64,000 bases of DNA from Bacillota bacterium (lineage in GTDB: Bacteria > Armatimonadota > HRBIN16), in the NCBI GenBank assembly GCA_023511455.1, contig JAIMBJ010000004.1, forward strand, positions 1 through 64,000, given 5' to 3'. Made by a program: the position numbers and the translations under genes. The notes beneath the pieces were generated by a model that was not told the origin of the DNA, ran no database searches, and was given only the letters and a program-made list of their open reading frames with translations. Within the stretch, counting starts at the first letter, position 1. The number at the start of each line of letters is the position of its first letter. This document shows, piece by piece, positions 1 to 64,000 of this stretch.

Positions 1-297
1 TGTGATACCATCGAAGCGTTTGGATATGTGACATTTCAAACTGGGAATTAAATGTGACTCGCCATTGGTAACAACAGACTTTTTCGTTTGCATTGGTGAC
101 CACTAAGGCTCTGTGGAAACCTCGCCCTCCAGCCGTGTGCTGAGTAGAAAATCTTCCTCCATTCCATCCCTCGTACTGCTGAAATATAACATCTTCAGGG
201 AGGTGCAGGCGACGAGCGATGCGTCCTATCAGTGCCGTGAAGGGATAAGTGAAAGTCCCTCTCCCGGAAGCTTCGGGAGAGGGACTGGAGGTGAGGG
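1..297. other. Left-edge non-coding stretch with 26-nt-spaced TGTGAY repeats
   Basis: No convincing gene is visible. TGTGAT at 1 and TGTGAC at 27 and 53 are spaced exactly 26 nt apart, a layout seen in terminal multiple repeats of some insertion sequences (for example IS21-like) or in regulator iterons. Nothing to the left can be checked because the window begins here. The right part (254-286) holds a hairpin described separately. Confidence 0.35.
254..286 (-). terminator. Hairpin terminator after the ADP-ribosylglycohydrolase gene
   Basis: AGTCCCTCTCCC pairs with GGGAGAGGGACT around a GGAAGCTTC loop. On the minus strand it is followed by a short TTTC run and lies about 12 nt beyond the stop codon of the minus-strand gene, fitting an intrinsic terminator. 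Confidence 0.6.
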
Positions 298-1773
298 TTA
301 CTTCTCGCAAATGCACGCCTCTACCCGGGCGTGGCATCTCGGGCAGGTGGGCACGTTTTGACCAGCGGGATAGCCTCTGGCTTCCCCCGGTCCCAGCATC
401 ACGAATGTCGCGTTCAACAGCGTGCCGTCCAGCGTAGCGGTAACCTCTATCGTATTGCGGTCTGCCACCTCATCGGCGTACAGGATGAAGCGCTGCTGCC
501 CCAAAAGCTCACTGGAAGGTTGAACACGCCAGCCCGCTGGTACCCGTATAGTCACGCTGGCGGACACCGGCGCGTCATTTTCCTTCACCGATACGCCGAT
601 GACTTTCTCGACGCCCGGACGCAGCACCGGCTCGCCGTTGTAGTGCAGGGCGATATCATAGCCCTTTGTGTGTATGATAGCGGATTGCGGGTCGCGACTC
701 AGTGCCAGTAATGCCCGCTCGTTACGGAAAAGCAGAGAGAGCAGGTTATCAGGCAGGCGAGTGGCATCGCCCAGAGCCGCGCTGTCCGAGTGCGCTTCCA
801 ACATCTTCTTACCCACCTCTACCGTACGCTCGGTCAGTTCGGCAATGGTCTTGGGGGCGTCGATTCCGCGTGTGTACGGGTGCAACACGATAGCGTCGCC
901 TATCGGTTTTATCCATTCCTGCGGGATGCCCTTCGTGCCGCCCAGAATACCCAGCAACGAACCCAGCGTTGCGCCGGTACAGTCGGTATCGTAGCCACAG
1001 TTCACGGCGGTGCAAAGTTTGTCGCCGTAGTCGTTACCGTACAGCCAGCCCAGTACGGTGAAACCATGATTTTGCACGGCGTGGCAGGGCTGATTGTGTC
1101 CGAAGTTGAAGAGGATACGCTCACGCGCCTCTTGCCAGGGCACGCCGTTGTCGTAGCACCACACCGCCTCGCGGATCACGCGCGAAATGCGGCACCAGAC
1201 CGGAATCATGGACAATCCGATGCGAATCAGCGTGTGCGGGTCGGAAACCACAAACGCAGCGCTCTCCACCGCCGCCCAGAACATCTCGCCGTAGGTGCCC
1301 TCGCCGCCTGCGTGGTCCATCGCCGAGTCCATCCACGCCAGCGAAGCCGCCAGCTGGGGGTCGCCCGGCGCCACACACGCCCAAATCTCGCTGCGGATGG
1401 GCGAACCCATCTCGTCGATATAGTAGTTCTCGAAGCAGCCTGAAATCGGCGGGCGCAACCCGCGGGAGATATTGCGCATACAGAAGCCATACTCGTTCCA
1501 CGGGTAGGAAGCAAGGTGTTTACTCCAGTAGTCCACGAAATCGCTCAGAGTGATTTGCACACCCCGTTCGCGCAACATCTCCAGCCAGACCAGCTGGAAA
1601 TCCAGGTCGTCATTCGCAGATGCCCTGTCGGGCACGGGGTCATAGAAGGTGAGGGAATGCAGTTTTTTCTGTCCCTCGTAGGGCGCGCCGAGATTACCCC
1701 CGATGTTCTTGCCCATCCAGCAAGCGTACACTTTGTCGCGGTATTCTTCCAGAGAAATGGTTATCGGTTTCAT
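298..1773 (-). CDS. ADP-ribosylglycohydrolase-family protein
   Basis: A 491-residue protein whose first ~330 residues resemble the ADP-ribosylglycohydrolase (DraG/ARH) fold: an N-terminal CWMGKNIGGNLGAPYEG segment, an acidic NDDLDFQ metal-site region and a late GYDTDCTGATLGSLLGI segment typical of the family's Mg-binding C-terminal motif. The C-terminal ~130 residues look like a beta-sandwich, ending in CPRCHARVEACICEK, a possible small zinc site. No signal peptide is visible. The ATG has GAGGAGG about 10 nt upstream. The gene lies 19 nt after a secreted glycosidase-like gene and is probably cotranscribed with it. Enzymes of this family remove ADP-ribose from proteins or nucleic acids, but glycosidase-linked members are uncharacterised, so the substrate is unknown. 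Confidence 0.85.
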   Translation of the reverse strand: MKPITISLEEYRDKVYACWMGKNIGGNLGAPYEGQKKLHSLTFYDPVPDRASANDDLDFQLVWLEMLRERGVQITLSDFVDYWSKHLASYPWNEYGFCMRNISRGLRPPISGCFENYYIDEMGSPIRSEIWACVAPGDPQLAASLAWMDSAMDHAGGEGTYGEMFWAAVESAAFVVSDPHTLIRIGLSMIPVWCRISRVIREAVWCYDNGVPWQEARERILFNFGHNQPCHAVQNHGFTVLGWLYGNDYGDKLCTAVNCGYDTDCTGATLGSLLGILGGTKGIPQEWIKPIGDAIVLHPYTRGIDAPKTIAELTERTVEVGKKMLEAHSDSAALGDATRLPDNLLSLLFRNERALLALSRDPQSAIIHTKGYDIALHYNGEPVLRPGVEKVIGVSVKENDAPVSASVTIRVPAGWRVQPSSELLGQQRFILYADEVADRNTIEVTATLDGTLLNATFVMLGPGEARGYPAGQNVPTCPRCHARVEACICEK

Positions 1774-1792
1774 CTCCTGTGTTCCTCCTCAT

Positions 1793-3955
1793 TTATCGGT
1801 TCCAGCGTTCCAGCACCACTTCCTGCAAACCCTGCCAATCGAGGCGATGCAGTTCGGGTGTTACAGTTCGCAGGTTCAACCGACGCTGCTCACCGCTTGC
1901 CGTCCTGCCGGTAGCCCTCCATGAGCCCGAGGGCAGGCGAACCAGTGGCGTTTCGCCGTTATCTCCATCCTTCTCAATGCGGATAGTTGTCGGCGTCACC
2001 GTAATCGCCAGCGTGATTCCATGCCAGCGGATACGGTCAATACGTAACGATTCCCAGCCGGAGGGCAGTTTGGGGTCTATCGCAAACCCATCGGCTGTTG
2101 GCTGGAAACCGAGGAAGCCGTAAAGCATCACCTGCGGCACCAGCACGCTCTCGAAAAACTCCATATCCAGCCCCAATCCGCCTGCGGTGCCCCCGCCCTG
2201 CAACTTGCCCGGACGGGAACCATCGTAGTACTTGCGATAGCCGCCGGCTTGTTCCACTTCCTCGAACCAGCGCAGTATCTCCTGCAGGCGGTTCCACGCG
2301 TCGTCCGCGCCCCGCACCTTCAGCCGCGCCATTAGGTCATGGCACGAGAATCCCAGCACCGCGCCGCCGTCCTGTACCTGGTCGCCGAACGGGATGCTCT
2401 CCGGCGCGCTCCATGCCCACAAGTAGTAATCGATGTTGCGTTTGGTACTGGCACGTGGGGCGAATCGCCAGTAGTAGATATCTGCTCCAGTGGAGGTGTC
2501 GCCTTGCACGATGCGCTCGCCGCTGACCCAGCTCAGGATGTCGCGGGCGCGTTCGGGTGGGGCGAAGCCGTAATAGACCGCCTCCAGATTCAGGAAGGTG
2601 TAGCCGTAGTCGTGCATCTTGCCGTCGGCATCGATGGGCGCGTAGCGATGGGTCTTCGGGTTCCAGAACAGGCGGTTGCCTTCCGCTTTCACATCCTCTG
2701 CATGGCGAAGCAGCTCCTGTGGGTCGAGTTCGAACACCCCTCTCGGCATGTTCCACTCCGGGTGACGTCGCACCTCGGCTTCGATTTGCGCCATTTTGCG
2801 CAGCGCGTCGTAGTAGTGGATGGTGGCGTACACGTCCCTGTCGCCAAACGGCAGCAGGTCCCAGTAGTTATTGCCGATGCCATACCCGTGTCGGATGCGC
2901 TTCTGCCCGTCACGGGTGTATTCGATGCCGCTGCGCCCGTCATGCCCCACCCACGGGGTGTAAACCACTTTGCGCTGCAGCGTCTGATGCTCGGTCATCA
3001 TGTAGCGCATGGCAAGGCGCATCCGGTTCAGGTTCTGACGCAGGAACTCGAGGTCGCCCGTCCACCAAAAATAGGTGGCGCACCCCCGCACAAAGTTCTG
3101 CGCGTTGATGTTGTGTCGGGTGTCGTACTGGGTAAAGAACGCCTGAATCACGACTTCACCGCCCGGTCTAGGATTTCCGAAACCGATGCGAAGGCGGGTA
3201 ATGTCACCCTTCCACTGCGGGTGGCGGTACAGCGGAATCATCTCGTAGCGGATGCTCTCCCCAGCGTGTGGAGAAAAATACATGCGTCGTTCGGGAGAGA
3301 ACTCCGGTTGCTGGCGCGTTGTCCACTCGATGTATGGCTGTGCGCCTTCCAGCCCCTTGCTCCTCCAGCGCAGCTGCAGAAAGGGCGACTCAAAGGGGTC
3401 AATATCGCAGGCGGGAGTGGTCACCGAGGCGTTCGCAGCGGTCAGCACAATCTTCCAGCCCTCGTCGGTGACACCCGCATTCTCCGCACCCCACAGGTCC
3501 CATCCATCGGGTGTACTCAGCTGATCGGTGCGCCAGCCCGGCCCCACGGTGTCCTTAAACGAGAAGTGCCAGCCTGCGGTGCGCCTGCCCTGATTCCAGA
3601 AGGGGAACGGCCAGCCCAGCTGGTGTGCGATGGAGGCGTGCTGGTGCGTGGCGACGTAGCCTTCGTCGTCGATGATGCGTCGGCTGAGCGCTTCCTTCCA
3701 CTGCTGGCGGAAAGCGTCGGCGAAGCCGCTGGTATCGACGGCAGGCCAGAGTGCAGCGCAGGAGAGCCACTCATCCCACAGAGTCGCTTTTGGTCCTGCG
3801 CCCGGATAGTGCAACCAGAACAGGCGCCGCAGGGTCTGAAGCGGTCTCTCCTGCCCGGGCACCTCGAAGCGGGGGAAATCTTCGGGGACATCCGCGTACA
3901 CCGCGCCAACACATGTCAACACGAGCAATACGACCAAACATCCTTGCCACCACAT
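1793..3955 (-). CDS. Secreted six-hairpin glycosidase-like protein
   Basis: The start is placed at 3955, where the protein opens with a signal peptide (MWWQGCLVVLLVLTCVGAVYA) and GAGGTG lies 6 nt upstream; the frame is open further 5' but that extension is charged and unlike a leader. The mature ~700 residues have an N-terminal beta-rich domain and a helical (alpha/alpha) barrel with Trp/Tyr-rich segments such as GIGNNYWDLLPFGDRDVYA and DYYLWAWSAPESIPFGDQ, as in GH63/GH37/MGH1-like glycosidases. A C-terminal beta domain carries the family's typical small-substrate cap (LPSGWESLRIDRIRWHG). The likely role is hydrolysis of an extracytoplasmic oligosaccharide; the substrate cannot be read from sequence. 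It heads a two-gene operon with the ADP-ribosylglycohydrolase-family gene. Confidence 0.75.
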   Translation of the reverse strand: MWWQGCLVVLLVLTCVGAVYADVPEDFPRFEVPGQERPLQTLRRLFWLHYPGAGPKATLWDEWLSCAALWPAVDTSGFADAFRQQWKEALSRRIIDDEGYVATHQHASIAHQLGWPFPFWNQGRRTAGWHFSFKDTVGPGWRTDQLSTPDGWDLWGAENAGVTDEGWKIVLTAANASVTTPACDIDPFESPFLQLRWRSKGLEGAQPYIEWTTRQQPEFSPERRMYFSPHAGESIRYEMIPLYRHPQWKGDITRLRIGFGNPRPGGEVVIQAFFTQYDTRHNINAQNFVRGCATYFWWTGDLEFLRQNLNRMRLAMRYMMTEHQTLQRKVVYTPWVGHDGRSGIEYTRDGQKRIRHGYGIGNNYWDLLPFGDRDVYATIHYYDALRKMAQIEAEVRRHPEWNMPRGVFELDPQELLRHAEDVKAEGNRLFWNPKTHRYAPIDADGKMHDYGYTFLNLEAVYYGFAPPERARDILSWVSGERIVQGDTSTGADIYYWRFAPRASTKRNIDYYLWAWSAPESIPFGDQVQDGGAVLGFSCHDLMARLKVRGADDAWNRLQEILRWFEEVEQAGGYRKYYDGSRPGKLQGGGTAGGLGLDMEFFESVLVPQVMLYGFLGFQPTADGFAIDPKLPSGWESLRIDRIRWHGITLAITVTPTTIRIEKDGDNGETPLVRLPSGSWRATGRTASGEQRRLNLRTVTPELHRLDWQGLQEVVLERWNR

Positions 3956-4066
3956 ATTGCACCTCGCGGGAGAAACTGAGAGTCTGTTCCGCAGGGGACC
4001 AGCATTTCCTGCTTGCTTGTGTTCGTCGCCGCCACCCTTACTGCGGGATGAACGCCGCGAGTGTGA

Positions 4067-4072
4067 TATGAT
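4067..4072 (+). promoter_or_regulatory. -10 element for the lysine aminotransferase-like gene
   Basis: TATGAT preceded by TGA gives an extended -10, 36 nt before the ATG. No good -35 is seen at 17 nt. Confidence 0.4.
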
Positions 4073-4107
4073 ATACATGGAACTTATTCTGCGGAGAGGC
4101 TGCCGAT

Positions 4108-5430
4108 ATGCCAAAATACCCGGGCGCGATCAGCCAGCAGATGCTGGAAGAGCTGTCGCATTACGTGATTGCCACACCCAAGCCGTTTGTAGTGGATTTG
4201 GAACACAGCGAAGGGATGTGGCTGGCGACGGTGGACGGACAGCGCGTGTTCGACTGGGCGGGCTACTACGCCTCCAAGCTGATTGGGCACAACCACCCGC
4301 GCCTGTATGAACCCGAATACCTCAAGAAGCTCGCCCGTGCGGCAAACAACAAGGTGGCTAATCCGGACTTCCTCACCCCGGAGTGCCTGGAATACTATCG
4401 CCTGCTCCATGAGCTGGCTCCGCAGTGTATGCGCAACCCGCGTCTGGAGGTCTATGCGGTCAACTCCGGCGCGGAAGCGGTGGAAAATATGATGAAGTAC
4501 CTCATCAACCTGCATCACCACAAACTGCTGCGCAAAGGGAGGATACCCAATCCGCGCCGTTTTATCTATTTTGACCAGGCGTTTCATGGGCGCACCGTGT
4601 TCGCGCTGAACGTGACGCAGGTGGCGCACGACCCCATCGTCACCAAAGACTTCCACGGCTTCATTCCGGGCAACATCCAGGTGCCCTTCCCCGCGATCGA
4701 CACCTCGCTGCCCGAATCGGAGAACCGCGCCCGCACCCAACGCAGTCTCGAGATTGTGGAAGACTTCCTGCAGCGGTATCAGGGAGAGGTGGTTGGCATT
4801 ATCGTGGAGCCGCTGCAGGGTGCGGGTGGACATCGCGTCGCACTGTCGGAGTTCTTCCGCGGCTTGAGCGAGCTGGCCCATCAGTACGACGTATACCTGG
4901 GCTTCGACGAGGTACAGACCGCAGGAGGACAGACAGGCACCTTCTTCGCCTGCGACCAGTTCGACCTCCCCTACCCCCCACAAGCGGTGGCGACCGCGAA
5001 GAAGCTGGGCAACGGCGTGGTATATATGCTGTATCCGATGGAAGACAGGGGCGTGCTGGACTCGACGTGGGGCGGTACACTAGCGGATATGGTGCGCTTT
5101 GTGCAGGAGATGAAGATTGTGCGCGAGGAACGGCTGATAGAGCAGGTTCCCGAAAAGGCGGCAGTGCTGGTGGACGGTCTCAACGACTTAGCTCGACGCT
5201 ACCCCGACCGCATCTATAACGTGCGCGGCATGGGGCTATATCAGGGGTTCAGTTTGCGCCAACCTGACCAGCGCCAGAGGCTGCTGGACATCGCCCTGCA
5301 AGAGGAGGACCTGCTGTTGCTCGGCGCGGGAACCGATACGATTCGCCTCCGCCCCAGTCTCAGCGTGACAATAGAAGACATCCATCTGCTACTTCAGAAG
5401 CTGGAGCGGGTGGTGAACGCGCTACAGTAG
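4108..5430 (+). CDS. lat: Class III aminotransferase, L-lysine 6-transaminase-like
   Basis: A 440-residue PLP-dependent class III aminotransferase. Visible landmarks are the cofactor-binding NSGAEAVENMMK segment (~residues 128-139), the QAFHGRT motif, the FDEVQTAGGQTG segment with the Asp that contacts the pyridine nitrogen, and ATAKKLGNG with the candidate Schiff-base lysine. The overall pattern, including DSTWGGTLADMVR, is that of L-lysine 6-aminotransferase, which makes 2-aminoadipate semialdehyde from lysine and 2-oxoglutarate, rather than ornithine or GABA transaminase. GGAGAGG precedes the ATG. It is divergent from the glycosidase-like gene and stands alone. A P5C-dehydrogenase-like gene at 44 kb could act on a related semialdehyde, but this link is speculative. 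Confidence 0.8.
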   Translation: MPKYPGAISQQMLEELSHYVIATPKPFVVDLEHSEGMWLATVDGQRVFDWAGYYASKLIGHNHPRLYEPEYLKKLARAANNKVANPDFLTPECLEYYRLLHELAPQCMRNPRLEVYAVNSGAEAVENMMKYLINLHHHKLLRKGRIPNPRRFIYFDQAFHGRTVFALNVTQVAHDPIVTKDFHGFIPGNIQVPFPAIDTSLPESENRARTQRSLEIVEDFLQRYQGEVVGIIVEPLQGAGGHRVALSEFFRGLSELAHQYDVYLGFDEVQTAGGQTGTFFACDQFDLPYPPQAVATAKKLGNGVVYMLYPMEDRGVLDSTWGGTLADMVRFVQEMKIVREERLIEQVPEKAAVLVDGLNDLARRYPDRIYNVRGMGLYQGFSLRQPDQRQRLLDIALQEEDLLLLGAGTDTIRLRPSLSVTIEDIHLLLQKLERVVNALQ

Positions 5431-5449
5431 TTAGATTAAAGAAACTGGC

Positions 5450-5810
5450 TTAGTCGCCAGAGTTTCCTTCAGGTTGATAGATACGTATCCTGCCTGTTTG
5501 TACAATCCAAAGCAAACCGTCAATCGATTCACGCTGGAGACCCAGTAGTAGCGTTTCCGCTGCTTCCTGAATATCCTTTAGGGTGCAAGGGCTGGGAACT
5601 CGTAGTACAGCGATGCCCGAATATTCAGCCGGGTTGAATAGTAGCGGATTTGAAAAGTCCATATCGAGCGTGACGAGACAACGCTTCTCCTTAGCACATA
5701 TCGGAGGACGAGCACAAGCCTTCTGAAAAAACGGTTTCCGCATCATGGCCAGCTTCGCGAAATATGCGTGCTACGCTCTCGCCCAGGTTTTCGTCCAGCT
5801 TGAACCGCAT
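5450..5810 (-). pseudogene. Broken DUF5615 (VapC45-like PIN) toxin
   Basis: An ATG at 5810 opens a frame coding MRFKLDENLGESVARIFREA and on to GLCSSSDMC, which stops at TAA (5691-5693) after 39 codons. The rest of the same protein, KRCLVTLDMDFSNP and YSGIAVLRVP, continues in a different frame to 5450. Together they match the DUF5615 PIN-like toxin pattern (DENL at the N-terminus, LVTLDxDF in the middle). The junction near 5700 is shorter than expected, so a small deletion not divisible by three is the likely cause. It starts 2 nt after the intact DUF433 antitoxin gene. Function as a ribonuclease toxin is very unlikely, unless the frameshift is a sequencing or assembly error. Confidence 0.8.
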
Positions 5811-5812
5811 TG

Positions 5813-6046
5813 TCACCCGATAAGCACGTGACGTTCTCGAGCCATCTCGGCCCCATAGGCAATACATGCCAGAACATCTGCTTCTTCTAGCCCGGGGTAC
5901 TCTTGCAAGATGTCATCTATCTTCATCCCGCTCGCAAGCATGTCAAGAATGAGAGACACCCATATCCTGTGACCGCGAATGCAGGGCTTACCAAAGCAGA
6001 TGTTAGGGTCAATCGATATGCGCTGTAAAAGCTCTTCGCGTGTCAT
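5813..6046 (-). CDS. DUF433 antitoxin (VapB45-like)
   Basis: A 77-residue DUF433 protein starting at the ATG at 6046, preceded by AAGGGTG. It shows the family signature ISIDPNICFGKPCIRGHRI, the helix segment DMLASGMKIDDILQEYPGLE and a C-terminal ADVLACIAYGAE. DUF433 proteins carry a helix-turn-helix and pair with DUF5615 PIN-like toxins, usually repressing their own operon. The partner gene immediately downstream is frameshifted, so this antitoxin appears to survive without an active cognate toxin. Confidence 0.85.
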   Translation of the reverse strand: MTREELLQRISIDPNICFGKPCIRGHRIWVSLILDMLASGMKIDDILQEYPGLEEADVLACIAYGAEMARERHVLIG

Positions 6047-6370
6047 TTGTACACCCTTTGTACGTTGGTTCTGGCAACTATTATACCACCTGCTCGGCTC
6101 CCTGAAAAAGGTGTGAAAAACGCTGCTGAACTCAGAAGCGCACTGACTGCTTTTTGACACTACCATACCCTGCCTCTGCTTCCTTTAAGCAGAGCTCACG
6201 GCGTCACCTGTGAGAGCGTCGGGTGGCTGGGAAACGCTTAACACCCTCATAAAAGTTGACGATAGCGTTTGCTCCCAACACCCTGTAAGAGGTATTGAAA
6301 GTCTCTGCTGCGGAGACTATACTCTTAGCTGCGTAAGCGATTACGTAAATCTTTTCAGGGAGGCACGTCC
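6047..6370. other. Intergenic region upstream of prepilin 1 with a LacI-like operator
   Basis: No gene is seen. Besides the minus-strand promoter, it contains GTAAGCGATTAC (6333-6344), an imperfect palindrome of the LacI/PurR operator kind with a central CG, 27 nt before the prepilin ATG. The adjacent TTACGTAA (6341-6348) is a perfect 8-bp palindrome. This is a candidate site for a regulator such as the GntR-LacI hybrid encoded at 15.7-16.9 kb, but no direct evidence links them. Confidence 0.4.
6080..6108 (-). promoter_or_regulatory. Promoter of the DUF433/DUF5615 pair
   Basis: On the minus strand TTTTCA and TATAAT are separated by 17 nt, with the -10 element 34 nt before the ATG at 6046. 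The -10 is perfect consensus and the -35 matches 4 of 6. Confidence 0.55.
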
Positions 6371-7213
6371 ATGCAACGCAAAGCCTTTACGCTCATCGAG
6401 CTGCTGGTAGTTATCGCGATTATCGCGATACTGGCAGCCATCCTGTTCCCCGTCTTCACGCAGGCGCGGGAGAAGGCACGGCAGACCACCTGCCTGTCCA
6501 ACGCCAAGCAGATTGGACTGGCTACGCTGATGTATGCCAACGACTACGACGAACGCTTCCCGCACCAGCAGTGGCGTGACTGGGGAGACCCGCAGGTGCC
6601 CGGGCGGCGACGCGCGTGGACGATGGACATCGCACCCTACGTGAAAGCCGGTCAATATGGCGACTCCGGACACGGTGCGGCGCGCGGAGTTGGCGGCATC
6701 TTCGTGTGCCCTTCGCACCCCGACCCCAAACAGGTCTTCCACTACGGCGTTCATGAAGCCCTGTTCCGTGGATGCTGGTGGGGCAGTCCAGAAGAGCAGC
6801 AACCCTGCACCGACATCTCAGCTACGTTAGCAGAGATCGACCGCCCATCCAACATCGCCATCATCCTTGAGAAGGGACGTGCGGACTTCCAGTCCGTCCA
6901 GCCCGACGGCACGTCCAACTCGTGGCCCTTCTTCCAGGCATGGGGACACGTGTGGGCATGGGAGAACCCCGCTGCTGGCTGGCCGAACGGTCCTGCCAAC
7001 CAGAACGCGACGGGTCTCTCCTACCCGAACCCAGACCGCGACTGGTCGCCAGGATCGTGGGACGGACGCTGGCCGCATGCGGCGGTGATGCCGCGCTTCC
7101 GCCATAACGGTCACTGCACTACCATCTTCGCGGATGGACATGCTAAGGCGATGGCGAAGGGACGACTGAACTGGGTCGACCATATCTACGTGCCAGGCCG
7201 TAACGGCTGGTAA
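6371..7213 (+). CDS. DUF1559-type prepilin, copy 1
   Basis: A 280-residue type IV/type II pseudopilin-like protein. It has a class III leader (MQRKA, cleavage before FTLIELL), a ~20-residue hydrophobic helix ending ILFPVF, then [13 protein letters not shown] and [11 protein letters not shown], and near the C-terminus the [15 protein letters not shown] segment that defines the DUF1559 H-X9-DG region. The residue before the cleavage site is Ala rather than the usual Gly, as in the other two copies here. The start follows CAGGGAGG. Expanded sets of such genes occur in Planctomycetota and Armatimonadota; they are probably surface-displayed, but their role is unknown. A LacI-like operator candidate lies upstream. 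Confidence 0.9.
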
Positions 7214-7239
7214 AGCCGCCCCCTCGCCATCCGTTGGAG

Positions 7240-7263
7240 CCCTCGGTGCGCCCACACCGGGGG
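7240..7263 (+). terminator. Hairpin after prepilin 1
   Basis: CCCTCGGTG pairs with CACCGGGGG (one wobble) across a short loop, followed by a T-rich stretch starting about 7 nt later. It lies 27 nt after the prepilin stop. Confidence 0.45.
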
Positions 7264-7341
7264 CACTTTGCTTATTGTTGTTTACCGCGCGGGCGATTTC
7301 CTCCTGAGGTTTGGTTGTCAGTGTCCCGAATGTGCTCTCCT

Positions 7342-7371
7342 TTGACCTCTGCAGGGTTCACATGGTATACT
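7342..7371 (+). promoter_or_regulatory. rimO promoter
   Basis: TTGACC and TATACT are separated by 18 nt, with TGG before the -10 (extended -10). It lies 40 nt before the chosen rimO start and supports that start, since further upstream start codons in the frame would be outside the transcript. Confidence 0.65.
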
Positions 7372-7410
7372 AATGTGCGCACGTCAGTGCGCTCTTTTTG
7401 TGAGGAAAGC

Positions 7411-8808
7411 ATGGGCAAGGAACGTTCCAACGGAAAACCCGCATCGGTAGCCATCGTGAACCTGGGCTGCGCCAAAAACGTGGTCGACGCGGAGGAGATG
7501 CTGGGTGTGCTGGCGGAGCAGGGGTATACTCTGACCGCCGACCCTTCCCGCGCCGATGCCATCATCGTCAACACTTGCGGCTTCATCGCCAGCGCAAAGG
7601 AGGAATCGTTGTCCGCAATCCGCGATGCGCTTCGCTGGAAACGTCGCCGCGGCGCTAAGGTCATTGTCGCTGGGTGTTTGTCGCAGCGGTATGGCCAAAA
7701 GCTGCTGGAACAGGTGCCTGAAGTGGACGCGCTGATTGGTGTGGGACAGATGGCGCGTATTCATGAAGTGGTGGAGCGGACGCTGGGACAGGATGCACGG
7801 CTGGTAGAGCAAACGCCCCCGCAGCATCGCTGGGCAAAAACGGGCACGAGAGTGCTTTCCACCGCCCCCTGGAGCGCATATCTCAAGATTTCGGAGGGCT
7901 GCGACCACAAGTGCACCTTCTGCGCTATCCCCGCCTTCAGGGGTGGACACGTGAGCAAGCCGCTGGAGCGCGTCCTCGCGGAGGCGGAGGACCTGGCAAC
8001 GCGAGGCGTCAAAGAGGTCAACCTCATCGCTCAGGACAGCACGCAATACGGTCTCGACCTCTACGGCAAGCAGATGCTGCCGCACCTTTTGCGTGAGCTG
8101 TCGGCAATGGGGGCATTCCGCTGGATTCGCGTGCTGTATTGTTACCCTTCGCGGGTCACCGATGAGGTGATGGAGGTACTGGCACATACTCCTGGAGTGT
8201 TGCCCTACGTGGACATGCCGCTACAACATGCAGATGATGAGATACTGCGTGCTATGATGCGTCCGGTCGGCAGGGAGAAGTATGTCGCACTGATACGCCG
8301 CTTGCGGGAGGCACATCCCGATATGACGGTGCGCAGCACATTTATCGTGGGCTTTCCGGGCGAGACAGACCGGCATTTTGCAAACTTGCTGTCGTTTCTG
8401 GAAGAGGTGCAGCTGGACAGAGCGGGCGCCTTCATCTTCTCGCCTGAAGACGGCACCCCTGCCGACAAGCTGCCCCACCGTGTGCCTTCACGTGTGGCAC
8501 AGGCGCGCTACGACCGCCTGATGCGCCTGCAGCAACGCATCTCGCTGATGCGCAACCGGGCGTGGATTGGACGCGAAATGGAGGTATTGGTGGAAGCGGC
8601 GCATCCGGTTCAGCGCAATGTGTGGATAGCCCGCTCGTTCCGCGACGCTCCCGAGGTGGACGGTGTGGTGCTGGTGCGGGGAAAGAACCTAGAACCGGGC
8701 AGTTTTGTGAAGGTTATCGTGACCGATGCGACCGCTTACGACCTGATAGCTGAAAGCACCGCTAACCTGCCCGTTACTGCCGGGCTTAAGGAGGAGGTTT
8801 CACCGTGA
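7411..8808 (+). CDS. rimO: Ribosomal protein S12 methylthiotransferase RimO
   Basis: A 465-residue radical-SAM methylthiotransferase that adds a methylthio group to an aspartate of ribosomal protein S12. The N-terminal UPF0004 domain has NLGCAKNVVDAEEM, NTCGFI and AGCLSQRY with the three cysteines of the auxiliary cluster. The radical-SAM CxxxCxxC motif is CDHKCTFC, following LKISEG. PLQHADDEIL and the GFPGETD segment follow, and the C-terminus is a TRAM domain. The HADD context and KISEGCDHKCTFCAIP are typical of RimO rather than MiaB. The start at 7411 follows GAGGAAAGC and fits the promoter. The stop overlaps the GTG start of the next gene (GTGA), so the two are translationally coupled. 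Confidence 0.95.
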   Translation: MGKERSNGKPASVAIVNLGCAKNVVDAEEMLGVLAEQGYTLTADPSRADAIIVNTCGFIASAKEESLSAIRDALRWKRRRGAKVIVAGCLSQRYGQKLLEQVPEVDALIGVGQMARIHEVVERTLGQDARLVEQTPPQHRWAKTGTRVLSTAPWSAYLKISEGCDHKCTFCAIPAFRGGHVSKPLERVLAEAEDLATRGVKEVNLIAQDSTQYGLDLYGKQMLPHLLRELSAMGAFRWIRVLYCYPSRVTDEVMEVLAHTPGVLPYVDMPLQHADDEILRAMMRPVGREKYVALIRRLREAHPDMTVRSTFIVGFPGETDRHFANLLSFLEEVQLDRAGAFIFSPEDGTPADKLPHRVPSRVAQARYDRLMRLQQRISLMRNRAWIGREMEVLVEAAHPVQRNVWIARSFRDAPEVDGVVLVRGKNLEPGSFVKVIVTDATAYDLIAESTANLPVTAGLKEEVSP

Positions 8809-10625
8809 GTAAATCGGTTACCGTACCAGGTGTAGAGACACTTGCTCAGACGCTTCTGCGTGCCAGCGTGGCAAACGCGTTATTGCGTTTCAGAGAGCCG
8901 GCAAAGATGTCGGAGCTGCAGGAAGCCTGTAACCTTCCCTCTCTCGATATGGACCTGCTGCGCTACACGCTGGGGGTGAACTCGGACCTGTTCATCTCCA
9001 GTGAACGGCGATGGACGCTTTCCATACGCTACGAGGACCCAACGCGCCCCATGTACGCGCTGATAGAGCGCGTCCTGCGCCATGCGGGACGGCCTGTCCC
9101 TCTGGAGTCGCTCGCCTACCTGCTTGCCGACGTGTATCACCGCGCGCCGGAGGCAATGGCGATGATGGTATACCGTCTGTCAGCCGAGCACTTTTTCCGC
9201 CTGCCGGACAACCGAATCGGCTTGCGCGAGTGGCTACTGCGTACCGACTACAACAACCCGGAAGACGTCGCTTTCTACAACTACGTGGACCTCGCTGAGG
9301 CGCAAAAACTGTTGCGGAAACACCCGAAGTTCGACGGCTCTCCGGAGTCGGTGGTCGCTCTGTTGCGCACGGCGGGTACTCCGCTGTCTGCGCGCTTCGT
9401 GGCTTTCCTGCAGTGGTATCGGCACCCAGAAACCTTCGATGCGGTCAGGGCTTACCAGAGCCTGATAGACGCGGAAGGGCTGGTTGCACTGCCCCTCCAG
9501 GAGAACGACACGCTGGAGCCTGTCACACACTGGGCGTTGGCAGAGTGGGTGCCCCAGTGGATAGAGGCGATACGCCCGCAAGCCAGGCAGATGGCAGGCG
9601 TGCTGGCGCAGCTGATGGCTGAGCCGCTGGTGCTATCGGTCGAGGACGTGGAAGGTATGGTGCAACACGTGTTGCAATCCCCCAGGGTGGTCACGGCAGA
9701 CGAACTGGCGAGACGGTTCTTTGACCTTGCGCCCGGCGACCCCACATACGCCAACGACCTGCAAACCATCATCCAGTCACTCAAGCAGGATGTACGGGTG
9801 ATATGGTTGGGCGGCACGCGTTTTGTGAACCCGCAGAATCTGCCTCCCTACCTCTTCCAGGTACCCGAGAGCCTGTGCTTCCCGGAGGTGCAATTCTACA
9901 CGGAAGAAGGCGAACCTCTGGAGATCGACCTGGAGGACGAGGGACTGTCTGGCACGTTGCGCTCCGACATTCAGGACCCGGTAGCGCAAGACGTGGGCGA
10001 CGAAGAGGGCGAGGTTACCATCTTCCCCGTACCCGAGAGCGTGCAGTGCGTAGTCAAGGCGCGCCACAAGGAGATTGGCACGTTCCCGCTGTGCCAGATA
10101 CCTGACGGCTTCTTCTTGAAAGAGCCGAACTTCCAGCAGGTGACGTTGATCGACGAGACGACTGGCGAACGCTATACCGATGTGTATGTGAACCAGAACG
10201 TGAGGCTCATCTACGGCTTGCTGGACTGGTATGCCACCCGCGACGCGGTCTCGGGGCTGGTGTTTACGCTCACCCGCACAGAGGACCCCTTCGTCTTCAA
10301 GGTGCGCTGGGAAGACACGCTGGACCGGCGCGTGCATATCAGCCGCGCTCGCTACGAGGAGCTGCTGGACATGAGCACGCGCATGGCTCAGACCTACTCC
10401 ACCTTCGACATCATCTGCGAGATTCTGGGCACACACCGCGGAGGCATGGAGTTTCTGAGCATCCTCAGCGAGGTCAACGTCATCCGACGTACCAAGCCTC
10501 GAAGGGTGGCTTCCGTGCTCAGCGCGTTCCAGGCCTTCTACGTGCGTGGTGGAATGTGGCATCTGGACGAGAAGAAGCGCGACGCTGGCATCGACCGCGC
10601 CAAGCGCAAGCACATCAAAAAGTGA
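8805..10625 (+). CDS. Unknown protein coupled to rimO, with winged-helix-like segments
   Basis: A 606-residue cytosolic protein I do not recognise. It begins at GTG 8805, inside the rimO stop, with AAGGAGGAGG upstream. Residues ~20-85 and ~85-150 look like two helix-rich units (RFREPAKMSELQEACNL, RHAGRPVPLESLAYLLAD) resembling HARE-HTH/winged-helix folds. A third helical unit (VTADELARRFFDLAPGDPTYA) near residues 290-340 ends in a beta wing (VIWLGGTRFVNP). An acidic linker follows (~residues 370-405), then a beta-rich region and a basic tail (IDRAKRKHIKK). No signal peptide, membrane helix or catalytic motif is visible. Coupling to rimO suggests a nucleic-acid or ribosome-linked role, but this is inference only. 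Confidence 0.75.
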   Translation: MSKSVTVPGVETLAQTLLRASVANALLRFREPAKMSELQEACNLPSLDMDLLRYTLGVNSDLFISSERRWTLSIRYEDPTRPMYALIERVLRHAGRPVPLESLAYLLADVYHRAPEAMAMMVYRLSAEHFFRLPDNRIGLREWLLRTDYNNPEDVAFYNYVDLAEAQKLLRKHPKFDGSPESVVALLRTAGTPLSARFVAFLQWYRHPETFDAVRAYQSLIDAEGLVALPLQENDTLEPVTHWALAEWVPQWIEAIRPQARQMAGVLAQLMAEPLVLSVEDVEGMVQHVLQSPRVVTADELARRFFDLAPGDPTYANDLQTIIQSLKQDVRVIWLGGTRFVNPQNLPPYLFQVPESLCFPEVQFYTEEGEPLEIDLEDEGLSGTLRSDIQDPVAQDVGDEEGEVTIFPVPESVQCVVKARHKEIGTFPLCQIPDGFFLKEPNFQQVTLIDETTGERYTDVYVNQNVRLIYGLLDWYATRDAVSGLVFTLTRTEDPFVFKVRWEDTLDRRVHISRARYEELLDMSTRMAQTYSTFDIICEILGTHRGGMEFLSILSEVNVIRRTKPRRVASVLSAFQAFYVRGGMWHLDEKKRDAGIDRAKRKHIKK

Positions 10626-10629
10626 CAGG

Positions 10630-10681
10630 TGGAGGGCGAGATGTCGGGTGGGGATTTGGCTCATCCGGGGCTCGCCCTCCA
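10630..10681 (+). terminator. Long-loop hairpin between convergent genes
   Basis: TGGAGGGCGAG (10630-10640) is a perfect inverted repeat of CTCGCCCTCCA (10671-10681). It lies just after the stop of the rimO-coupled gene. There is no U tract, so it may act as a processing or Rho-assisted stop for either strand. Confidence 0.4.
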
Positions 10682-10774
10682 GACTGCGGTTACAACAGTG
10701 CGCTGTCCGTTACCGTATGGGTCACATGGTGACCGCCCAGGCGGTTGCTCTCGATGTCAACAGATTGGACACCG

Positions 10775-12736
10775 CTACCTCTCTTTAGCCACCCGCCACA
10801 TCTCGTAGATGAGGCGCTTTTCGGCAAGGCGCGAATCGGCGTAGCCGTCCAGCACTTTCTCCAGACCGTCGCATAACTTCGTGAGGGTTTCCACATAGCT
10901 TTTATCGGCAGCCGTTTGTGACGGCTCGGGCAACCGCGACAGCCTGCCTGCGTCCTGCAACTCCGTGCGTTTCAGCACCGTCAACCACTGTCTCAATATC
11001 AGCTGGGCGTGAGCAGCTTCGTAGGTCTGAGCCAGCTCTGCCTGCTCCAATCGTTGCAGTAAACGGGCAAAGGTGGACACTCTTTCTTTCAGCGGCGCAA
11101 GTGGAGCCGGCGCAGATGCCTTCGCAAACTCGTTCAGCACCGCTTGCGCGGACACGGGTACGGTGGGAGCCGGTACCCGCGCAGGTTTTGCATCGCCCAG
11201 CAGTATCTGTATCGTGGCTACTTCCGGTGTGCGATCTTCGGGCAGAAACACCGATGTCTCGTCATGCCACTGCCAGTCTTTGCCGTTGACCAGTACCCTG
11301 CGTACACGCCCCTGCCCGACTGTGGACAGATACAAACGCTTTCTGCCAAAGCGCACCGGGAAACGCTGATGCAGTTCGGTCACACCTGCAGGTATGTGCG
11401 GTATCAGCGTCAACCCGTCGGCACGGTAGAGATACTCGAACAAGCCGCGCACCATCGCAGCAGGAGGACCAAAGGCATCGTAAGTAATATTGATAGGCTC
11501 TCCGGGCTGATACACATCACTTCCAAACTTCACCAGCGGATTGTCCAGACGAAACCGGCGGGCAAAATCCAGCAATCGCTTCATGGAACGGCGAGCGTCC
11601 TCGTGCTTGCCCAGACGGTAGTATGCCATGATCATCCGCGCTTCACAGGTCGACCAGTGTCCACCGTTCACCCACGTGCCAAAAGCCCACAAGCCCTCTG
11701 GCTCTGTGTACATGTCGTCCAGTGAGGGGTAGTTCGGGATGATGAAATCGTATGGGCGCAAACCGGGGATAGAGGCGATTCTGGCGTAGATGCGCTGTGC
11801 GTGTGCATCATCCACGACGCGGAAGCATATCGCGTCGTGGTTTGGCGAGGACTCGAAGTAGCCGTGCTTTGGTGCGCCATACACCCCGTGTCTGGTGCCG
11901 TCAGGGTCCAGCGATTTGATGAAGTAGCCCTCCTCTGTGGTGAGCAGCGTTAATCCCTTACGTGCTCGTTCGCGGCGCCCCGTGTACAGCCGTGCTTTAC
12001 GGACATCGCCCACCACCTTTTCCAGCTCGATAAGCCTGTCCAGTGCGGCGATGTAAGTGATAGACAGCCCGGCGAGGTACGCCATGCCGTACGTGCCATC
12101 GGGACGCTTCCAGCCTGCATAGCTGGGGGCGAGCAAATTTCCAGCCGGTCCGGCAAGGAAGAGATTGTTTGTCGGGTCACGTCTGCTTTCGACGAACTCC
12201 GCACAGCGCTCCAGCTTGGGCAGGTAACGGGCGATGGCTTCGGGGTTGCGACCGATTAACAGCAGCTCCGCCTGCAACAACAGTCCCGCCGCCGTGAACT
12301 CCATGCCCCAATCGTGGATGTCTACCCATCCATCTCCCTGCTTTGCCACAAACCAGCCCGGCGCGGCGGCGTCACACAGGCAACCATCCGGCGGAACCCA
12401 GAGGAAACGGCGTTCACCCATCTGGAAGGGGCGCACGGTCTTACCGTCGCCCATCTGGTCGAACCACAGGTCCTGTGCGTTCTGCAGGAAAGTGACGTAT
12501 GGCTCCAGCAGGAACGGCAGTGCGCAGTAGGTCGTTCCGTAGCTGTTTTGTATCCACCAGGCGTTCCACGTGGGACCTTCCACGAAACCGTTCCACTGCG
12601 GCGTGTACAGCATCGACAGGTTTTGGAATTCGGCATCGGGGCCAAACATCCGACGGGCGATGTCCAGAAGCTGCAGATATTCTGTATCTCCCCCGCCTGA
12701 GAAGTACTGTCCTTCGAATTGGCTACCAGCACGCAT
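10775..12736 (-). CDS. Cytosolic MGH1-like six-hairpin glycosidase
   Basis: A 653-residue protein, with the ATG at 12736 preceded by GGGAGG. There is no signal peptide, unlike the glycosidase-like gene at 1.8-4.0 kb. The first ~430 residues form an alpha/alpha-barrel type sequence with aromatic-rich conserved segments: GPTWNAWWIQNSYGTTYC, HDWGMEFTAAGLLLQAE, GTWVNGGHWSTCEARM and NITYDAFGPPAAMVRGLFEY. A beta cap domain follows (~430-530), and the last ~120 residues are helical and probably coiled-coil. This layout fits MGH1-like or GH63-like glycosidases. The substrate is unknown. The helical C-terminal extension is unusual for the family. Confidence 0.7.
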   Translation of the reverse strand: MRAGSQFEGQYFSGGGDTEYLQLLDIARRMFGPDAEFQNLSMLYTPQWNGFVEGPTWNAWWIQNSYGTTYCALPFLLEPYVTFLQNAQDLWFDQMGDGKTVRPFQMGERRFLWVPPDGCLCDAAAPGWFVAKQGDGWVDIHDWGMEFTAAGLLLQAELLLIGRNPEAIARYLPKLERCAEFVESRRDPTNNLFLAGPAGNLLAPSYAGWKRPDGTYGMAYLAGLSITYIAALDRLIELEKVVGDVRKARLYTGRRERARKGLTLLTTEEGYFIKSLDPDGTRHGVYGAPKHGYFESSPNHDAICFRVVDDAHAQRIYARIASIPGLRPYDFIIPNYPSLDDMYTEPEGLWAFGTWVNGGHWSTCEARMIMAYYRLGKHEDARRSMKRLLDFARRFRLDNPLVKFGSDVYQPGEPINITYDAFGPPAAMVRGLFEYLYRADGLTLIPHIPAGVTELHQRFPVRFGRKRLYLSTVGQGRVRRVLVNGKDWQWHDETSVFLPEDRTPEVATIQILLGDAKPARVPAPTVPVSAQAVLNEFAKASAPAPLAPLKERVSTFARLLQRLEQAELAQTYEAAHAQLILRQWLTVLKRTELQDAGRLSRLPEPSQTAADKSYVETLTKLCDGLEKVLDGYADSRLAEKRLIYEMWRVAKER

Positions 12737-12805
12737 CCTTTCGCCTCCCGAGGTCGGTCGCCATTCGGTTCGCCCCGTAGCGAGAGAATCCTGTCATGCA
12801 GTTAC

Positions 12806-12834
12806 TTGCGATTACGTGAGTTTTATGGGATAAT
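12806..12834 (+). promoter_or_regulatory. tRNA-Arg promoter
   Basis: TTGCGA and GATAAT are spaced by 17 nt, with the tRNA 5' end 12 nt after the -10. The -35 overlaps GCGATTACGTGA, which resembles the operator-like palindromes near 6340 and 16871. Confidence 0.55.
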
Positions 12835-12845
12835 ATATGCAGAGC

Positions 12846-12921
12846 GCGCCCGTAGCTCAATGGATAGAGCATCAGACTTCGGATCTGAGGGTTGGGGGTT
12901 CGAGTCCCTCCGGGCGCGCCA
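12846..12921 (+). tRNA. tRNA-Arg (anticodon TCG)
   Basis: A complete cloverleaf: acceptor GCGCCCG pairs with CGGGCGC, D-stem GCTC/GAGC, anticodon stem TCAGA/TCTGA around the loop CTTCGGA (anticodon TCG, reading CGA), a T-arm with GGTTCGAGTCC, discriminator G and an encoded CCA. Confidence 0.97.
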
Positions 12922-13101
12922 TACACCACCTGCCACCCTGCGCAATCCCACCGTACGACATCTTGTGTTACTCGTGCTGACAGCTTCCCCCAGTCTGATG
13001 GTCTTGCCTCCACAGCTCCTTCAGCAACTTCTGCACGCAATATCTGTCATAATAATGCAGGTGGAGGCAATTACCGCTTTTGCGACTCGGAGGTATTCTG
13101 G

Positions 13102-14622
13102 ATGCGTGCTCTGTTCTTCTGTCTGCTGGGTCTGGGTGCGTTGGGGACGGTGTGGGCGCAGGTGTCCTCGCGAGTGGAGGATGCCGTGGTGGACGCCCTT
13201 ACACGGGCAGATGTGTACGTCGCGCCGGGCTTGGAAGAGGTCGTGGACGCGGCGCAGCTACAGCGGGTCTCCAACGACCTGAAACCCTTCACCGTCAAGT
13301 TTGTGGTTGTTCCCTTGAGCGACCGCCAGAGCAGAGACCGCTGGGCAACCGCTCTGCGCCGCTATCTGAACATCCGCGAGGGAGCAGTCATCGTGATGGT
13401 GCCCAAGATGGCGAACACGCGCGGCGGCGTTTCCGCCAGCAGCGGTGTCATCCCGCCCAAACAGGTCGAGGCGATACTGCAGAAACACCTTGCCGCATTT
13501 AGCACACAGGGATACACCCAGGGGCTGGAGCAGCTGGCGCGTGGTCTGCGTGACCACTACGTCGCCGAGCGACGCAGTTCCCTGCTGGAGACCACAGCAT
13601 TAGTAGGCATCCCGACGGTGCTCGTGATTGGTGGTGTTGCGTGGGTGATTCGCCGAAGGGCACGGGAAGTAGCCAGACTGAAAGCGCAGTTGCAGAATCA
13701 GCGGGCGCAGGTGCTGGAAGGCATCGAATACGTGGATGGCTACCTCGAAGTCTTGCCTGCAGGGGAAGACGCCACTCGCGCCCGCGAACACCGACAGCGT
13801 GCCGCCGAACTGCAGACACAAGCGGTACAGTTGATGGAAAACGCAAAGCGACCGCAAGACCTCTGGCGAGCAGAGCACCTGCTGGACAAAGCGCAGATGA
13901 GTGTGCAAAAGGCAAAGAAATACATCCTGCGCGCAGGAGGCGACACCAGTATCCATGTGGAGGAAGAACCCGAAGAATCGGTTGCCCCACAGGCGTATAC
14001 ATCCATTCGCCCCAACGACCGAACATACGCCTGCTTCTTCTGCTCCAAACCGCCCACGCTCAGCGAACTGCAGCCGGTAGAGGTAACCGTCGGTGAGCAA
14101 ACGCGAAAGGTGTGGGCGTGCGAGGAGTGCGCCGCGCAGCTGCGGCGGGGTGAAACCCCGGCGATGCGCGTGTTCCGCGATGGGGACGGCGCTCGCCCTT
14201 GGTACGAGAACCCGGATTATGACCCCTACCGCGATTACGGCAGACCCTATCCGGGCATGGACTGGGTGAGCCTGCTTCTGCTGGGCAGTATCCTCGCGCA
14301 ACCCACACCTGTTGTTATTCAGGAACGGCCATCCGAGAGTGAAAACGAGACTTTCCCCGTGACGGACGCTGGCAGCAGTGATTTCTTCACCAGTACCGCT
14401 GGCTGGGATGAGGCGAACTCCCCAAGCGCAGGCGGAGCAGACTTCTTTGATAGTTCGATGGGTGGCTTCGAGACAGCCGATGCAGAGGCGGCTGGAGCGG
14501 ATTTCTTTGACAGTCTGTTCGGCGGCTTCGACACCGGCGACATCGACGCGGGCGGAGCAGACTTTGCCGATTTCGATGTGGGTGGAGATTTTGGTGGTGA
14601 TGCGGGTGGTGGAGATTTTTAG
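13102..14622 (+). CDS. TPM-like membrane protein with coiled coil, Cys4 site and acidic repeats
   Basis: A 506-residue protein starting at 13102 after CGGAGG. It has a signal peptide (MRALFFCLLGLGALGTVWAQ), a ~130-residue extracytoplasmic domain similar in layout to TPM domains, a transmembrane helix (TTALVGIPTVLVIGGVAWVI), and a cytosolic basic coiled coil (~residues 190-300). Next comes a four-cysteine site (CFFC and, 30 residues on, CEEC) and a second hydrophobic stretch (WVSLLLLGSILA). The C-terminal ~110 residues contain imperfect repeats of GADFFDS and GGF(D/E)T ending in a Gly/Asp-rich tail. TPM proteins act in photosystem repair or as membrane-associated phosphatase-like domains. The repeat tail has no known role, and the function is not established. 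Confidence 0.65.
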   Translation: MRALFFCLLGLGALGTVWAQVSSRVEDAVVDALTRADVYVAPGLEEVVDAAQLQRVSNDLKPFTVKFVVVPLSDRQSRDRWATALRRYLNIREGAVIVMVPKMANTRGGVSASSGVIPPKQVEAILQKHLAAFSTQGYTQGLEQLARGLRDHYVAERRSSLLETTALVGIPTVLVIGGVAWVIRRRAREVARLKAQLQNQRAQVLEGIEYVDGYLEVLPAGEDATRAREHRQRAAELQTQAVQLMENAKRPQDLWRAEHLLDKAQMSVQKAKKYILRAGGDTSIHVEEEPEESVAPQAYTSIRPNDRTYACFFCSKPPTLSELQPVEVTVGEQTRKVWACEECAAQLRRGETPAMRVFRDGDGARPWYENPDYDPYRDYGRPYPGMDWVSLLLLGSILAQPTPVVIQERPSESENETFPVTDAGSSDFFTSTAGWDEANSPSAGGADFFDSSMGGFETADAEAAGADFFDSLFGGFDTGDIDAGGADFADFDVGGDFGGDAGGGDF

Positions 14623-14682
14623 CGGTCAACACACCATCGGTCAACCTTCAGTAGACGTACCAGCGTGTGCCTGTTGAGTTAT

Positions 14683-14706
14683 CCGGGCGGGAGATGCCCC
14701 GCCCGG
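14683..14706. terminator. Bidirectional hairpin between convergent genes
   Basis: CCGGGCGGG pairs with CCCGCCCGG around AGATGC, between the convergent TPM-like gene and the small membrane protein gene. Poly-U support is weak on both strands. Confidence 0.5.
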
Positions 14707-14723
14707 TTCGGCTTGAACAAGCC

Positions 14724-14924
14724 CTACTGCCCGGATGTCTGAGGTGCGGGGGTGCCGGTCGGCGCTCCTGCTCCTCCTCCAAACCACGAGGGGCGTTCAG
14801 TCGGCAAGACCTGCTGTTTCTCTTTTTGCTGTTTGCCCCACTGCAGACCAATCACTACCAGCGCGATCACGATGATGACGGCGGCAATGATGCCCATCAT
14901 CGTGCGCTTACCTTTGTCGTCCAT
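14724..14924 (-). CDS. Small single-pass membrane protein
   Basis: A 66-residue protein starting at 14924 after AAGGAGG. It has a short basic N-terminus (MDDKGKRTMMG), one transmembrane helix (IIAAVIIVIALVVIGLQW), then a charged and Pro/Gly-rich tail ending APQTSGQ. No family is recognised. It lies 59 nt downstream of the second prepilin gene and is likely the third gene of the regulator-prepilin operon, so a role in pilin-like assembly or anchoring is possible but unproven. Confidence 0.65.
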   Translation of the reverse strand: MDDKGKRTMMGIIAAVIIVIALVVIGLQWGKQQKEKQQVLPTERPSWFGGGAGAPTGTPAPQTSGQ

Positions 14925-14983
14925 CTCTGCCTCCTTGAGTCGGGTTCGGGCAGGCAGCAACGGCTGCCTGCCCTCGCCGTTCA

Positions 14984-15736
14984 TCAGTCGATGTCCCAGC
15001 CCTCACTGGGGTTCCATGTGTTCCGACGGTCATCCCGCACGAACCAGTGCGGGTCGAAGTTCGCGCAGGGGTATGGTTCCACCTCCCACACCCGCTGCTT
15101 GACGAACCGGTGGTTACCCGCCATAATGTAGCGGGCATGCCCGTCCGCGAAGATGGCGTTGAAGGCCATGCGCGTGAACACCTGCGGGTTGTCGGTGCAC
15201 GACCAGAACGGCACGCTCTTCTCCGCGTGGATGGGGCTGTTCTCGTAAGAAATGATGGTCTGTGCGGGCTTATCGATGCTGGCGAGCTTCACCCCACATC
15301 GCGAGCCCGTCGCCAAGCCCAGCTTGAAGTCATATGACAAGCCCCTGAAGCCCGCGACAGGCCACAGGTCCGGGCAGCCGTTCGCGGGCCAGCCTCCCCA
15401 CTTCCAGAAGTTATCGGGGTAGGATGGGCAGATGAAAATCTGCGCGTTCTTCACGTAGGGCTGCACCAGCACCGCCCAGCGCGTGAACGCCATCACGATG
15501 TCGCCGGCACAGTCCGCCGTGTGCGCGCACTGGCTACTCCACGAGAAGTACTTCTCATCGTAGTCCTGCACGTACATACCGATGCCAAGACCAATCTGCT
15601 TCATGTTGCTGAGGCAGCTGGTCTTGCGCGCCTGCTCACGGGCGCGGGCGAACACCGGGAACAGAATGGCTGCCAGTATCGCGATAATCGCGATGACCAC
15701 CAGCAGCTCGATCAGGGTGAAAGCGCGGTTTTTCAT
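14984..15736 (-). CDS. DUF1559-type prepilin, copy 2
   Basis: A 250-residue prepilin: MKNRA leader, [20 protein letters not shown] helix, [30 protein letters not shown], and a late [15 protein letters not shown] segment containing the DUF1559 DG motif. AAGGAGG precedes the start. Its ATG overlaps the stop of the regulator gene (ATGA), so it is translationally coupled to a GntR-LacI hybrid repressor and is probably under its control. The N-terminal ~40 residues are almost identical to the copies at 6.4 and 18.0 kb, while the rest diverges. Confidence 0.9.
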
Positions 15737-16863
15737 GGCTTTTCCTCCTTGTGATAAGATAGTGTGGGAGTAATTACTTTTCTTTCCCCCTGCGGATTGC
15801 GCTGCGCGGGATAGAAGCTTGCCAGAGTCGTCATTACCTCTGAAGGCATCACCTCCCCATTGATGCGACTTTGCAAGCGAATGGCGGCAGTACGCCCCAT
15901 CTCATACACCTGCTGCACGAGACGGTGTACGGAGCGTGTGACCCTGGTCATCAGTGGAGGAGCGTCCGCGAAGCTGAGCACCTCCAAATCTTCGGGAACC
16001 GAGATGCCCATCCGGTCACACGCTTCCAGTACCGCCACCATGTAGTAATCGTGCAGGCAGAACACGGCGCTAATCGGTCCGGGCTGATGCATCAGGGTAA
16101 ACAACGCATCATGTACCGCCTGCGCCAGATAGTCCAGCCTGACACTTTCGTGCATGGGGAAAAGACGCACCAGCGGCTGAACATCATCCCACCCCAGCTC
16201 CTGCATTACCTGCAGGTACGCCTCGTACCGCTCCCTTATCGAAGAGACGTACAGGGCGTCATCGGTGAAATGAGCGATAGTGCGATGCCCGTTCGCGGTC
16301 AGATGGCGCAAGCCGGTCAGTGCAGACATGTAATTATCCGTCATCACCACATCACACGGTATCCCCTGTGGATGACGGTCCACACACACCACGGGCTTGC
16401 CGGTGTCCAGAATGCGGTGCAGAAGAGAGTTATTCTTCGGGTCACAGGTCGGATAACAGATAATGCCGTCCGCTTCATGCTGCATCCGGCGAAGGTACTG
16501 CGCCTCAAGGTGAGGGTCGTTGCGGGTCTCGCAGAGCAACAGGTTATAATGGTCGGGAAGCGCGCTGCGAATGCCGCGAAGGTACTCGACCTGCGGGTAG
16601 TCGTGCATGAAGGGAAACACCGCAGCGACAAAAACGGGCTTTGCGGGCGGCGGCTCTGCAACAAACGTACCCACCTTGCGCTTGCGCACCACCAGCCCCA
16701 GCCTTTGCAGCTCCGACATCGCGCGGTGCGCCGTCACCCGGCACACACCGTACTGCTCAGCCAGCGCGCTTTCTGAAGGCAGCGGCGTGCCGGGAGACAG
16801 CATTCCACACTCAATCTGAAGGCGGATATCGTCCGCAATCTGTTTCCACTTCACGGAAGACAT
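15733..16863 (-). CDS. GntR-LacI hybrid transcription regulator
   Basis: A 376-residue regulator. Residues 1-70 are a GntR winged helix ([49 protein letters not shown]). Residues ~75-360 are a LacI/periplasmic-binding-protein-like sensor domain ([46 protein letters not shown]). This is the AraR-type architecture, which usually senses a sugar. It has a consensus promoter upstream and a palindrome, TTACCGTAA (16871-16879), only 8 nt before its start, suggesting autoregulation. It overlaps the next prepilin gene by 4 nt, so its product probably links sugar availability to prepilin expression (inference). Confidence 0.88.
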
Positions 16864-17183
16864 GGCGCGATTACCGTAAGGTTTATCTTTCGTCTTGCCT
16901 ATGGTATTTCCATTATAGAGTTTGCTCGCAGTTCTGTCAAGTCCTGCAAGGGGGTGTTCAAAAATATATCAAATGCAGCCGCAGGCTTTAACCCGCGTTT
17001 CCGAAAGATGAAGCTTCTGGTGAGCCGTAACAAACACGCAAAGGTTCGATGGAAGCCTCGCATCCCAGAAGGCATGAGTCAGATTTGCCAAACATCGCTT
17101 GCATGGTTGAACTCTTGCCGGGCAAACAGGTACCATATTCACAACCAACGCTGCGCCAACAGGCTGGAATGGGGAGTTGCAAA
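16864..17183. other. Regulator promoter region and non-coding stretch
   Basis: Between the divergent regulator and the anchored protein at 17184. It holds the minus-strand consensus promoter (16912-16940) and the palindrome TTACCGTAA at 16871-16879. From 16950 to 17170 I see no gene and no clear promoter for the plus-strand gene. Confidence 0.6.
16912..16940 (-). promoter_or_regulatory. Consensus sigma-70 promoter of the GntR-LacI regulator
   Basis: TTGACA and TATAAT with 17-nt spacing, a perfect consensus on the minus strand. The expected start site lies about 25 nt upstream of TTACCGTAA, which would place that palindrome in the 5' leader. Confidence 0.8.
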
Positions 17184-17714
17184 ATGAATCGTCTGACCGT
17201 CATCGTGCTCATTCTGGTGTTCGCGGGAGGTATCGCCATCTTCAAGTTGGCAACGTATGACCCCATGTCGAATCAAACGATGCCTGACCTGTCAGACATC
17301 GATTCCTGGCAGCCGACCACCGCCGAGATACAACAACAGATCGACACACAAGCCGCAGTGTTCGAACAGAAAAGACAGTACGGGCGTCTTTTGCGCAGCC
17401 GCTACCGCAGCAAGGACATGCCGGTAAACCTGCACGTGGATGAGCGGGGCACTTTCTATCTGGAATGCGCCGCCACTATTCCCACGTGGGACAAAGCACT
17501 CATCGCCCATCAGGTCTGGCGGGAAATCCGCACGTTGTTTGGAGAAAGTCCGCACGTCATCATCTATGAGTCCTATATCGGCACGCCTTCGCGCCGCGTC
17601 GGTGAAGCCCGGGTGGACGCAAAGAACCCGGAACTGCCGGAAGTGGTGTTCGACACGGGCTGGCACCTGCGGCGCAAGCCACAGCGGACCGACTTCCTGA
17701 CCAGACTTCGATGA
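17184..17714 (+). CDS. Membrane-anchored hypothetical protein
   Basis: A 176-residue protein starting at 17184 after GGGGAG. It has one N-terminal helix (LTVIVLILVFAGGIAIFKLA) acting as anchor or uncleaved signal, followed by a soluble domain of ~150 residues (FEQKRQYGRLLRSRYR, VNLHVDERGTFYLECAATIP, LIAHQVWREIRTLFGES). The domain has mixed alpha/beta character without catalytic motifs that I can name. The family is not recognised. It stands between the regulator operon and the third prepilin, with no clear operon partner. Confidence 0.65.
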   Translation: MNRLTVIVLILVFAGGIAIFKLATYDPMSNQTMPDLSDIDSWQPTTAEIQQQIDTQAAVFEQKRQYGRLLRSRYRSKDMPVNLHVDERGTFYLECAATIPTWDKALIAHQVWREIRTLFGESPHVIIYESYIGTPSRRVGEARVDAKNPELPEVVFDTGWHLRRKPQRTDFLTRLR

Positions 17715-17732
17715 GGCGAAACCAGCAGGGTA

Positions 17733-17754
17733 GCCCACGATTCAAATCGTGGGC
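17733..17754 (+). terminator. Hairpin after the anchored protein
   Basis: GCCCACGATT and AATCGTGGGC form a perfect inverted repeat with a 2-nt centre, 19 nt past the stop codon. No U tract follows. Confidence 0.4.
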
Positions 17755-17836
17755 ACTGATGGTGTGGGGTCCGAGAGAGTGCTTGACCAATGGCTTCCTG
17801 TTTTGCCCCGGAGACTCAAAGTCACGGATAACACGG

Positions 17837-17908
17837 GGACAAAACCTGCCGCCGCAGGTTTCCAGCCTCCGCAGGAGGCTTTGTCTGGGGTTGCCCGCAA
17901 CTTCCAGT
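17837..17908. repeat. Multi-hairpin intergenic repeat element, copy A
   Basis: An outer stem GACAAA/TTTGTC (17838-17843 with 17880-17885) encloses two perfect hairpins, AAACCTGC-CGCC-GCAGGTTT (17842-17861) and AGCCTCC-GCA-GGAGGCT (17864-17880), sharing a few outer bases. It is followed by GTTGCCCGCAACTTCCAGT (17890-17908). The last 19 nt recur exactly, inverted, at 29778-29796, again next to a GACA-CAAA stretch and a small hairpin. This may be a REP-like or structured RNA element. Confidence 0.55.
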
Positions 17909-18038
17909 TGCCGGGAAAAAACCACTCGTCGGGCAGCCCCCCGATAACCCTTGACGACTCTGGCGCGCCTGTTATAGAATGGATATGGCGGTTACTCGTA
18001 TAAGCTTGTCTACACTAAGTAAAGGGAGGTTGTCGATC

Positions 18039-18803
18039 ATGAAACGTGCGTTCACCCTGATTGAGTTGCTTGTGGTTATCGCGATTATCGCGATACTGGC
18101 GGCCATTCTGTTTCCCGTCTTTGCACGGGCGCGGGAGAAAGCCAGACAAACCAGCTGTTTGAGCAACATGAAGCAGATGGGAACTGCTGCCATGATGTAC
18201 GTTCAGGATTACGATGAGCGGTTCCCTCTGAGCTACTACCAAACGGTAAACGCGGCGGGGCAACCCTGCTACTTCACATTCCTGGCTGCCATAGAGCCCT
18301 ACGTCAAAAACCGGCAGATTTACCAGTGCCCATCCGAGCCCAGAGCGATGGATATCGACGCGGGCTTCCGGGGTTTGGGGGTACCCGGCGGTGAATGCGG
18401 CGGCTTTGCCCTCGCAAGCTACAACTTCAACTATGCGCTGACCAACATCAGTGCGTCCATTGCCTCCATCGAGTTCCCGGCGGAAACCGCGCTGGCGTCG
18501 GATGGGAATCTCGCACTGCCTGGCGCGTGTGGCTTCGGGTTGTTCGACTCGCCGGTTCAGGCTCGTCACAACGACATCGTGAACGCCTGTTACGCAGACG
18601 GACACGCCAAGACCTTTACAGCAAAGCTGTCGGGCTGCTCAGGGCTTAATATCAACCGAAACGCACTCCGGCAGTACTGCGTGACCTCCGGCGCGTATAC
18701 CCGCTGGTGTAACCAGGAACCCGGTCCAACCGTGTGCCGCGACGAACTGTGGGGATTTGCCAAGCAGGATCAGTGGGGCTGGTGCACTCAGGGCGCTCCA
18801 TAA
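18039..18803 (+). CDS. DUF1559-type prepilin, copy 3
   Basis: A 254-residue prepilin starting at 18039 after GGGAGG. Leader MKRA, then [49 protein letters not shown], and near residue 190 the [18 protein letters not shown] segment (H, spacing, DG) of DUF1559. It has a Cys-rich C-terminus ([28 protein letters not shown]). The first 40 codons closely match those of copies 1 and 2 at DNA level, pointing to duplication or gene conversion of the N-terminal part. Confidence 0.9.
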
Positions 18804-18839
18804 GTCTGTGTGAGACAGCCGCCTGTTAAGACCTGTTTG

Positions 18840-18886
18840 CCGGAGGTTCGCTCTTCCGCGGCCACCATTGGGGGGCGAACCTCCGG
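18840..18886 (+). terminator. Hairpin downstream of prepilin 3
   Basis: CCGGAGGTTCGC (18840-18851) is complementary to GCGAACCTCCGG (18875-18886), 12 bp with a 23-nt loop. It lies between convergent prepilin 3 and glyS. There is no U tract. Confidence 0.4.
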
Positions 18887-18980
18887 GTGAATTGCCTTCC
18901 ACGTGACCTGCTCGTGGACTGGAGGTTTACGGCTAGGCACGAGCCTCGCCCTCGAGGTGGTGCGTGGCAGCGGGATCTTG

Positions 18981-21089
18981 CTACACCACCAGCCTGCTGA
19001 AATCGCCGATACTGCGGTAGAGAGAATCCACGCCAGCCAGCAACAGCAAACGGTTGCGTCGAATCGCCTCGTCAGGCGCCATTACCAGCACGGCGTCGAA
19101 GAATCGGTTGACCGGCTCGGTCAGCGCCTCGAGCAGGGAGAACGCCGCATCGCTGTGGAATTGCCCCACCGCTTCGGTGTCTCTCTCTTGCAGCTGTCCG
19201 GTTATCTGATGCAAAACACGCTCTTCCTCATGCTGGAACAGGGCAGGCTGCACCTGCGACAGCCATTCCAGAGGCGACCGCCAATGAGCGGTGGGAACGA
19301 GTCTGGTTGCTTCCCCGGCTTTCAGGATGTTCCGCACGCGCGTTGCCGCCAGAGCTACCGGCGTCAGCCGCTCCATCGGCAGTGCGTTTAATAACCGCGC
19401 GTTGCGCCGCGCCACGTAAGGCTCTACGCGCTCCTCCGCCAGCACCGCCTGCCCCACGTCATAGCGAACACCTTCGTCCTCCAGCAAAGCCTCGATACGC
19501 TGGGTGAACATCTGCGCCAGCTGACGCAATCCTTCCTGGCTAACCTCGACGCCCTGCTGTGCATAGGCGCTCGCCGCCGAATCCACCAGTGCCCAGAGGC
19601 GTGGCATCCCCTCCACCGTTGCCAGTATCTGCACCACGCCCTGCGCGGCTCGCCGCAAGCCAAACGGGTCACCCGAACCGGTGGGCACAATTCCCAGCGC
19701 GCCCACGTAGCCAACGAGTGTATCCACCCGGTCGCATACGGCGATCAACCGCCCCAGTGCGCTTTCGGGAAGGCTGTCCCCGGCGAAGCGAGGCAGGTAA
19801 TGTTCGGCTATCGCCTGAGCGACGGCACTGTCCTCGCCCGACAACAAGGCGTATTCCCTGCCCATGATACCCTGCAGTGCGGGCAGTTCCATCACCACCT
19901 CGGTGGCGAGGTCGGCTTTGCACAGGGTCGCGGCCCGCTCTGCCAGCGAGGGGTCTACGCCCACCTGCTCTGCCATCTCCCGCGCCATCCTTACCAGACG
20001 CGCGGCTTTGTCTGCCATCGTGCCCAGCTTTTCCTGAAACACAATCCGGTTCAGCTCGCCGACGAAAGCCTCCAGCGGTTGCTGGCGGTCGCGCTCGTAG
20101 AAGAAATGCGCGTCGTTGAATCGGGCAGTCAGCACGCGCTCGTTCCCCTCGCGCACGATGTCCAGATAACGGCCATCGCCGTTGCGCACCGCCACAAAGT
20201 AAGGCAGCAGCTTGCCCTCCGCATCCACCACCGCGAAGAAACGCTGATGCTTCTTCATGGCGGTGATGAGTATTGGCTCAGGCAGGTTCAGGAAGGTGGG
20301 GTCGAAACGCCCCAGCAAGGCGGTGGGGTACTCCACCAGATGGGTCACCTCGTCCAGCAGGGCGTCGTCCCAGAGGACACGTCCGCCGGCCTGTTCCGCA
20401 AGGCGATTCGCCTGCTCGCGAATCACTTCTCGCCGGCGGCGATGGTCGTACAGAACGTACCGCTCGTCCAGCTGCTGGAGCAGCTCGGAGGGGCTGCGCA
20501 CCTCAAACTCCTCCGGTGCGAGGAATCGATGCCCACGCGAACGGTTACCACTGCGGATGCCATCCAGTTCGAACGGCACGATTTCTCCGTCATACAACGC
20601 CAGCAGCCAGCGTATGGGGCGGCAGAAACGCAGGTTGCCACTGCCCCAGCGCATCATCTTGGGGAAGGTCATCGAGCGGATGGCTTCGGGAAAGATGCCG
20701 GCAGCCACTTCCACCGTCGGCTTACCGCGTTCAAACACCTTCGCCATCACATAGTCGCCCTGCGGGGTGTGCATCACCTCGAGGTCTTTCACGTCGACAC
20801 CCTGCTTGCGGGCAAACCCCTGCGCCGCGGGGGTGGGATTGCCCTGCGCATCGAACGCGATGTTTGCAGCGGGTCCGCGTATCTCGCGCACCACATCGGT
20901 CTGGCTCGGCGCCACATCATGCACGAGCAGAATCAGCCTGCGCGGCGTACCAAAGGTCTCCACCTGCGCAAAAGCGATGCGAGCCTCCTGCAGCCTCTGT
21001 GTGACTGCGGATTGCAACTGCTCCAGCGCGTTTTCCACCACGCTGGCGGGCAGCTCCTCCGTTCCGATTTCGAGCAACAGGTCTGCCAA
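18981..21089 (-). CDS. glyS: Glycine--tRNA ligase beta subunit
   Basis: A 702-residue beta subunit of the bacterial alpha2beta2 glycyl-tRNA synthetase, which charges tRNA-Gly in the cytosol together with GlyQ. It shows the family start LLLEIGTEELPA, the TFGTPRRLILLV segment, EITAMKKHQRFF-like text (LITAMKKHQRFFAVVD), RNGDGRYLDIVREGNERVL, and the HD-like part (MELPALQGIMGREYALLSGED). The C-terminal anticodon-binding region includes DRVDTLVGYVG and GSGDPFGLRRAAQG. The start codon is TTG at 21089 with GGAGG 6 nt upstream. It is separated from glyQ by lepB. Confidence 0.96.
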   Translation of the reverse strand: MADLLLEIGTEELPASVVENALEQLQSAVTQRLQEARIAFAQVETFGTPRRLILLVHDVAPSQTDVVREIRGPAANIAFDAQGNPTPAAQGFARKQGVDVKDLEVMHTPQGDYVMAKVFERGKPTVEVAAGIFPEAIRSMTFPKMMRWGSGNLRFCRPIRWLLALYDGEIVPFELDGIRSGNRSRGHRFLAPEEFEVRSPSELLQQLDERYVLYDHRRRREVIREQANRLAEQAGGRVLWDDALLDEVTHLVEYPTALLGRFDPTFLNLPEPILITAMKKHQRFFAVVDAEGKLLPYFVAVRNGDGRYLDIVREGNERVLTARFNDAHFFYERDRQQPLEAFVGELNRIVFQEKLGTMADKAARLVRMAREMAEQVGVDPSLAERAATLCKADLATEVVMELPALQGIMGREYALLSGEDSAVAQAIAEHYLPRFAGDSLPESALGRLIAVCDRVDTLVGYVGALGIVPTGSGDPFGLRRAAQGVVQILATVEGMPRLWALVDSAASAYAQQGVEVSQEGLRQLAQMFTQRIEALLEDEGVRYDVGQAVLAEERVEPYVARRNARLLNALPMERLTPVALAATRVRNILKAGEATRLVPTAHWRSPLEWLSQVQPALFQHEEERVLHQITGQLQERDTEAVGQFHSDAAFSLLEALTEPVNRFFDAVLVMAPDEAIRRNRLLLLAGVDSLYRSIGDFSRLVV

Positions 21090-21107
21090 AACCGTCCTCC
21101 TGCCTTC

Positions 21108-21626
21108 CTATCTGACCAACTCAAACCGAAAGGGCAACTGGTATCGGCACCACACCCGCGCGATGATACGATTCATCGGCAGGAACCCCCAGTCGCGGCT
21201 GTCGTTGCTGACGTCGCGGTTATCGCCCATCACAAACAACATGCCCTCTGGCACCGTTTTCTCGCGCATGAAGTAGTGCATTTCATGACGGCGGTACGGT
21301 TCGGGCAGAGGGCGCCCGTTGATAAACACCTGTCCGTTACGGATGCTGATGCGCTCACCCGGCAACGCAACGACCCGCTTCACCATCAGGTCATTGGTAC
21401 CATCGGGCACACGGAAAACCACGACATCACCGCGTCGGGGTTGCCGCCATCGATAGCTCACTTTTTCGGTGAGCACGCGCTCCCCATGATGCAAATTGGG
21501 TTCCATGCATCGTCCATCCACACGGAACCCCTGCCCCACGAAGTTTACCGTCAGCAAAAATACGAGGGCACTGACCACCGCTACTCGCATGGCAGAAGAC
21601 AGCCATGCGAGTAGCATCGTTTTCAT
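21108..21626 (-). CDS. lepB: Signal peptidase I with Cys in place of the catalytic Ser
   Basis: A 172-residue type I signal peptidase with an N-terminal membrane anchor ([19 protein letters not shown]). It cleaves signal peptides from exported proteins at the outer face of the membrane. Boxes B-E are present: [14 protein letters not shown] (box B), [18 protein letters not shown] with the Lys general base (box D), and [14 protein letters not shown] (box E). In box B the residue before MEP, normally the nucleophilic Ser, is Cys (TGC codon). All other catalytic features are intact, so it is probably a Cys-Lys enzyme rather than a dead one. It overlaps glyQ by 4 nt (ATGA) and precedes glyS. Confidence 0.92.
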
Positions 21627-22513
21627 CCGACAGCCAGTGCCTCCTGTGCCTTCAGCAGCGGGAAGCCCATCTCCTCACGCTGCTTGAGATATTGCACGCA
21701 ACATTTTCGGGCAAGTGCTCGCACGCGGTTGATATAGCTGGCACGTTCGGTGACCGAAATGCTACCCCTGGCGTCCAGCAGGTTGAACACGTGCGAACAC
21801 TTCAGCGCGTAGTCGAAAGCCGGATGCGTATAACCCAGGTCGGCGATGCGATGCCCCTCCGCCTCGAACATCTCGAAAAGTCGGAACAGCATGTCCACAT
21901 CGGCATGGTCAAAGTTATAGTAGTTATGCTCGATTTCGGCGTGCCTGTCCACCTCGCCGTAGGTGATGCCGTGTGCCCACTCGAGCTCCCAGAAGCTGCT
22001 CTTTCCCTGCAGGCACATCGCCAGCCGTTCGGGTCCGTAGGTGATTTCCGCACAGACCGGTCGGCACTCGATGCCGCCCATCTGCTGGAAGTAGGTAAAC
22101 TGCGTGATTTCGGTTCCGTCCAGCCACACCTCCCACCCCACGCCCGACGCGCCCAGTGTGGGAGCCTCCCAGTCGTCTTCCACAAAACGGATGTCGTGCT
22201 CCAGTGGGTCGATATCCAGCGCGCGCAGGCTGTCCAGATACAGGTCCACCACGTTTTCCGGTGAGGGTTTGAGGATGACCTGGTACTGGTAATAGTGCTG
22301 CACGCGCATGGGATTGCGCCCATAGCGTCCGTCGGCGGGGCGACGGGAGGGCTGTACGTACGCCACGTTCCACGGCTCTGGCCCCAAACTGCGCAGAGCC
22401 GTGCCCGGCGCCATGGTGCCTGCCCCTACTTCCACGTCATAGGGCTGCAAAATCAGGCACCCATGCTGTGCCCAGAACTGTTCTAATCTCAGCAGAAGCT
22501 CCTGAAAGGTCAT
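21623..22513 (-). CDS. glyQ: Glycine--tRNA ligase alpha subunit
   Basis: A 296-residue alpha subunit of glycyl-tRNA synthetase, normal length. It carries class II synthetase features: [52 protein letters not shown] (motif 2 region), [20 protein letters not shown] and [15 protein letters not shown] (motif 3). It starts 6 nt after the sigma factor gene with GAGGTG upstream and ends inside the lepB start. The pairing partner GlyS is encoded one gene downstream. Confidence 0.97.
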
Positions 22514-22519
22514 CGCACC

Positions 22520-23197
22520 TCAGTTATTCATGAAGAGTTCTCGCAAGTCGGCTTTGCCAAGCGGCAGTCCTGCCACCTTGCGCTTGATGCGTGCCAGAGC
22601 GTTGTCCACCGATTTGGTCTTGCATTGCAACGCCTCGGCGATTTCCCGATACGATTTGCCAAAGTGATAGTGCATCAGCACGCGCCATTCGAAGTCGCTG
22701 AGCAACTGCTGTAAGGTGCGCTGCAGCTGGCGAGTATCTTCAGCGCGCAGCAAACGCTCTTCGGGATCGCTGCTCGGCTCGGCGGGCAGCATATCCGCCA
22801 GGCTCCAGTCCGAATCTTCGTCTTCCGCCGTCACCTCCAGCGAAAGGGATGTGTTCAGCGGCATCTGTTTCTGACGAGTCGCCGCCTTAATGGCGGTGAT
22901 AATATGGCGCTGGATGCACACTTTGGCAAACGCCGGGAACGAAATGGGCTTATCGGTTTGATAATCCAGAATGGCCTGCCACAGCCCAATCATGCCGACC
23001 TGCAGCAGGTCCTCCCGCTCTGCGCCCAACAGGAAATACGATTTGACTTTGGTGCGAACCAGATTGCGATATTTATACAGCAGGAACTCCGCAGCCTGTT
23101 CGTCGCCTTTTTGAGCCTGTTCCACGATTTCCCGGTCGGACATCTGCATGAAGCGACGATAGCTGCGCTTGACGTGCGATTCACCTTCCGTGAACAC
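22520..23197 (-). CDS. sigH: SigH-like sigma-70 family sigma factor
   Basis: A ~225-residue sigma factor of the SigH (sigma-30) type. Region 2 is visible as SDREIVEQAQKGDEQAAEFL, RNLVRTKVKSYFLLGAERED, LLQVGMIGLWQAILDYQTD and FPAFAKVCIQRHIITAIKAA. Region 4 is DFEWRVLMHYHFGKSYREIA with helix-turn-helix QCKTKSVDNALARIKRKV. In Firmicutes this class drives transition-state and sporulation genes; here the regulon is unknown. The GTG at 23197, 12 nt after GGTGAGG, is chosen as start; another GTG at 23215 in the same frame lacks a ribosome binding site. It precedes glyQ by 6 nt, so it may be cotranscribed with the tRNA synthetase. Confidence 0.85.
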   Translation of the reverse strand: MFTEGESHVKRSYRRFMQMSDREIVEQAQKGDEQAAEFLLYKYRNLVRTKVKSYFLLGAEREDLLQVGMIGLWQAILDYQTDKPISFPAFAKVCIQRHIITAIKAATRQKQMPLNTSLSLEVTAEDEDSDWSLADMLPAEPSSDPEERLLRAEDTRQLQRTLQQLLSDFEWRVLMHYHFGKSYREIAEALQCKTKSVDNALARIKRKVAGLPLGKADLRELFMNN

Positions 23198-23231
23198 TGT
23201 TAGTCCAATCCTCACCCGGTATAGAGTGGGC

Positions 23232-23248
23232 GGCTGCGCCGCAGCCGT
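23232..23248 (-). terminator. GC hairpin after the nitrilase-like gene
   Basis: CGGCTGCG and CGCAGCCG flank one base, about 80 nt beyond the minus-strand hydrolase stop and just ahead of the sigma factor gene. It may separate the two transcripts. Confidence 0.35.
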
Positions 23249-23330
23249 GTTCTGCAGTCATCATACCAAAATCGCGCGAAAAAGGCAAGGGGGTACGCCG
23301 AAAGCAGGCATAAACGGCAGGCTTTATGTT

Positions 23331-24098
23331 TTAATCTACGGGTAGCGTAAAGGTAAAGAGTTGCTCACCCTGTGCAGCCGCGCGCTTCTTCCACTCCCCA
23401 TCCGGCGAGACCACACCGGACGGCGAGGAGCACCGCAGGTGCAAAGGGTAACAACTATCCACTGTGACCACCCACACCTTTGCTGCCATCGCACGCAGAC
23501 GCAGGTTTGCCTCGTGGTAACGCCATGCCACTCGTGACCACTCTGAACCGTCGCGCCCGCCGTTCACCGCATGGAAGATAATTTTCGCTCCCATTCCGGC
23601 GAGCCGCTGCGTGAGATGAGTATCGGGCATCGGGGTGCAGGTTGGGTTCGCCCAGAGGTCGTTGCAGATGAGACCGCCGACGGTTACACCTCGCAGCACG
23701 AATGTGCGCAGGGGAGCCACTGCATAGTGCTGAATCTCGCCAACCGGGGGGTGGCTCATGGTGCCGCAGCGCAATATCTTGGCATGAAATCCGAGAAAAC
23801 GTCCGTGCTCATCATAGAAGCGAATCTGGTTGTAGCACAGCCCATCGTCCTCAATGTAGCACGTGCCCAACGCCAGCGCCAGCCCCGCAGACATTGCCTC
23901 CGCGACCACCTGCTGCAACGCCTGTTGCACCGCTTGCTGGTCGAAGGACGGGGTGTAACCGCTGAGCGAGCCTTCTGGCGTCAACAGCACATCCGCTTTT
24001 TTCTCTGCAGCGTAGGCAATGGCGCGACGGATGGCGGCCAGGTTGCTTTCGACATCCGTCGTGACGGGTATCTGCGCACCGGCAATGCGAAGGGGCAT
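23331..24098 (-). CDS. Carbon-nitrogen hydrolase (nitrilase superfamily)
   Basis: A 255-residue nitrilase-superfamily hydrolase. The Glu-Lys-Cys triad is visible: LLTPEGSLSGY (Glu), FHAKILRCG (Lys) and GGLICNDLWANP (Cys). The N-terminus LRIAGAQIPVTTDVESN is typical. These enzymes cleave amide or nitrile bonds of small molecules in the cytosol; the exact substrate is not evident. GAGGAGG precedes the ATG. It lies 12 nt downstream of an MDR dehydrogenase gene, which itself overlaps a cupin gene, forming a likely three-gene metabolic operon. Confidence 0.85.
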   Translation of the reverse strand: MPLRIAGAQIPVTTDVESNLAAIRRAIAYAAEKKADVLLTPEGSLSGYTPSFDQQAVQQALQQVVAEAMSAGLALALGTCYIEDDGLCYNQIRFYDEHGRFLGFHAKILRCGTMSHPPVGEIQHYAVAPLRTFVLRGVTVGGLICNDLWANPTCTPMPDTHLTQRLAGMGAKIIFHAVNGGRDGSEWSRVAWRYHEANLRLRAMAAKVWVVTVDSCYPLHLRCSSPSGVVSPDGEWKKRAAAQGEQLFTFTLPVD

Positions 24099-24110
24099 TC
24101 TGTTCCTCCT

Positions 24111-25088
24111 CTATGACTGCGTCCAGTCAAAAATCACCCCCAGCAATTCCGCCGGGTGGTCACGCAGGGTTTCATACACTGCTGCAGCCTGCTCGATGGG
24201 CACCACGTGCGACACCACCGGCTCGATGCGGATGATGCCCTGCTGCACAAAGTACAGCAGCACCCGCAGGTCATCGAGACTGAAGTGGCAGGATACCTCG
24301 ATGGACGCTTCCGTTCCGTGCAGCATCGCCCAGGGGAACTCCGTCTGCGAACGCACCGCTACCAGACCGATGACCCCCTTGTACGCCAGCAATTGCATCT
24401 CGTGAATCTGTTGCAGCAGGCTGGGTACCCCCGAACAGTCGATAATGCAGTCGTAAGGCGCGCCCTCTCGAAGCGGTTCCATCCCCTGCTCGTGCACATT
24501 GATGACTCGATGTGCTCCGCAGGCTTCTGCTACTTCCAGACGCCTGGGCTGAAGGTCGGTGACCGTCACATGCGCCCCGAGCGCCCGCGCTGCCTGAGCT
24601 GCAAATTGCCCAATCACACCGACACCTGCTACCCATGCCCTTTGTGCGGGTTGCACCCGGAATCGCCGTACTGCCCTCATTGCCACTCCCGCCACACCAA
24701 ACAATGCACAGAGGCGGTAGTCTATTCCCTCAGGCAAACGCAGGCACAGGTGCGAGCTGTAGGATTGGACATCCGTACAGCACACGTCCACCACATTCCA
24801 TCCACGATGTCCCACGTACTGCCCATAGAATACCCAATCGCCGGGCTGGAACTCCCTCACAGATGTTCCGACCGCCTCTACCTGCCCCACATGTTGATAA
24901 CCGTGCCGGGAGGGGTATACGGTGAACCCGTGTTCTCCCAGCAAAGCATGACGCTCCGTGCCATTGGTGACGCCGGTGTAGCAGGTACGTATGAGTATCT
25001 GCGTCGGCAGCAGAGGTGGAGGCTCACCGATGTCACTCAGGCGCATCTGTCCGCGCTGGGGATACTCTATGCCGATACGCCGCATCAT
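24111..25088 (-). CDS. MDR-family (zinc-type alcohol dehydrogenase-like) oxidoreductase
   Basis: A 325-residue medium-chain dehydrogenase/reductase. The N-terminal GroES-like domain has LIRTCYTGVTNGTERHALLG and PSRHGYQHVGQVEAVG. The Rossmann domain shows AWVAGVGVIGQFAAQAARAL and VTVTDLQPRRLEVAEACGA. The catalytic Cys-Gly-Ser/Thr-Asp zinc pattern is replaced by CYTGVTNGTE and the structural-zinc cysteine lobe is missing, as in sugar-related or BchC-like members. It likely oxidises or reduces a polyol, sugar or cyclitol with NAD(P). It overlaps the upstream cupin gene by 4 nt (ATGA). Confidence 0.82.
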   Translation of the reverse strand: MMRRIGIEYPQRGQMRLSDIGEPPPLLPTQILIRTCYTGVTNGTERHALLGEHGFTVYPSRHGYQHVGQVEAVGTSVREFQPGDWVFYGQYVGHRGWNVVDVCCTDVQSYSSHLCLRLPEGIDYRLCALFGVAGVAMRAVRRFRVQPAQRAWVAGVGVIGQFAAQAARALGAHVTVTDLQPRRLEVAEACGAHRVINVHEQGMEPLREGAPYDCIIDCSGVPSLLQQIHEMQLLAYKGVIGLVAVRSQTEFPWAMLHGTEASIEVSCHFSLDDLRVLLYFVQQGIIRIEPVVSHVVPIEQAAAVYETLRDHPAELLGVIFDWTQS

Positions 25089-25447
25089 TTCTGCTCCTTC
25101 CGGTAGCGGTCTGTGGGAATGCGCTCCACCTTCAGCCGGGGGATGTAGCCCTCTTTTTCCATGTAGTAGTGCCCGTACGGCTGAGCGCCCTCCGGGATGC
25201 TACCGGGGAAGGGAAAGATAGCCACACCCTGTTCCAGAGCGACACAACCATGTTCCACCCCTGCTTCCACCATCCAGATGTCACCCTTTTCGAGGATGAA
25301 CTCATGGTAGTGCCCGTCGTGGTCTATCATGAACGCCTTTGCCCTGCCGTCCATGATAATCCATGTCTCGTCGTGGTCGTGGAAATGCTTTTCTACCTCC
25401 CCACCGGGTTGCCAGTAGTGGGGCTGCGGTTTCTTGTAAACAGGCAT
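25085..25447 (-). CDS. Cupin-domain protein
   Basis: A 120-residue single-domain cupin starting at 25447 after GGGGGTG. It has a metal-binding pattern HFHDHDETWIIMDGRAKAF (His-His-Glu) and a second motif GDIWMVEAGVEHGCVAL with a further His. Proteins of this sort are metal-dependent isomerases, dioxygenases or sugar-binding proteins. As first gene of a likely operon with the MDR oxidoreductase and C-N hydrolase, it could act in the same small-molecule pathway; none is identified. Confidence 0.85.
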   Translation of the reverse strand: MPVYKKPQPHYWQPGGEVEKHFHDHDETWIIMDGRAKAFMIDHDGHYHEFILEKGDIWMVEAGVEHGCVALEQGVAIFPFPGSIPEGAQPYGHYYMEKEGYIPRLKVERIPTDRYRKEQK

Positions 25448-25505
25448 CGTTGTTTCACCCCCGGTCGGGACTTCGGCAAAGGCAAGCCGACTTCCTGTGG
25501 GCGAG

Positions 25506-25934
25506 CTAGATGGACTCACCCAGGTATTCTCCCACCTGTCGCAGGAACTCCAGCAAATCCGTCACCTCTTCACGGGCAATGCGCAGCACCTGCCGGTCGT
25601 CCACCTGCCAGTAACGGTGTACCAGCAGGTTCCTGAAGCGTGCCATCGCCTGCAGACGCTCGGCAAGCGAGGCGTCGAGGATGCCTCTGTGGTGAAGAGA
25701 GGCGAAGCACTCTGCGTAAGCGGAGGGAGCAATCCCGCCCAGCCGTGCTATCAGGTGCGTGCAGATGCTGGCGGCGTCTTATATCGCCTGAATGAGATGC
25801 AGCTTCAGCGAGTCGATGTGCAGTTCGTTGCCCCAAAACTGCTCATCGGGCAGGGCTACCAGACGCTGAACCTTGTCCAGGTTTTGGCGCAGGGACACCG
25901 CTCGCGCCAGAAGAACGTGCAAGTCTGGTTTCAT
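25506..25934 (-). pseudogene. HepT-like toxin with premature stop
   Basis: The frame from ATG 25934 to TAG 25506 codes a HepT-type protein of 142 amino acid positions: MKPDLHVLLARAVSLRQNLD at the start, HLIQAI before an in-frame TAA at codon 52 (25779-25781), then DAASICTHLIARLGGIAPSA and MARFRNLLVHRYWQVDD. The RX4HXY motif (RNLLVHRY) of HepT HEPN ribonucleases lies after the stop. The frame is otherwise intact, so a single point change could explain it (for example CAA to TAA). The ATG overlaps the stop of the intact MntA-like gene (ATGA). The toxin is probably dead, or restored only by readthrough. Confidence 0.88.
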
Positions 25935-26356
25935 CCCTGTAGCGCCTCCTTGAGCATCTGTCGCGCATGATAGTCAAAGTCCATAATCTCCAGCCACAGC
26001 CTCTCCACGAAACGGCACCGAAACTCCTCGTCTCGGCTGCATAACAGTTCCCCTGCACTCCCCGTGAACTGCACCCCTCGCGGCGCGGTGTTGAGAACCT
26101 GCACGTCGACCGGCAATCCCAGGCGTCCCTCTATGGTATCCGCAAGGCGGAAAGCGGTCTTTAGCCACTCTCCATTACTGACCATGTCCTCACGCAGGTA
26201 GACGGCGATATCGATATCTTCGAAAGGCACATCCAGCAAGAAGGAACCGTGCAGGTAGGCGAACAGCACCTCCTCTCGCGACTCCAGCAGGTGCTGAATC
26301 TGCGCTTTGACCTGCTGCTTCTGCTCCGGTGAAAGGCTGAACCGACGCATTTCCAT
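25931..26356 (-). CDS. mntA: MntA-like nucleotidyltransferase antitoxin
   Basis: A 141-residue minimal nucleotidyltransferase. The GSX9DXD signature is HGSFLLDVPFEDIDIAVYL, with a third acidic residue in LPVDVQVLN. The start chosen is ATG 26356 after AGGTGG; a GTG three codons upstream is also possible. MntA enzymes AMPylate a Tyr in the RX4HXY motif of HepT toxins and so block them. The HepT gene that follows has a nonsense codon. It is a clear paralogue of the protein encoded at 50187-50588, which has the same GSFLL....FEDIDIAVY core. Confidence 0.88.
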   Translation of the reverse strand: MEMRRFSLSPEQKQQVKAQIQHLLESREEVLFAYLHGSFLLDVPFEDIDIAVYLREDMVSNGEWLKTAFRLADTIEGRLGLPVDVQVLNTAPRGVQFTGSAGELLCSRDEEFRCRFVERLWLEIMDFDYHARQMLKEALQG

Positions 26357-26444
26357 ATCGACCACCTGCCCTTATCATACTGACGCCATCGCTATTCTGT
26401 CAACCGGGCACGCCGTTACTCCCTACCTGCACCTGCCCTTCAGG

Positions 26445-26450
26445 TATAAT
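26445..26450 (+). promoter_or_regulatory. -10 element for the family B polymerase gene
   Basis: TATAAT lies 33 nt before the polymerase ATG. No convincing -35 is visible at 16-18 nt. Confidence 0.35.
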
Positions 26451-26477
26451 ACCATTAGCCTGTGCAGGAGCCATGCG

Positions 26478-28643
26478 ATGACGAACCTGTTCGATATGGA
26501 AGCAGTCTCTGCTGCCGACATCCTCTTCGGCTGGAACCACACGCCGCGCCTCGTGGCGGTGGAGATGACCGAAACCGAAGCCATCCTGCATCAGCTTTCA
26601 GCAGACGGCACACGCACCAGCTGGCGCGAACCGTTCACGCCCTGGCTGTTGACCACCCAGCCATACTCCGACATCGACGCGCAGTGGGAGCGGCTGGAAG
26701 GCGGGGGCTATTGTTGGATGGCGAAGTTCCGCTCTTGGACGGAATATCAGAGTGCACGCCTGCGCCTGCGCGATATGCATGTGGACGTTCTCGCTTACGG
26801 CAGCCCCGAACGGCAGTTCCTGATGCTGTCGGGCTACACACTGTTCAAGGAGATGAGTTTCGACGACGTGCACCGAATGCAGGTGGATATCGAAACCGCC
26901 GGACTGAATCCCCAGGACCCCGCGAATCGCGTGCTGTTAATCGTGCTGCACGATAATCGGGGCTGGAGTGAGGTACTGGACGATATCGATGAAGCACAGA
27001 TGCTCCGGCGGTTCGTGCAGCTCATGCGCGAGCGCGACCCCGACGTGATTGAAGGACACAATCTATATGGTTTCGACCTTCCGTATCTCATCGAACGCGC
27101 CCGGCGACACGGTATCTCCCTTGCTGTCGGACGCAGTGGGCAACTGATGACCATCGGCAGTGAGCGCAATCTGCCCATCGGTGCGATTAACCGTCCCTAT
27201 CGCCCCGTGTACATCCCCGGACGGCACGTGGTGGACACCTATTTCGCGGTACAGCGCTACGACTGGGCAAAGGGCGACCTGCAGAGCTACGGTCTCAAAG
27301 AGGTGGCGCGCGCCTACGGCATCGCCGATGAGGAGCGGGTGCTAATAGACCGCGCCGACCTGCGCGAGCAGTGGCAATCCAACCCCGAAAGGGTGCGACA
27401 GTACGCCCTGCAGGATGCTCAGGAGACCGCCCGGCTGGCGGAGATTGTACTGCCTACCGAGTTCTACCAGACCCAGATGGTTCCCGACACCTACCAGCAC
27501 GTTGCCACCGCTGGAAGCGGTGAAAAGATTAATGCTATCTTCGTACGGGCGTATCTGCACGCAGGTTATGCCATTCCCAGGCCTCAGCCCGCGCGCGACT
27601 TCCCCGGAGGATACACGGAGGTGCGTCGCACAGGGGTCATCCCGCGCGTGGTGAAGGCGGATGTCGAAAGCCTCTATCCCAGCATTATGCTGGTTCACCG
27701 CATCGCACCCGCTTCGGACAAACTGGGCGTGTTTCTGCCTGCGCTGGAAGAGCTGACTCGCCGCAGACTGGAAGCGAAAGCCGAACTGCGCCGCGCCACC
27801 GACCCGCGCCAGCGCGCCTACTGGGACGGCATTCAGGGTTCTTTCAAGGTATTGATTAATTCCTTCTACGGCTACCTGGGCGCAAACTTCCCTTTCAACG
27901 ACTTCGATGCCGCACAACGGGTGACCGAGGAGGGGCGCAAAATCGCCATGCAGCTGGTGGACGCGCTGGAGCGTACCGGCAGCAAGGTGATTGAAGTGGA
28001 CACCGATGGGGTCTACTTCCAGCCGCCAGAGGGCGTAGAAGGACAGGAGGCGGAAGAGGCATACGTACAGCAGATAGCGGAGACGTTGCCTGTCGGTATC
28101 CGTCTCAGCTTCGACGGGCGATACCGCGCCATGATCTCGGTGAAAACCAAGAACTATGCCCTGCTGGACTATGAGGGCAACTGGACATACAAAGGGGCAT
28201 CTTTGCGCTCCCGTGCCGACGAACCGTACGGAAGGCAGTTCATTGCCGAGGTATTGCAGAAGCTGGTGGAGGGCGACCGCGACGGTATCGCCCAGTTATA
28301 CCGTGAAACCATCCTGCGCATCCTCAACGGTGACGTTCCGATCGAAGAGCTGGCGCGGCGGGAGCGCGTGACCGAAAAGACCTTCACCAGCGAGAACAAG
28401 CGCAAAGCCGCCGAGGCGGTGCGGGGCGTCAGTGTGGGCGATTATGTGAATCTGTATCAGCGGGCGGACGGCTCGCTGGGCATGATGGAGGACTATGCAG
28501 GCGACGAAGACCGCGAACACTACGCGAACAAGCTCTACCGCTTTGCCCTGCGCCTGCGCGAAGCCATCGGTGACGACTTCGACCTCCTTTTCCCCCGTCC
28601 CGAGCAGGTCATCCGCAAACAGCAACAGCCGAGCCTGTTCTAA
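26478..28643 (+). CDS. polB: Family B DNA polymerase (Pol II-like)
   Basis: A 721-residue family B DNA polymerase with proofreading, starting at 26478 after AGGAG. Exonuclease motifs: DIE (137-139), NLYGFD (195-200) and YALQD (309-313). Polymerase motifs: A, DVESLYPSI (395-403); B, KVLINSFYG (457-465); C, DTDG (508-511); and a later KTKNYALLDYEG. All metal-binding aspartates are present, so it should be active. In bacteria such enzymes (E. coli Pol II) work in repair and damage tolerance. It is somewhat shorter than Pol II. Its 3' end overlaps the convergent CARF-RelE-like gene by 4 nt. Confidence 0.95.
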   Translation: MTNLFDMEAVSAADILFGWNHTPRLVAVEMTETEAILHQLSADGTRTSWREPFTPWLLTTQPYSDIDAQWERLEGGGYCWMAKFRSWTEYQSARLRLRDMHVDVLAYGSPERQFLMLSGYTLFKEMSFDDVHRMQVDIETAGLNPQDPANRVLLIVLHDNRGWSEVLDDIDEAQMLRRFVQLMRERDPDVIEGHNLYGFDLPYLIERARRHGISLAVGRSGQLMTIGSERNLPIGAINRPYRPVYIPGRHVVDTYFAVQRYDWAKGDLQSYGLKEVARAYGIADEERVLIDRADLREQWQSNPERVRQYALQDAQETARLAEIVLPTEFYQTQMVPDTYQHVATAGSGEKINAIFVRAYLHAGYAIPRPQPARDFPGGYTEVRRTGVIPRVVKADVESLYPSIMLVHRIAPASDKLGVFLPALEELTRRRLEAKAELRRATDPRQRAYWDGIQGSFKVLINSFYGYLGANFPFNDFDAAQRVTEEGRKIAMQLVDALERTGSKVIEVDTDGVYFQPPEGVEGQEAEEAYVQQIAETLPVGIRLSFDGRYRAMISVKTKNYALLDYEGNWTYKGASLRSRADEPYGRQFIAEVLQKLVEGDRDGIAQLYRETILRILNGDVPIEELARRERVTEKTFTSENKRKAAEAVRGVSVGDYVNLYQRADGSLGMMEDYAGDEDREHYANKLYRFALRLREAIGDDFDLLFPRPEQVIRKQQQPSLF

Positions 28644-29671
28644 GGATGCCACTCCTCGAACTGTTCGCGCGGGTAGTGCAGCCGATATACCCCTTCAGCG
28701 AGGGCGGTTTCATAGTCTCTGTGCGACCAGAAAACTTCGCACACCCACACGTTGCCATCCTCTTCATAGTAAAGGATGCGCTCCGCCACGTTGACGGAGG
28801 GGTAGACCAGACAGTCGCTTCCGTGTACGCTATGGGAGTTCTGGCGACGACGTTCGGGGTTTTGTAAGTGCTTGAGCCGCTCGCGCAGCACATCGCGGAT
28901 GGACGGCTCTGCCGAGCTCATCGCGCGAACCGCCCGTTGATGCAGGAAGAGCGGCGTGGGACGTTCTGCTTCTACCCGCGCCCGATACGCCTCGAAGAAC
29001 GCTTCCCCTGCGGGCGAAAGCATGGTGTAGCCCTCCTCCTCCACCAGCAACAGGCGAATCTCGTCGGGCAGAGGACGCAAACGGCGGTCGACCTCTGCAG
29101 TAGGGCGCAGGTCGGCGTTTATCCACTCGAAAAAGTCCGCATAGGTATCCATCAGGCTGAAGTCCCATCCGATGGGGGTCGGCGGTAACTCGATAATCTC
29201 CCTGAAGGCTTCGTGGATATAGTACACAGGGACGTCGAACAGCAACCCTACCAGCGTGGCGTAGGCAATCTCCGCCTTGAACCCGCCCGTTGCGTTAATC
29301 AACACCTCGCGCCCTGCCGCCCGCTCATCGCGGACGCAGCTTACCATTTCAGCAACCAGCGAGCGCAAACCGCGCATCTTGAACCGGCTTTCGCGGTATT
29401 GCAGGTCAGCCACCTCGCGCAGCTCGGCTGTGTATCCGCTGTTCTTGTAGAAGGTTGCCAGAGCCTCTGCCGCACGCCTGCCCTCCTCGGTCTGAGAGTG
29501 CAGGAACACGATCTTGTCCCCTGGCTGAAGCAGCCTACTGAGCGAGTTCGTCTCCGCACTGGCTTTTTCTGGCTCGGTGAAACGGAGGTATATCTGCAGG
29601 TCGTTCTGTTTACCCGCCCGTTCGGCATTGGTCAACAGGGAAGTGCCCACTGTCGCGATGATTGTGCGCAT
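28640..29671 (-). CDS. Orphan CARF-HTH-RelE-like protein (Cami1-like)
   Basis: A 343-residue protein starting at ATG 29671 after GAGGGTG. Residues 1-175 form a CARF domain of the APE2256/TIGR02619 kind: VGTSLLTNA (8-16) and INATGGFKAEIA (125-136). Residues ~180-235 look like a winged helix (LPDEIRLLLVEEEGYTMLSP). Residues ~255-330 resemble a RelE mRNA interferase (SIRDVLRERLKHLQNPE, then ERILYYEEDGNVWVCEVFWS). This order matches Cami1, the CARF-RelE ribonuclease activated by cyclic tetra-adenylate from type III CRISPR systems. No cas gene or CRISPR array lies within the window, so its signal must come from elsewhere or be something else. It has its own near-consensus promoter. Confidence 0.75.
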   Translation of the reverse strand: MRTIIATVGTSLLTNAERAGKQNDLQIYLRFTEPEKASAETNSLSRLLQPGDKIVFLHSQTEEGRRAAEALATFYKNSGYTAELREVADLQYRESRFKMRGLRSLVAEMVSCVRDERAAGREVLINATGGFKAEIAYATLVGLLFDVPVYYIHEAFREIIELPPTPIGWDFSLMDTYADFFEWINADLRPTAEVDRRLRPLPDEIRLLLVEEEGYTMLSPAGEAFFEAYRARVEAERPTPLFLHQRAVRAMSSAEPSIRDVLRERLKHLQNPERRRQNSHSVHGSDCLVYPSVNVAERILYYEEDGNVWVCEVFWSHRDYETALAEGVYRLHYPREQFEEWHP

Positions 29672-29705
29672 CAGATTCACCCTCGCCAAACAGTATGTTG
29701 CCTGT

Positions 29706-29735
29706 ATTATACTCGATGAGCATTTCAGTAGACAA
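29706..29735 (-). promoter_or_regulatory. Promoter of the CARF-RelE-like gene
   Basis: TTGTCT and TATAAT with 18-nt spacing on the minus strand, the -10 lying 35 nt before the ATG. The element suggests constitutive expression as a standby sensor. Confidence 0.65.
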
Positions 29736-29777
29736 AGTGCCTCGGAGGTGTTCGGAGAACCCTGCAGTGTCCCAGCG

Positions 29778-29821
29778 ACTGGAAGTTGCGGGCAACGCGG
29801 ACACAAATCCTGTTTGACAGG
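29778..29821. repeat. Intergenic repeat element, copy B
   Basis: ACTGGAAGTTGCGGGCAAC (29778-29796) is an exact inverted match to 17890-17908. As in copy A it is followed by GGACACAAA-like text and a small hairpin (CCTG-TTTGA-CAGG, 29809-29821). It sits between divergent genes and overlaps the amidase promoter. Confidence 0.5.
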
Positions 29822-29843
29822 GGCACACGCGATGTGCTAAGAT
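29814..29843 (+). promoter_or_regulatory. Amidase promoter
   Basis: TTGACA and TAAGAT are spaced by 18 nt, with TGC before the -10 (extended -10), 31 nt before the ATG. Confidence 0.55.
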
Positions 29844-29874
29844 GCTTCCACCAGATGCCAGAGGTGACAGTGCC

Positions 29875-31209
29875 ATGCGGTTCGTGTACATATTCCTGAT
29901 AACGATCGGCGTGGTGACTGGTACCTGCCGTATGTATGCCTCTGAGGACTACCCGCCTGCGCGATGGGTTCCCGCCTACTCGGGCAACTACACGGTTTCC
30001 AACCGCCCCAGCACCTACCCGATATGGTATGTCATCGTTCACGTGGTACAGGGTTCGTATAACAGCTGCATCTCCTGGTTCCAGAATCCCAGCTCGCGCG
30101 TCAGTGCGCACTACGTCATCCGTTCCTCCGACGGCGAAGTGACGCAGATGGTTCGCCACAAGGACATCGCATGGCACGCGGGCAACTGGTGGTACAACTG
30201 CCGCTCCATCGGCATCGAGCATGAGGGCTGGGTACACGACTCCAAGTGGTTTACCTACGCCATGTATTATTCCTCCGCCACGCTGGTGCGCCACATCTGC
30301 CGAATCTATGGTATCCCGCGCACACGCAGCTACATTCTTGGGCATGTAGAGGTGCCCGGTGCGACACACACCGACCCCGGTCCCAACTGGAACTGGGATT
30401 TCTACATGCAGATGGTGCAGTCTTCGGCGATACTGGAAGAGGCTTCCGTGCCGCTGACCCTGCGCCCAGGTGAAGTCGCCTCCGCGCGACTGGTTTTCCG
30501 CAACACGGGCGACATCACCTGGCAACCGATGGGCACGAACCCTGTGCGTCTGGGCACACAGAACCCACGCGACCGCCATAGCCCCTTCTATACGTCGCGC
30601 GCATGGATTTCGCCCAACCGCCCCACCGCGGTAGCCGCCCCCACCCCACCGGAAGCCTTCGGGGAGTTTCACTTCACCCTCACCGCGCCGGAACGCTACG
30701 GTACCTACGAGGAGAGTTATCAGCTCGTGCGCGAGGGGGTTACCTGGTTCGGTCCGATAGTTACCTTCCGCATCGATGTCGTGCCCTGGGACATCATTAT
30801 CGATAACGTGAGCGAGAACTTCAGCGTACGGGGCACATGGAACACGGGAACCACAGCGCCGGGCAAATATGGCGCGGACTACCGCTGGACCAGCACCAAT
30901 CCCCGTAGCACCGCATGGGCACGCTGGTACCTGAATGTGCCTAAAGACGGCTACTACGATGTGTATGCCTGGTGGAGTCAGGGAACCAATCGCAGCACCG
31001 CCGCCCGTTATGAAATCGTGCACCGCACCGGCACGGCAGTCAAGGTGGTGAACCAGCAGACAAACGGCGGCAAGTGGAACTGGTTGGGACGATACCAGTT
31101 TGTGCGGGGAGGCGGTTTTGTCTACCTGCGCCCGAACGCACCATCGGGGTACGTGGTTATCGCCGACGCGGTGCGAATCGTCGGCCCCGTGACACCGGCA
31201 AGGCGATAG
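29875..31209 (+). CDS. Secreted N-acetylmuramoyl-L-alanine amidase with Ig-like and golvesin-like domains
   Basis: A 444-residue exported protein starting at 29875 after AGAGGTG. The signal peptide is MRFVYIFLITIGVVTGTCRM and following. Residues ~30-180 are an Amidase_2 (PGRP-like) zinc hydrolase: WYVIVHVVQGSYNSCISWF (Zn His), AHYVIRSSDGEV, HAGNWWYNCRSIGIEHEGW (Glu/His) and HTDPGPNWNWDFY (His and Asp). Residues ~190-300 resemble an NBR1-like Ig domain (VFRNTGDITWQPMGTNPVRL). The last ~120 are golvesin/xanthan-lyase-like (GYYDVYAWWSQGTNRST). It probably cuts the lactyl-peptide link of peptidoglycan at the cell surface, with two C-terminal domains for attachment or carbohydrate contact. The next gene starts 11 nt downstream, likely cotranscribed. 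Confidence 0.88.
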   Translation: MRFVYIFLITIGVVTGTCRMYASEDYPPARWVPAYSGNYTVSNRPSTYPIWYVIVHVVQGSYNSCISWFQNPSSRVSAHYVIRSSDGEVTQMVRHKDIAWHAGNWWYNCRSIGIEHEGWVHDSKWFTYAMYYSSATLVRHICRIYGIPRTRSYILGHVEVPGATHTDPGPNWNWDFYMQMVQSSAILEEASVPLTLRPGEVASARLVFRNTGDITWQPMGTNPVRLGTQNPRDRHSPFYTSRAWISPNRPTAVAAPTPPEAFGEFHFTLTAPERYGTYEESYQLVREGVTWFGPIVTFRIDVVPWDIIIDNVSENFSVRGTWNTGTTAPGKYGADYRWTSTNPRSTAWARWYLNVPKDGYYDVYAWWSQGTNRSTAARYEIVHRTGTAVKVVNQQTNGGKWNWLGRYQFVRGGGFVYLRPNAPSGYVVIADAVRIVGPVTPARR

Positions 31210-31220
31210 GGATGGGAACC

Positions 31221-33059
31221 ATGCGCCACGTAATGCTTGGTGTGGCATGGTTTATCCTGTGCGTGCAGGTACTGGCTAGTGACTGGCAAGAAGACCCGCG
31301 CCTGCAAAAAACGGTTACGCTCCAGCTTCCCAACGCACTGTTTACCGAGATCATGGAGGAGCTGAGCAAGCAGACCGGCGTACCTTTTACCCTGCACCCT
31401 TCCCTGCAGGAAGAAAAAGCCACATTTTTTGTCACCAATCAACCAGCCCAACAGGTGCTTGCGAAATGGATGAGCCTGTTTGGTCTCAAGTGTGAGCCGC
31501 AGGGAGAAGGCTACCAGCTGCTTCCTGACCCCGCCCTTCGCCAGCAAGAAGAGGCAGCGGTAGAGTGGGAACGGCGCATGATACGACTGGAAGCCGAGAA
31601 GACCCTGCGCACCTGGTCGCAACTGATTCGGGACGACTTTGCCGTCTACGCCAGGCGGGCATCGGACATCGAGGAGGAGATGGACAAACTGCAACAGGAG
31701 AAACCACCCAGCTGGCAAGACCGTCGCGCTGCACTCGCAGAGCAGTTCGCGCAAGTACGGGAGGTTGCTGAATGGCATCGCTATCTGGCAGGATGGCTGT
31801 ATCGCCGGTTTTCCTCCACCATCTGGCGCGAGCTGCGTCACGGTGAAACCGTCTGGTTCTCTACAGCGCAAGAGCCCGGCACGCTTCCGTTGCCACCCGA
31901 TGCCCTGCGATGGCAGGCCCATCCTGCAGATACCATCCCGCGATCGATGCTGTTCGGCATTCGTCTGGACGAAGCGCGGCGGGAGCTGGTGTTCTATGCC
32001 TTCACTCAACCTGGCGACGACACCGCCGAGCCGACGGCGACGGTATACACGCACCCCGTTTCGCCTGACCACGAACAGAAACCCTCCGTGCAACAACGCT
32101 GGGAAAGATGGCAGGCACCTCCAGAAGAGTTCAGTAGATTCCGTCGCAGGATTGAGAACAAGACCCCTTCGCCTGCACCACCTCCAGGGCAGTCCACCGC
32201 CGCTGATTCGCTGCGCTGGATAGCACAACACGCGCAGATGAACGTCATCGCCGACGCCTTTCGCGTACCTGTGCGCCTCGTGGTGGAAGGCGACACGCTG
32301 GCAGAATGGCTCGGTCGCTTTACACTACAAGAGCCTGGCTATCTGCGCGTCGAGGGAGACTGGCTTCTTTTTCGGCACGCACGCTACTGGCAACTGAGAC
32401 GCAGCGAACTCCCTGAGAAACTGGTGCGCCAGATGGAACAGAAGTGGGCAACGGAGGGGCTGAGTCTGGATGATTATGCTGCTCTCGCCGCGCAGCTGAC
32501 GCCGGAAGGTATTCTGCGTCTCAAGGAAAGCCATGGCTACTCTTTCCAGTTTGACCCCACTCCCCTGCGAGATGCCGCGCTCGCTCTGCGCTTCTGGGCA
32601 AGCCTGACCGCAGGACAGAAGGAAGCCGCTCTTCGGCGTCAGCCCATTGCCTACCACAGTCTGACCCCTGTTCAGCAGACCCTGTTTCAGGAAGCCATGC
32701 TGGCGAAACTCCACGAAACGCTGCAACCGCTCCTTCTCGACTACCTCACCAGACGCGACCTGCACTCCGAGCTCGCCTTTGTGGTGGAACGCTGGCGCGA
32801 AGGCACCTACACGCTTGAAGGCGAGAGAGTATCCATCGCTGCCGAAAGCGCGGAGGAGCTGGAACAGCAACGCCACCTGGTGCCCGACGCACCAACCACA
32901 ATCGGACAATCCCTGAGAGGGCAGATCGTTTTCTCCTTTGGTATGGACTGGCAGAGGTCGGTGCAGTACCACATTTCGGTGCGTGAAAAATCTTTTTCAC
33001 TTTCTTCTCAGGAGCAGGAAAAGCAGGAATCTTTCGCGAAGGTTCTACTCAGAAAATAG
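31221..33059 (+). CDS. Exported STN/secretin-like domain protein
   Basis: A 612-residue exported protein. ATG 31221 is chosen because a signal peptide follows directly (MRHVMLGVAWFILCVQVLAS) and GGGATGGGAACC lies upstream; ATG 31212 is possible. After the signal comes an STN/secretin-N-like unit (TVTLQLPNALFTEIMEELSK, TGVPFTLHP). The middle is a charged helical region. A second similar unit occurs near residues 330-395 (DSLRWIAQHAQMNVIADAF, GDTLAEWLGRF). There is no beta-barrel secretin domain. It may bind an outer-membrane or pilus machine, but no partner is seen. It follows the amidase by 11 nt. Confidence 0.6.
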   Translation: MRHVMLGVAWFILCVQVLASDWQEDPRLQKTVTLQLPNALFTEIMEELSKQTGVPFTLHPSLQEEKATFFVTNQPAQQVLAKWMSLFGLKCEPQGEGYQLLPDPALRQQEEAAVEWERRMIRLEAEKTLRTWSQLIRDDFAVYARRASDIEEEMDKLQQEKPPSWQDRRAALAEQFAQVREVAEWHRYLAGWLYRRFSSTIWRELRHGETVWFSTAQEPGTLPLPPDALRWQAHPADTIPRSMLFGIRLDEARRELVFYAFTQPGDDTAEPTATVYTHPVSPDHEQKPSVQQRWERWQAPPEEFSRFRRRIENKTPSPAPPPGQSTAADSLRWIAQHAQMNVIADAFRVPVRLVVEGDTLAEWLGRFTLQEPGYLRVEGDWLLFRHARYWQLRRSELPEKLVRQMEQKWATEGLSLDDYAALAAQLTPEGILRLKESHGYSFQFDPTPLRDAALALRFWASLTAGQKEAALRRQPIAYHSLTPVQQTLFQEAMLAKLHETLQPLLLDYLTRRDLHSELAFVVERWREGTYTLEGERVSIAAESAEELEQQRHLVPDAPTTIGQSLRGQIVFSFGMDWQRSVQYHISVREKSFSLSSQEQEKQESFAKVLLRK

Positions 33060-33186
33060 TATCGTTTTGCCAGAGATACTATAGTTATTCTGTATATTTA
33101 GAGTAATAAACCGAGCACACAGGATGGGCCTGTGAGATGTGGGCACAGTTTGCACCATAACTCTTTGTTCTCGGGAGGAGATTCCG

Positions 33187-34176
33187 GTGAACACTCAAAG
33201 ACGTTGGCTCTGTTTGAGCGCAGCAGCCCTCGCTTTGCTGGCAACGGTGACCGTTGTGGCGGGGAGAGAGCCACAAAAGGAACCTCCCTATCCGCAGAGC
33301 CTGTTCGCCAAAGCGACGCCCGATGATTATATGGGCGATAAGGACTGCACCGAAGCGGGATGCCACTATCCCCACGCCGACAACTTTAGCCGCTCGCCGC
33401 ACGCACCGTTCATGCGCGACCCGAAGCTACCCATCGACAAGCGAGGATGCGAAGGCTGTCACGGTCCCGCAAACCCGCACCTGGAGGACCCACAGAAGAT
33501 TTTCAGTTACAGCGACTCCAAACCCGCAGATATTGCAGCAATGTGTTTGCGTTGCCACGCTGACACCATGCGCCTCTCACAGTGGCATCGCACCCAGCAC
33601 GGCAAGGCGGACGTCGCCTGCACCGCCTGTCATCAAATCCACTGGGAACCGCACAAAGAGCCTCCGGCGCGTGGGTTAATCAACCTGGGAAGCCTGCGCG
33701 CGCCGCAAACGGAGAAGGAACCACAACCGCGACGCCTGCTGAAGTTCGACGACCCCATCCTGTGCAGTCAGTGCCATCAGCGCGAAGCCAACGAGTTCCG
33801 CCTGAATTTCCACCATCCGGTGCCGGAGCGCAGGCTGGAGTGCGGCGATTGTCACGAGGCACACCCCAGCAAAGCGGCGCAGAAGCGGTTCCGCCCCATC
33901 AAGGAGATGTGCGTGAGCTGTCACCCCGATAAGGCGGGCCCATTTGCCTTCGAGCATGACCCCGTCGCGGGATGGAGCGGACAGGGTTGTACCGAGTGCC
34001 ACCGTCCACACGGTTCGCCCAACCCCAAACTGCTCACTGCTTCCTCGCGGGGTCTGTGCAGTCAATGCCACACCGACAAAGCGGCAACGCACTATCCGGG
34101 GCGCAGCTGCTGGATGGCAGGCTGTCACGCGGCGATACATGGCTCCAATTCCGACGCACTGTTGCGTCGCCCGTAG
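33187..34176 (+). CDS. Periplasmic decaheme cytochrome c, MtrA/DmsE-like
   Basis: A 329-residue exported cytochrome starting at GTG 33187 after GGGAGGAG, with signal peptide VNTQRRWLCLSAAALALLAT and following. Ten haem sites: eight CXXCH (CEGCH, CLRCH, CTACH, CSQCH, CGDCH, CVSCH, CTECH, CSQCH) and two CX4CH, the first (CTEAGCH) and last (CWMAGCH). Spacing, with GCEGCHGPANPH near the start and repeated H-rich linkers, follows the MtrA/DmsE decaheme family, which threads an outer-membrane barrel and wires the periplasm to the outside. The barrel gene follows 13 nt later, as in mtrAB/pioAB. The CX4CH sites at both ends are unusual. Confidence 0.9.
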   Translation: MNTQRRWLCLSAAALALLATVTVVAGREPQKEPPYPQSLFAKATPDDYMGDKDCTEAGCHYPHADNFSRSPHAPFMRDPKLPIDKRGCEGCHGPANPHLEDPQKIFSYSDSKPADIAAMCLRCHADTMRLSQWHRTQHGKADVACTACHQIHWEPHKEPPARGLINLGSLRAPQTEKEPQPRRLLKFDDPILCSQCHQREANEFRLNFHHPVPERRLECGDCHEAHPSKAAQKRFRPIKEMCVSCHPDKAGPFAFEHDPVAGWSGQGCTECHRPHGSPNPKLLTASSRGLCSQCHTDKAATHYPGRSCWMAGCHAAIHGSNSDALLRRP

Positions 34177-34189
34177 GGGAGGTTGAGCG

Positions 34190-35887
34190 ATGAAACGGAC
34201 GTGTCGAAAGGGTTTGCAATGGCTATGCAGGTGTCTGGCTCTGGGTGTGGCGGTGCTGCTGCTTGCTGTGCACACGCCAGTACAGGCGCAGGTCACCCCG
34301 CCATCGGAGCAAGAAACCGCCGTCCCGCCCGAATCTCCCGAACAACCCCTGCCACCGCCTCCCAAGCACCTCACCGTCGACTTTGGCTGGTCGTTCTGGA
34401 ATGAGGACGGCAACGCGAAGAAGTTCCGTCAATACGCCACGCCGCCCAACAGCCGCTTCCTGCGTGAGCTGCGTTACCTTTCGCCCTTCTGGCGGAATGG
34501 AGATAACATACGCCTGCAACTGTGGAGCCCCACAGAGGATGACTATCGGTTAGAAGCCAATCTTTCCTTCCGCTTCGGCAGCACGCGCATCGAAGGCTGG
34601 ACGACGCGCAACCGCTTCCTGACGCCAACGCCCGCCTCTCTGCCAATCAGTGAGCGCAGCGTCACCGAAGCCTTTTTCAAGCAGTCGCTGACGCCCGATT
34701 TCTCGGTGTTTGTGCGATACCGCCAGGATGGGCAAAACCACTATGTGGACATCCCCCGCGCGCCGCTGCTGCAGAACGTTCGCTACTGGGACGCCGTCGC
34801 GGAAGGGCAGCTGGGAAACGGGCAGATAAGCATCGGCTATACCGATTGGCGCTACTTTGACCGTACCGATACCTTCCCCGACACGGGGATGGAGCGCTGG
34901 CACGCCCGATACCTTTGGGAGCTGAACCCCAGACTGGCGGTGGAAGGAAGCGTCGCGCGGATGGAACTGAGACAGCAAAACCGCCCGTCCAGCCGAATGG
35001 AAACCTGGAACATGAGCACGGATTGGGTACTCAGTAACAGCACAGAGCTCGCCCTGAGCTTCCGCCGAGACCAGATGACGCTGCCAGTGGTGCAAAACGC
35101 CTACGTCCGCGAACGCCGTCAGAGCCAGGCGCTGCTGATACACCGCTGGAACCGCTGGAATCTGCAGTTCGGTGTGCGCCAGCGTGAAGCAGAACGCATA
35201 CGGGCAGACCAGACCTTCGTGGATGTGCCACGCTGGTGGACGGTGGAGGGGAGGTTATGGGGGCGACTGAACAGGCAGCTGCGCCTCACCGTGCGCGGTT
35301 TTACCGAATACCTGAACGACCCACCTGTCGTCGTGGGGACGGACACACGCTCCCTCTTCTGGGACGAGCGGCGGTTCGCTCAGGTGAAGCTGGATGGCGG
35401 CACTCCCCTGTTCAACGGCTACATCAGCTATAACTACCGCCAGTGGACGAACGATGCGCGATCGGTGGCGTTGAACCTGACCGGCTTCACCTTAGGGGGT
35501 ACCTACACGCCCAATGACAGGCTGAGCGTGTTTGCGGAATACTCCACCGAGGCGTGGGGTGCCAGAAGCGAAATTACCACCTTCCCCACTCTCGAAAACT
35601 TCTTCCCCAACAGCCGGGTGGGAACCATTGGGCTGAATTGGACTATCGACGCGCGCACGCAACTCAGCCTGACCTACACCAACTTCGTGACCGATAACGA
35701 CAACCCCCTGTTGCTACGGGATGGGAACACTGAAGGCAGGTTCTTGACGGCGAACCTCACCTATCTCTTGCCGTCGGATTACCAGCTCACTCTAACCATT
35801 GCCCCATGGGTCTACCGCGATGAGGTAGACCGATGGATGGATTACGATACGCAACTGGTGATGCTGTCCCTTAGTGGACGCTTCTAA
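34190..35887 (+). CDS. MtrB/PioB-like outer-membrane beta-barrel
   Basis: A 565-residue protein with a signal peptide (LALGVAVLLLAVHTPVQAQ), a Pro-rich linker and ~500 residues of alternating hydrophobic/polar strands rich in aromatic girdle residues (YRLEANLSFRFGSTRIEGWT, ISYNYRQWTN), ending in GRF; a C-terminal Phe is typical of outer-membrane barrels. Position directly after the decaheme gene and before two multihaem lipoproteins fits an MtrB/PioB-type porin that sheathes the decaheme. GGGAGG precedes the ATG. Primary sequence similarity in this family is weak, so the call leans on context. Confidence 0.78.
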   Translation: MKRTCRKGLQWLCRCLALGVAVLLLAVHTPVQAQVTPPSEQETAVPPESPEQPLPPPPKHLTVDFGWSFWNEDGNAKKFRQYATPPNSRFLRELRYLSPFWRNGDNIRLQLWSPTEDDYRLEANLSFRFGSTRIEGWTTRNRFLTPTPASLPISERSVTEAFFKQSLTPDFSVFVRYRQDGQNHYVDIPRAPLLQNVRYWDAVAEGQLGNGQISIGYTDWRYFDRTDTFPDTGMERWHARYLWELNPRLAVEGSVARMELRQQNRPSSRMETWNMSTDWVLSNSTELALSFRRDQMTLPVVQNAYVRERRQSQALLIHRWNRWNLQFGVRQREAERIRADQTFVDVPRWWTVEGRLWGRLNRQLRLTVRGFTEYLNDPPVVVGTDTRSLFWDERRFAQVKLDGGTPLFNGYISYNYRQWTNDARSVALNLTGFTLGGTYTPNDRLSVFAEYSTEAWGARSEITTFPTLENFFPNSRVGTIGLNWTIDARTQLSLTYTNFVTDNDNPLLLRDGNTEGRFLTANLTYLLPSDYQLTLTIAPWVYRDEVDRWMDYDTQLVMLSLSGRF

Positions 35888-35919
35888 ACGCGAGCGTGTA
35901 ATGGAAGGAGGACGCAACC

Positions 35920-37032
35920 ATGAAAAGACTAAAGGCGTTCGGGGCGGTGACCCTCACCGTCGCTGTCGTTGCTTCCGTCGGGATGTTGCAGGGATGCGGA
36001 GGCGAGAGCAGAACGGAGCCTACCCTCTCTATCGAGGAAACGTTCCGCACCAGCCTGCACGCCACGCGGTTGGGGAAGGCGACCTGGTATAGCAGGGCGA
36101 ACGGCGGCTTTGAAGCGTTGACGAATGTGTCTATCTCGCAGATGGCGTGTATGAAGTGCCACCCGGGTACCAAAGCAGATGGCACACCCATCGACACGGC
36201 GACCTACCAGCCCGGTTGTGATGACTGCCACTCTTCCCCGGGCTCTTCGGTCAGCGACCAGACCTGCCTCAAGTGCCATAGCCGGCAGATGCGAGAGATG
36301 CAGTTCTACAGCGACGTCCACCGTCAACAGGGATTTCGCTGCATGAGCTGCCACACGCTGGAGGATGTGCATGGCGACGGCAAGCAGTATGCATCGTGGC
36401 TGGAACCCGGAGCAGTGAAGGTAAAGTGTGAAACCTGCCACACCAGGGTGGAGAGCAATCCCGCACACAACGTCCATAACAGGAGCGTGGACTGCGTTGC
36501 GTGCCACACACAGTCGGTGGTTTCGTGTTACAACTGCCACCTGCCCAGCGAGATCCAGGCGGACAGAAAACGCCCCCATGGGTTGATTCGCGACTACCTG
36601 CTGTTGCTGAGGCGGAAGGAAACAGGCAAGGTGTACACCGGAAGCATCATGACCCTGAACTACAACGACAAAACCTTCCTGGCAGTGGCTCCCTACCGGG
36701 CACATACCATTGCGAAAAACGCCCGCAAGTGCGAAGATTGCCACGACAACGCCGCCATCCGCGAATACAATGAGACCGGCAAAATCGTGGTGACCAGGTG
36801 GGATGGCTCCAAAGTGGTGAACAAGAAGGGCGTCATCCCCGTGCCGCCGGACTGGCAAACAGCGTTCCAGCTGGACTTTGTGGATTACACGGGTGACCCC
36901 GCTTCACCCACGACCGACCCCACCAAGTGGGTTTTCTTGAAAACAGGGGCCGATGGCAAGCAGATGCTGTACGCCGAACCGCTGACAGCACAGCAGATGC
37001 AGAAGCTGTCTCAACCGTACACATCACCATGA
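35920..37032 (+). CDS. Octaheme c-type cytochrome lipoprotein A
   Basis: A 370-residue lipoprotein: signal peptide with lipobox LQGC (MKRLKAFGAVTLTVAVVASV and on), so the mature protein is lipid-anchored at Cys. Eight CXXCH sites: CMKCH, CDDCH, CLKCH, CMSCH, CETCH, CVACH, CYNCH, CEDCH. The C-terminal ~120 residues have one haem site, CEDCH (~residue 270), and are otherwise haem-free, containing VVTRWDGSKVVNKKGVI. GAAGGAGG precedes the ATG. As third gene of the cytochrome operon it could be the surface acceptor on the barrel or a periplasmic-side partner. Which side the lipid anchor faces cannot be told from sequence. Confidence 0.85.
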   Translation: MKRLKAFGAVTLTVAVVASVGMLQGCGGESRTEPTLSIEETFRTSLHATRLGKATWYSRANGGFEALTNVSISQMACMKCHPGTKADGTPIDTATYQPGCDDCHSSPGSSVSDQTCLKCHSRQMREMQFYSDVHRQQGFRCMSCHTLEDVHGDGKQYASWLEPGAVKVKCETCHTRVESNPAHNVHNRSVDCVACHTQSVVSCYNCHLPSEIQADRKRPHGLIRDYLLLLRRKETGKVYTGSIMTLNYNDKTFLAVAPYRAHTIAKNARKCEDCHDNAAIREYNETGKIVVTRWDGSKVVNKKGVIPVPPDWQTAFQLDFVDYTGDPASPTTDPTKWVFLKTGADGKQMLYAEPLTAQQMQKLSQPYTSP

Positions 37033-37061
37033 ACAGTGTGTACCAAAAGGAGGTAGGCGAT

Positions 37062-38540
37062 ATGCACCGAAAACGCACTTTTTGGCTGGCGTCGGTGACG
37101 CTGGCAGTAGTAACAGCGGTGTTTGTGCTGGAGGGATGCGGGGGCGGAGGCGGTCCGCTAACACCGCCGACGAATGGAGGCACCCCCTCGCCAACCACGC
37201 GCTTCACCGAGCTGCTACCGCCTGCGCAGAAGGACGCCACCTACGTGGGCACGCAACAGTGCCTCGGCTGCCATGGTGCCGGACACCGGCAGGCAGGAGC
37301 CGAACCTGTGGCCGTCGCATGGCAGAAGACCAAGCACGCCCAGGTCAACGTGGGCTGCGAGCAGTGCCATGGACCGGGTAGCAAACACGTACAAGAGCCC
37401 GTCAAGGACAACATCCTCACCTATCCGAACGTGGCGAGCTCGGAGGTGTGCGCCCAGTGTCATGGTACCGTCGCAGCGCATTATGAGCAGTCGGGACATG
37501 CGGGGGCAGTGGAACCAGTCGTGCAGATGGCAGAAAACAACCCAAACGTGTACGGAAAGAACTGCTTCCGCTGCCACAGCGCGCCGTTCCGCAACCAGAT
37601 GGTGGATAACCCGGTCACATACGGTCAGTCGCGCGACGCCATCGACGGTGCTATCCAGGCGATGAGTGCCGACTCCATCGCGAAGATTGCGCGTGCGACC
37701 CGCGAGAGTGCCTCCTGCGTTTCCTGCCACGACCCGCATCGCATCACGGGCAACCTCAGCTGGCAGGGCAAGGAGCTGCAGCTACGCCACGCCGTGCTGA
37801 ACACCGACACGACAGACATCGCCCCCGGCACGCCGGTTAAACAGCACACGACGGTTAACCAAATCTGCGGGTCGTGCCATAACGGTCGCGGTGGGAACCC
37901 GTCTGACACCGCGCTGAACACAGGTACCGCTCGGGTCAACTTCCACTACAGCAATCAGTACAACATGCTGATGGGCATCACTGGGGTGGAAGAGCAACCG
38001 GGTCCCATCACGCGATACACTGCCCATGCCACTGCGCCCGGACAATGCACGCATTGTCACATGGGCAACTCGCGCCATACGTTTACGGTCAGCTACGATA
38101 CCGGCTGCACGCCCTGCCATACCGCTGCCGACGCTGCCGCACGCACGCAGGTCACCAAGAGCCAGACCGAGCAGGCACTGCTGGCACTGCGGTCGCGGTT
38201 GCGCACGTGGGCGCAACAGACTTTTGGAGACCCTGACCTGTGGAACTACACCGCCTATATTCAGGAACTGGGTAAAACGCCACCGCCGCAGGCACAGGTA
38301 CCTATCGAGGTCAAGCGCGCCCGCCACAACTACTACTTCATCCTGAACGACAAGAGCCTGGGCGTGCATAACCCAGCCTACACCCGCTACCTGCTGGAGG
38401 TGGCGAATGCCAATCTGGACAGGCTGGGGGTCGGCGCGGCGTCGCGGGCAGCGGTGAGCCTCTCGCCGGCGCAGCGACGCGGCATCCTCGAGGCTGACCT
38501 GCAACAGCAGAGAAGGGCAGCACGAAACGCGGTAGACTAG
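37062..38540 (+). CDS. Octaheme c-type cytochrome lipoprotein B
   Basis: A 492-residue lipoprotein starting at 37062 after AAAGGAGG, with lipobox LEGC followed by a Gly/Pro/Thr linker. Eight CXXCH sites: CLGCH, CEQCH, CAQCH, CFRCH, CVSCH, CGSCH, CTHCH, CTPCH. The C-terminal ~150 residues lack haem and are helical (LLALRSRLRTWAQQTFGD, ARHNYYFILNDKSLGVHNPA), similar in style to the C-terminal helices of NrfA/octaheme reductase families. A reductase role (nitrite, sulfite, hydroxylamine) or a purely electron-transfer role are both possible. It is the last gene of the operon, before a strong terminator. Confidence 0.85.
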   Translation: MHRKRTFWLASVTLAVVTAVFVLEGCGGGGGPLTPPTNGGTPSPTTRFTELLPPAQKDATYVGTQQCLGCHGAGHRQAGAEPVAVAWQKTKHAQVNVGCEQCHGPGSKHVQEPVKDNILTYPNVASSEVCAQCHGTVAAHYEQSGHAGAVEPVVQMAENNPNVYGKNCFRCHSAPFRNQMVDNPVTYGQSRDAIDGAIQAMSADSIAKIARATRESASCVSCHDPHRITGNLSWQGKELQLRHAVLNTDTTDIAPGTPVKQHTTVNQICGSCHNGRGGNPSDTALNTGTARVNFHYSNQYNMLMGITGVEEQPGPITRYTAHATAPGQCTHCHMGNSRHTFTVSYDTGCTPCHTAADAAARTQVTKSQTEQALLALRSRLRTWAQQTFGDPDLWNYTAYIQELGKTPPPQAQVPIEVKRARHNYYFILNDKSLGVHNPAYTRYLLEVANANLDRLGVGAASRAAVSLSPAQRRGILEADLQQQRRAARNAVD

Positions 38541-38549
38541 GGGGCTAAG

Positions 38550-38575
38550 GGACGGGGCAGGTATCTGCCCCGTCC
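38550..38575. terminator. Bidirectional terminator after the cytochrome operon
   Basis: GGACGGGGCAG and CTGCCCCGTCC form an 11-bp stem with a GTAT loop, followed by TTTAC on the plus strand, between the cytochrome operon and the convergent phosphoglycerate mutase. Confidence 0.75.
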
Positions 38576-38576
38576 T

Positions 38577-39770
38577 TTACACTTTGAACAGCAGGTCTAT
38601 CAGTCGCCAGCCTTCGTCGATGCGCAGTTTCGCCTCCTCCACTGCGCTCTCGTCGAAGGTCAACAGGCTGTCGCGAGAGAGGTCTTCGCGCGAATCGTAC
38701 AGCATGAAAGGCACTGCGCCAGCGCGATGGGTGCGGATGGTGACAGGGGTAGCGTGGTCGGGCAGCACCAGCATTCGGTAGTCGTGTTCCTTTAAGCCAT
38801 CCACCAGCTGCGCGACGATGTGTTCGTCGATCTGTTCCATCGCCCACGCCTTCGCCTCGGGGTCGCCCTGATGTCCCGCTTCGTCTGGCGCTTCCACGTG
38901 GATGAAAACGAAATCGTGTTTTTCCAGCATCCGCAGCGCGGCGGCGCCGATGGCGCGGTAGTCGGTGTGCAGGTAACCGGTAGCACCCGGCACGTTGGGC
39001 ACCTCCAGTCCCGCCGCCCGTCCGATGCCTTTGACCAAATCTACCTCTGCAACCACCGCTCCGGTTAAACCGCGCTGCAACGAGAAAGCCGGGAGTTTGG
39101 GAGCAAGCCCCTGCCCCCACGGCCATATCATGTTGGCAGGCATTTTGCCTTCGTCGCGGCGACGACGGTTAATTGGGTGGTCATCTAGCAGATTGAGCGA
39201 GTCCTCGATCAGTCGGCGCAGTTTTTGCTCGCCTTCCCCTTGCGGTAGATGCTTCTGCCAGGGTTCACCCACGATGTCATGGGGCGGCGTGCAACGTATC
39301 TCCGCGGGTCCCTCGTGCCACACCATCACATGCCGATAGCCCACGCCGGGGAAGAACCGCCAGTAGCGTGTGCCCAGCTTTTCGTCCACCAGACGGATAA
39401 GGGGATGCGCTTCCTCGTTGCTGATGTTGCCCGCGCTGTGGTCCAGGATACGCTCCCCATCGGTGCTAATGAGAGAGCAGCGGAAGGCAACGTCCTCGCC
39501 TTCCAGCGATATGCCCATCGCCAGTGCTTCCAGCGGTCCCCTGCCCGTGTAGTAGCGGCGCGGGTCGTAACCGAGTATAGCCATATTGGCGACATCGCTT
39601 CCGGGGTACATGTCTGGCGGCACTGTCCACACCGCTCCAATCAATGCACGCTTTGCCAGGGCGTCCAGATATGGCGTGTGGGCACGCATCTTGGGCGTCT
39701 TGCCGTTCCACTCGGGCAATGGGTCATCCGCAAAACCATCTGGCACCAGCAGCACGTACTTCATGGGCAA
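38577..39770 (-). CDS. apgM: 2,3-bisphosphoglycerate-independent phosphoglycerate mutase (archaeal type)
   Basis: A 397-residue ApgM-type mutase of the alkaline phosphatase superfamily, interconverting 3- and 2-phosphoglycerate in glycolysis. It shows YVLLVPDGFADDP (first metal Asp), PGSDVANMAILGYDP (catalytic Ser and metal region), GRGPLEALAMGI, VHVEAPDEAGHQGDPEAK-type text (HVEAPDEAGHQGD) and LPDHATPVTIRTHR, all metal-binding motifs. The TTG at 39770 has AGGAGG 10 nt upstream; the ATG at 39764 is the alternative. The large E. coli-type iPGM (GpmI) is absent from the window. Confidence 0.92.
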   Translation of the reverse strand: MPMKYVLLVPDGFADDPLPEWNGKTPKMRAHTPYLDALAKRALIGAVWTVPPDMYPGSDVANMAILGYDPRRYYTGRGPLEALAMGISLEGEDVAFRCSLISTDGERILDHSAGNISNEEAHPLIRLVDEKLGTRYWRFFPGVGYRHVMVWHEGPAEIRCTPPHDIVGEPWQKHLPQGEGEQKLRRLIEDSLNLLDDHPINRRRRDEGKMPANMIWPWGQGLAPKLPAFSLQRGLTGAVVAEVDLVKGIGRAAGLEVPNVPGATGYLHTDYRAIGAAALRMLEKHDFVFIHVEAPDEAGHQGDPEAKAWAMEQIDEHIVAQLVDGLKEHDYRMLVLPDHATPVTIRTHRAGAVPFMLYDSREDLSRDSLLTFDESAVEEAKLRIDEGWRLIDLLFKV

Positions 39771-39785
39771 AGGGCATCTTCCTCC

Positions 39786-40763
39786 TTATATCCCGTGATC
39801 GCCAGGGTGTCCATGCTCGTTCAGCCACTCCAGCATCTCGCGGATGCTTCCTGTTGCCAGCGCGATACACGTATCCGCGCCGCCATAGTACAGGTTGATG
39901 GTATCTCCGTCATCTTCGATAGTGTACCCGCAAGGGAACACCACATTGGCCACGTCGCCTTCGCGCTCATAAGGCTCCTCGGGACCGAACATCCACTCGT
40001 CGCTGCGAAGGATGCACCGTTCGGGCGTGTTCAGGTCGAACAGCGCGAGCCCCAGCCGGTACAGACTGCCGCTGGCGGTCTGGCGCACGCCGTGATACAG
40101 CATCAACCAGCCCTCTGGCGTCTCGATAACGGGTGGGGAAAGCCCTATCTTGTTGGCATCCCACCATGCCCCGCGTCTCGCCTGCAAAATCATCTTGTGG
40201 CTGCCCCAGTGACGCAGGTCAGGCGAGTAGGAAATCCAGATGTGTGCTCCCTGTGCAGTTACCGGGCGGTGAATCAGCGCCCAGTGCCCTCCGATACGCC
40301 GGGGAAGCAGGGCGGCATCTTTGTCCTCGGGGGGCATAATCACCCCGAGTCGTTCGAAGTGCCGGAAGTCCTCCGTCAGCGCGAGGGAAACGCCCGGTCC
40401 ACCACGCGAGTAAGACGTATAGGTCACCGCGTATTTACCCAGCTCGGGCACATAGACGATGCGCGGGTCCTCGATGCCCCAAATCTCTTCCGGATGGTTG
40501 TCAGGGTCGGGAAGCAACGTCGGGCAAGGGTCGATATCCCAGCAATCCACCCCGTTGCGGGAGCGCGCCGCACAAAAGTGGGAGATGCCTCGCCTGTCTT
40601 CCACCCGGCACAGCAATAGCGTTGTGCCGTCGGGGAGCTTTGTCGCACCCGCGTTGAACACGGTGTTAATCGCGTACGGCCAGTCCGCAGCGGTCAATAT
40701 CGGGTTGCCCGCATAACGGTGCAACAGCTGCTGGTGATGATTGTTACGCCTGACCTCACTCAT
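39786..40763 (-). CDS. GH130 family glycoside phosphorylase/hydrolase
   Basis: A 325-residue GH130 protein. The family five-blade fold shows as HRYAGNPILTAADWPYAINT, FNAGATKLPDGTTLLLCRVE, WGIEDPRIVYVPELGKYAVT with the catalytic Asp, EDKDAALLPRRIGGHWALIH, and DEWMFGPEEPYEREGDVANV. Most GH130 enzymes phosphorolyse beta-1,4-mannosides; some are hydrolases. The specificity is not clear here. AGGTGG precedes the ATG. It ends 16 nt before the phosphoglycerate mutase gene, so the two may be cotranscribed. Confidence 0.9.
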   Translation of the reverse strand: MSEVRRNNHHQQLLHRYAGNPILTAADWPYAINTVFNAGATKLPDGTTLLLCRVEDRRGISHFCAARSRNGVDCWDIDPCPTLLPDPDNHPEEIWGIEDPRIVYVPELGKYAVTYTSYSRGGPGVSLALTEDFRHFERLGVIMPPEDKDAALLPRRIGGHWALIHRPVTAQGAHIWISYSPDLRHWGSHKMILQARRGAWWDANKIGLSPPVIETPEGWLMLYHGVRQTASGSLYRLGLALFDLNTPERCILRSDEWMFGPEEPYEREGDVANVVFPCGYTIEDDGDTINLYYGGADTCIALATGSIREMLEWLNEHGHPGDHGI

Positions 40764-40881
40764 GGTTCCACCTGTTCATGCAAAATCTGATTTCCTGACA
40801 GTACTATCGGTAAAACATCGACGCTCTCTAGGAAGTTCAAGCGTATAGTATGATACCCTGCCAATCGCGAAGATACCAGAG

Positions 40882-43254
40882 TTACGCAGGCGGTGTCACC
40901 TGCCCCTCCAGCCACCCCAGCAGGCGCAGAGTCCAACGCTTGTCCAGTCCGTCGTTGCGCACCGGGCATTGTGGAGAATGCAGGCAGCTGGGACAGCCCT
41001 CGGCACAGGCACATTCGCGCACCAGCGACACTGCCATCCGTACCAGCGTCTCCAGATCCTCGTACGCGCCCTTGCTGATGCCCGTGCCGCCCGGACTGGT
41101 ATCGTAAACAAATATCGCGCTCTGCCCAAGCGAAGGATAGAGCCAGCTGAAATGGCTGCCTATGTCCATGCGTTCGCAACCACAGGTCAGGGGCACTACC
41201 GCCTGCAGGGAGTGCTCCACCCCATGCAGAGCCATCATCCAGTCGGCGGAGGTGGAAAGGATGCTTCGGTCTGTGTGACGAAGCAGCTGGGCGAGTGCAT
41301 CGATCTCTTTCGGCTCGCGTGGTCGCGCTGTCCAGTCAGCGGATCTGGCAATCTGCAGCAGGTCAAACGCCAGCCAAGTGCCTTCGGTATCATAGGACTG
41401 TTCTGGCATCAGCATCTGCTGCACATCGATGGTCTCTCCGCTGCGCAGGTGCTTGCGCCGATAGCCCACCACCTGCTCGGTGACGCGCACGTCACCGAAG
41501 CCAGCCTTCGCTGCTCCTATCTCTCGTGTGGCGCGCGTGCGCAGAATCTGGAGATCCACGTACAGCATCGGCTCGGTATAATAGTCCACCTCCACGGGCA
41601 CAGCCTCCGCCACACGCTGCACATCGTCCAGGCTTTCGATGAAATAGCTCTCGCCCTGATGCAGGTAGATGGCGCCGGGATGTACAGTCCGATAGGCGCG
41701 TTCCATCTCCACTCGCCCTAGCTCCATGCCCGTCTCCCCGTCACGGATGACAACCACCTCCCCCGACGCGGTGCGTATCGAGACCTCCGCTGCCGGATAG
41801 CCTCCGCCAAAGTAGTACCATCGCCCTTCTCGTGCGCCCAGTTTACCTGCGTCCATCAACCCGGCAATCGCGCTCATGCACGTTTCGGCATCTCCGAAAA
41901 GCGTGTAGTCCTCCGGCTCCAGCGGCTTCTCGTGCGCCGCACAACACAGATGGTCGCGCAAAATGGGATGGTTCGTGGGGTTCAGACGCACTTTTTCCAC
42001 CGGCTGCCCAAAGAGGTACTCCGGATGGCGCATGAGATACTGGTCCAGCGGGTCATCCTGTGCCACGAGAATAATCAGCGCCTCGCGGTCGCGCCGCCCG
42101 GCTCTGCCCGCCTGCTGCCACATACTGGTGATGCTGCCCGGATAGCCTGCCATCACCACCACGTCCAGCCCACCGATATCCACCCCCAGTTCCAGCGCGT
42201 TGGTGCTGACCACCCCCAGCAGTTCGCCACTGAACAGCCGCCTCTCGATATCGCGTCGCTGCTCGGGGGTATACCCCGCGCGATAAGACATCAGTCGCTC
42301 TTTCAGCTCCGGGTTGCGGCGGTCTGCCAGCTCGCAGGCGTAGCGCAGTATCAGTTCTGTGGTTATCCTGGCTTTGGCAAACACCAGTGTGCTCCATCCC
42401 GCCTCCGCCAGCGCGGTCATTATCGCTGCAGATTCCACATTGGTGCTGAGCCGCTCGAAGTTCTGTCCAATGATGGGAGGGTTCCACAGCACGAAGTAGC
42501 GTTGCGGGCGGGGCGCGCCATCTTCCTGGATGAGCGTGCAGGGCAACCCCGTAAGGGTCTGCGCGGTCTCCAGCGGGTTGCCCACCGTTGCGGAGGTCAG
42601 GATGAATTGCGGGCGCGCCCCGTAGAACTCCGCCAGCCGGCGTAATCGCCTCAGAATCAGTGCGACATGCGAGCCAAACACGCCGCGGTAGGCGTGCATT
42701 TCGTCCACTACGACGTAGCGCAGCTTGCGCAGGAAACTCGCCCATGCAGAGTGATTGGGCAGGATGCCCACATGAAGCATATCGGGATTCGTGAGGATGA
42801 TGTGTGAGCCGCGCCGAATGGAGGCGCGCTCCGGCTGCGGGGTATCGCCGTCGTACACTCCAAAGCGCACCTGAGGAAACAGCCCTAGCTCGTTCAACTT
42901 TTCCTGCTGGTCGCGGGCGAGCGCCTTCGTCGGAAACAGGTAAAAGGCGGCGGTATACGGGTTGGTCAGGATGCTTTCCAGCACGGGCAGGTTGTAGCAC
43001 AGCGTTTTGCCGGAGGCGGTACCGCTGACCACCACGACGTTCTCGCCGCGTCGTGCCGCCTCCAGCGCCTGCGCCTGATGGCTGTACAGCACCCCCACAC
43101 CCCGCCGGCGCAATGCCTGCTCCAGTACCTGGGGCAAGGGGCTGCTGATCGTGCCGGTGCGCCCGGCGGTCGCCTCCAGCAGATGCACATGCACCACCCG
43201 CTTGCGCACCTCTTCGTTCTGCAGAAACATATACACGTATTCCGCCAGCCGCAT
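40882..43254 (-). CDS. DEAD/DEAH helicase with C-terminal zinc-binding domain, MrfA/YprA-like
   Basis: A 790-residue superfamily 2 helicase. Motif I SGTASGKT, motif II VVDEMH, motif III TSATVG, and motif [10 protein letters not shown] in [18 protein letters not shown] are all present. The C-terminal DUF1998-like domain ends with a four-cysteine cluster, [16 protein letters not shown]. This is the MrfA/YprA architecture; in Bacillus subtilis MrfA repairs mitomycin-type DNA adducts together with the exonuclease MrfB. No MrfB-like gene is adjacent. AAGGGG precedes the ATG. Confidence 0.92.
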
Positions 43255-43298
43255 CGCCGTAGCCCCTTCCGCATGCAGACATCAGTCTGCCGGAACCG

Positions 43299-44165
43299 CT
43301 ACCACCGTCTGAAACCCGGATACGGCGCACGGATGGTATACACAGCGTTGGTCTCGGTTTCGGTGATGTATAACGTCCGGTTATCCTTGCCGCCGAACTC
43401 CACGTTGGTAGGGTTCTGTCCGCCTGCGGGATAGCTGCGCCACAGTTTGCCGTTCGGGCTGACCACCAGTATTTTGCCTGCCCCAAACTGCGCAATCCAC
43501 AGGTTGCCGCGCGAGTCAAAGCGCATACCGTCGGGTCCGCCGGGGGGAGGCAGGTTGATAAACACCTCCATCTCGCCCAACGTGCCGTCCGGGCGTATCT
43601 GCCAGCGCAAGATGCGGTTGCGCGGCGACTCCGCCACGTACAACCACTTCTCGTCGCGGCTCAGTGCGATGCCGTTAGGGAACTGCAAGCCTTCCGCCAG
43701 CCGCTGTACCCTGCCATCGGCATTGCGCCGGTACACCGCACCGATGGGTCTGTCCCAAGAGCCTGCGGGGTCGGTAAAATACAGGTTGCCTTTCGAGTCA
43801 AAGCAGAGGTCGTTCGGCCCCAGGAAGGGTTTGCCCTCGCACTCCTCCGCCATGACTTCCGGCTTGCCGCTACGGTCATAGCGTACAATCGCCTTGCGCT
43901 TGTAGTCGCACACCCACAACGTGCCATCCTTTGCAAAGGTAGAGCCGTTGCCGCTGCCGGGTGCTTTGGCGAATACCTCCACCCTGCCATCGGGGTAAAC
44001 ACGGTGGATGTTGTCACTCTGGCAGTTCACCAAGTAGAGGTAACCCGTACTGCGTTCGTACGCTGGCCCCTCACAGAATTGAAAGCCTTCCGCCAGTTTG
44101 ACCGGTTCTCCTGTCGTCTGCGCCATCACAATGCCTCCTGCGAACAAAATCGTGAACATCCGCAT
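43299..44165 (-). CDS. SMP-30/gluconolactonase-like protein
   Basis: A 288-residue six-bladed beta-propeller of the SMP-30/gluconolactonase/LRE family. Repeated signs are EGFQFCEGPAYERSTGYLYL, GPNDLCFDSKGNLYFTDPAG, FPNGIALSRDEKWLYVAESP and GGPDGMRFDSRGNLWIAQFG, with Glu, Asn and Asp for the active-site metal. The N-terminus MRMFTILFAGGIVMAQ looks like a short signal peptide, so it may be exported. Likely a sugar-lactone hydrolase. GAGGTG lies before the start. Confidence 0.85.
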   Translation of the reverse strand: MRMFTILFAGGIVMAQTTGEPVKLAEGFQFCEGPAYERSTGYLYLVNCQSDNIHRVYPDGRVEVFAKAPGSGNGSTFAKDGTLWVCDYKRKAIVRYDRSGKPEVMAEECEGKPFLGPNDLCFDSKGNLYFTDPAGSWDRPIGAVYRRNADGRVQRLAEGLQFPNGIALSRDEKWLYVAESPRNRILRWQIRPDGTLGEMEVFINLPPPGGPDGMRFDSRGNLWIAQFGAGKILVVSPNGKLWRSYPAGGQNPTNVEFGGKDNRTLYITETETNAVYTIRAPYPGFRRW

Positions 44166-44243
44166 GTTCCATCACCTCTTTCCGTGAAAAATATAGTTCG
44201 CTGTGTCCAGCAGGTTCGCCTGCACTCGGAGGCGAGTATGGGA

Positions 44244-44249
44244 TATAAT
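44244..44249 (+). promoter_or_regulatory. -10 element for the P5C dehydrogenase gene
   Basis: TATAAT, 40 nt before the ATG at 44290. No strong -35 is found at 17 nt. Confidence 0.4.
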
Positions 44250-44289
44250 AAAGCTGCACATGGACCCGAAGTCTCGAGGAGGAGTGACC

Positions 44290-45837
44290 ATGTTACCCCC
44301 TTTCAAGAATGAGCCGGTGGTGAACTTCAACGAGGAGGTTCACCGCCAGAGAATGCTGGAAGCCCTTCGTAAGGTGGAAAGCGAACTCGGCAAAGAGTAT
44401 CCCCTCATCATCGGATGCGACGAAGTAAAGACTCCCGAAACCTTTATCTCCATCAACCCCGCCCGACCCTCGCAGATGATTGGGCGCTTCGCCAAAGCCA
44501 CGCCTGACCTGGCAGATAGGGCAGTGCGTGTAGCGTATGATACCTTCCGCACCTGGAGCCGCGTGCCTTATGATGAGCGCGCCCGTTACCTGCTGAAGGC
44601 GGCGGCAATCATGCGCCGGCGCATCTACGAGATGGCGGCGTGGATGGTTTATGAAGTGAGCAAGTCGTGGGTAGAGGCGTATGCCGATGTCGCCGAGGCG
44701 ATTGACTTCATGGAGTTCTACGCCCGCGAGATGATGCGCCTCGGTCCGCCGCAGCCGGTCGTGGACTATCCGGGCGAGGAGAACGAGTTGCGCTACATCC
44801 CGCTGGGCGTGGGTGCGGTGATACCCCCCTGGAATTTCCCACTCGCCATCCTGACGGGCATGACCACTGCCGCCATCGTGACGGGCAACACGGTCGTGCT
44901 GAAGCCGGCGTCCGCGTCTCCCACCATTGCCGCGAAGTTCATGGAGGTGATGCGGGAAGCGAGCCTGCCCGCCGGCGTTATCAACTTCCTGCCCGGACCT
45001 GGCAGCAGTGTGGGAGACGTGCTGGTTACGCACCCGCTCACCCGATTCATCGCCTTCACCGGCTCCAAAGAGGTGGGGTTGCGCATCCATGAGCTGGCGG
45101 CAAAGCCCCAGCCCGGTCAAATCTGGCTGAAACGCACCATTCTGGAGATGGGCGGTAAAGACTGTATCATTATCGACGAAGATGCCGACCTCGAATCGGC
45201 GTTGGAGGGCGTTAACTGGTCTGCCTTCGGCTTTCAGGGACAGAAGTGCTCCGCCTGCTCGCGACTGGTGATTCACGAGGTGGTATACGACCGATTCTTG
45301 GAGATGGTGGTGGAACGCGCGAAACAGAACACCGTCGGTGACCCGGTAGACGGTCGCAACTTCATGGGGGCGGTTATCGACGAAGCTGCTCTGCGCAAGA
45401 TACTGGGCTATATCGACATCGGTCGCACTGAGGGCAGGTTGGTGCTCGGCGGAGAGCGTCTGCCCGGCGATGGTTACTTCCTGCCTCCCACCATCTTTGC
45501 CGACGTGGACCCCAACGCGCGAATCGCTCAGGAGGAGATTTTCGGGCCGGTGCTGGCAGTAATCAAGGCACGCGACTTCGACCACGCGCTGCAAATCGCG
45601 AATGGTACGGAGTATGGGCTGACCGGCGGCGTCTATTCGAACAATCGCCGACATCTGGAGCGCGCCCGGCATGAGTTCCACGTAGGGAACCTCTACTTCA
45701 ACCGCAAGATTACCGGCGCGCTGGTGGGCGTGCAGCCCTTTGGCGGCTTCAACATGTCTGGCACCGACTCGAAAGCGGGCGGAAGCGACTACCTGCTGCT
45801 GTTCATGCAGGCGAAGTCCATCAGCGAGCGATGGTAG
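44290..45837 (+). CDS. pruA: L-glutamate gamma-semialdehyde (P5C) dehydrogenase
   Basis: A 515-residue aldehyde dehydrogenase of the P5C type, oxidising glutamate-5-semialdehyde to glutamate with NAD in proline or arginine breakdown. Visible are PPWNFPLAILTGMTTAAIVT (Asn169-type), GNTVVLKPASASPTIAAKF (cofactor Lys), FTGSKEVGLRI, LEMGGKDCIIIDEDADLE (catalytic Glu region), FQGQKCSACSRLVIHEVVYD (catalytic Cys) and QEEIFGPVLAVIKA. The GQKCSACSR context is the P5C dehydrogenase signature. It starts at 44290 after GAGGAGG. No proline dehydrogenase gene is found in the window. Confidence 0.92.
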   Translation: MLPPFKNEPVVNFNEEVHRQRMLEALRKVESELGKEYPLIIGCDEVKTPETFISINPARPSQMIGRFAKATPDLADRAVRVAYDTFRTWSRVPYDERARYLLKAAAIMRRRIYEMAAWMVYEVSKSWVEAYADVAEAIDFMEFYAREMMRLGPPQPVVDYPGEENELRYIPLGVGAVIPPWNFPLAILTGMTTAAIVTGNTVVLKPASASPTIAAKFMEVMREASLPAGVINFLPGPGSSVGDVLVTHPLTRFIAFTGSKEVGLRIHELAAKPQPGQIWLKRTILEMGGKDCIIIDEDADLESALEGVNWSAFGFQGQKCSACSRLVIHEVVYDRFLEMVVERAKQNTVGDPVDGRNFMGAVIDEAALRKILGYIDIGRTEGRLVLGGERLPGDGYFLPPTIFADVDPNARIAQEEIFGPVLAVIKARDFDHALQIANGTEYGLTGGVYSNNRRHLERARHEFHVGNLYFNRKITGALVGVQPFGGFNMSGTDSKAGGSDYLLLFMQAKSISERW

Positions 45838-45847
45838 CGAACCCCTT

Positions 45848-45872
45848 GCCCCGCCCGCTCGTCGGGCGGGGC
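45848..45872 (+). terminator. Hairpin between P5C dehydrogenase and aldo/keto reductase
   Basis: GCCCCGCCCG and CGGGCGGGGC, 10 bp with a 5-nt loop, 10 nt after the stop. No poly-U follows, so termination may be partial. Confidence 0.5.
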
Positions 45873-45926
45873 AGGAAAACACGTTTGCCAACGCTAAACC
45901 TGCAGAAAAACGAGAGGGCTGACAGG

Positions 45927-47084
45927 ATGCAATATCGTCGTTTTGGCAGGACCAATCTGCGTATCTCGGTGCTTACGTTCGGGGCAATGCGTATCCCCTT
46001 TGGTGAACTGTCACCGAAAGAGCGCGCCCGCGCCGAGCAAAATGCCTTCCTCACCATGAAACGCGCGCTGGAAGTGGGTGTCAATCACTTCGAAACCGCG
46101 CGAGGCTACGGCAACAGCGAGCATCTTATCGGCATGTGGCTGCCGCATCTGCCAGTGAAGCGAGAGGAGCTCATTATCACTACCAAGATCGCACCCACCC
46201 CTGCTGCCGACGAGATGCGCCGCTACATCGACGAGTCCTGCCAGCGAATGGGCATTGACTACATCGACAACCTGGACCTCCACGGCATCAATAACTACGA
46301 GCTGTTGGAGATGTCGGTGCGCAAGGGCGGCTGTCTGGACGGCATCCGCCGGGCGATGCAGGAGGGTATCGTGCGCCATCTGGGTTTCTCCACCCACGCC
46401 CCGCTGGAGGTGATTCTGGATACCATGCGCACCGGCGAGTTCGAGTCGGTAAACCTGCACTACTATTACTTCAACCAGCGCAATTACCCGGCAATTCGCC
46501 TGGCGGAAGAGCTGGACATGGGCGTGCTGATTATCTCACCCACCGATAAGGGCGGTCAGTTACACATCGCTCCGGAAAAGCTCCGGCAGGTAACAGCGCC
46601 TTACACGCCCATCGAAATCAACCAGCGGTTCCTGCTCAGTGACCCCGCCGTGACCACCCTCACCGTCGGCGCAGGTAAGCCGGAGGAGTGGGACGCCCAC
46701 CTGCGGATGGCAGACCGTGTGGAGCCGCTGAACCCAGAGGAACAAGCCATCCTGCAGCGCATGGACGAAACCATGAAGCGGGAGCTGGGCCATACCTACT
46801 GCTCCTACTGCTTTGAGTGCCTGCCCTGCCCGGAGGACATCCATATCCCCGAGGTGTTGCGCCTGCGCAACATGGCGAAGGCGTTCGATATGGTGGAGTT
46901 CGGCAAGTTCCGCTATAACCTTTTCGGTAACGGCGGGCACTGGTTTCCCGGTGTGCAGGCGGACGCGTGTACCGACTGCGGAGACTGCCTGCCCCGGTGT
47001 CCGCTAAAGCTGAACATCCCCGCGCTCCTGCGCGAGACACACGAACTGCTCACCGGCGCGCCGGTGAAACGACTGTGGCGGTAA
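45927..47084 (+). CDS. Aldo/keto reductase with C-terminal ferredoxin-like cluster domain
   Basis: A 385-residue protein starting at 45927 after GAGAGG. Residues ~1-285 are an AKR barrel with the Asp-Tyr-Lys-His-like set in NHFETARGYGNSEHLIG, TTKIAPTPA and DNLDLHGIN. Residues ~290-385 add Cys motifs CSYCFECLPC and CTDCGDCLPRCP, suited to one or two 4Fe-4S clusters. This AKR-ferredoxin fusion is common in anaerobes and links aldehyde/ketone reduction to iron-sulfur electron transfer, but substrates are unknown. It follows the P5C dehydrogenase in the same direction. Confidence 0.88.
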   Translation: MQYRRFGRTNLRISVLTFGAMRIPFGELSPKERARAEQNAFLTMKRALEVGVNHFETARGYGNSEHLIGMWLPHLPVKREELIITTKIAPTPAADEMRRYIDESCQRMGIDYIDNLDLHGINNYELLEMSVRKGGCLDGIRRAMQEGIVRHLGFSTHAPLEVILDTMRTGEFESVNLHYYYFNQRNYPAIRLAEELDMGVLIISPTDKGGQLHIAPEKLRQVTAPYTPIEINQRFLLSDPAVTTLTVGAGKPEEWDAHLRMADRVEPLNPEEQAILQRMDETMKRELGHTYCSYCFECLPCPEDIHIPEVLRLRNMAKAFDMVEFGKFRYNLFGNGGHWFPGVQADACTDCGDCLPRCPLKLNIPALLRETHELLTGAPVKRLWR

Positions 47085-47089
47085 AACAG

Positions 47090-47608
47090 TTAACCACGAA
47101 AAAGCCACTGCAATACCGTCACGAGTCCGATTGCCGCAAGGAGAAGCATAGCAGCTATCCCCGCGACACAACCCCACGGCAGAACCTGTTCTTTCCAACC
47201 ACCCGTGCGACAGTAGGCTGGCTGTTTGGAGAAGTCGGGATAGCATCCATGCTTCCGCTCGCAATCTCTCTGTAACCCGAGCAGCTTCTCGCGGGCATAC
47301 GGAGGCATACTTGCCGCGTCGCCTCGAAACTTTAGACGCTGCAGCATGTGCAAAGGGTCACGTCCGCAGAATCGCTCGAACTCCGCCTGGGCTTCCCGAA
47401 TCTTGTCGCTCGCCGGCTCTTCCAAATACCAGTAGCAACCAGCCATGGCAGGGAACCGAAGCTGCCAGTACACTTCTGCGAGTCGGGCGCGAAGAGACAG
47501 GTCGTTAGGGTATTGCCATATAAGCCCATGCAAGCGATCGCGCGCCCTGCCGAGATTGCCAGCCTCGATGTCTGTTTGCACCCGCTGTAGCGCGTCTTCT
47601 TTCGCCAT
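47090..47608 (-). CDS. DUF6584-like protein with TPR-type helices and one membrane helix
   Basis: A 172-residue protein. Its N-terminal ~70 residues, DIEAGNLGRARDRLHGLIWQ and LSLRARLAEVYWQLRFPAMA then GCYWYLEE, match the DUF6584 pattern and look like two TPR-like helix pairs. A Cys-containing middle follows, with one C-terminal transmembrane helix (WGCVAGIAAMLLLAAIGLVTVL). Function unknown. It begins 7 nt downstream of kbl and is probably its operon partner. Confidence 0.75.
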   Translation of the reverse strand: MAKEDALQRVQTDIEAGNLGRARDRLHGLIWQYPNDLSLRARLAEVYWQLRFPAMAGCYWYLEEPASDKIREAQAEFERFCGRDPLHMLQRLKFRGDAASMPPYAREKLLGLQRDCERKHGCYPDFSKQPAYCRTGGWKEQVLPWGCVAGIAAMLLLAAIGLVTVLQWLFRG

Positions 47609-47615
47609 ATCGCCT

Positions 47616-48818
47616 TCAGATAAGCCCCATCTCCTTACCTACTTTGGCGAAGGCTTCCAGCGCGTCGTCCAAATCCTTGCGGGTATGTACCGCGGAAGGC
47701 ATGGTGCGAATCCGCGCTTTCCCTCTGGGCACGGTGGGATACACGATACCCAGTGCGAAGACACCCTCCTCGAACAGCCGCTGCTGCATCCGTTGCGCCT
47801 TCTCCTCCTCGCCGATGTAGACGGGCGTGATGGGCGTTTCGCTACCCATCGTGTCGAAGCCCAGCTTCCGCAGGTTCTCCTTCCAGTAGCGAGTATTCTC
47901 CCAGAGACGCTTCATCGGCTCGGGGTCGGTCATCAGGATATCCACTGCGGCGATGAGCGCGGCTACCACTGCCGGAGGATGTGCCGTGCTGAACAGATAC
48001 GGTCGCCCGCGGTTGATTAACCATTCCTTCAGCAGGCGCGACCCCGCGATATACCCGCCGATCACGCCGAACGCCTTGGAGAGCGTGCCCAGCTGGATAT
48101 CCACCCGTCCATACAGCCCGAAATGGGAGGTGGTACCCGAACCGTGTTCGCCCAGTACGCCGCTGGCGTGGGCATCGTCCACCATCACGAGCGCATCGTA
48201 CTTCTCCGCCAGCGCCACGATGTCCGGCAGCGGCGCGATGTCGCCATCCATGCTGAACACGCCATCGGTGATAATCATGCGCTTCTTGAAGTGCCCACAC
48301 CGCTTCAGAATCTCTTCGAGGTGGTTCATATCCTTGTGCCGGTACACATAACCTTCGCTCTTTTTGTAGGCGGCACCGCTCAGACGCACTCCGTCGATGA
48401 TGCTGGCGTGGTTCAGCTCATCGGAAATAATCACATCGCCCTCCTGCATCACCGCCGGAATGGTTCCCGAATTGGCGGCAAAGCCCGACTGGAACACCAG
48501 CACCGCTTCGGTCTTTTTGAACTCGGCAAGCTTCTGTTCCAGCTCATCGTGGATACTCATCGTACCGCCGATCCAGCGTACCGCTCCTGCGCCAACGCCC
48601 CACTTCTCAATCGCCTCGATAGCCGCCTGTTTCATGCGCGGATGTGTGCAAAGCCCCAAATAGTTATTGGAGGACATGTTCACGACCTCTTTGCCGTTGA
48701 GCACCACACGTCCTCCGGGCGCGCTCTGCAGGATGGGCGGTACTTTATAAAGATGCTGGCGCTTCAGCTCGTCCAGCTGCTCCTGTAGCCATCGTTGCAA
48801 TGTCGCGTTCATGCTCAC
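47616..48818 (-). CDS. kbl: Glycine C-acetyltransferase (2-amino-3-ketobutyrate CoA ligase)
   Basis: A 400-residue alpha-oxoamine synthase, PLP dependent. It has [78 protein letters not shown] and the PLP-lysine motif [16 protein letters not shown]. In threonine degradation Kbl makes glycine and acetyl-CoA from 2-amino-3-ketobutyrate. BioF (AONS) is the main alternative, but R-I-G-G-T and the overall pattern fit Kbl. No threonine 3-dehydrogenase lies next to it; the MDR gene at 24 kb lacks the zinc-binding residues expected of Tdh. Confidence 0.9.
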
Positions 48819-48899
48819 TATACCTCCTTCTAATCAGTACCTTATCGGAAGCAACAGCAAAAGTCAAGCGCGGAAGAGAGAAAAGAAAAACAGCGGTTG

Positions 48900-48908
48900 T
48901 GCTATAAT
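48900..48908 (+). promoter_or_regulatory. Extended -10 promoter for the coiled-coil protein
   Basis: TGC followed by TATAAT (48903-48908), a perfect extended -10, 42 nt before the ATG. The -35 is weak. Confidence 0.55.
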
Positions 48909-48950
48909 GAGTGGTGGAAAACTAAAGGTTCGAGATAACGGAGATTGGGC

Positions 48951-49718
48951 ATGGGTGATTTTCGTGAACTCATCGCAGCTTTGGAACAGCATCCAGAGTG
49001 GCGGGCAGAACTGCGCCGGTTGCTTCTCACCGACGACCTGCTGACGCTGCCTGAGACTGTCAGCCAGCTGGTTCAGGCTCAGCAGCGCACCGACGAACAA
49101 ATCCGCCAGCTGACAGAGGCTCAACGCCAAACCACAGAACAAATCCAGCAACTCACCGCGCGCGTAGACGAACTGACCGCTCGGGTCGACCAGATAGCCG
49201 AAGAGCTAAAAGCGCTTGCACGGCGTATGGAGGAGCTGACTACTGTTGTGAACTCGCTTGCACAATCCCTCCAGAAGATTGGCGACGATGTCGCGAAGCT
49301 GAAGGAGTTCTTTCCGGAGGACCGCTATCACTCGCGTGCGGCGATGTACTTTAGCAAACTCATCAGGCGAACGCGCGCCATCGACCACGACGACCTTTGT
49401 CAGCTGCTGGACGACGCGCTGGATCAGGGCATTTTGACAGAGCAAGAGCGCGAGGACCTGGTACAGACCGATGTCGTGGTGCGCGGACGGCGCAGAACCG
49501 ATGGTGAGGAGGTATACCTGATTGTAGAAGTTTCGTGGGGCATTGGCGTGAGCGATGTCCAGAGAGCGTCCCGAAGGGCGCACACCTTCACCAAACTCGG
49601 CTGGCACACGATGCCAGTGGTAGCGGGTGGGTGGCTAAGCGCGGATGCTCGCCAGGCTGCCCAGCAAGAAGGCGTCTTTGCGATACTGGACGGGGCGCGG
49701 GCAGTGCTGGTCGAGTGA
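48951..49718 (+). CDS. DUF3782-like coiled-coil protein with PD-(D/E)XK-like C-terminus
   Basis: A 255-residue protein from ATG 48951, preceded by CGGAG. Residues ~35-125 form a long coiled coil with 7-residue repeats of QLTxAQ and LTARVD type. Residues ~130-255 are globular, with QTDVVVRGRRR, then EEVYLIVEVSWGIGVSDVQRA; the Asp, the EVS-type Glu and the following residues fit the degenerate PD-(D/E)XK nuclease pattern of DUF3782-type proteins. The role is unknown; such genes are common in thermophiles and cyanobacteria. It stands 38 nt upstream of the intact HepT/MntA pair and may be cotranscribed. Confidence 0.75.
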   Translation: MGDFRELIAALEQHPEWRAELRRLLLTDDLLTLPETVSQLVQAQQRTDEQIRQLTEAQRQTTEQIQQLTARVDELTARVDQIAEELKALARRMEELTTVVNSLAQSLQKIGDDVAKLKEFFPEDRYHSRAAMYFSKLIRRTRAIDHDDLCQLLDDALDQGILTEQEREDLVQTDVVVRGRRRTDGEEVYLIVEVSWGIGVSDVQRASRRAHTFTKLGWHTMPVVAGGWLSADARQAAQQEGVFAILDGARAVLVE

Positions 49719-49756
49719 ACCTGCTGTTCGCACCATCCCACGATAAGGATAGCGAA

Positions 49757-50200
49757 ATGGCAAGATTCAACGAAGAACTTATCGCACAGCGAATAGCAGA
49801 AATCCGGCAGGCAATGGCTCTGCTGGAGCCCTATGCGCAGATGAGCCAGCAACAGTTTCTGACAAATCGGGAAGCGGTAGACGCCGCCAAATATCGCCTG
49901 CTCATGGGCATTGAATCGTGCGCTCAGGTGTGCAGTCATCTTTTCTCGCGTTTCAAAGGACAGGCTCCCGACAGCATACCATCGTGTTTTGAGCAATTAT
50001 CGGAGCTCGGAGTGGTGTCTGCGGAGTTGGCGGCGCGGCTGGTGCAGATGGCGCGTTTCCGCAACATGCTGGTTCATCGGTATCAGCTGGTGGATGACGT
50101 CCGTGTCTACCAGATTGTGCAACAGAGCATACAAGACTGGGAAGCATTTATCGACAGCGTTCAAGTGTTTGTGAAAGGGCAAAAACATGCGCCACCGTAA
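49757..50200 (+). CDS. hepT: HepT-like HEPN toxin
   Basis: A 147-residue HEPN-family RNase starting at 49757 with AAGGA upstream. The RX4HXY catalytic/AMPylation motif is RNMLVHRY within LVQMARFRNMLVHRYQLVDD. An AKYRLLMGIESCAQVCSHLF helix precedes it. The frame is intact, unlike the homologue at 25.5 kb. HepT cleaves RNA when not modified by MntA. It overlaps mntA by 14 nt and precedes it, the reverse of the order in the 25.5-26.4 kb locus. Confidence 0.9.
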   Translation: MARFNEELIAQRIAEIRQAMALLEPYAQMSQQQFLTNREAVDAAKYRLLMGIESCAQVCSHLFSRFKGQAPDSIPSCFEQLSELGVVSAELAARLVQMARFRNMLVHRYQLVDDVRVYQIVQQSIQDWEAFIDSVQVFVKGQKHAPP

Positions 50201-50588
50201 GAGTGCGGAGGAAAAACAACACATCTGCGAGGTTCTGCGAGAACGCCTGATGCAGTGGGAAGAGATACGTTTTGCTTACCTGTTCGGCTCGTTCCTGCTG
50301 AACGGTAGCTTCGAAGACATCGATATCGCTGTCTACGTCCACCCGGATGCGCTTCGTAACCAAGATCCGCTGCTGCTATCGTTCGACATCGCGAACGACC
50401 TCGAGCGGGCGGTACGCCTGCCGGTAGATGTGGTCCTGCTCAACAATGCCTCTTTGGGTTTGCAGTTCGAAGCGGCGCGGGGCGAACCGTTGATGGTGCG
50501 TGAGTGGGAAGAATGTGCGGACTTTGCGGAAAAAGTCACGCTGCGCTGGTGGGATACCGAGGGGTTACGCTACGCCGCGATGTGGTAA
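50187..50588 (+). CDS. mntA: MntA-like nucleotidyltransferase antitoxin
   Basis: A 133-residue nucleotidyltransferase with FGSFLLNGSFEDIDIAVYV (GSX9DXD) and LPVDVVLLN for the third Asp. It should AMPylate the Tyr of the HepT encoded just upstream. It shares the GSFLL.....FEDIDIAVY core with the paralogue at 25931-26356. A strong convergent terminator follows. Confidence 0.9.
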   Translation: MRHRKSAEEKQHICEVLRERLMQWEEIRFAYLFGSFLLNGSFEDIDIAVYVHPDALRNQDPLLLSFDIANDLERAVRLPVDVVLLNNASLGLQFEAARGEPLMVREWEECADFAEKVTLRWWDTEGLRYAAMW

Positions 50589-50592
50589 ACTT

Positions 50593-50616
50593 CCCCCCGC
50601 TCGCAGGAGCGGGGGG
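50593..50616. terminator. Bidirectional terminator between mntA and the ribosomal superoperon
   Basis: CCCCCCGCTC pairs with GAGCGGGGGG around GCAG, then TTTC on the plus strand; on the minus strand it follows rpsI. Confidence 0.7.
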
Positions 50617-50634
50617 TTTCGCTTCGCAGCGAGA

Positions 50635-51045
50635 TTAGCGCTTGACGTACTGGAAGGCACGGCGTGCGCGCTTGCGACCGTATTTCTTGCGTTCTTTGAC
50701 GCGCGGGTCGCGGGTGACGATGCCCAGCTGACGCAGGGTGGGACGCAGCTCCGGCTTCGCCTGAAGCAGCGCACGGGCAATACCCATCCGCACCGCGCCA
50801 GCGTGTCCGCTGATGCCGCCTCCCTTGCAATAGGCAATCACATCGAACTGCCCCTCGGTGTTGGTCACGGCGAAAGGCTGATTCACCATCGCCTCCAGCG
50901 TATACCTGCCCAGATACTCACGCGCAGGCTTGCCGTTGATGGTGATGTTGCCTGTGCCGGGCATCAGCCAGACCCGCGCGACCGCCGTCTTGCGGCGACC
51001 GGTTGCGTAGTAGCGTACCTGCTCCTGTGCCATAGTCTCCCTCAC
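50635..51045 (-). CDS. rpsI: 30S ribosomal protein S9
   Basis: A 136-residue S9: [17 protein letters not shown] at the N-terminus, [36 protein letters not shown] in the middle and the basic tail [17 protein letters not shown] that reaches the decoding centre. It overlaps the rplM stop by one base. Last gene of the ribosomal cluster, before the bidirectional hairpin. Confidence 0.97.
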
Positions 51046-51476
51046 TAAACCTTAATCTCTAACGGCTTCGGCTGTTGTGCCTCGTGTGGATGCTCGGGAC
51101 CGGCGTACACCTTCAGTTTGCGAATCATCGCCGCGCCCAGTTTGTTGTGCGGCAGCATACCCTTCACGGCGCGACGGATTGCTCGCTCCGGCTTCTCGGC
51201 AATCAGCTTGCCCCGCGAGACAGAACGCAAGCCGCCAGGCCACATGGTGTGCCAGTAGATGAGCTCCTCGTCCTTGTGACCGGTCAACCTCACCTTGCTG
51301 GCGTTGACCACAATCACGAAGTCGCCGGTATCCAGATGTGGCGCGAAGATGGGTTTGTGCTTACCGCGCAGTATCTTTGCCACCTCCGCCGCCAGGCGAC
51401 CCAGTGGTTTATCCGTCGCATCCACCACGAACCACTCTCGTTTGATGTCTGATGGTTTGGTTGAATAGGTTTTCAT
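51045..51476 (-). CDS. rplM: 50S ribosomal protein L13
   Basis: A 143-residue L13: [57 protein letters not shown] and the [20 protein letters not shown] signature. ATG 51476 is preferred because AAAGGG lies 8 nt upstream; an ATG two codons further upstream is also possible. Confidence 0.97.
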
Positions 51477-51488
51477 TGTCATTGCCCT

Positions 51489-52262
51489 TTACCCGCCTGT
51501 TCGTTCGCTCCTCCGAATAGTGCTCTCGTCGTAGTTCACCCTTACCAGGCACAACCCGTGTGCCGGCACACGAAACAGGGCACGGCCTCTGGCGCTGCCT
51601 TGGAGCAGATGTTCCATTGTGTCGGGTGAACGCTTACCCAACCCGACCTCTATCAACGTGCCCACGATGGCGCGCACCATGCCCTGCAGAAAACCGTTTG
51701 CTTCGATGCGCAACCACACCAGCGGCAAGCGCATCTGCAGTTCAGCCCGGTATACCTCTCGCACCGTATTACGGTATCTTCCAGCCTCCGAGGCGAAAGC
51801 CGCAAAATCGTGCTTGCCCACAAGATACCTTGTCGCTTCTAGCATCGCCTCCACATTCAGAGGCTGACTCACGCGATAGGCATACCGCTCCATCAGCGCA
51901 GAGCGCACAGGGTGGTTCCATATCGTATAGCGATACACCCGCGAACGGGCACTGTATCGCGCATGGAAACCTTCATCGGCTTCCCACGCCCGGCGCGCGG
52001 CGACGTCCTTTGGCAGCACGCTGTTCAGTGCTGCGGGTACTCTCTCCACCGGAATACGGCATGTGGTCCGAAAATGCACCACCTGCCCGGTAGCATGTGC
52101 CCCCGCGTCTGTCCGGCTTGCGCCGATAACAGGTACCGACTCTCTGGTTATCCTTTGCACCGCCCGGCAGAGTTCCGCCTGCACGGTGCGCTTACCACGC
52201 TGTACCTGGAAACCTGCAAAGTCCGTGCCATCATATTCGATGACCACGGCAATTGTACGCAT
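51489..52262 (-). CDS. truA: tRNA pseudouridine(38-40) synthase
   Basis: A 257-residue TruA, which makes pseudouridines 38-40 in the tRNA anticodon arm. The catalytic Asp is in GASRTDAGAHATGQVVHFRT. Other family segments are IEYDGTDFAGFQVQRGKRTV, ARYSARSRVYRYTIWNHP and IEANGFLQGMVRAIVGTLIE. ATG 52262 is chosen; a TTG two codons upstream is alternative. It sits 9 nt after rplQ, the usual rplQ-truA-rplM-rpsI order. Confidence 0.95.
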   Translation of the reverse strand: MRTIAVVIEYDGTDFAGFQVQRGKRTVQAELCRAVQRITRESVPVIGASRTDAGAHATGQVVHFRTTCRIPVERVPAALNSVLPKDVAARRAWEADEGFHARYSARSRVYRYTIWNHPVRSALMERYAYRVSQPLNVEAMLEATRYLVGKHDFAAFASEAGRYRNTVREVYRAELQMRLPLVWLRIEANGFLQGMVRAIVGTLIEVGLGKRSPDTMEHLLQGSARGRALFRVPAHGLCLVRVNYDESTIRRSERTGG

Positions 52263-52271
52263 AGACAAAGC

Positions 52272-52625
52272 TCACTGGATGAGCTCCAGCAGCACCAGCA
52301 TCGCGCCATCGCCACGACGGTTACCCAGCCGCACGATGCGCGTGTAACCACCGTTCCGGCTGGCATAACGCGGGGCGATTTCATCAAACACCCGCTTCAC
52401 CAGGCTCTCGGACTTCAAGATGCGTCGAGCCAGCCGCCGCGAGTGCAGGTCGTTGCGCTTCGCAAGCGTGAGTATCTTCTCGGCAATGGAACGCACCTCT
52501 TTCGCCCGTGTATCGGTGGTGCGGATGGCTTCGTGAATAAACAACTGCTGCGTCAGCCCGTGCAACAGCGCACGACGCTGGTCGCTGGGCAGTCCCAGTT
52601 TACGATGACCAACCAGATGTCGCAT
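52272..52625 (-). CDS. rplQ: 50S ribosomal protein L17
   Basis: A 117-residue L17: MRHLVGHRKLGLPSDQRRAL, HEAIRTTDTRAKEVRSIAEK, LAKRNDLHSRRLARRIL and YASRNGGYTRIVRLGNRRGD are all typical. AAGGAG precedes the ATG, 3 nt after rpoA. Confidence 0.97.
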   Translation of the reverse strand: MRHLVGHRKLGLPSDQRRALLHGLTQQLFIHEAIRTTDTRAKEVRSIAEKILTLAKRNDLHSRRLARRILKSESLVKRVFDEIAPRYASRNGGYTRIVRLGNRRGDGAMLVLLELIQ

Positions 52626-52628
52626 AAC

Positions 52629-53666
52629 TCACTCCTTGCTTTCTTCTTCCTCTTTCTCTTCCTTGTGCGCCTCGGCAGATGCCGCCAGTTCCTCCATCAC
52701 CTGCGCCAGGTCCTCGCCGCGCAGGGTCAAACCGAGCTGCGCCAGTTTTTCCCGCACCTCGTACAGCGACCGCTTTCCGAAGTTGCGAATGCTCATCAAT
52801 TCGCTCTGGGTGCGGTGCACAAGGTCGCGTACGCTGCTTATACCTGCCCTTTTCAGGCAGTTATAGGTACGCACCGAGAAATCCAGCTCTTCCACCCGCA
52901 CATCTGGCACATTGGCAGGCAGCAGCACGGTCTCCGGAGACAGTGGCAACGCGGAGCTGGCATCCATGCGCACGAACATGTCCATGAACTCACGCAGAAT
53001 CCGTGCGGCATCCTGCAACGCGTGCACTGGATAGATGGTACCGTTCGTCCATATCTCCAGCGTGAGCCGCTCCAGGTCGGTCTTAAAGCCAACGCGCGTG
53101 GACTCCACGATATAGTTCACCTTACGTACCGGCGAGAACATCGCACCGATAGGTATGACGCCGATGGTCTTCGCCAGAGAATCCGGCAAGGTCACCTTCT
53201 CTGGTGCCACATAGCCTCGCCCCCGCTGCACGTACAGGTCCATCCGCAGGGTTGCCCCTTCTTCGCTGATGGTCGCCAGGTACACCTCAGGGTTGGCAAT
53301 CTCCACATCGTTGGGGCAGCGTACGTCTGCGCCGGTCACCATCCCCGGTCCACGTGCGTCCACGGTCAGCGTGATGACTTCGTTCGGTCTACCACCGCCC
53401 GGTGCGCGCACCGCCAGCTCCTTGATGTTCAAAATCAGCTCGGTGGTGTCTTCCTTCACACCGGGAATGGTGGAGAACTCATGAAGCACTTTTTCCACCT
53501 TGATGGCGGTGACTGCCGCGCCCGGAATAGACGACAACAGCACACGCCGCAGGGCATTGCCCAGCGTGGTAGCGAACCCCCTGTCCAGAGGTTCCACGAC
53601 AAATTTGCCATAGGTGCCGCTTTGCTCGATCGATTCGATACGCGGCACAAGTAATGGTTCTGCCAT
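52629..53666 (-). CDS. rpoA: RNA polymerase alpha subunit
   Basis: A 345-residue alpha subunit. The N-terminal assembly domain shows FVVEPLDRGFATTLGNALRR and VLLSSIPGAAVTAIKVE. The C-terminal domain shows LDFSVRTYNCLKRAGISSVR and RNFGKRSLYEVREKLAQLGL, for UP-element and activator contacts. The start at ATG 53666 is chosen by homology; the frame is open 17 codons further. It ends in an acidic/basic tail (HKEEKEEEESKE). Confidence 0.97.
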   Translation of the reverse strand: MAEPLLVPRIESIEQSGTYGKFVVEPLDRGFATTLGNALRRVLLSSIPGAAVTAIKVEKVLHEFSTIPGVKEDTTELILNIKELAVRAPGGGRPNEVITLTVDARGPGMVTGADVRCPNDVEIANPEVYLATISEEGATLRMDLYVQRGRGYVAPEKVTLPDSLAKTIGVIPIGAMFSPVRKVNYIVESTRVGFKTDLERLTLEIWTNGTIYPVHALQDAARILREFMDMFVRMDASSALPLSPETVLLPANVPDVRVEELDFSVRTYNCLKRAGISSVRDLVHRTQSELMSIRNFGKRSLYEVREKLAQLGLTLRGEDLAQVMEELAASAEAHKEEKEEEESKE

Positions 53667-53775
53667 CGTTCGGACTCTCTGCCTCCTTACGGCATTTTGT
53701 CCATCTCGCCCGGTCATCGGTGTTCGCTATGTGCTTTTCTCGTACTATCCGCACACCGCGAACACCAGAACGCCG

Positions 53776-54408
53776 TTATCGCGAGTAGAATTCGATAACC
53801 ATCTGCTCTTCGACATCGGTATCAATCTGCTCACGGGTCGGACGTGCCACCACCCGTCCCGTCAGCGTTGTGGTGTCGAAGGTCAACCACTCGGGGATAT
53901 GTGCTCCCCGCTTCGCGAGGTTACTGCGTATCGGTTCGGAGTCGCGCTTACCCTGCGCTACGGACACTTCGTCACCAGGACGCAGTTGGTATGAGGGAAT
54001 ATTCACCTTTCGCCCGTTCACCGTGAAGAAGCCATGAGAGACCAGCTGCCGCGCCTGGTCGCGAGAAACCGCCAATCCCAGCCGGTAGACCACGTTGTCC
54101 AGCCGCATTTCCAGCAGCTGCAGCAGGTTTTCTCCCGCCACGCCCGGACGTCGGATTGCCTCATCCACGTACGTGCGGAACGGGCGTTCCTCCATGCGAT
54201 AAATGCGCCGCAGCTTCTGTTTCTCCCGCAACTGTTTTCCATAGTCGGTCAGTTTCTTGCTCACTGCCATGGCGCCATGCTGTCCGGGCGGCTTGCGACG
54301 GCTTTCACGCTCGATCGCGCATTTCTTGGTGTAGCACCGCTCGCCCTTGAGAAACAGCTTGACGCCCTCGCGGCGACACAAACGACACTTCGGTGATGCA
54401 ATACCCAT
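53776..54408 (-). CDS. rpsD: 30S ribosomal protein S4
   Basis: A 210-residue S4 of the zinc-containing (C+) type: [20 protein letters not shown] with KKC provides the four cysteines. [20 protein letters not shown] and the S4 RNA-binding domain with [20 protein letters not shown] follow. AGGAGG lies upstream. It is followed by rpoA. Confidence 0.97.
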
Positions 54409-54431
54409 CGAATGAAACTCCTCCTGCTCCT

Positions 54432-54827
54432 TTACACCCGGCGTCGCTTGGGCGGACGACAGCCATTATGAGGTACCGGTGTCACGTCCTTGATGGAGAG
54501 AATGTCCAGCCCTACCGCCTGCAGGGCACGGATAGCGGTTTCACGTCCGGGTCCCGGACCCTTGACTTCCACATCTACCTTGCGCACACCGTGTTCCATT
54601 GCCTTACGGGCACAGTCCTCCGCCGCCATTTGTGCCGCGAAAGGAGTGCCCTTGCGCGCGCCTTTGAAACCCACTACGCCTGCGCTTGACCAGGCAATGA
54701 CGTTGCCATTGACATCGGTAATCGCCACTATCGTGTTATTAAAGGTGGACTGGATATGCGCAACACCGTGAACAATGTTCTTCTTCGGTTTTACCTTTTG
54801 TCGCGTGGTAACGGCTTTTCTCGCCAT
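54432..54827 (-). CDS. rpsK: 30S ribosomal protein S11
   Basis: A 131-residue S11: [60 protein letters not shown] and a basic [13 protein letters not shown] tail. GAGGAGG precedes the ATG. Confidence 0.97.
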
Positions 54828-54845
54828 CTCGTGATGCCTCCTCTA

Positions 54846-55220
54846 TTACTTCTTCTTCCGTTTGGTACCCACGGTGCGGCGCGGACCTTTGCGGGTGCGC
54901 GCATTGGTTCGTGTGCGCTGACCTCGCACCGGCAGTCCACGGCGGTGTCTCAAACCACGATAGCAGCCTATCTCGATAAGACGACGAATGTTCTGCTGCA
55001 CCTCACGACGCAGTTCGCCCTCTACGCGATACTCGCGGTCGATCACCTCGCGCAGACGGCTGATTTCGCCTTCCGTGAGCTGGCGCACGCGCGTCGACGG
55101 GTCAATCCCGCACTGTGCCAGTATCTTACGCGCGCTCGACAGCCCGATGCCGTAGATATACGGCAGGGCATACTCGATCTTCTTATCTCGTGGCAAGTCT
55201 ACACCAGCAATGCGTGCCAA
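54846..55220 (-). CDS. rpsM: 30S ribosomal protein S13
   Basis: A 124-residue S13: [60 protein letters not shown] and KKRRK-like end. The start codon is TTG at 55220 with GGAGG 7 nt upstream. Confidence 0.96.
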
Positions 55221-55232
55221 CGTACTGCCTCC

Positions 55233-55349
55233 TTAACCCTGACGCTGCTTGTGTTTCGGGTTCTTTTTGCAGATGACCCGAACCACACCTCTGCGCCTTA
55301 TGATTTTGCAATCGTTGCAGATTTTCTTCACTGATGCTCTAACCTTCAT
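55233..55349 (-). CDS. rpmJ: 50S ribosomal protein L36
   Basis: A 38-residue L36: [20 protein letters not shown] then [18 protein letters not shown]. The zinc ligands are CNDC, a third Cys and His. The gene opens the alpha operon just after the promoter at 55405-55434. The protein is the zinc-type (C+) form. Confidence 0.96.
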
Positions 55350-55404
55350 GGTCTGAACCCCTTTTCAGCCCGAATCCAAAGCCCAAACGGACACGCAAAT
55401 ACCT

Positions 55405-55434
55405 ATTATACCGAAAGTCTCCCCCTTTCGGCAA
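55405..55434 (-). promoter_or_regulatory. Promoter of the rpmJ-rpsM-rpsK-rpsD-rpoA-rplQ operon
   Basis: TTGCCG and TATAAT separated by 18 nt on the minus strand, 55 nt before rpmJ. It lies in the 119-nt gap after infA and marks an internal start within the ribosomal cluster. Confidence 0.6.
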
Positions 55435-55468
55435 GTGCTCCCCCTCCGTGTTACCGGGCGACCACGCG

Positions 55469-55708
55469 CTATTTGTAGCGATAGATAATCCGCCCGCGAG
55501 TCAGGTCATAGGGCGACAGTTCCACCAGCACACGGTCCCCGGGCAAGATTTTGATGAAGTGCATCCGCATCTTCCCGGAAACGTGCGCCAGCACAATGTG
55601 ACCTTCCTGAATCTGCACGCGAAACATCGCGTTCGGAAGGGTCTCCACCACTGTGCCTTCTACTTGAAGCCCTTTCTCCTTCTCGACAGGCTCCTGTTTC
55701 TTAGCCAT
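55469..55708 (-). CDS. infA: Translation initiation factor IF-1
   Basis: A 79-residue IF-1, an OB-fold S1-type protein: [40 protein letters not shown] and [20 protein letters not shown]. Start at ATG 55708; the additional [16 protein letters not shown]-terminus is slightly longer than E. coli IF-1. Confidence 0.96.
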
Positions 55709-55742
55709 AGCCTCTATCCCCACCCGCGCAACGGGTGTGTTC

Positions 55743-56492
55743 TTACTCTACTGTAAGGATCAGGGGACCCTTACGAGTAATGGCTACTGTATGCTCAAAG
55801 TGAGCAGAGAGTTTGCCATCCTCTGTCACTATTGTCCATTTGTCGGACAGACACACCACCTGCGGCTTACCCTGGTTCACCATCGGCTCAATCGCCAGCG
55901 TCATGCCTTCACGAAGCAACGGTCCGGTACCCGGCTTTCCGTAGTTCGGTACCGGTGGGTCTTCGTGTATCTTTTTGCCCACCCCATGCCCCACCAGTTC
56001 GCGCACCACCGAGTAACCCTGCTTCTCCACAAACCTCTGAATGGCGGAGGCGATATCGCCGATGCGCTTCCCCACCTGCGCCTGGTCAATCCCTACGTAC
56101 AGCGCCTGGCGGGTGACATCCAGCAGCCGCTGTGCCTCTGGCGCAATCTCGCCAATCGGTACGGTAACAGCGGCATCGGCGTAATAACCATCCAGTTCCA
56201 CACCCATATCGATGCTCAGTATATCTCCCGGCATCAGCACCCGATTCGACGGCAATCCATGCACCACCTGATGGTTCACCGAAGTGCAAATATGGGCGGG
56301 ATAGCCCATATAACCTTTGAACGCGGCGCGTCCACCAGCCTCTTTCACCAGAATAGCCGCTAGCGCATCGAGGTCCGCCGTCGTGGTAACGCCGGGCGTT
56401 ATCGACTCACCGAGTGTACGCAGGATTCTGGCCAGTACTCTGCCTGCAACACGTATCTTCTCTATCTCTGCTGGGCTCTTGATAATGATCAT
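55743..56492 (-). CDS. map: Methionine aminopeptidase type I
   Basis: A 249-residue type I methionine aminopeptidase that removes initiator Met. Metal ligands are in [20 protein letters not shown] (two Asp), [19 protein letters not shown] (His), [13 protein letters not shown] (Glu) and [11 protein letters not shown] (Glu). The substrate His is in [23 protein letters not shown] 56492 overlaps the adk stop (ATGA); an ATG five codons upstream is alternative. Confidence 0.96.
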
Positions 56493-57160
56493 GCGTTTTC
56501 CAGACATCGCTGCCAGCGACGCGAGACCGACTCTTTCACCGCCCGGTATACCTCATCTACCTCGCCGCTGGCATCGATAGGCTCCAGTAAACCACGCTGA
56601 CTGTAAAAAAGCACCAGCGGCTCCGTCTGTCGATGGTAGACTTCCAGCCTCTTGCGGATAGCCTCTGGCGTGTCATCAGGACGCACCACTAGCTGCGCCC
56701 CACAACGGTCGCAACGTCCCTCCACCTTGGGCGGCATGGTGACCACGTGATAGTTGGCTCCACACTGCGGGCAGTTTCGCCTGCCGCCCAAACGCTGTTG
56801 CACCACTTCTTCCGAAGCGTCCAGGTACAACACCCCGCACAACTGCCAGCAGTGTTCAGCCAGCATTTGCTCCAGGATCTCTGCCTGATGCACGGTGCGT
56901 GGAAAACCGTCCAGTATCACCCCCGTGCCGGTGTCACCCCGCACCAGCCGCTCCCGGAGCACCGAAGCGACCACCTCATCCGGCACCAGCTCACCGCGCG
57001 TGACGTAGCCCTGCACGGTTTTGCCTAACTCAGTGCCCGCTCTCATCGCTTCCCGCAGCAGCTCACCCGTGCTAATCTGCACGAAACCGAAATCCTGTTG
57101 AAGACGCTCCGCCTGTGTGCCCTTGCCCGCACCAGGCGCACCCAAAAATATCCATATCAT
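56489..57160 (-). CDS. adk: Adenylate kinase
   Basis: A 223-residue long-form adenylate kinase. P-loop GAPGAGKGTQA, ILDGFPRTVHQAE and a LID domain with a zinc site, CPQCGANY and CDRCG. Located in the classic secY-adk-map order but separated from secY by a hairpin (57250-57269), so it may also have its own promoter. Confidence 0.96.
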   Translation of the reverse strand: MIWIFLGAPGAGKGTQAERLQQDFGFVQISTGELLREAMRAGTELGKTVQGYVTRGELVPDEVVASVLRERLVRGDTGTGVILDGFPRTVHQAEILEQMLAEHCWQLCGVLYLDASEEVVQQRLGGRRNCPQCGANYHVVTMPPKVEGRCDRCGAQLVVRPDDTPEAIRKRLEVYHRQTEPLVLFYSQRGLLEPIDASGEVDEVYRAVKESVSRRWQRCLENA

Positions 57161-57249
57161 CGGTTGCTTCCGCTCCTATCCGTAACGTTGTCTGATGCTG
57201 CCGTTACCAGCAGATGCTTCGCGGATGCCCAGCATGACCACACAAAACC

Positions 57250-57269
57250 GCCCCTGTCATTCCAGGGGC
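57250..57269 (-). terminator. Hairpin between secY and adk
   Basis: On the minus strand GCCCCTG pairs with CAGGGGC around GAATGA, followed by GGTTTTG, 18 nt beyond the secY stop. It may partially terminate or attenuate transcription within the superoperon. Confidence 0.6.
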
Positions 57270-57287
57270 AGTAAGGGTTCCCCGCCT

Positions 57288-58574
57288 CTACTCCCGCAGG
57301 AAGCCTTCGTAGTTACGCATCAGCATTTGCGCTTCGATGCTCTGCATCGTATCCAGTGCGACCCCAACCACGATGAGCAGAGATGTGCCTCCCACCAGCG
57401 AGAAGGTACCGATGTCTACTCCCGTGATGGTCGGCGCGATATACTGGATGCACGCTACCGTCGCCAGGAACAGCGCGCCCGCAAAGGTAATGCGCGACAC
57501 CACTTTATCCAGATAGTCCGCCGTCGGCTTGCCGGGGCGGATGCCTGGGATGTAGCTACCGTACTTCTTCAGGTTGTCTGCGATGTCGTTGACGTCGAAC
57601 TGCACCGCGGTGTAGAAGTAGGTGAAAATCACGATGACGATACCGTACATCAGCAGAGCGAAGGCGTTGTCTCCCGGTGCCAGCCACTGCGCTGCCCGTT
57701 TCAGATAATAGACCCACCCCGTTTCGCCCGGGATAGCGGTGGCGATAGTCATCGGAAGCAGCATCAGTGAGATAGCGAAGATGATCGGGATGACGCCCGC
57801 CATCGCGATTTTCAACGGCAGGAACGAGCTGTGCCCGCCGACCTGCCGCATTCCCACGATGCGCCTCGCGTGCTGAATGGGTATCTTCCGCTGAGCCTGA
57901 GTGACGTACACGATACCCACGATGGTCGCAAGGAACACCACCGCCAGCAGAATCAGGCTGATCCACGCCTGCTGCAGCGAAGTAGATTCCCACACTTTGG
58001 ATATTTGCCAGGGCAGGCTGGCGGTGATGCTCGCGAAGATGATGAGCGAGACGCCGTTGCCCACGCCCTTGTCGGTAATCTGTTCACCCAGCCACAGCAG
58101 GAACATGGTACCGGCGGTGAGCACCACTGCCGTCACGATGAGCTGCCACCAGTTGGCGGTGAGGATCTGCGAGCGCACCAGCGTGATGCTGATTCCCAGC
58201 GATTGCAGGAACGCCAGAGCCACCGTCAGGTAGCGGGTGTACTTGGCGATTTCCTTGCGCCCGGTCTCCCCCTCCTTTTGCAGCTCCTTCAGTTGTGGCA
58301 ATGCGGCTACCAGCAGCTGCATGATGATGGAGGCGTTGATGTACGGCACGATGCCCATCGCGAAGATGGTGAATTTACGCAGCGCACCGCCGGAGAACAC
58401 GTCCACCAATCCAAATACCCCCCCCTGCGCAAACAGGCGTTCCATCGCGGCGTGGTCGATGCCGGGAACGGGAATATGCAACCCCACGGTGTACACGGCG
58501 AACGCCCCGAACACAAACAGGATACGTTTGCGCAGGTCGGGTAACTTCCATGCGGCTACCAGCGTTTCAAGCAT
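57288..58574 (-). CDS. secY: Protein translocase subunit SecY
   Basis: A 428-residue SecY with ten hydrophobic helices, the central protein-conducting channel. Signature segments: FGAFAVYTVGLHIPVPGIDH, GIVPYINASIIMQLL, QAQRKIPIQHARRIVG (cytosolic loop) and YFYTAVQFDVNDIADNLKKY then GSYIPGIRPGKPTADYLD. It follows rplO by 2 nt. Confidence 0.97.
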   Translation of the reverse strand: MLETLVAAWKLPDLRKRILFVFGAFAVYTVGLHIPVPGIDHAAMERLFAQGGVFGLVDVFSGGALRKFTIFAMGIVPYINASIIMQLLVAALPQLKELQKEGETGRKEIAKYTRYLTVALAFLQSLGISITLVRSQILTANWWQLIVTAVVLTAGTMFLLWLGEQITDKGVGNGVSLIIFASITASLPWQISKVWESTSLQQAWISLILLAVVFLATIVGIVYVTQAQRKIPIQHARRIVGMRQVGGHSSFLPLKIAMAGVIPIIFAISLMLLPMTIATAIPGETGWVYYLKRAAQWLAPGDNAFALLMYGIVIVIFTYFYTAVQFDVNDIADNLKKYGSYIPGIRPGKPTADYLDKVVSRITFAGALFLATVACIQYIAPTITGVDIGTFSLVGGTSLLIVVGVALDTMQSIEAQMLMRNYEGFLRE

Positions 58575-58576
58575 GG

Positions 58577-59020
58577 CTAAATCGCCTCCACACTGCCTCC
58601 TGCAGCGGTAATCTTCTGCTCGGCAGATTTGCTGAATTTATGGGCACGCACGGTGAGCGCTTTGGTCAGTTCGCCCTCACCAAGCACCTTTAAGCCGTCT
58701 TTTTCCAGCTTTTTGATAATCCGGCGCTCCAGCAGCAACTCAGGGGTAATTACATCACCCGCCTCGAAGCGCTCCTCCAGCAGAGCCACGTTGATAATCG
58801 TGTACTCCTTGTGGGTAGGGTTCTTGAACCCCTTCAGGCGGGGCAGGCGGCGGTGCAATGGCGTCTGTCCACCCTCAAAGGTCAGCGGCACCTGATCGCG
58901 TGCCTTCTGTCCTTTCGTGCCGCGACCGGCGGTCTTGCCATGCCCCGACCCGATGCCTCGTCCCACTCGCTTGCGGCGATGGGTAGCGCCGGGATTGGGT
59001 TTCAGTTCATGCAGAAACAT
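58577..59020 (-). CDS. rplO: 50S ribosomal protein L15
   Basis: A 147-residue L15: [60 protein letters not shown] and a C-terminal domain ending [12 protein letters not shown]. Good Shine-Dalgarno (GAGGAGG) upstream; overlaps the rpmD end by 14 nt. Confidence 0.97.
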
Positions 59021-59225
59021 TTGCTGCCTCCTCTGTGACCGCGTTGTCAGCCACCTCTTCGACAGTTACCAGATGACTTATCTTGCGCACCATGCCCCGG
59101 ATAGCCGGGTTATCGGGCTTCAGCACGCTCTGCTGAAGGCGGCGCAAGCCCAGCGCCTCCACAGTACGCTTCTGTCTCTTGCTATAGCCAATGGGGCTAC
59201 GGACGAGGGTAATCTTAAGAGCCAT
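59007..59225 (-). CDS. rpmD: 50S ribosomal protein L30
   Basis: A 72-residue L30: [40 protein letters not shown] and [16 protein letters not shown]. Overlaps rpsE by 11 nt at its start and rplO by 14 nt at its end. Confidence 0.95.
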
Positions 59226-59766
59226 CGGTCGTTCCCTCCTCCTTGCCTTCCAGGTATTTTCGCATCCATGGCACTACTTGCGCCGGCTGTTTACCGCGCA
59301 TCTCTGCCACTTGCTCCACGCGCTTGAGCATCTGCAACGCCTTGATGGTAGCCCATGCCACGTTGATGGGGTTTCGGGAGCCCAGGCACTTGCCCAGCAC
59401 GTCTTTGACGCCGGCGGCTTCCAGAATAGCGCGCATCGAGGTGCCTGCTACCACACCGGTACCGGGCGAGGCAGGCTTCAAAATCACCGTCGACGCCCCA
59501 AACGAGGTGACCACCTCATGCGGGATCGAGGTGCCCACAATCGGTACCTCAATCAGCCGTTTCTTGGCGTCTTCCACGCCCTTGCGAATGGCATCGGGAA
59601 TGGCACGGGCTTTTCCCAGCCCTGCGCCCACGTGTCCTTCCCCGTCGCCAACCACTACCAGCGCGTTCCAGCTCATCGTACGACCGCCCTTGTGCGTCTT
59701 CTGCACGCGGTTCGTACGGATAACGCGCTCCTGCAAATTGAGTGTCTCCGGGTCTATTCGTGCCAT
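59215..59766 (-). CDS. rpsE: 30S ribosomal protein S5
   Basis: A 183-residue S5: [32 protein letters not shown]-like text ([20 protein letters not shown]), and [23 protein letters not shown] 59766 lies just after rplR; the frame is open further upstream but the added sequence is unrelated. Confidence 0.97.
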
Positions 59767-59767
59767 C

Positions 59768-60145
59768 TCAGAACTCCAGTCCCCCTTCTCGTGCCGCATC
59801 CGCCAGCGCTTTGACGCGACCGTGATACTTGTAGCCGCCGCGGTCGAACACCACGTGTCGCACTCCAGCATCGATAGCGCGTTCGGCAATCAGCCGACCA
59901 ACGGCCCTGGCGGCTTCAACGTTGTCTGTCCTGGGTAGCGAGTTGCGCAGAACAGGCTCCAGCGACGAGGCAGCGGCGATAGTATGCCCTTTCTCGTCGT
60001 CTATCACCTGCGCATAGATGTACTTCAGACTACGGAACACCGTCAGGCGCGGTCGCTCAGCAGTCCCTCGGATCTTCTTGCGCACTCGCGCATGTCGCAG
60101 CAACCTTCCCCTCTGACGGGGAGCAACGTTCTTATGTTCTATCAT
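59768..60145 (-). CDS. rplR: 50S ribosomal protein L18
   Basis: A 125-residue L18: [40 protein letters not shown] and [20 protein letters not shown]. 5S rRNA binding. Starts 3 nt after the rplF stop. Confidence 0.97.
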
Positions 60146-60148
60146 GAC

Positions 60149-60736
60149 TTACTTCCCCTTCCCTTTACCGCCGCCTTTACCGCCAGATTTGCCACTCTTA
60201 CCGGCTTTACGCCGTGTCTGTTCACCTCGATATCTAATGCCCATACCTTTGTAAGGCTCTGGTGGACGCACGCGCCGAATCAGCGCCGCCTGCTGACCCA
60301 CGACCTCTTTATCGATGCCCTTGACGGTGATTAGGGGCATACGGGTGTTGACGTCCTGTCCTACCTCGAATTTGATGCCCGGCAGGGGTTCCAGCACCTT
60401 TGGCTGAGCGTATCCCACGCTGAGCGACAGCCTGCCGCCCTCCACCTGCGCACGGTAGCCGACGCCCACCACTTCCAACACGCGCTCATAACCTTTGGAG
60501 ACGCCCTCCACCATGTTCGCAATGAGCGTGCGAGTCAAGCCATGCAGTGCGCGATGGTTTCGCTCGTCGCTGGGACGCTCCACCAGCAGGAACCCATCCT
60601 CGCGCTTCACCATCATCTCAGCCGGTATTTTCTTGGTCAGCGTACCCAGCGGACCGGATACCGTGATTGTGCCCGGCTCCCACTGTACGTCCACACCCGG
60701 CGGTATGGGTATCGGTTTTTTGCCTATACGTGACAT
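60149..60736 (-). CDS. rplF: 50S ribosomal protein L6 with Lys/Gly-rich tail
   Basis: A 195-residue L6: MSRIGKKPIPIPPGVDVQWE, VEVVGVGYRAQ-like text (VLEVVGVGYRAQVEGGRLSL) and RVRPPEPYKGMGIRYRGEQT. After the normal end it carries ~15 extra residues, KSGKSGGKGGGKGKGK, a low-complexity basic extension not usual in L6. Confidence 0.96.
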   Translation of the reverse strand: MSRIGKKPIPIPPGVDVQWEPGTITVSGPLGTLTKKIPAEMMVKREDGFLLVERPSDERNHRALHGLTRTLIANMVEGVSKGYERVLEVVGVGYRAQVEGGRLSLSVGYAQPKVLEPLPGIKFEVGQDVNTRMPLITVKGIDKEVVGQQAALIRRVRPPEPYKGMGIRYRGEQTRRKAGKSGKSGGKGGGKGKGK

Positions 60737-60771
60737 GCTACCACACTCCTTTTCCCGGTGCGAACTCTATT

Positions 60772-61182
60772 TTACCACACTTCCGCCAGCACCTCGCCGC
60801 CCAGACCCAGCCGGCGAGCCTGCTTGTCGGTCATCACACCGCGCGAAGTGCTGACAATAGCAGTTCCGAAGCCGAAATAGACGGGCTTCAGGTCTTTTGC
60901 CTTGCGGTACACGCGCAACCCGGGTTTGCTCACCCGGCGCAGGTTCGTGATTGCGCGCTCGCGGGTCTTGCCCTGCTTCGCACCGTACTTCAAGGTGATG
61001 CGTAACCGGTTCTGAGGCGTTGCCTCGATAACCTCATAGTCCTTGATGTAGCCTTCTTCCTTGAGTATCCGGCAGATTTCCACTTTCAGCTTAGAAGCAT
61101 CCAGCTCCACCGTCTCGTGGAGCGCCATGTTCGCATTGCGGATACGGGTTAACATATCCGCAATCGGGTCGGTGACAGGCAT
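60772..61182 (-). CDS. rpsH: 30S ribosomal protein S8
   Basis: A 136-residue S8: [60 protein letters not shown] and [20 protein letters not shown]. Good Shine-Dalgarno (GAGGA) before the ATG. Confidence 0.97.
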
Positions 61183-61257
61183 CTTTTTTCCTCCTCTGTT
61201 TCTGTGATGGACGGTTCGCTGCGCGCCTGTCAGGCACGGCGAAGGTATCCATCCACC

Positions 61258-61443
61258 TTACCACGATGATTTTTTGACGCCGGGCAACAGCCCGCGATGC
61301 GCCATCTCGCGGAAGCAAATCCGGCACAGACCGAACTTACGAATATACCCGCGAGGGCGACCGCAGATGTTGCACCGGTGGTACTCGCGCACCTTAAACT
61401 TCTGCGGACGCCGCGCTTTGACTTTTAAGCACTCTTTCGCCAC
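61258..61443 (-). CDS. rpsZ: 30S ribosomal protein S14 type Z
   Basis: A 61-residue zinc-type S14: [20 protein letters not shown] with CNIC and, after RKFGL, CRIC; the end is [21 protein letters not shown] start after GGAGGG. It lies between rpsH and the EF-G-like gene. Confidence 0.97.
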
Positions 61444-61503
61444 AGGTTACTCCCTCCTGATAACTCCTCGCGCAACGTGAAGGTTGCGGCTTCAGGCAGT
61501 TGC

Positions 61504-63588
61504 CTATTTCTCCGCCTCGGCGCGCTCTTTCCTGGCGCGCTCGATAATCTGCTGGGCAATGTGCGCTGGTACTTCGTCGTAATGCGAGAACTCCGTCGAG
61601 AACCGCCCGCGTCCTCGCGTGATGGAGCGCAGGTCAATGGCGTAACGCACCATCTCTGCCTGCGGCACCAGCGCGGTAATCTTTTGTCTGCCGGTGCCCG
61701 CGCTTTCTGTGCCCATCACGCGCCCGCGCTTGCCGTTCAGGTCGCTAATCACGTCGCCCAGAAAGTCCTCGGGCACGATGATTTCCACCTTCAGTATCGG
61801 CTCCAGCAACACCATGTTCGCCTTCGCAGCGGCGTTCTGGAACGCCAGGCTGCCCGCTATCTGGAACGCCTGGTCCGAGGAGTCCACCGTGTGGTACGAA
61901 CCGTCGTACACCGCACACTTGACGTTTACCACAGGATAGCCAGCCAGCACGCCGCGGCGCATGGCGTCGCGCACGCCCTTTTCCACTGCAGGGATATACT
62001 GCTTCGGGATGACGCCGCCCACGATGCGGTCCTCAAACAGGAACTCGCCATCGGGATACGGCTCTATCTCGATCCAGCAATCGCCGTACTGCCCACGACC
62101 ACCGGTCTGCTTCTTATGTTTGCCCTGCGCCTGCGCCTTGCTGCGGATGGTCTCGCGATACGGGATGCGCAGCTCCTCGGTGGTTACCTCCGTGCCGAAC
62201 TTGCGCTTCATTCGCTCGATGACCACGTCCAGATGCGATTCGCCCATGCCCGAAATCACCGTCTGCCCCGTTTCCGGGTCGCGATAGAACCGGAAGGTGG
62301 GGTCTTCTTCCGCCAACCGGCTGAGGGCAGGTCCCAGACGATCTTCATCCGCCTTGCTCTTGGCGCGGATGGCGATACTGTACACCGGGCTGGGGAACTC
62401 GATACCCGGCAGTAGGATGGGCTTCGCCCTGTCGGTGAGAGTGTCACCGGTGCTGGTTTCCTGCAGCTTGGCAATGGCGCCGATGTCACCTGCATGTACC
62501 GCGGGCGTCGGCTCCTGCTGTTTGCCGCGCAAGAAGAAAATCTGCCCAACGCGCTCTTCGCGTTCTTTATTGGCGTTCCACACATGGCTATCTGAACGCA
62601 GCACTCCCGACATCACGCGGAAGTAGGTCAGTTTGCCCACGTATGGGTCTGCCATGGTCTTGAACACAAACGCCGCCAGCGGCTCGCTGTCTTCCGGTCT
62701 GCGCGTCTCCTCCTGACCTGTCTGCGGGTTAATGCCCTTCACCGGCGGGATGTCCGCTGGCGAGGGGAACTCGCCAATGATGAAATCCAGGAAGGCGGTC
62801 AATCCGTTGAGATTACTTGCCGAGCCGCACACCACAGGAATTAATTTCCCACTGGCGATGCCTGCCTTCAGCCCGCGCTGTATCTCCTCGCTGGTCAGGG
62901 GTTCGCCCTCCAGGTACTTCAGCGTGAGTTCATCATCGCCCTCGGCGGCAGATTCTTCCAGCCATTCGTGATAGCGGTTCACCTGCTCCTGCATGGATGC
63001 TGGCACGTCGTCCTCGGTTGCCTTTGCCCCTGTACCACGCACTGCGCGCATGGAAATCAGGTTCACCACACCTTCATACGCTGCTTCCGCGCCAATCGGT
63101 ACAATCACCGGCACCACGCGAGAGCCGAACCGCTCACGCAGCTCCTTCAAGCGCGCCTCGAAGTCGGCGTTCTCGCGGTCCATCTTGCTGATGAACACGG
63201 CTCGCGCAATGCCCCGTTTCTCGATATACTCCAAGGCGATATCAAAGCCCACCTCCGGGGCATTCTGCGCCGGGGTAACAAGCACCGCCGCGTCCGCGAC
63301 GTGCAGCGCACCCACCATATCACCGATAAAGTCCAGATAGCCGGGGGCGTCGATAATGTTAATCTTGTGCTCTTTCCACTCGACCGGCACCACAGAGGCG
63401 TTGATGCTAATTTTGCGCTTGACCTCATCGGCGTCAAAGTCCGAGACGGTATTGCCATCTTCCACTTTGCCCATGCGGTCGATACCGCCGGTAATGAACA
63501 GCAACGCCTCCGTCAGGCTGGTTTTCCCCGAGCCTCCGTGTCCCACGAACGCCACGTTGCGTATCGCCTTAATGCCCACCTGTTTCAC
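61504..63588 (-). CDS. EF-G-like GTPase (EF-G2 type)
   Basis: A 694-residue EF-G-family GTPase, all five domains. G1 is GHGGSGKT (16-23). G3 is DAPGYLDF, with Tyr in place of the catalytic His (DTPGH in canonical EF-G). G4 is SKMD, where NKxD is usual. These changes are typical of the EF-G2/FusA2-like class; a mycobacterial EF-G2 is reported to bind GTP but lack ribosome-stimulated GTPase. GTG start after GGAGGG. It is inserted between rplE and rpsZ within the spc operon, where no GTPase gene normally sits. The true fusA should be elsewhere (str operon, outside this window). Confidence 0.9.
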   Translation of the reverse strand: MKQVGIKAIRNVAFVGHGGSGKTSLTEALLFITGGIDRMGKVEDGNTVSDFDADEVKRKISINASVVPVEWKEHKINIIDAPGYLDFIGDMVGALHVADAAVLVTPAQNAPEVGFDIALEYIEKRGIARAVFISKMDRENADFEARLKELRERFGSRVVPVIVPIGAEAAYEGVVNLISMRAVRGTGAKATEDDVPASMQEQVNRYHEWLEESAAEGDDELTLKYLEGEPLTSEEIQRGLKAGIASGKLIPVVCGSASNLNGLTAFLDFIIGEFPSPADIPPVKGINPQTGQEETRRPEDSEPLAAFVFKTMADPYVGKLTYFRVMSGVLRSDSHVWNANKEREERVGQIFFLRGKQQEPTPAVHAGDIGAIAKLQETSTGDTLTDRAKPILLPGIEFPSPVYSIAIRAKSKADEDRLGPALSRLAEEDPTFRFYRDPETGQTVISGMGESHLDVVIERMKRKFGTEVTTEELRIPYRETIRSKAQAQGKHKKQTGGRGQYGDCWIEIEPYPDGEFLFEDRIVGGVIPKQYIPAVEKGVRDAMRRGVLAGYPVVNVKCAVYDGSYHTVDSSDQAFQIAGSLAFQNAAAKANMVLLEPILKVEIIVPEDFLGDVISDLNGKRGRVMGTESAGTGRQKITALVPQAEMVRYAIDLRSITRGRGRFSTEFSHYDEVPAHIAQQIIERARKERAEAEK

Positions 63589-63637
63589 CGAAACGCCCTC
63601 CTGTCGTAAATTCTCCGGTCACGCCCGATGACGGTGT

Positions 63638-64000
63638 TTATCGCTGTCGGAAGGGCATGCCCAGAGCTGTCAACAATGCGCGTGCCTCTTCGTCGGTGCG
63701 CGCAGTGGTCACGATGCAGATGTCCATTCCCCGAATGCGGTCAACCTGATCGTATACGATTTCGGGGAACACCAGCTGCTCGCGCATTCCCATCGAGAAG
63801 TTTCCGCGCCCATCGAAAGAGTTGGGCGACACTCCCTGAAAGTCACGCACGCGCGGCAGCACGATGTTCATCAGTTTATCCAGAAAGTCGTACATACGGT
63901 CGCCGCGCAGGGTGACCTTCGCGCCGATGCGGTGCCCCTGCCGGATGCGGAAGTTCGAGATCGATTTGCGCGCACGGGTAATCACCGGTTTTTGACCGGA
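63638..64000 (-). CDS. rplE: 50S ribosomal protein L5 (partial, N-terminus beyond window)
   Basis: The C-terminal ~120 residues of L5: [60 protein letters not shown] and [20 protein letters not shown]. The frame runs to the right edge (preceding codons read SGQKPV, as in L5), so the N-terminal third is missing. Next gene downstream is the EF-G-like gene, 49 nt away. Confidence 0.95.

What the first reader, a model, noticed from the sequence alone, without database searches (positions are those of the whole stretch)
28640..29671. Orphan CARF-winged helix-RelE-like protein (Cami1-like) without CRISPR genes
The sequence shows an N-terminal CARF of the APE2256 kind (VGTSLLT, TGGFK), a winged helix and a C-terminal RelE-like domain. 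Cami1, a CARF-RelE ribonuclease, is activated by cyclic tetra-adenylate made by type III CRISPR complexes. No cas gene, Cas10 or array is visible within 29 kb left or 34 kb right, and the gene has its own near-consensus promoter. Either it serves a distant type III locus, or it answers another cyclic nucleotide.
Basis: partly seen in the sequence, partly recalled or inferred. Interest (0 to 1): 0.8.

Follow-up and report, generated by a model that had tools for sequence, protein, structure and literature searches.

The report
Remote Cami1-like CRISPR type III effector
This is a Cami1-type protein predicted to cut messenger RNA on ribosomes when the cell's type III CRISPR complexes raise an alarm; its gene sits far from the CRISPR genes, but the same genome carries two type III systems able to make the signal, so it is not an effector without CRISPR.

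Summary
The minus-strand gene 28640-29671 encodes a 343-residue CARF / winged-helix / RelE protein. It matches the PADLOC CARF7-CARF_RelE model full length (6e-120). Its predicted structure (pLDDT 90) matches Cami1 best (PDB 8phj/8phb); the C-terminal domain modelled alone matches Cami1 and RelE-family toxins. Ligand-pocket and putative catalytic residues are conserved, and dN/dS is about 0.05-0.14.

The same genome, on other contigs, holds a III-B operon (Cmr1-6, Cas10, CARF-HEPN) and a III-A operon (Cas6, Csm1-5, repeats), both with intact GGDD cyclase motifs. No SMODS-type CD-NTase was found. In other genera the closest relatives mostly sit inside type III operons, and 19 of 20 Armatimonadota genomes with a clear homologue also have type III genes.

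In the window's genus (hot-spring Armatimonadota near HRbin16) the gene lies mostly at one conserved site, tail to tail with a family-B DNA polymerase, with its own promoter-like sequence, away from CRISPR. The genus's III-A loci seen with flanks have no local effector. A new member of a known kind; the remote, conserved placement is the interesting part.

The parts
28640..29671 (-). CARF7-wHTH-RelE (Cami1-like) gene, 343 aa
   Evidence: PDLC01937 E=6e-120; model, best PDB match Cami1
29162..29671 (-). CARF domain (about residues 1-170); S11 and K132 align with S12/K169, the positions mutated in ring nuclease Sis0811 entries
28964..29161 (-). linker / winged-helix-like region (about residues 171-236)
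   Evidence: secondary structure of model; Foldseek alignment to Cami1 spans it
28643..28960 (-). RelE-like domain (residues 238-343), with conserved R298, H317, Y320
   Evidence: alignment to 8phb
29706..29735 (-). promoter-like TTGTCT-N18-TATAAT upstream of the gene, element shared in the genus
26475..28643 (+). family B DNA polymerase, convergent, ends overlap by 4 bp with the effector gene; the same junction occurs in 6 genus members (synteny marker, not part of the system)
29842..31209 (+). N-acetylmuramoyl-L-alanine amidase, flanking gene (synteny marker, not part of the system)

Best explanation
The gene encodes a Cami1-type effector of type III CRISPR immunity that works in trans. When the III-B (contig C60) or III-A (contig C28) complex recognises foreign RNA, its Cas10 palm domain makes cyclic oligoadenylate, most likely cA4. 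cA4 binds across the CARF dimer, the change is passed through the winged helix, and the RelE domain cuts mRNA in the ribosomal A site, halting translation. The CARF pocket may then slowly cleave cA4 and switch the effector off. Shown here (sequence, model, genome content): the architecture, the fold, conserved pocket and putative catalytic residues, purifying selection, intact GGDD cyclase motifs in two Cas10s of the same genome, and type III operon context of homologues. Inferred: the ligand, the ribosomal target, self-limitation, and which of the two Cas10s drives it.
For: Full-length PADLOC CARF_RelE match. Model pLDDT 89.7, best PDB matches Cami1 8phj/8phb E~1e-18. RelE domain alone matches Cami1 and RelE. 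Profile aligns with Cami1 8phb residues 60-355; H317 aligns with a His that is Ala in the ribosome-bound 8phj construct. Own genome: two Cas10 genes, six RAMP hits, PADLOC-typed as III-B and III-A, GGDD present. Homologues in type III operons: G004, G173, G031, G037, G043, G030; 25 of 32 full-length relatives outside the genus have type III core genes in the fetched flanks. Phylum survey: 16 of 20 genomes with a strong homologue have Cas10 against 55 of 271 others (Fisher P=8e-8); RAMPs found in three of the other four. Remote placement seen within single contigs: 265 kb from Csm1 in G184, 975 kb from the III-B Cas10 in G164. dN/dS 0.05-0.14. Literature: cA4-activated Cami1 cleaves mRNA at the A site, and in-trans signalling between type III loci was proposed (PMC11229360); Cami1 has ring nuclease activity (PMC12409355).
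Against: No ligand or activity was tested. The phylum statistic counts related genomes; one per genus it is weaker (P=0.009). The genome is a 73-contig draft, so distances in this genome itself are not known. The III-B operon already has its own CARF-HEPN effector and Csm1 keeps an HD motif, so the remote protein may not be needed by either. Ribosomal-stalk binding was not examined.
Confidence: 0.87

Rival explanations
1. The protein answers a cyclic nucleotide that is not made by Cas10 (for example CBASS-like), independently of CRISPR.
For: The gene is remote from cas genes, at a conserved chromosomal site with its own promoter-like sequence, across the genus.
Against: No SMODS CD-NTase in the genome (one family only); 19 of 20 genomes with a strong homologue have type III genes; relatives lie inside type III operons; the CARF is of the Cami1/Crn1 type, which binds cA4 (literature).
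Confidence: 0.04
2. It is a decayed or exapted remnant that no longer acts as an effector (for example only a CARF ring nuclease that removes cA4).
For: Both ring-nuclease positions are kept and the gene is detached from its operon.
Against: The RelE part is under purifying selection, with R298, H317 and Y320 conserved.
Confidence: 0.05
3. It is a standalone RelE-type toxin-antitoxin component that borrowed a CARF domain.
For: RelE fold; promoter-like sequence of its own.
Against: It converges on DNA polymerase B and no antitoxin-like small partner gene was noticed beside it; the closest relatives sit beside type III cas genes.
Confidence: 0.03

Closest known systems
Cami1 of Allochromatium vinosum (PDB 8phb, 8phj)
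   Same: CARF-wHTH-RelE order and fold, TGGFK motif, putative catalytic His, Foldseek E~1e-18
   Different: About 22% identity over the structural alignment; gene outside the CRISPR locus here
CARF7 CARF_RelE group of PADLOC (PDLC01937)
   Same: Full-length match E=6e-120
   Different: Most full-length relatives found here are in or beside type III operons; this genus keeps it elsewhere
Crn1-type ring nucleases Sis0811 / SSO1393 (7pq2, 3qyf)
   Same: Same CARF family; S12/K169 equivalents S11/K132 conserved
   Different: Those lack the RelE domain
RelE toxins (4fxe, 4v7j)
   Same: C-terminal fold
   Different: No antitoxin partner noticed; fused to a ligand sensor

Membership tests
Cami1 / CARF7-RelE effectors | N-terminal CARF of APE2256/CARF7 type | tested here: met
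Cami1 / CARF7-RelE effectors | C-terminal RelE fold | tested here: met
Cami1 / CARF7-RelE effectors | Overall fold like solved Cami1 | tested here: met
   8phj/8phb rank 1-4; the relative placing of the domains differs (rmsd >11 A over the whole chain)
Cami1 / CARF7-RelE effectors | Putative catalytic residues of the RelE site kept | tested here: met
   H317, R298, Y320; their role is inferred
Cami1 / CARF7-RelE effectors | Type III Cas10 with cyclase motif in the same genome | tested here: met
Cami1 / CARF7-RelE effectors | Gene inside or within about 4 kb of the type III locus (criterion of published surveys, not of the protein) | tested here: not met
   met by most relatives outside the genus
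Cami1 / CARF7-RelE effectors | Activation by cA4 | not testable with these tools
   needs biochemistry
Cami1 / CARF7-RelE effectors | mRNA cleavage in the ribosomal A site, stalk binding | not testable with these tools
   needs biochemistry
CBASS / other cyclic-nucleotide effectors | Cognate CD-NTase in the genome | tested here: not met
   PF18144 only

The most novel reading that the evidence does not exclude
The protein is a chromosomally fixed CARF-RelE switch that has left CRISPR control and answers a different, still unknown nucleotide signal.
Probability: 0.04. Interest if true: 0.75.

Novelty: new member of a known kind. Interest (0 to 1): 0.36.

Why it matters
Published effector surveys read only a few kb around type III loci (PMC11229360 used 4 kb), so remote effectors are missed. 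This genus is a clean natural case: one Cami1-like gene at a conserved chromosomal site with its own promoter-like sequence, while Cas10s elsewhere diverge faster (III-B Cas10 mostly 54-57% identical to the window genome's, against 80-86% for the effector) and the III-A loci seen have no local effector. It makes the proposed in-trans sharing of cOA signals between type III loci directly testable.

Tried and rejected
Absence of the gene in G181 looked like a loss but is uninformative, because the neighbouring polymerase gene is missing from that draft too. Genomes seeming to lack Cas10 (G165, G052, G031) have RAMP genes, so they are not type III-free; G182 (80% complete) stays open. Weak Cas10-palm hits near 20-30 bits were not counted, as they may be GGDEF proteins. 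No phage record carries a homologue; six plasmid records do, one being the A. vinosum plasmid. Makarova 2020 on CARF classes is not held. Rfam found only a tRNA in the window.

Full report
What is there. The gene 28640-29671 on the minus strand codes for 343 residues. The N-terminal part is a CARF of the APE2256/CARF7 type, and one PADLOC model, CARF7--CARF_RelE, covers the protein from end to end at E=6e-120. An AlphaFold2 model from 17 homologues has mean pLDDT 89.7; its best PDB matches are the four Cami1 chains, followed by Crn1-type ring nucleases. The C-terminal 106 residues modelled alone (pLDDT 95.7) match Cami1, E. coli RelE, RelE on the 70S ribosome and other RelE/YafQ/YoeB toxins. 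E-values of that small-domain search are only about 1e-3 to 1e-1, but probabilities of the top matches are 0.97-1.00 and they are nearly all one superfamily.

Residues. S11 and K132, invariant in 17 homologues, align with S12 and K169 of Sis0811, the positions mutated in the ring-nuclease entries listed. R298 and Y320 are invariant and H317 nearly so; the profile alignment places H317 on a histidine of Cami1 that is alanine in the ribosome-bound 8phj construct. That these form the RelE active site is inference. dN/dS within the genus is about 0.05-0.14 where it could be computed (several pairs failed and dS is partly saturated).

Is there CRISPR in the genome? Yes. Contig C60 carries Cmr1-Cas10-Cmr3-Cmr4-Cmr5-Cmr6 followed by a CARF-HEPN gene with an RNDFAH motif; contig C28 carries Cas6-Csm1-Csm2-Csm3-Csm4-Csm5 followed by two copies of a repeat before the contig ends. 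Both Cas10s keep GGDD, and Csm1 also keeps an HD motif. No SMODS-type CD-NTase was found.

Relatives. In a survey of 291 Armatimonadota genomes (phylum named from the record titles of relatives), 20 have a strong homologue (E up to 1e-55); 16 of these have a Cas10 hit of at least 35 bits, against 55 of 271 others, and RAMP genes are present in three of the other four. Outside the genus many of the closest relatives sit in type III operons: beside Csm5 and a CARF-HEPN in G004, beside Csm1 in G173, after CARF-HEPN and Cmr6 in G031 and G037, after Cmr6 in G043 and G030. In GTDB contigs, 25 of 32 full-length relatives outside the genus have type III core genes within the fetched flanks, including Meiothermus, Calidithermus and Thermus; several of the other seven lie on short contigs.

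The genus. In six genus members including the window the gene ends in a 4-bp overlap with the same family-B DNA polymerase; G180 has about 1.7 kb between them; amidase and cytochrome genes flank it on the other side in the window, G184, G180 and G186. In G184 the gene and Csm1 are on one contig 265 kb apart. A TTGYCY-N18-TATAMT element stands upstream in the window and three or four of the six relatives compared. The III-A loci of G179 and G180, seen with flanks, carry no recognisable effector, and that of the window shows none before its contig ends. The effector is 80-86% identical in the genus, while III-B Cas10 is 54-57% identical except in G185. The gene was therefore most likely fixed at this place in an ancestor of most or all of the genus while the CRISPR complexes kept changing.

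How it most likely works. By analogy with Cami1 (PMC11229360 and the PDB entries): cA4 from either Cas10 binds the CARF dimer and turns on ribosome-dependent mRNA cleavage; intrinsic cA4 cleavage, reported for Cami1 (PMC12409355), may turn it off. That it acts in trans, and possibly as the effector of the otherwise effector-less III-A locus, is inference from gene content; signalling between loci was proposed from statistics in PMC11229360.

Verdict. What is unusual is the stable separation from the CRISPR loci.

Noticed in passing
window 25506-26371 (-): MntA-like nucleotidyltransferase (Polbeta, PF18765) followed by a HepT-like HEPN frame with an R-x4-H-x-Y motif; the hepT frame is interrupted by an in-frame TAA at about 25779-25781. 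Uninterrupted copies exist in two genus relatives (L046, L049).
   Followed up: partly
window 26475-28643 (+): Family B DNA polymerase in a bacterium, highly conserved in the genus (89-96% identity).
   Followed up: no
L011 13552-13652 (G000:C28:47551-47651): Two exact copies of a repeat ATTGCAACGCCTGCCCCGACCAATAGGGG 72 bp apart after csm5, with no other copies in the assembly: a minimal or cut-off CRISPR array.
   Followed up: partly
L076 14966-16603: A 545-codon open frame beside the second type III locus of G183 has no Pfam match; possible unknown effector or unrelated.
   Followed up: no
L050, L052, L053 (G164, G165, G169): Another family (f17, Fimbriimonadales by the title of one record) also keeps a full-length CARF-RelE away from its type III genes, so detachment may have happened more than once.
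   Followed up: partly
L060-L074: Relatives with the same CARF but a different C-terminal domain also occur, several beside type III genes; the window protein's CARF half also matches PADLOC CARF_DUF2103 models.
   Followed up: no
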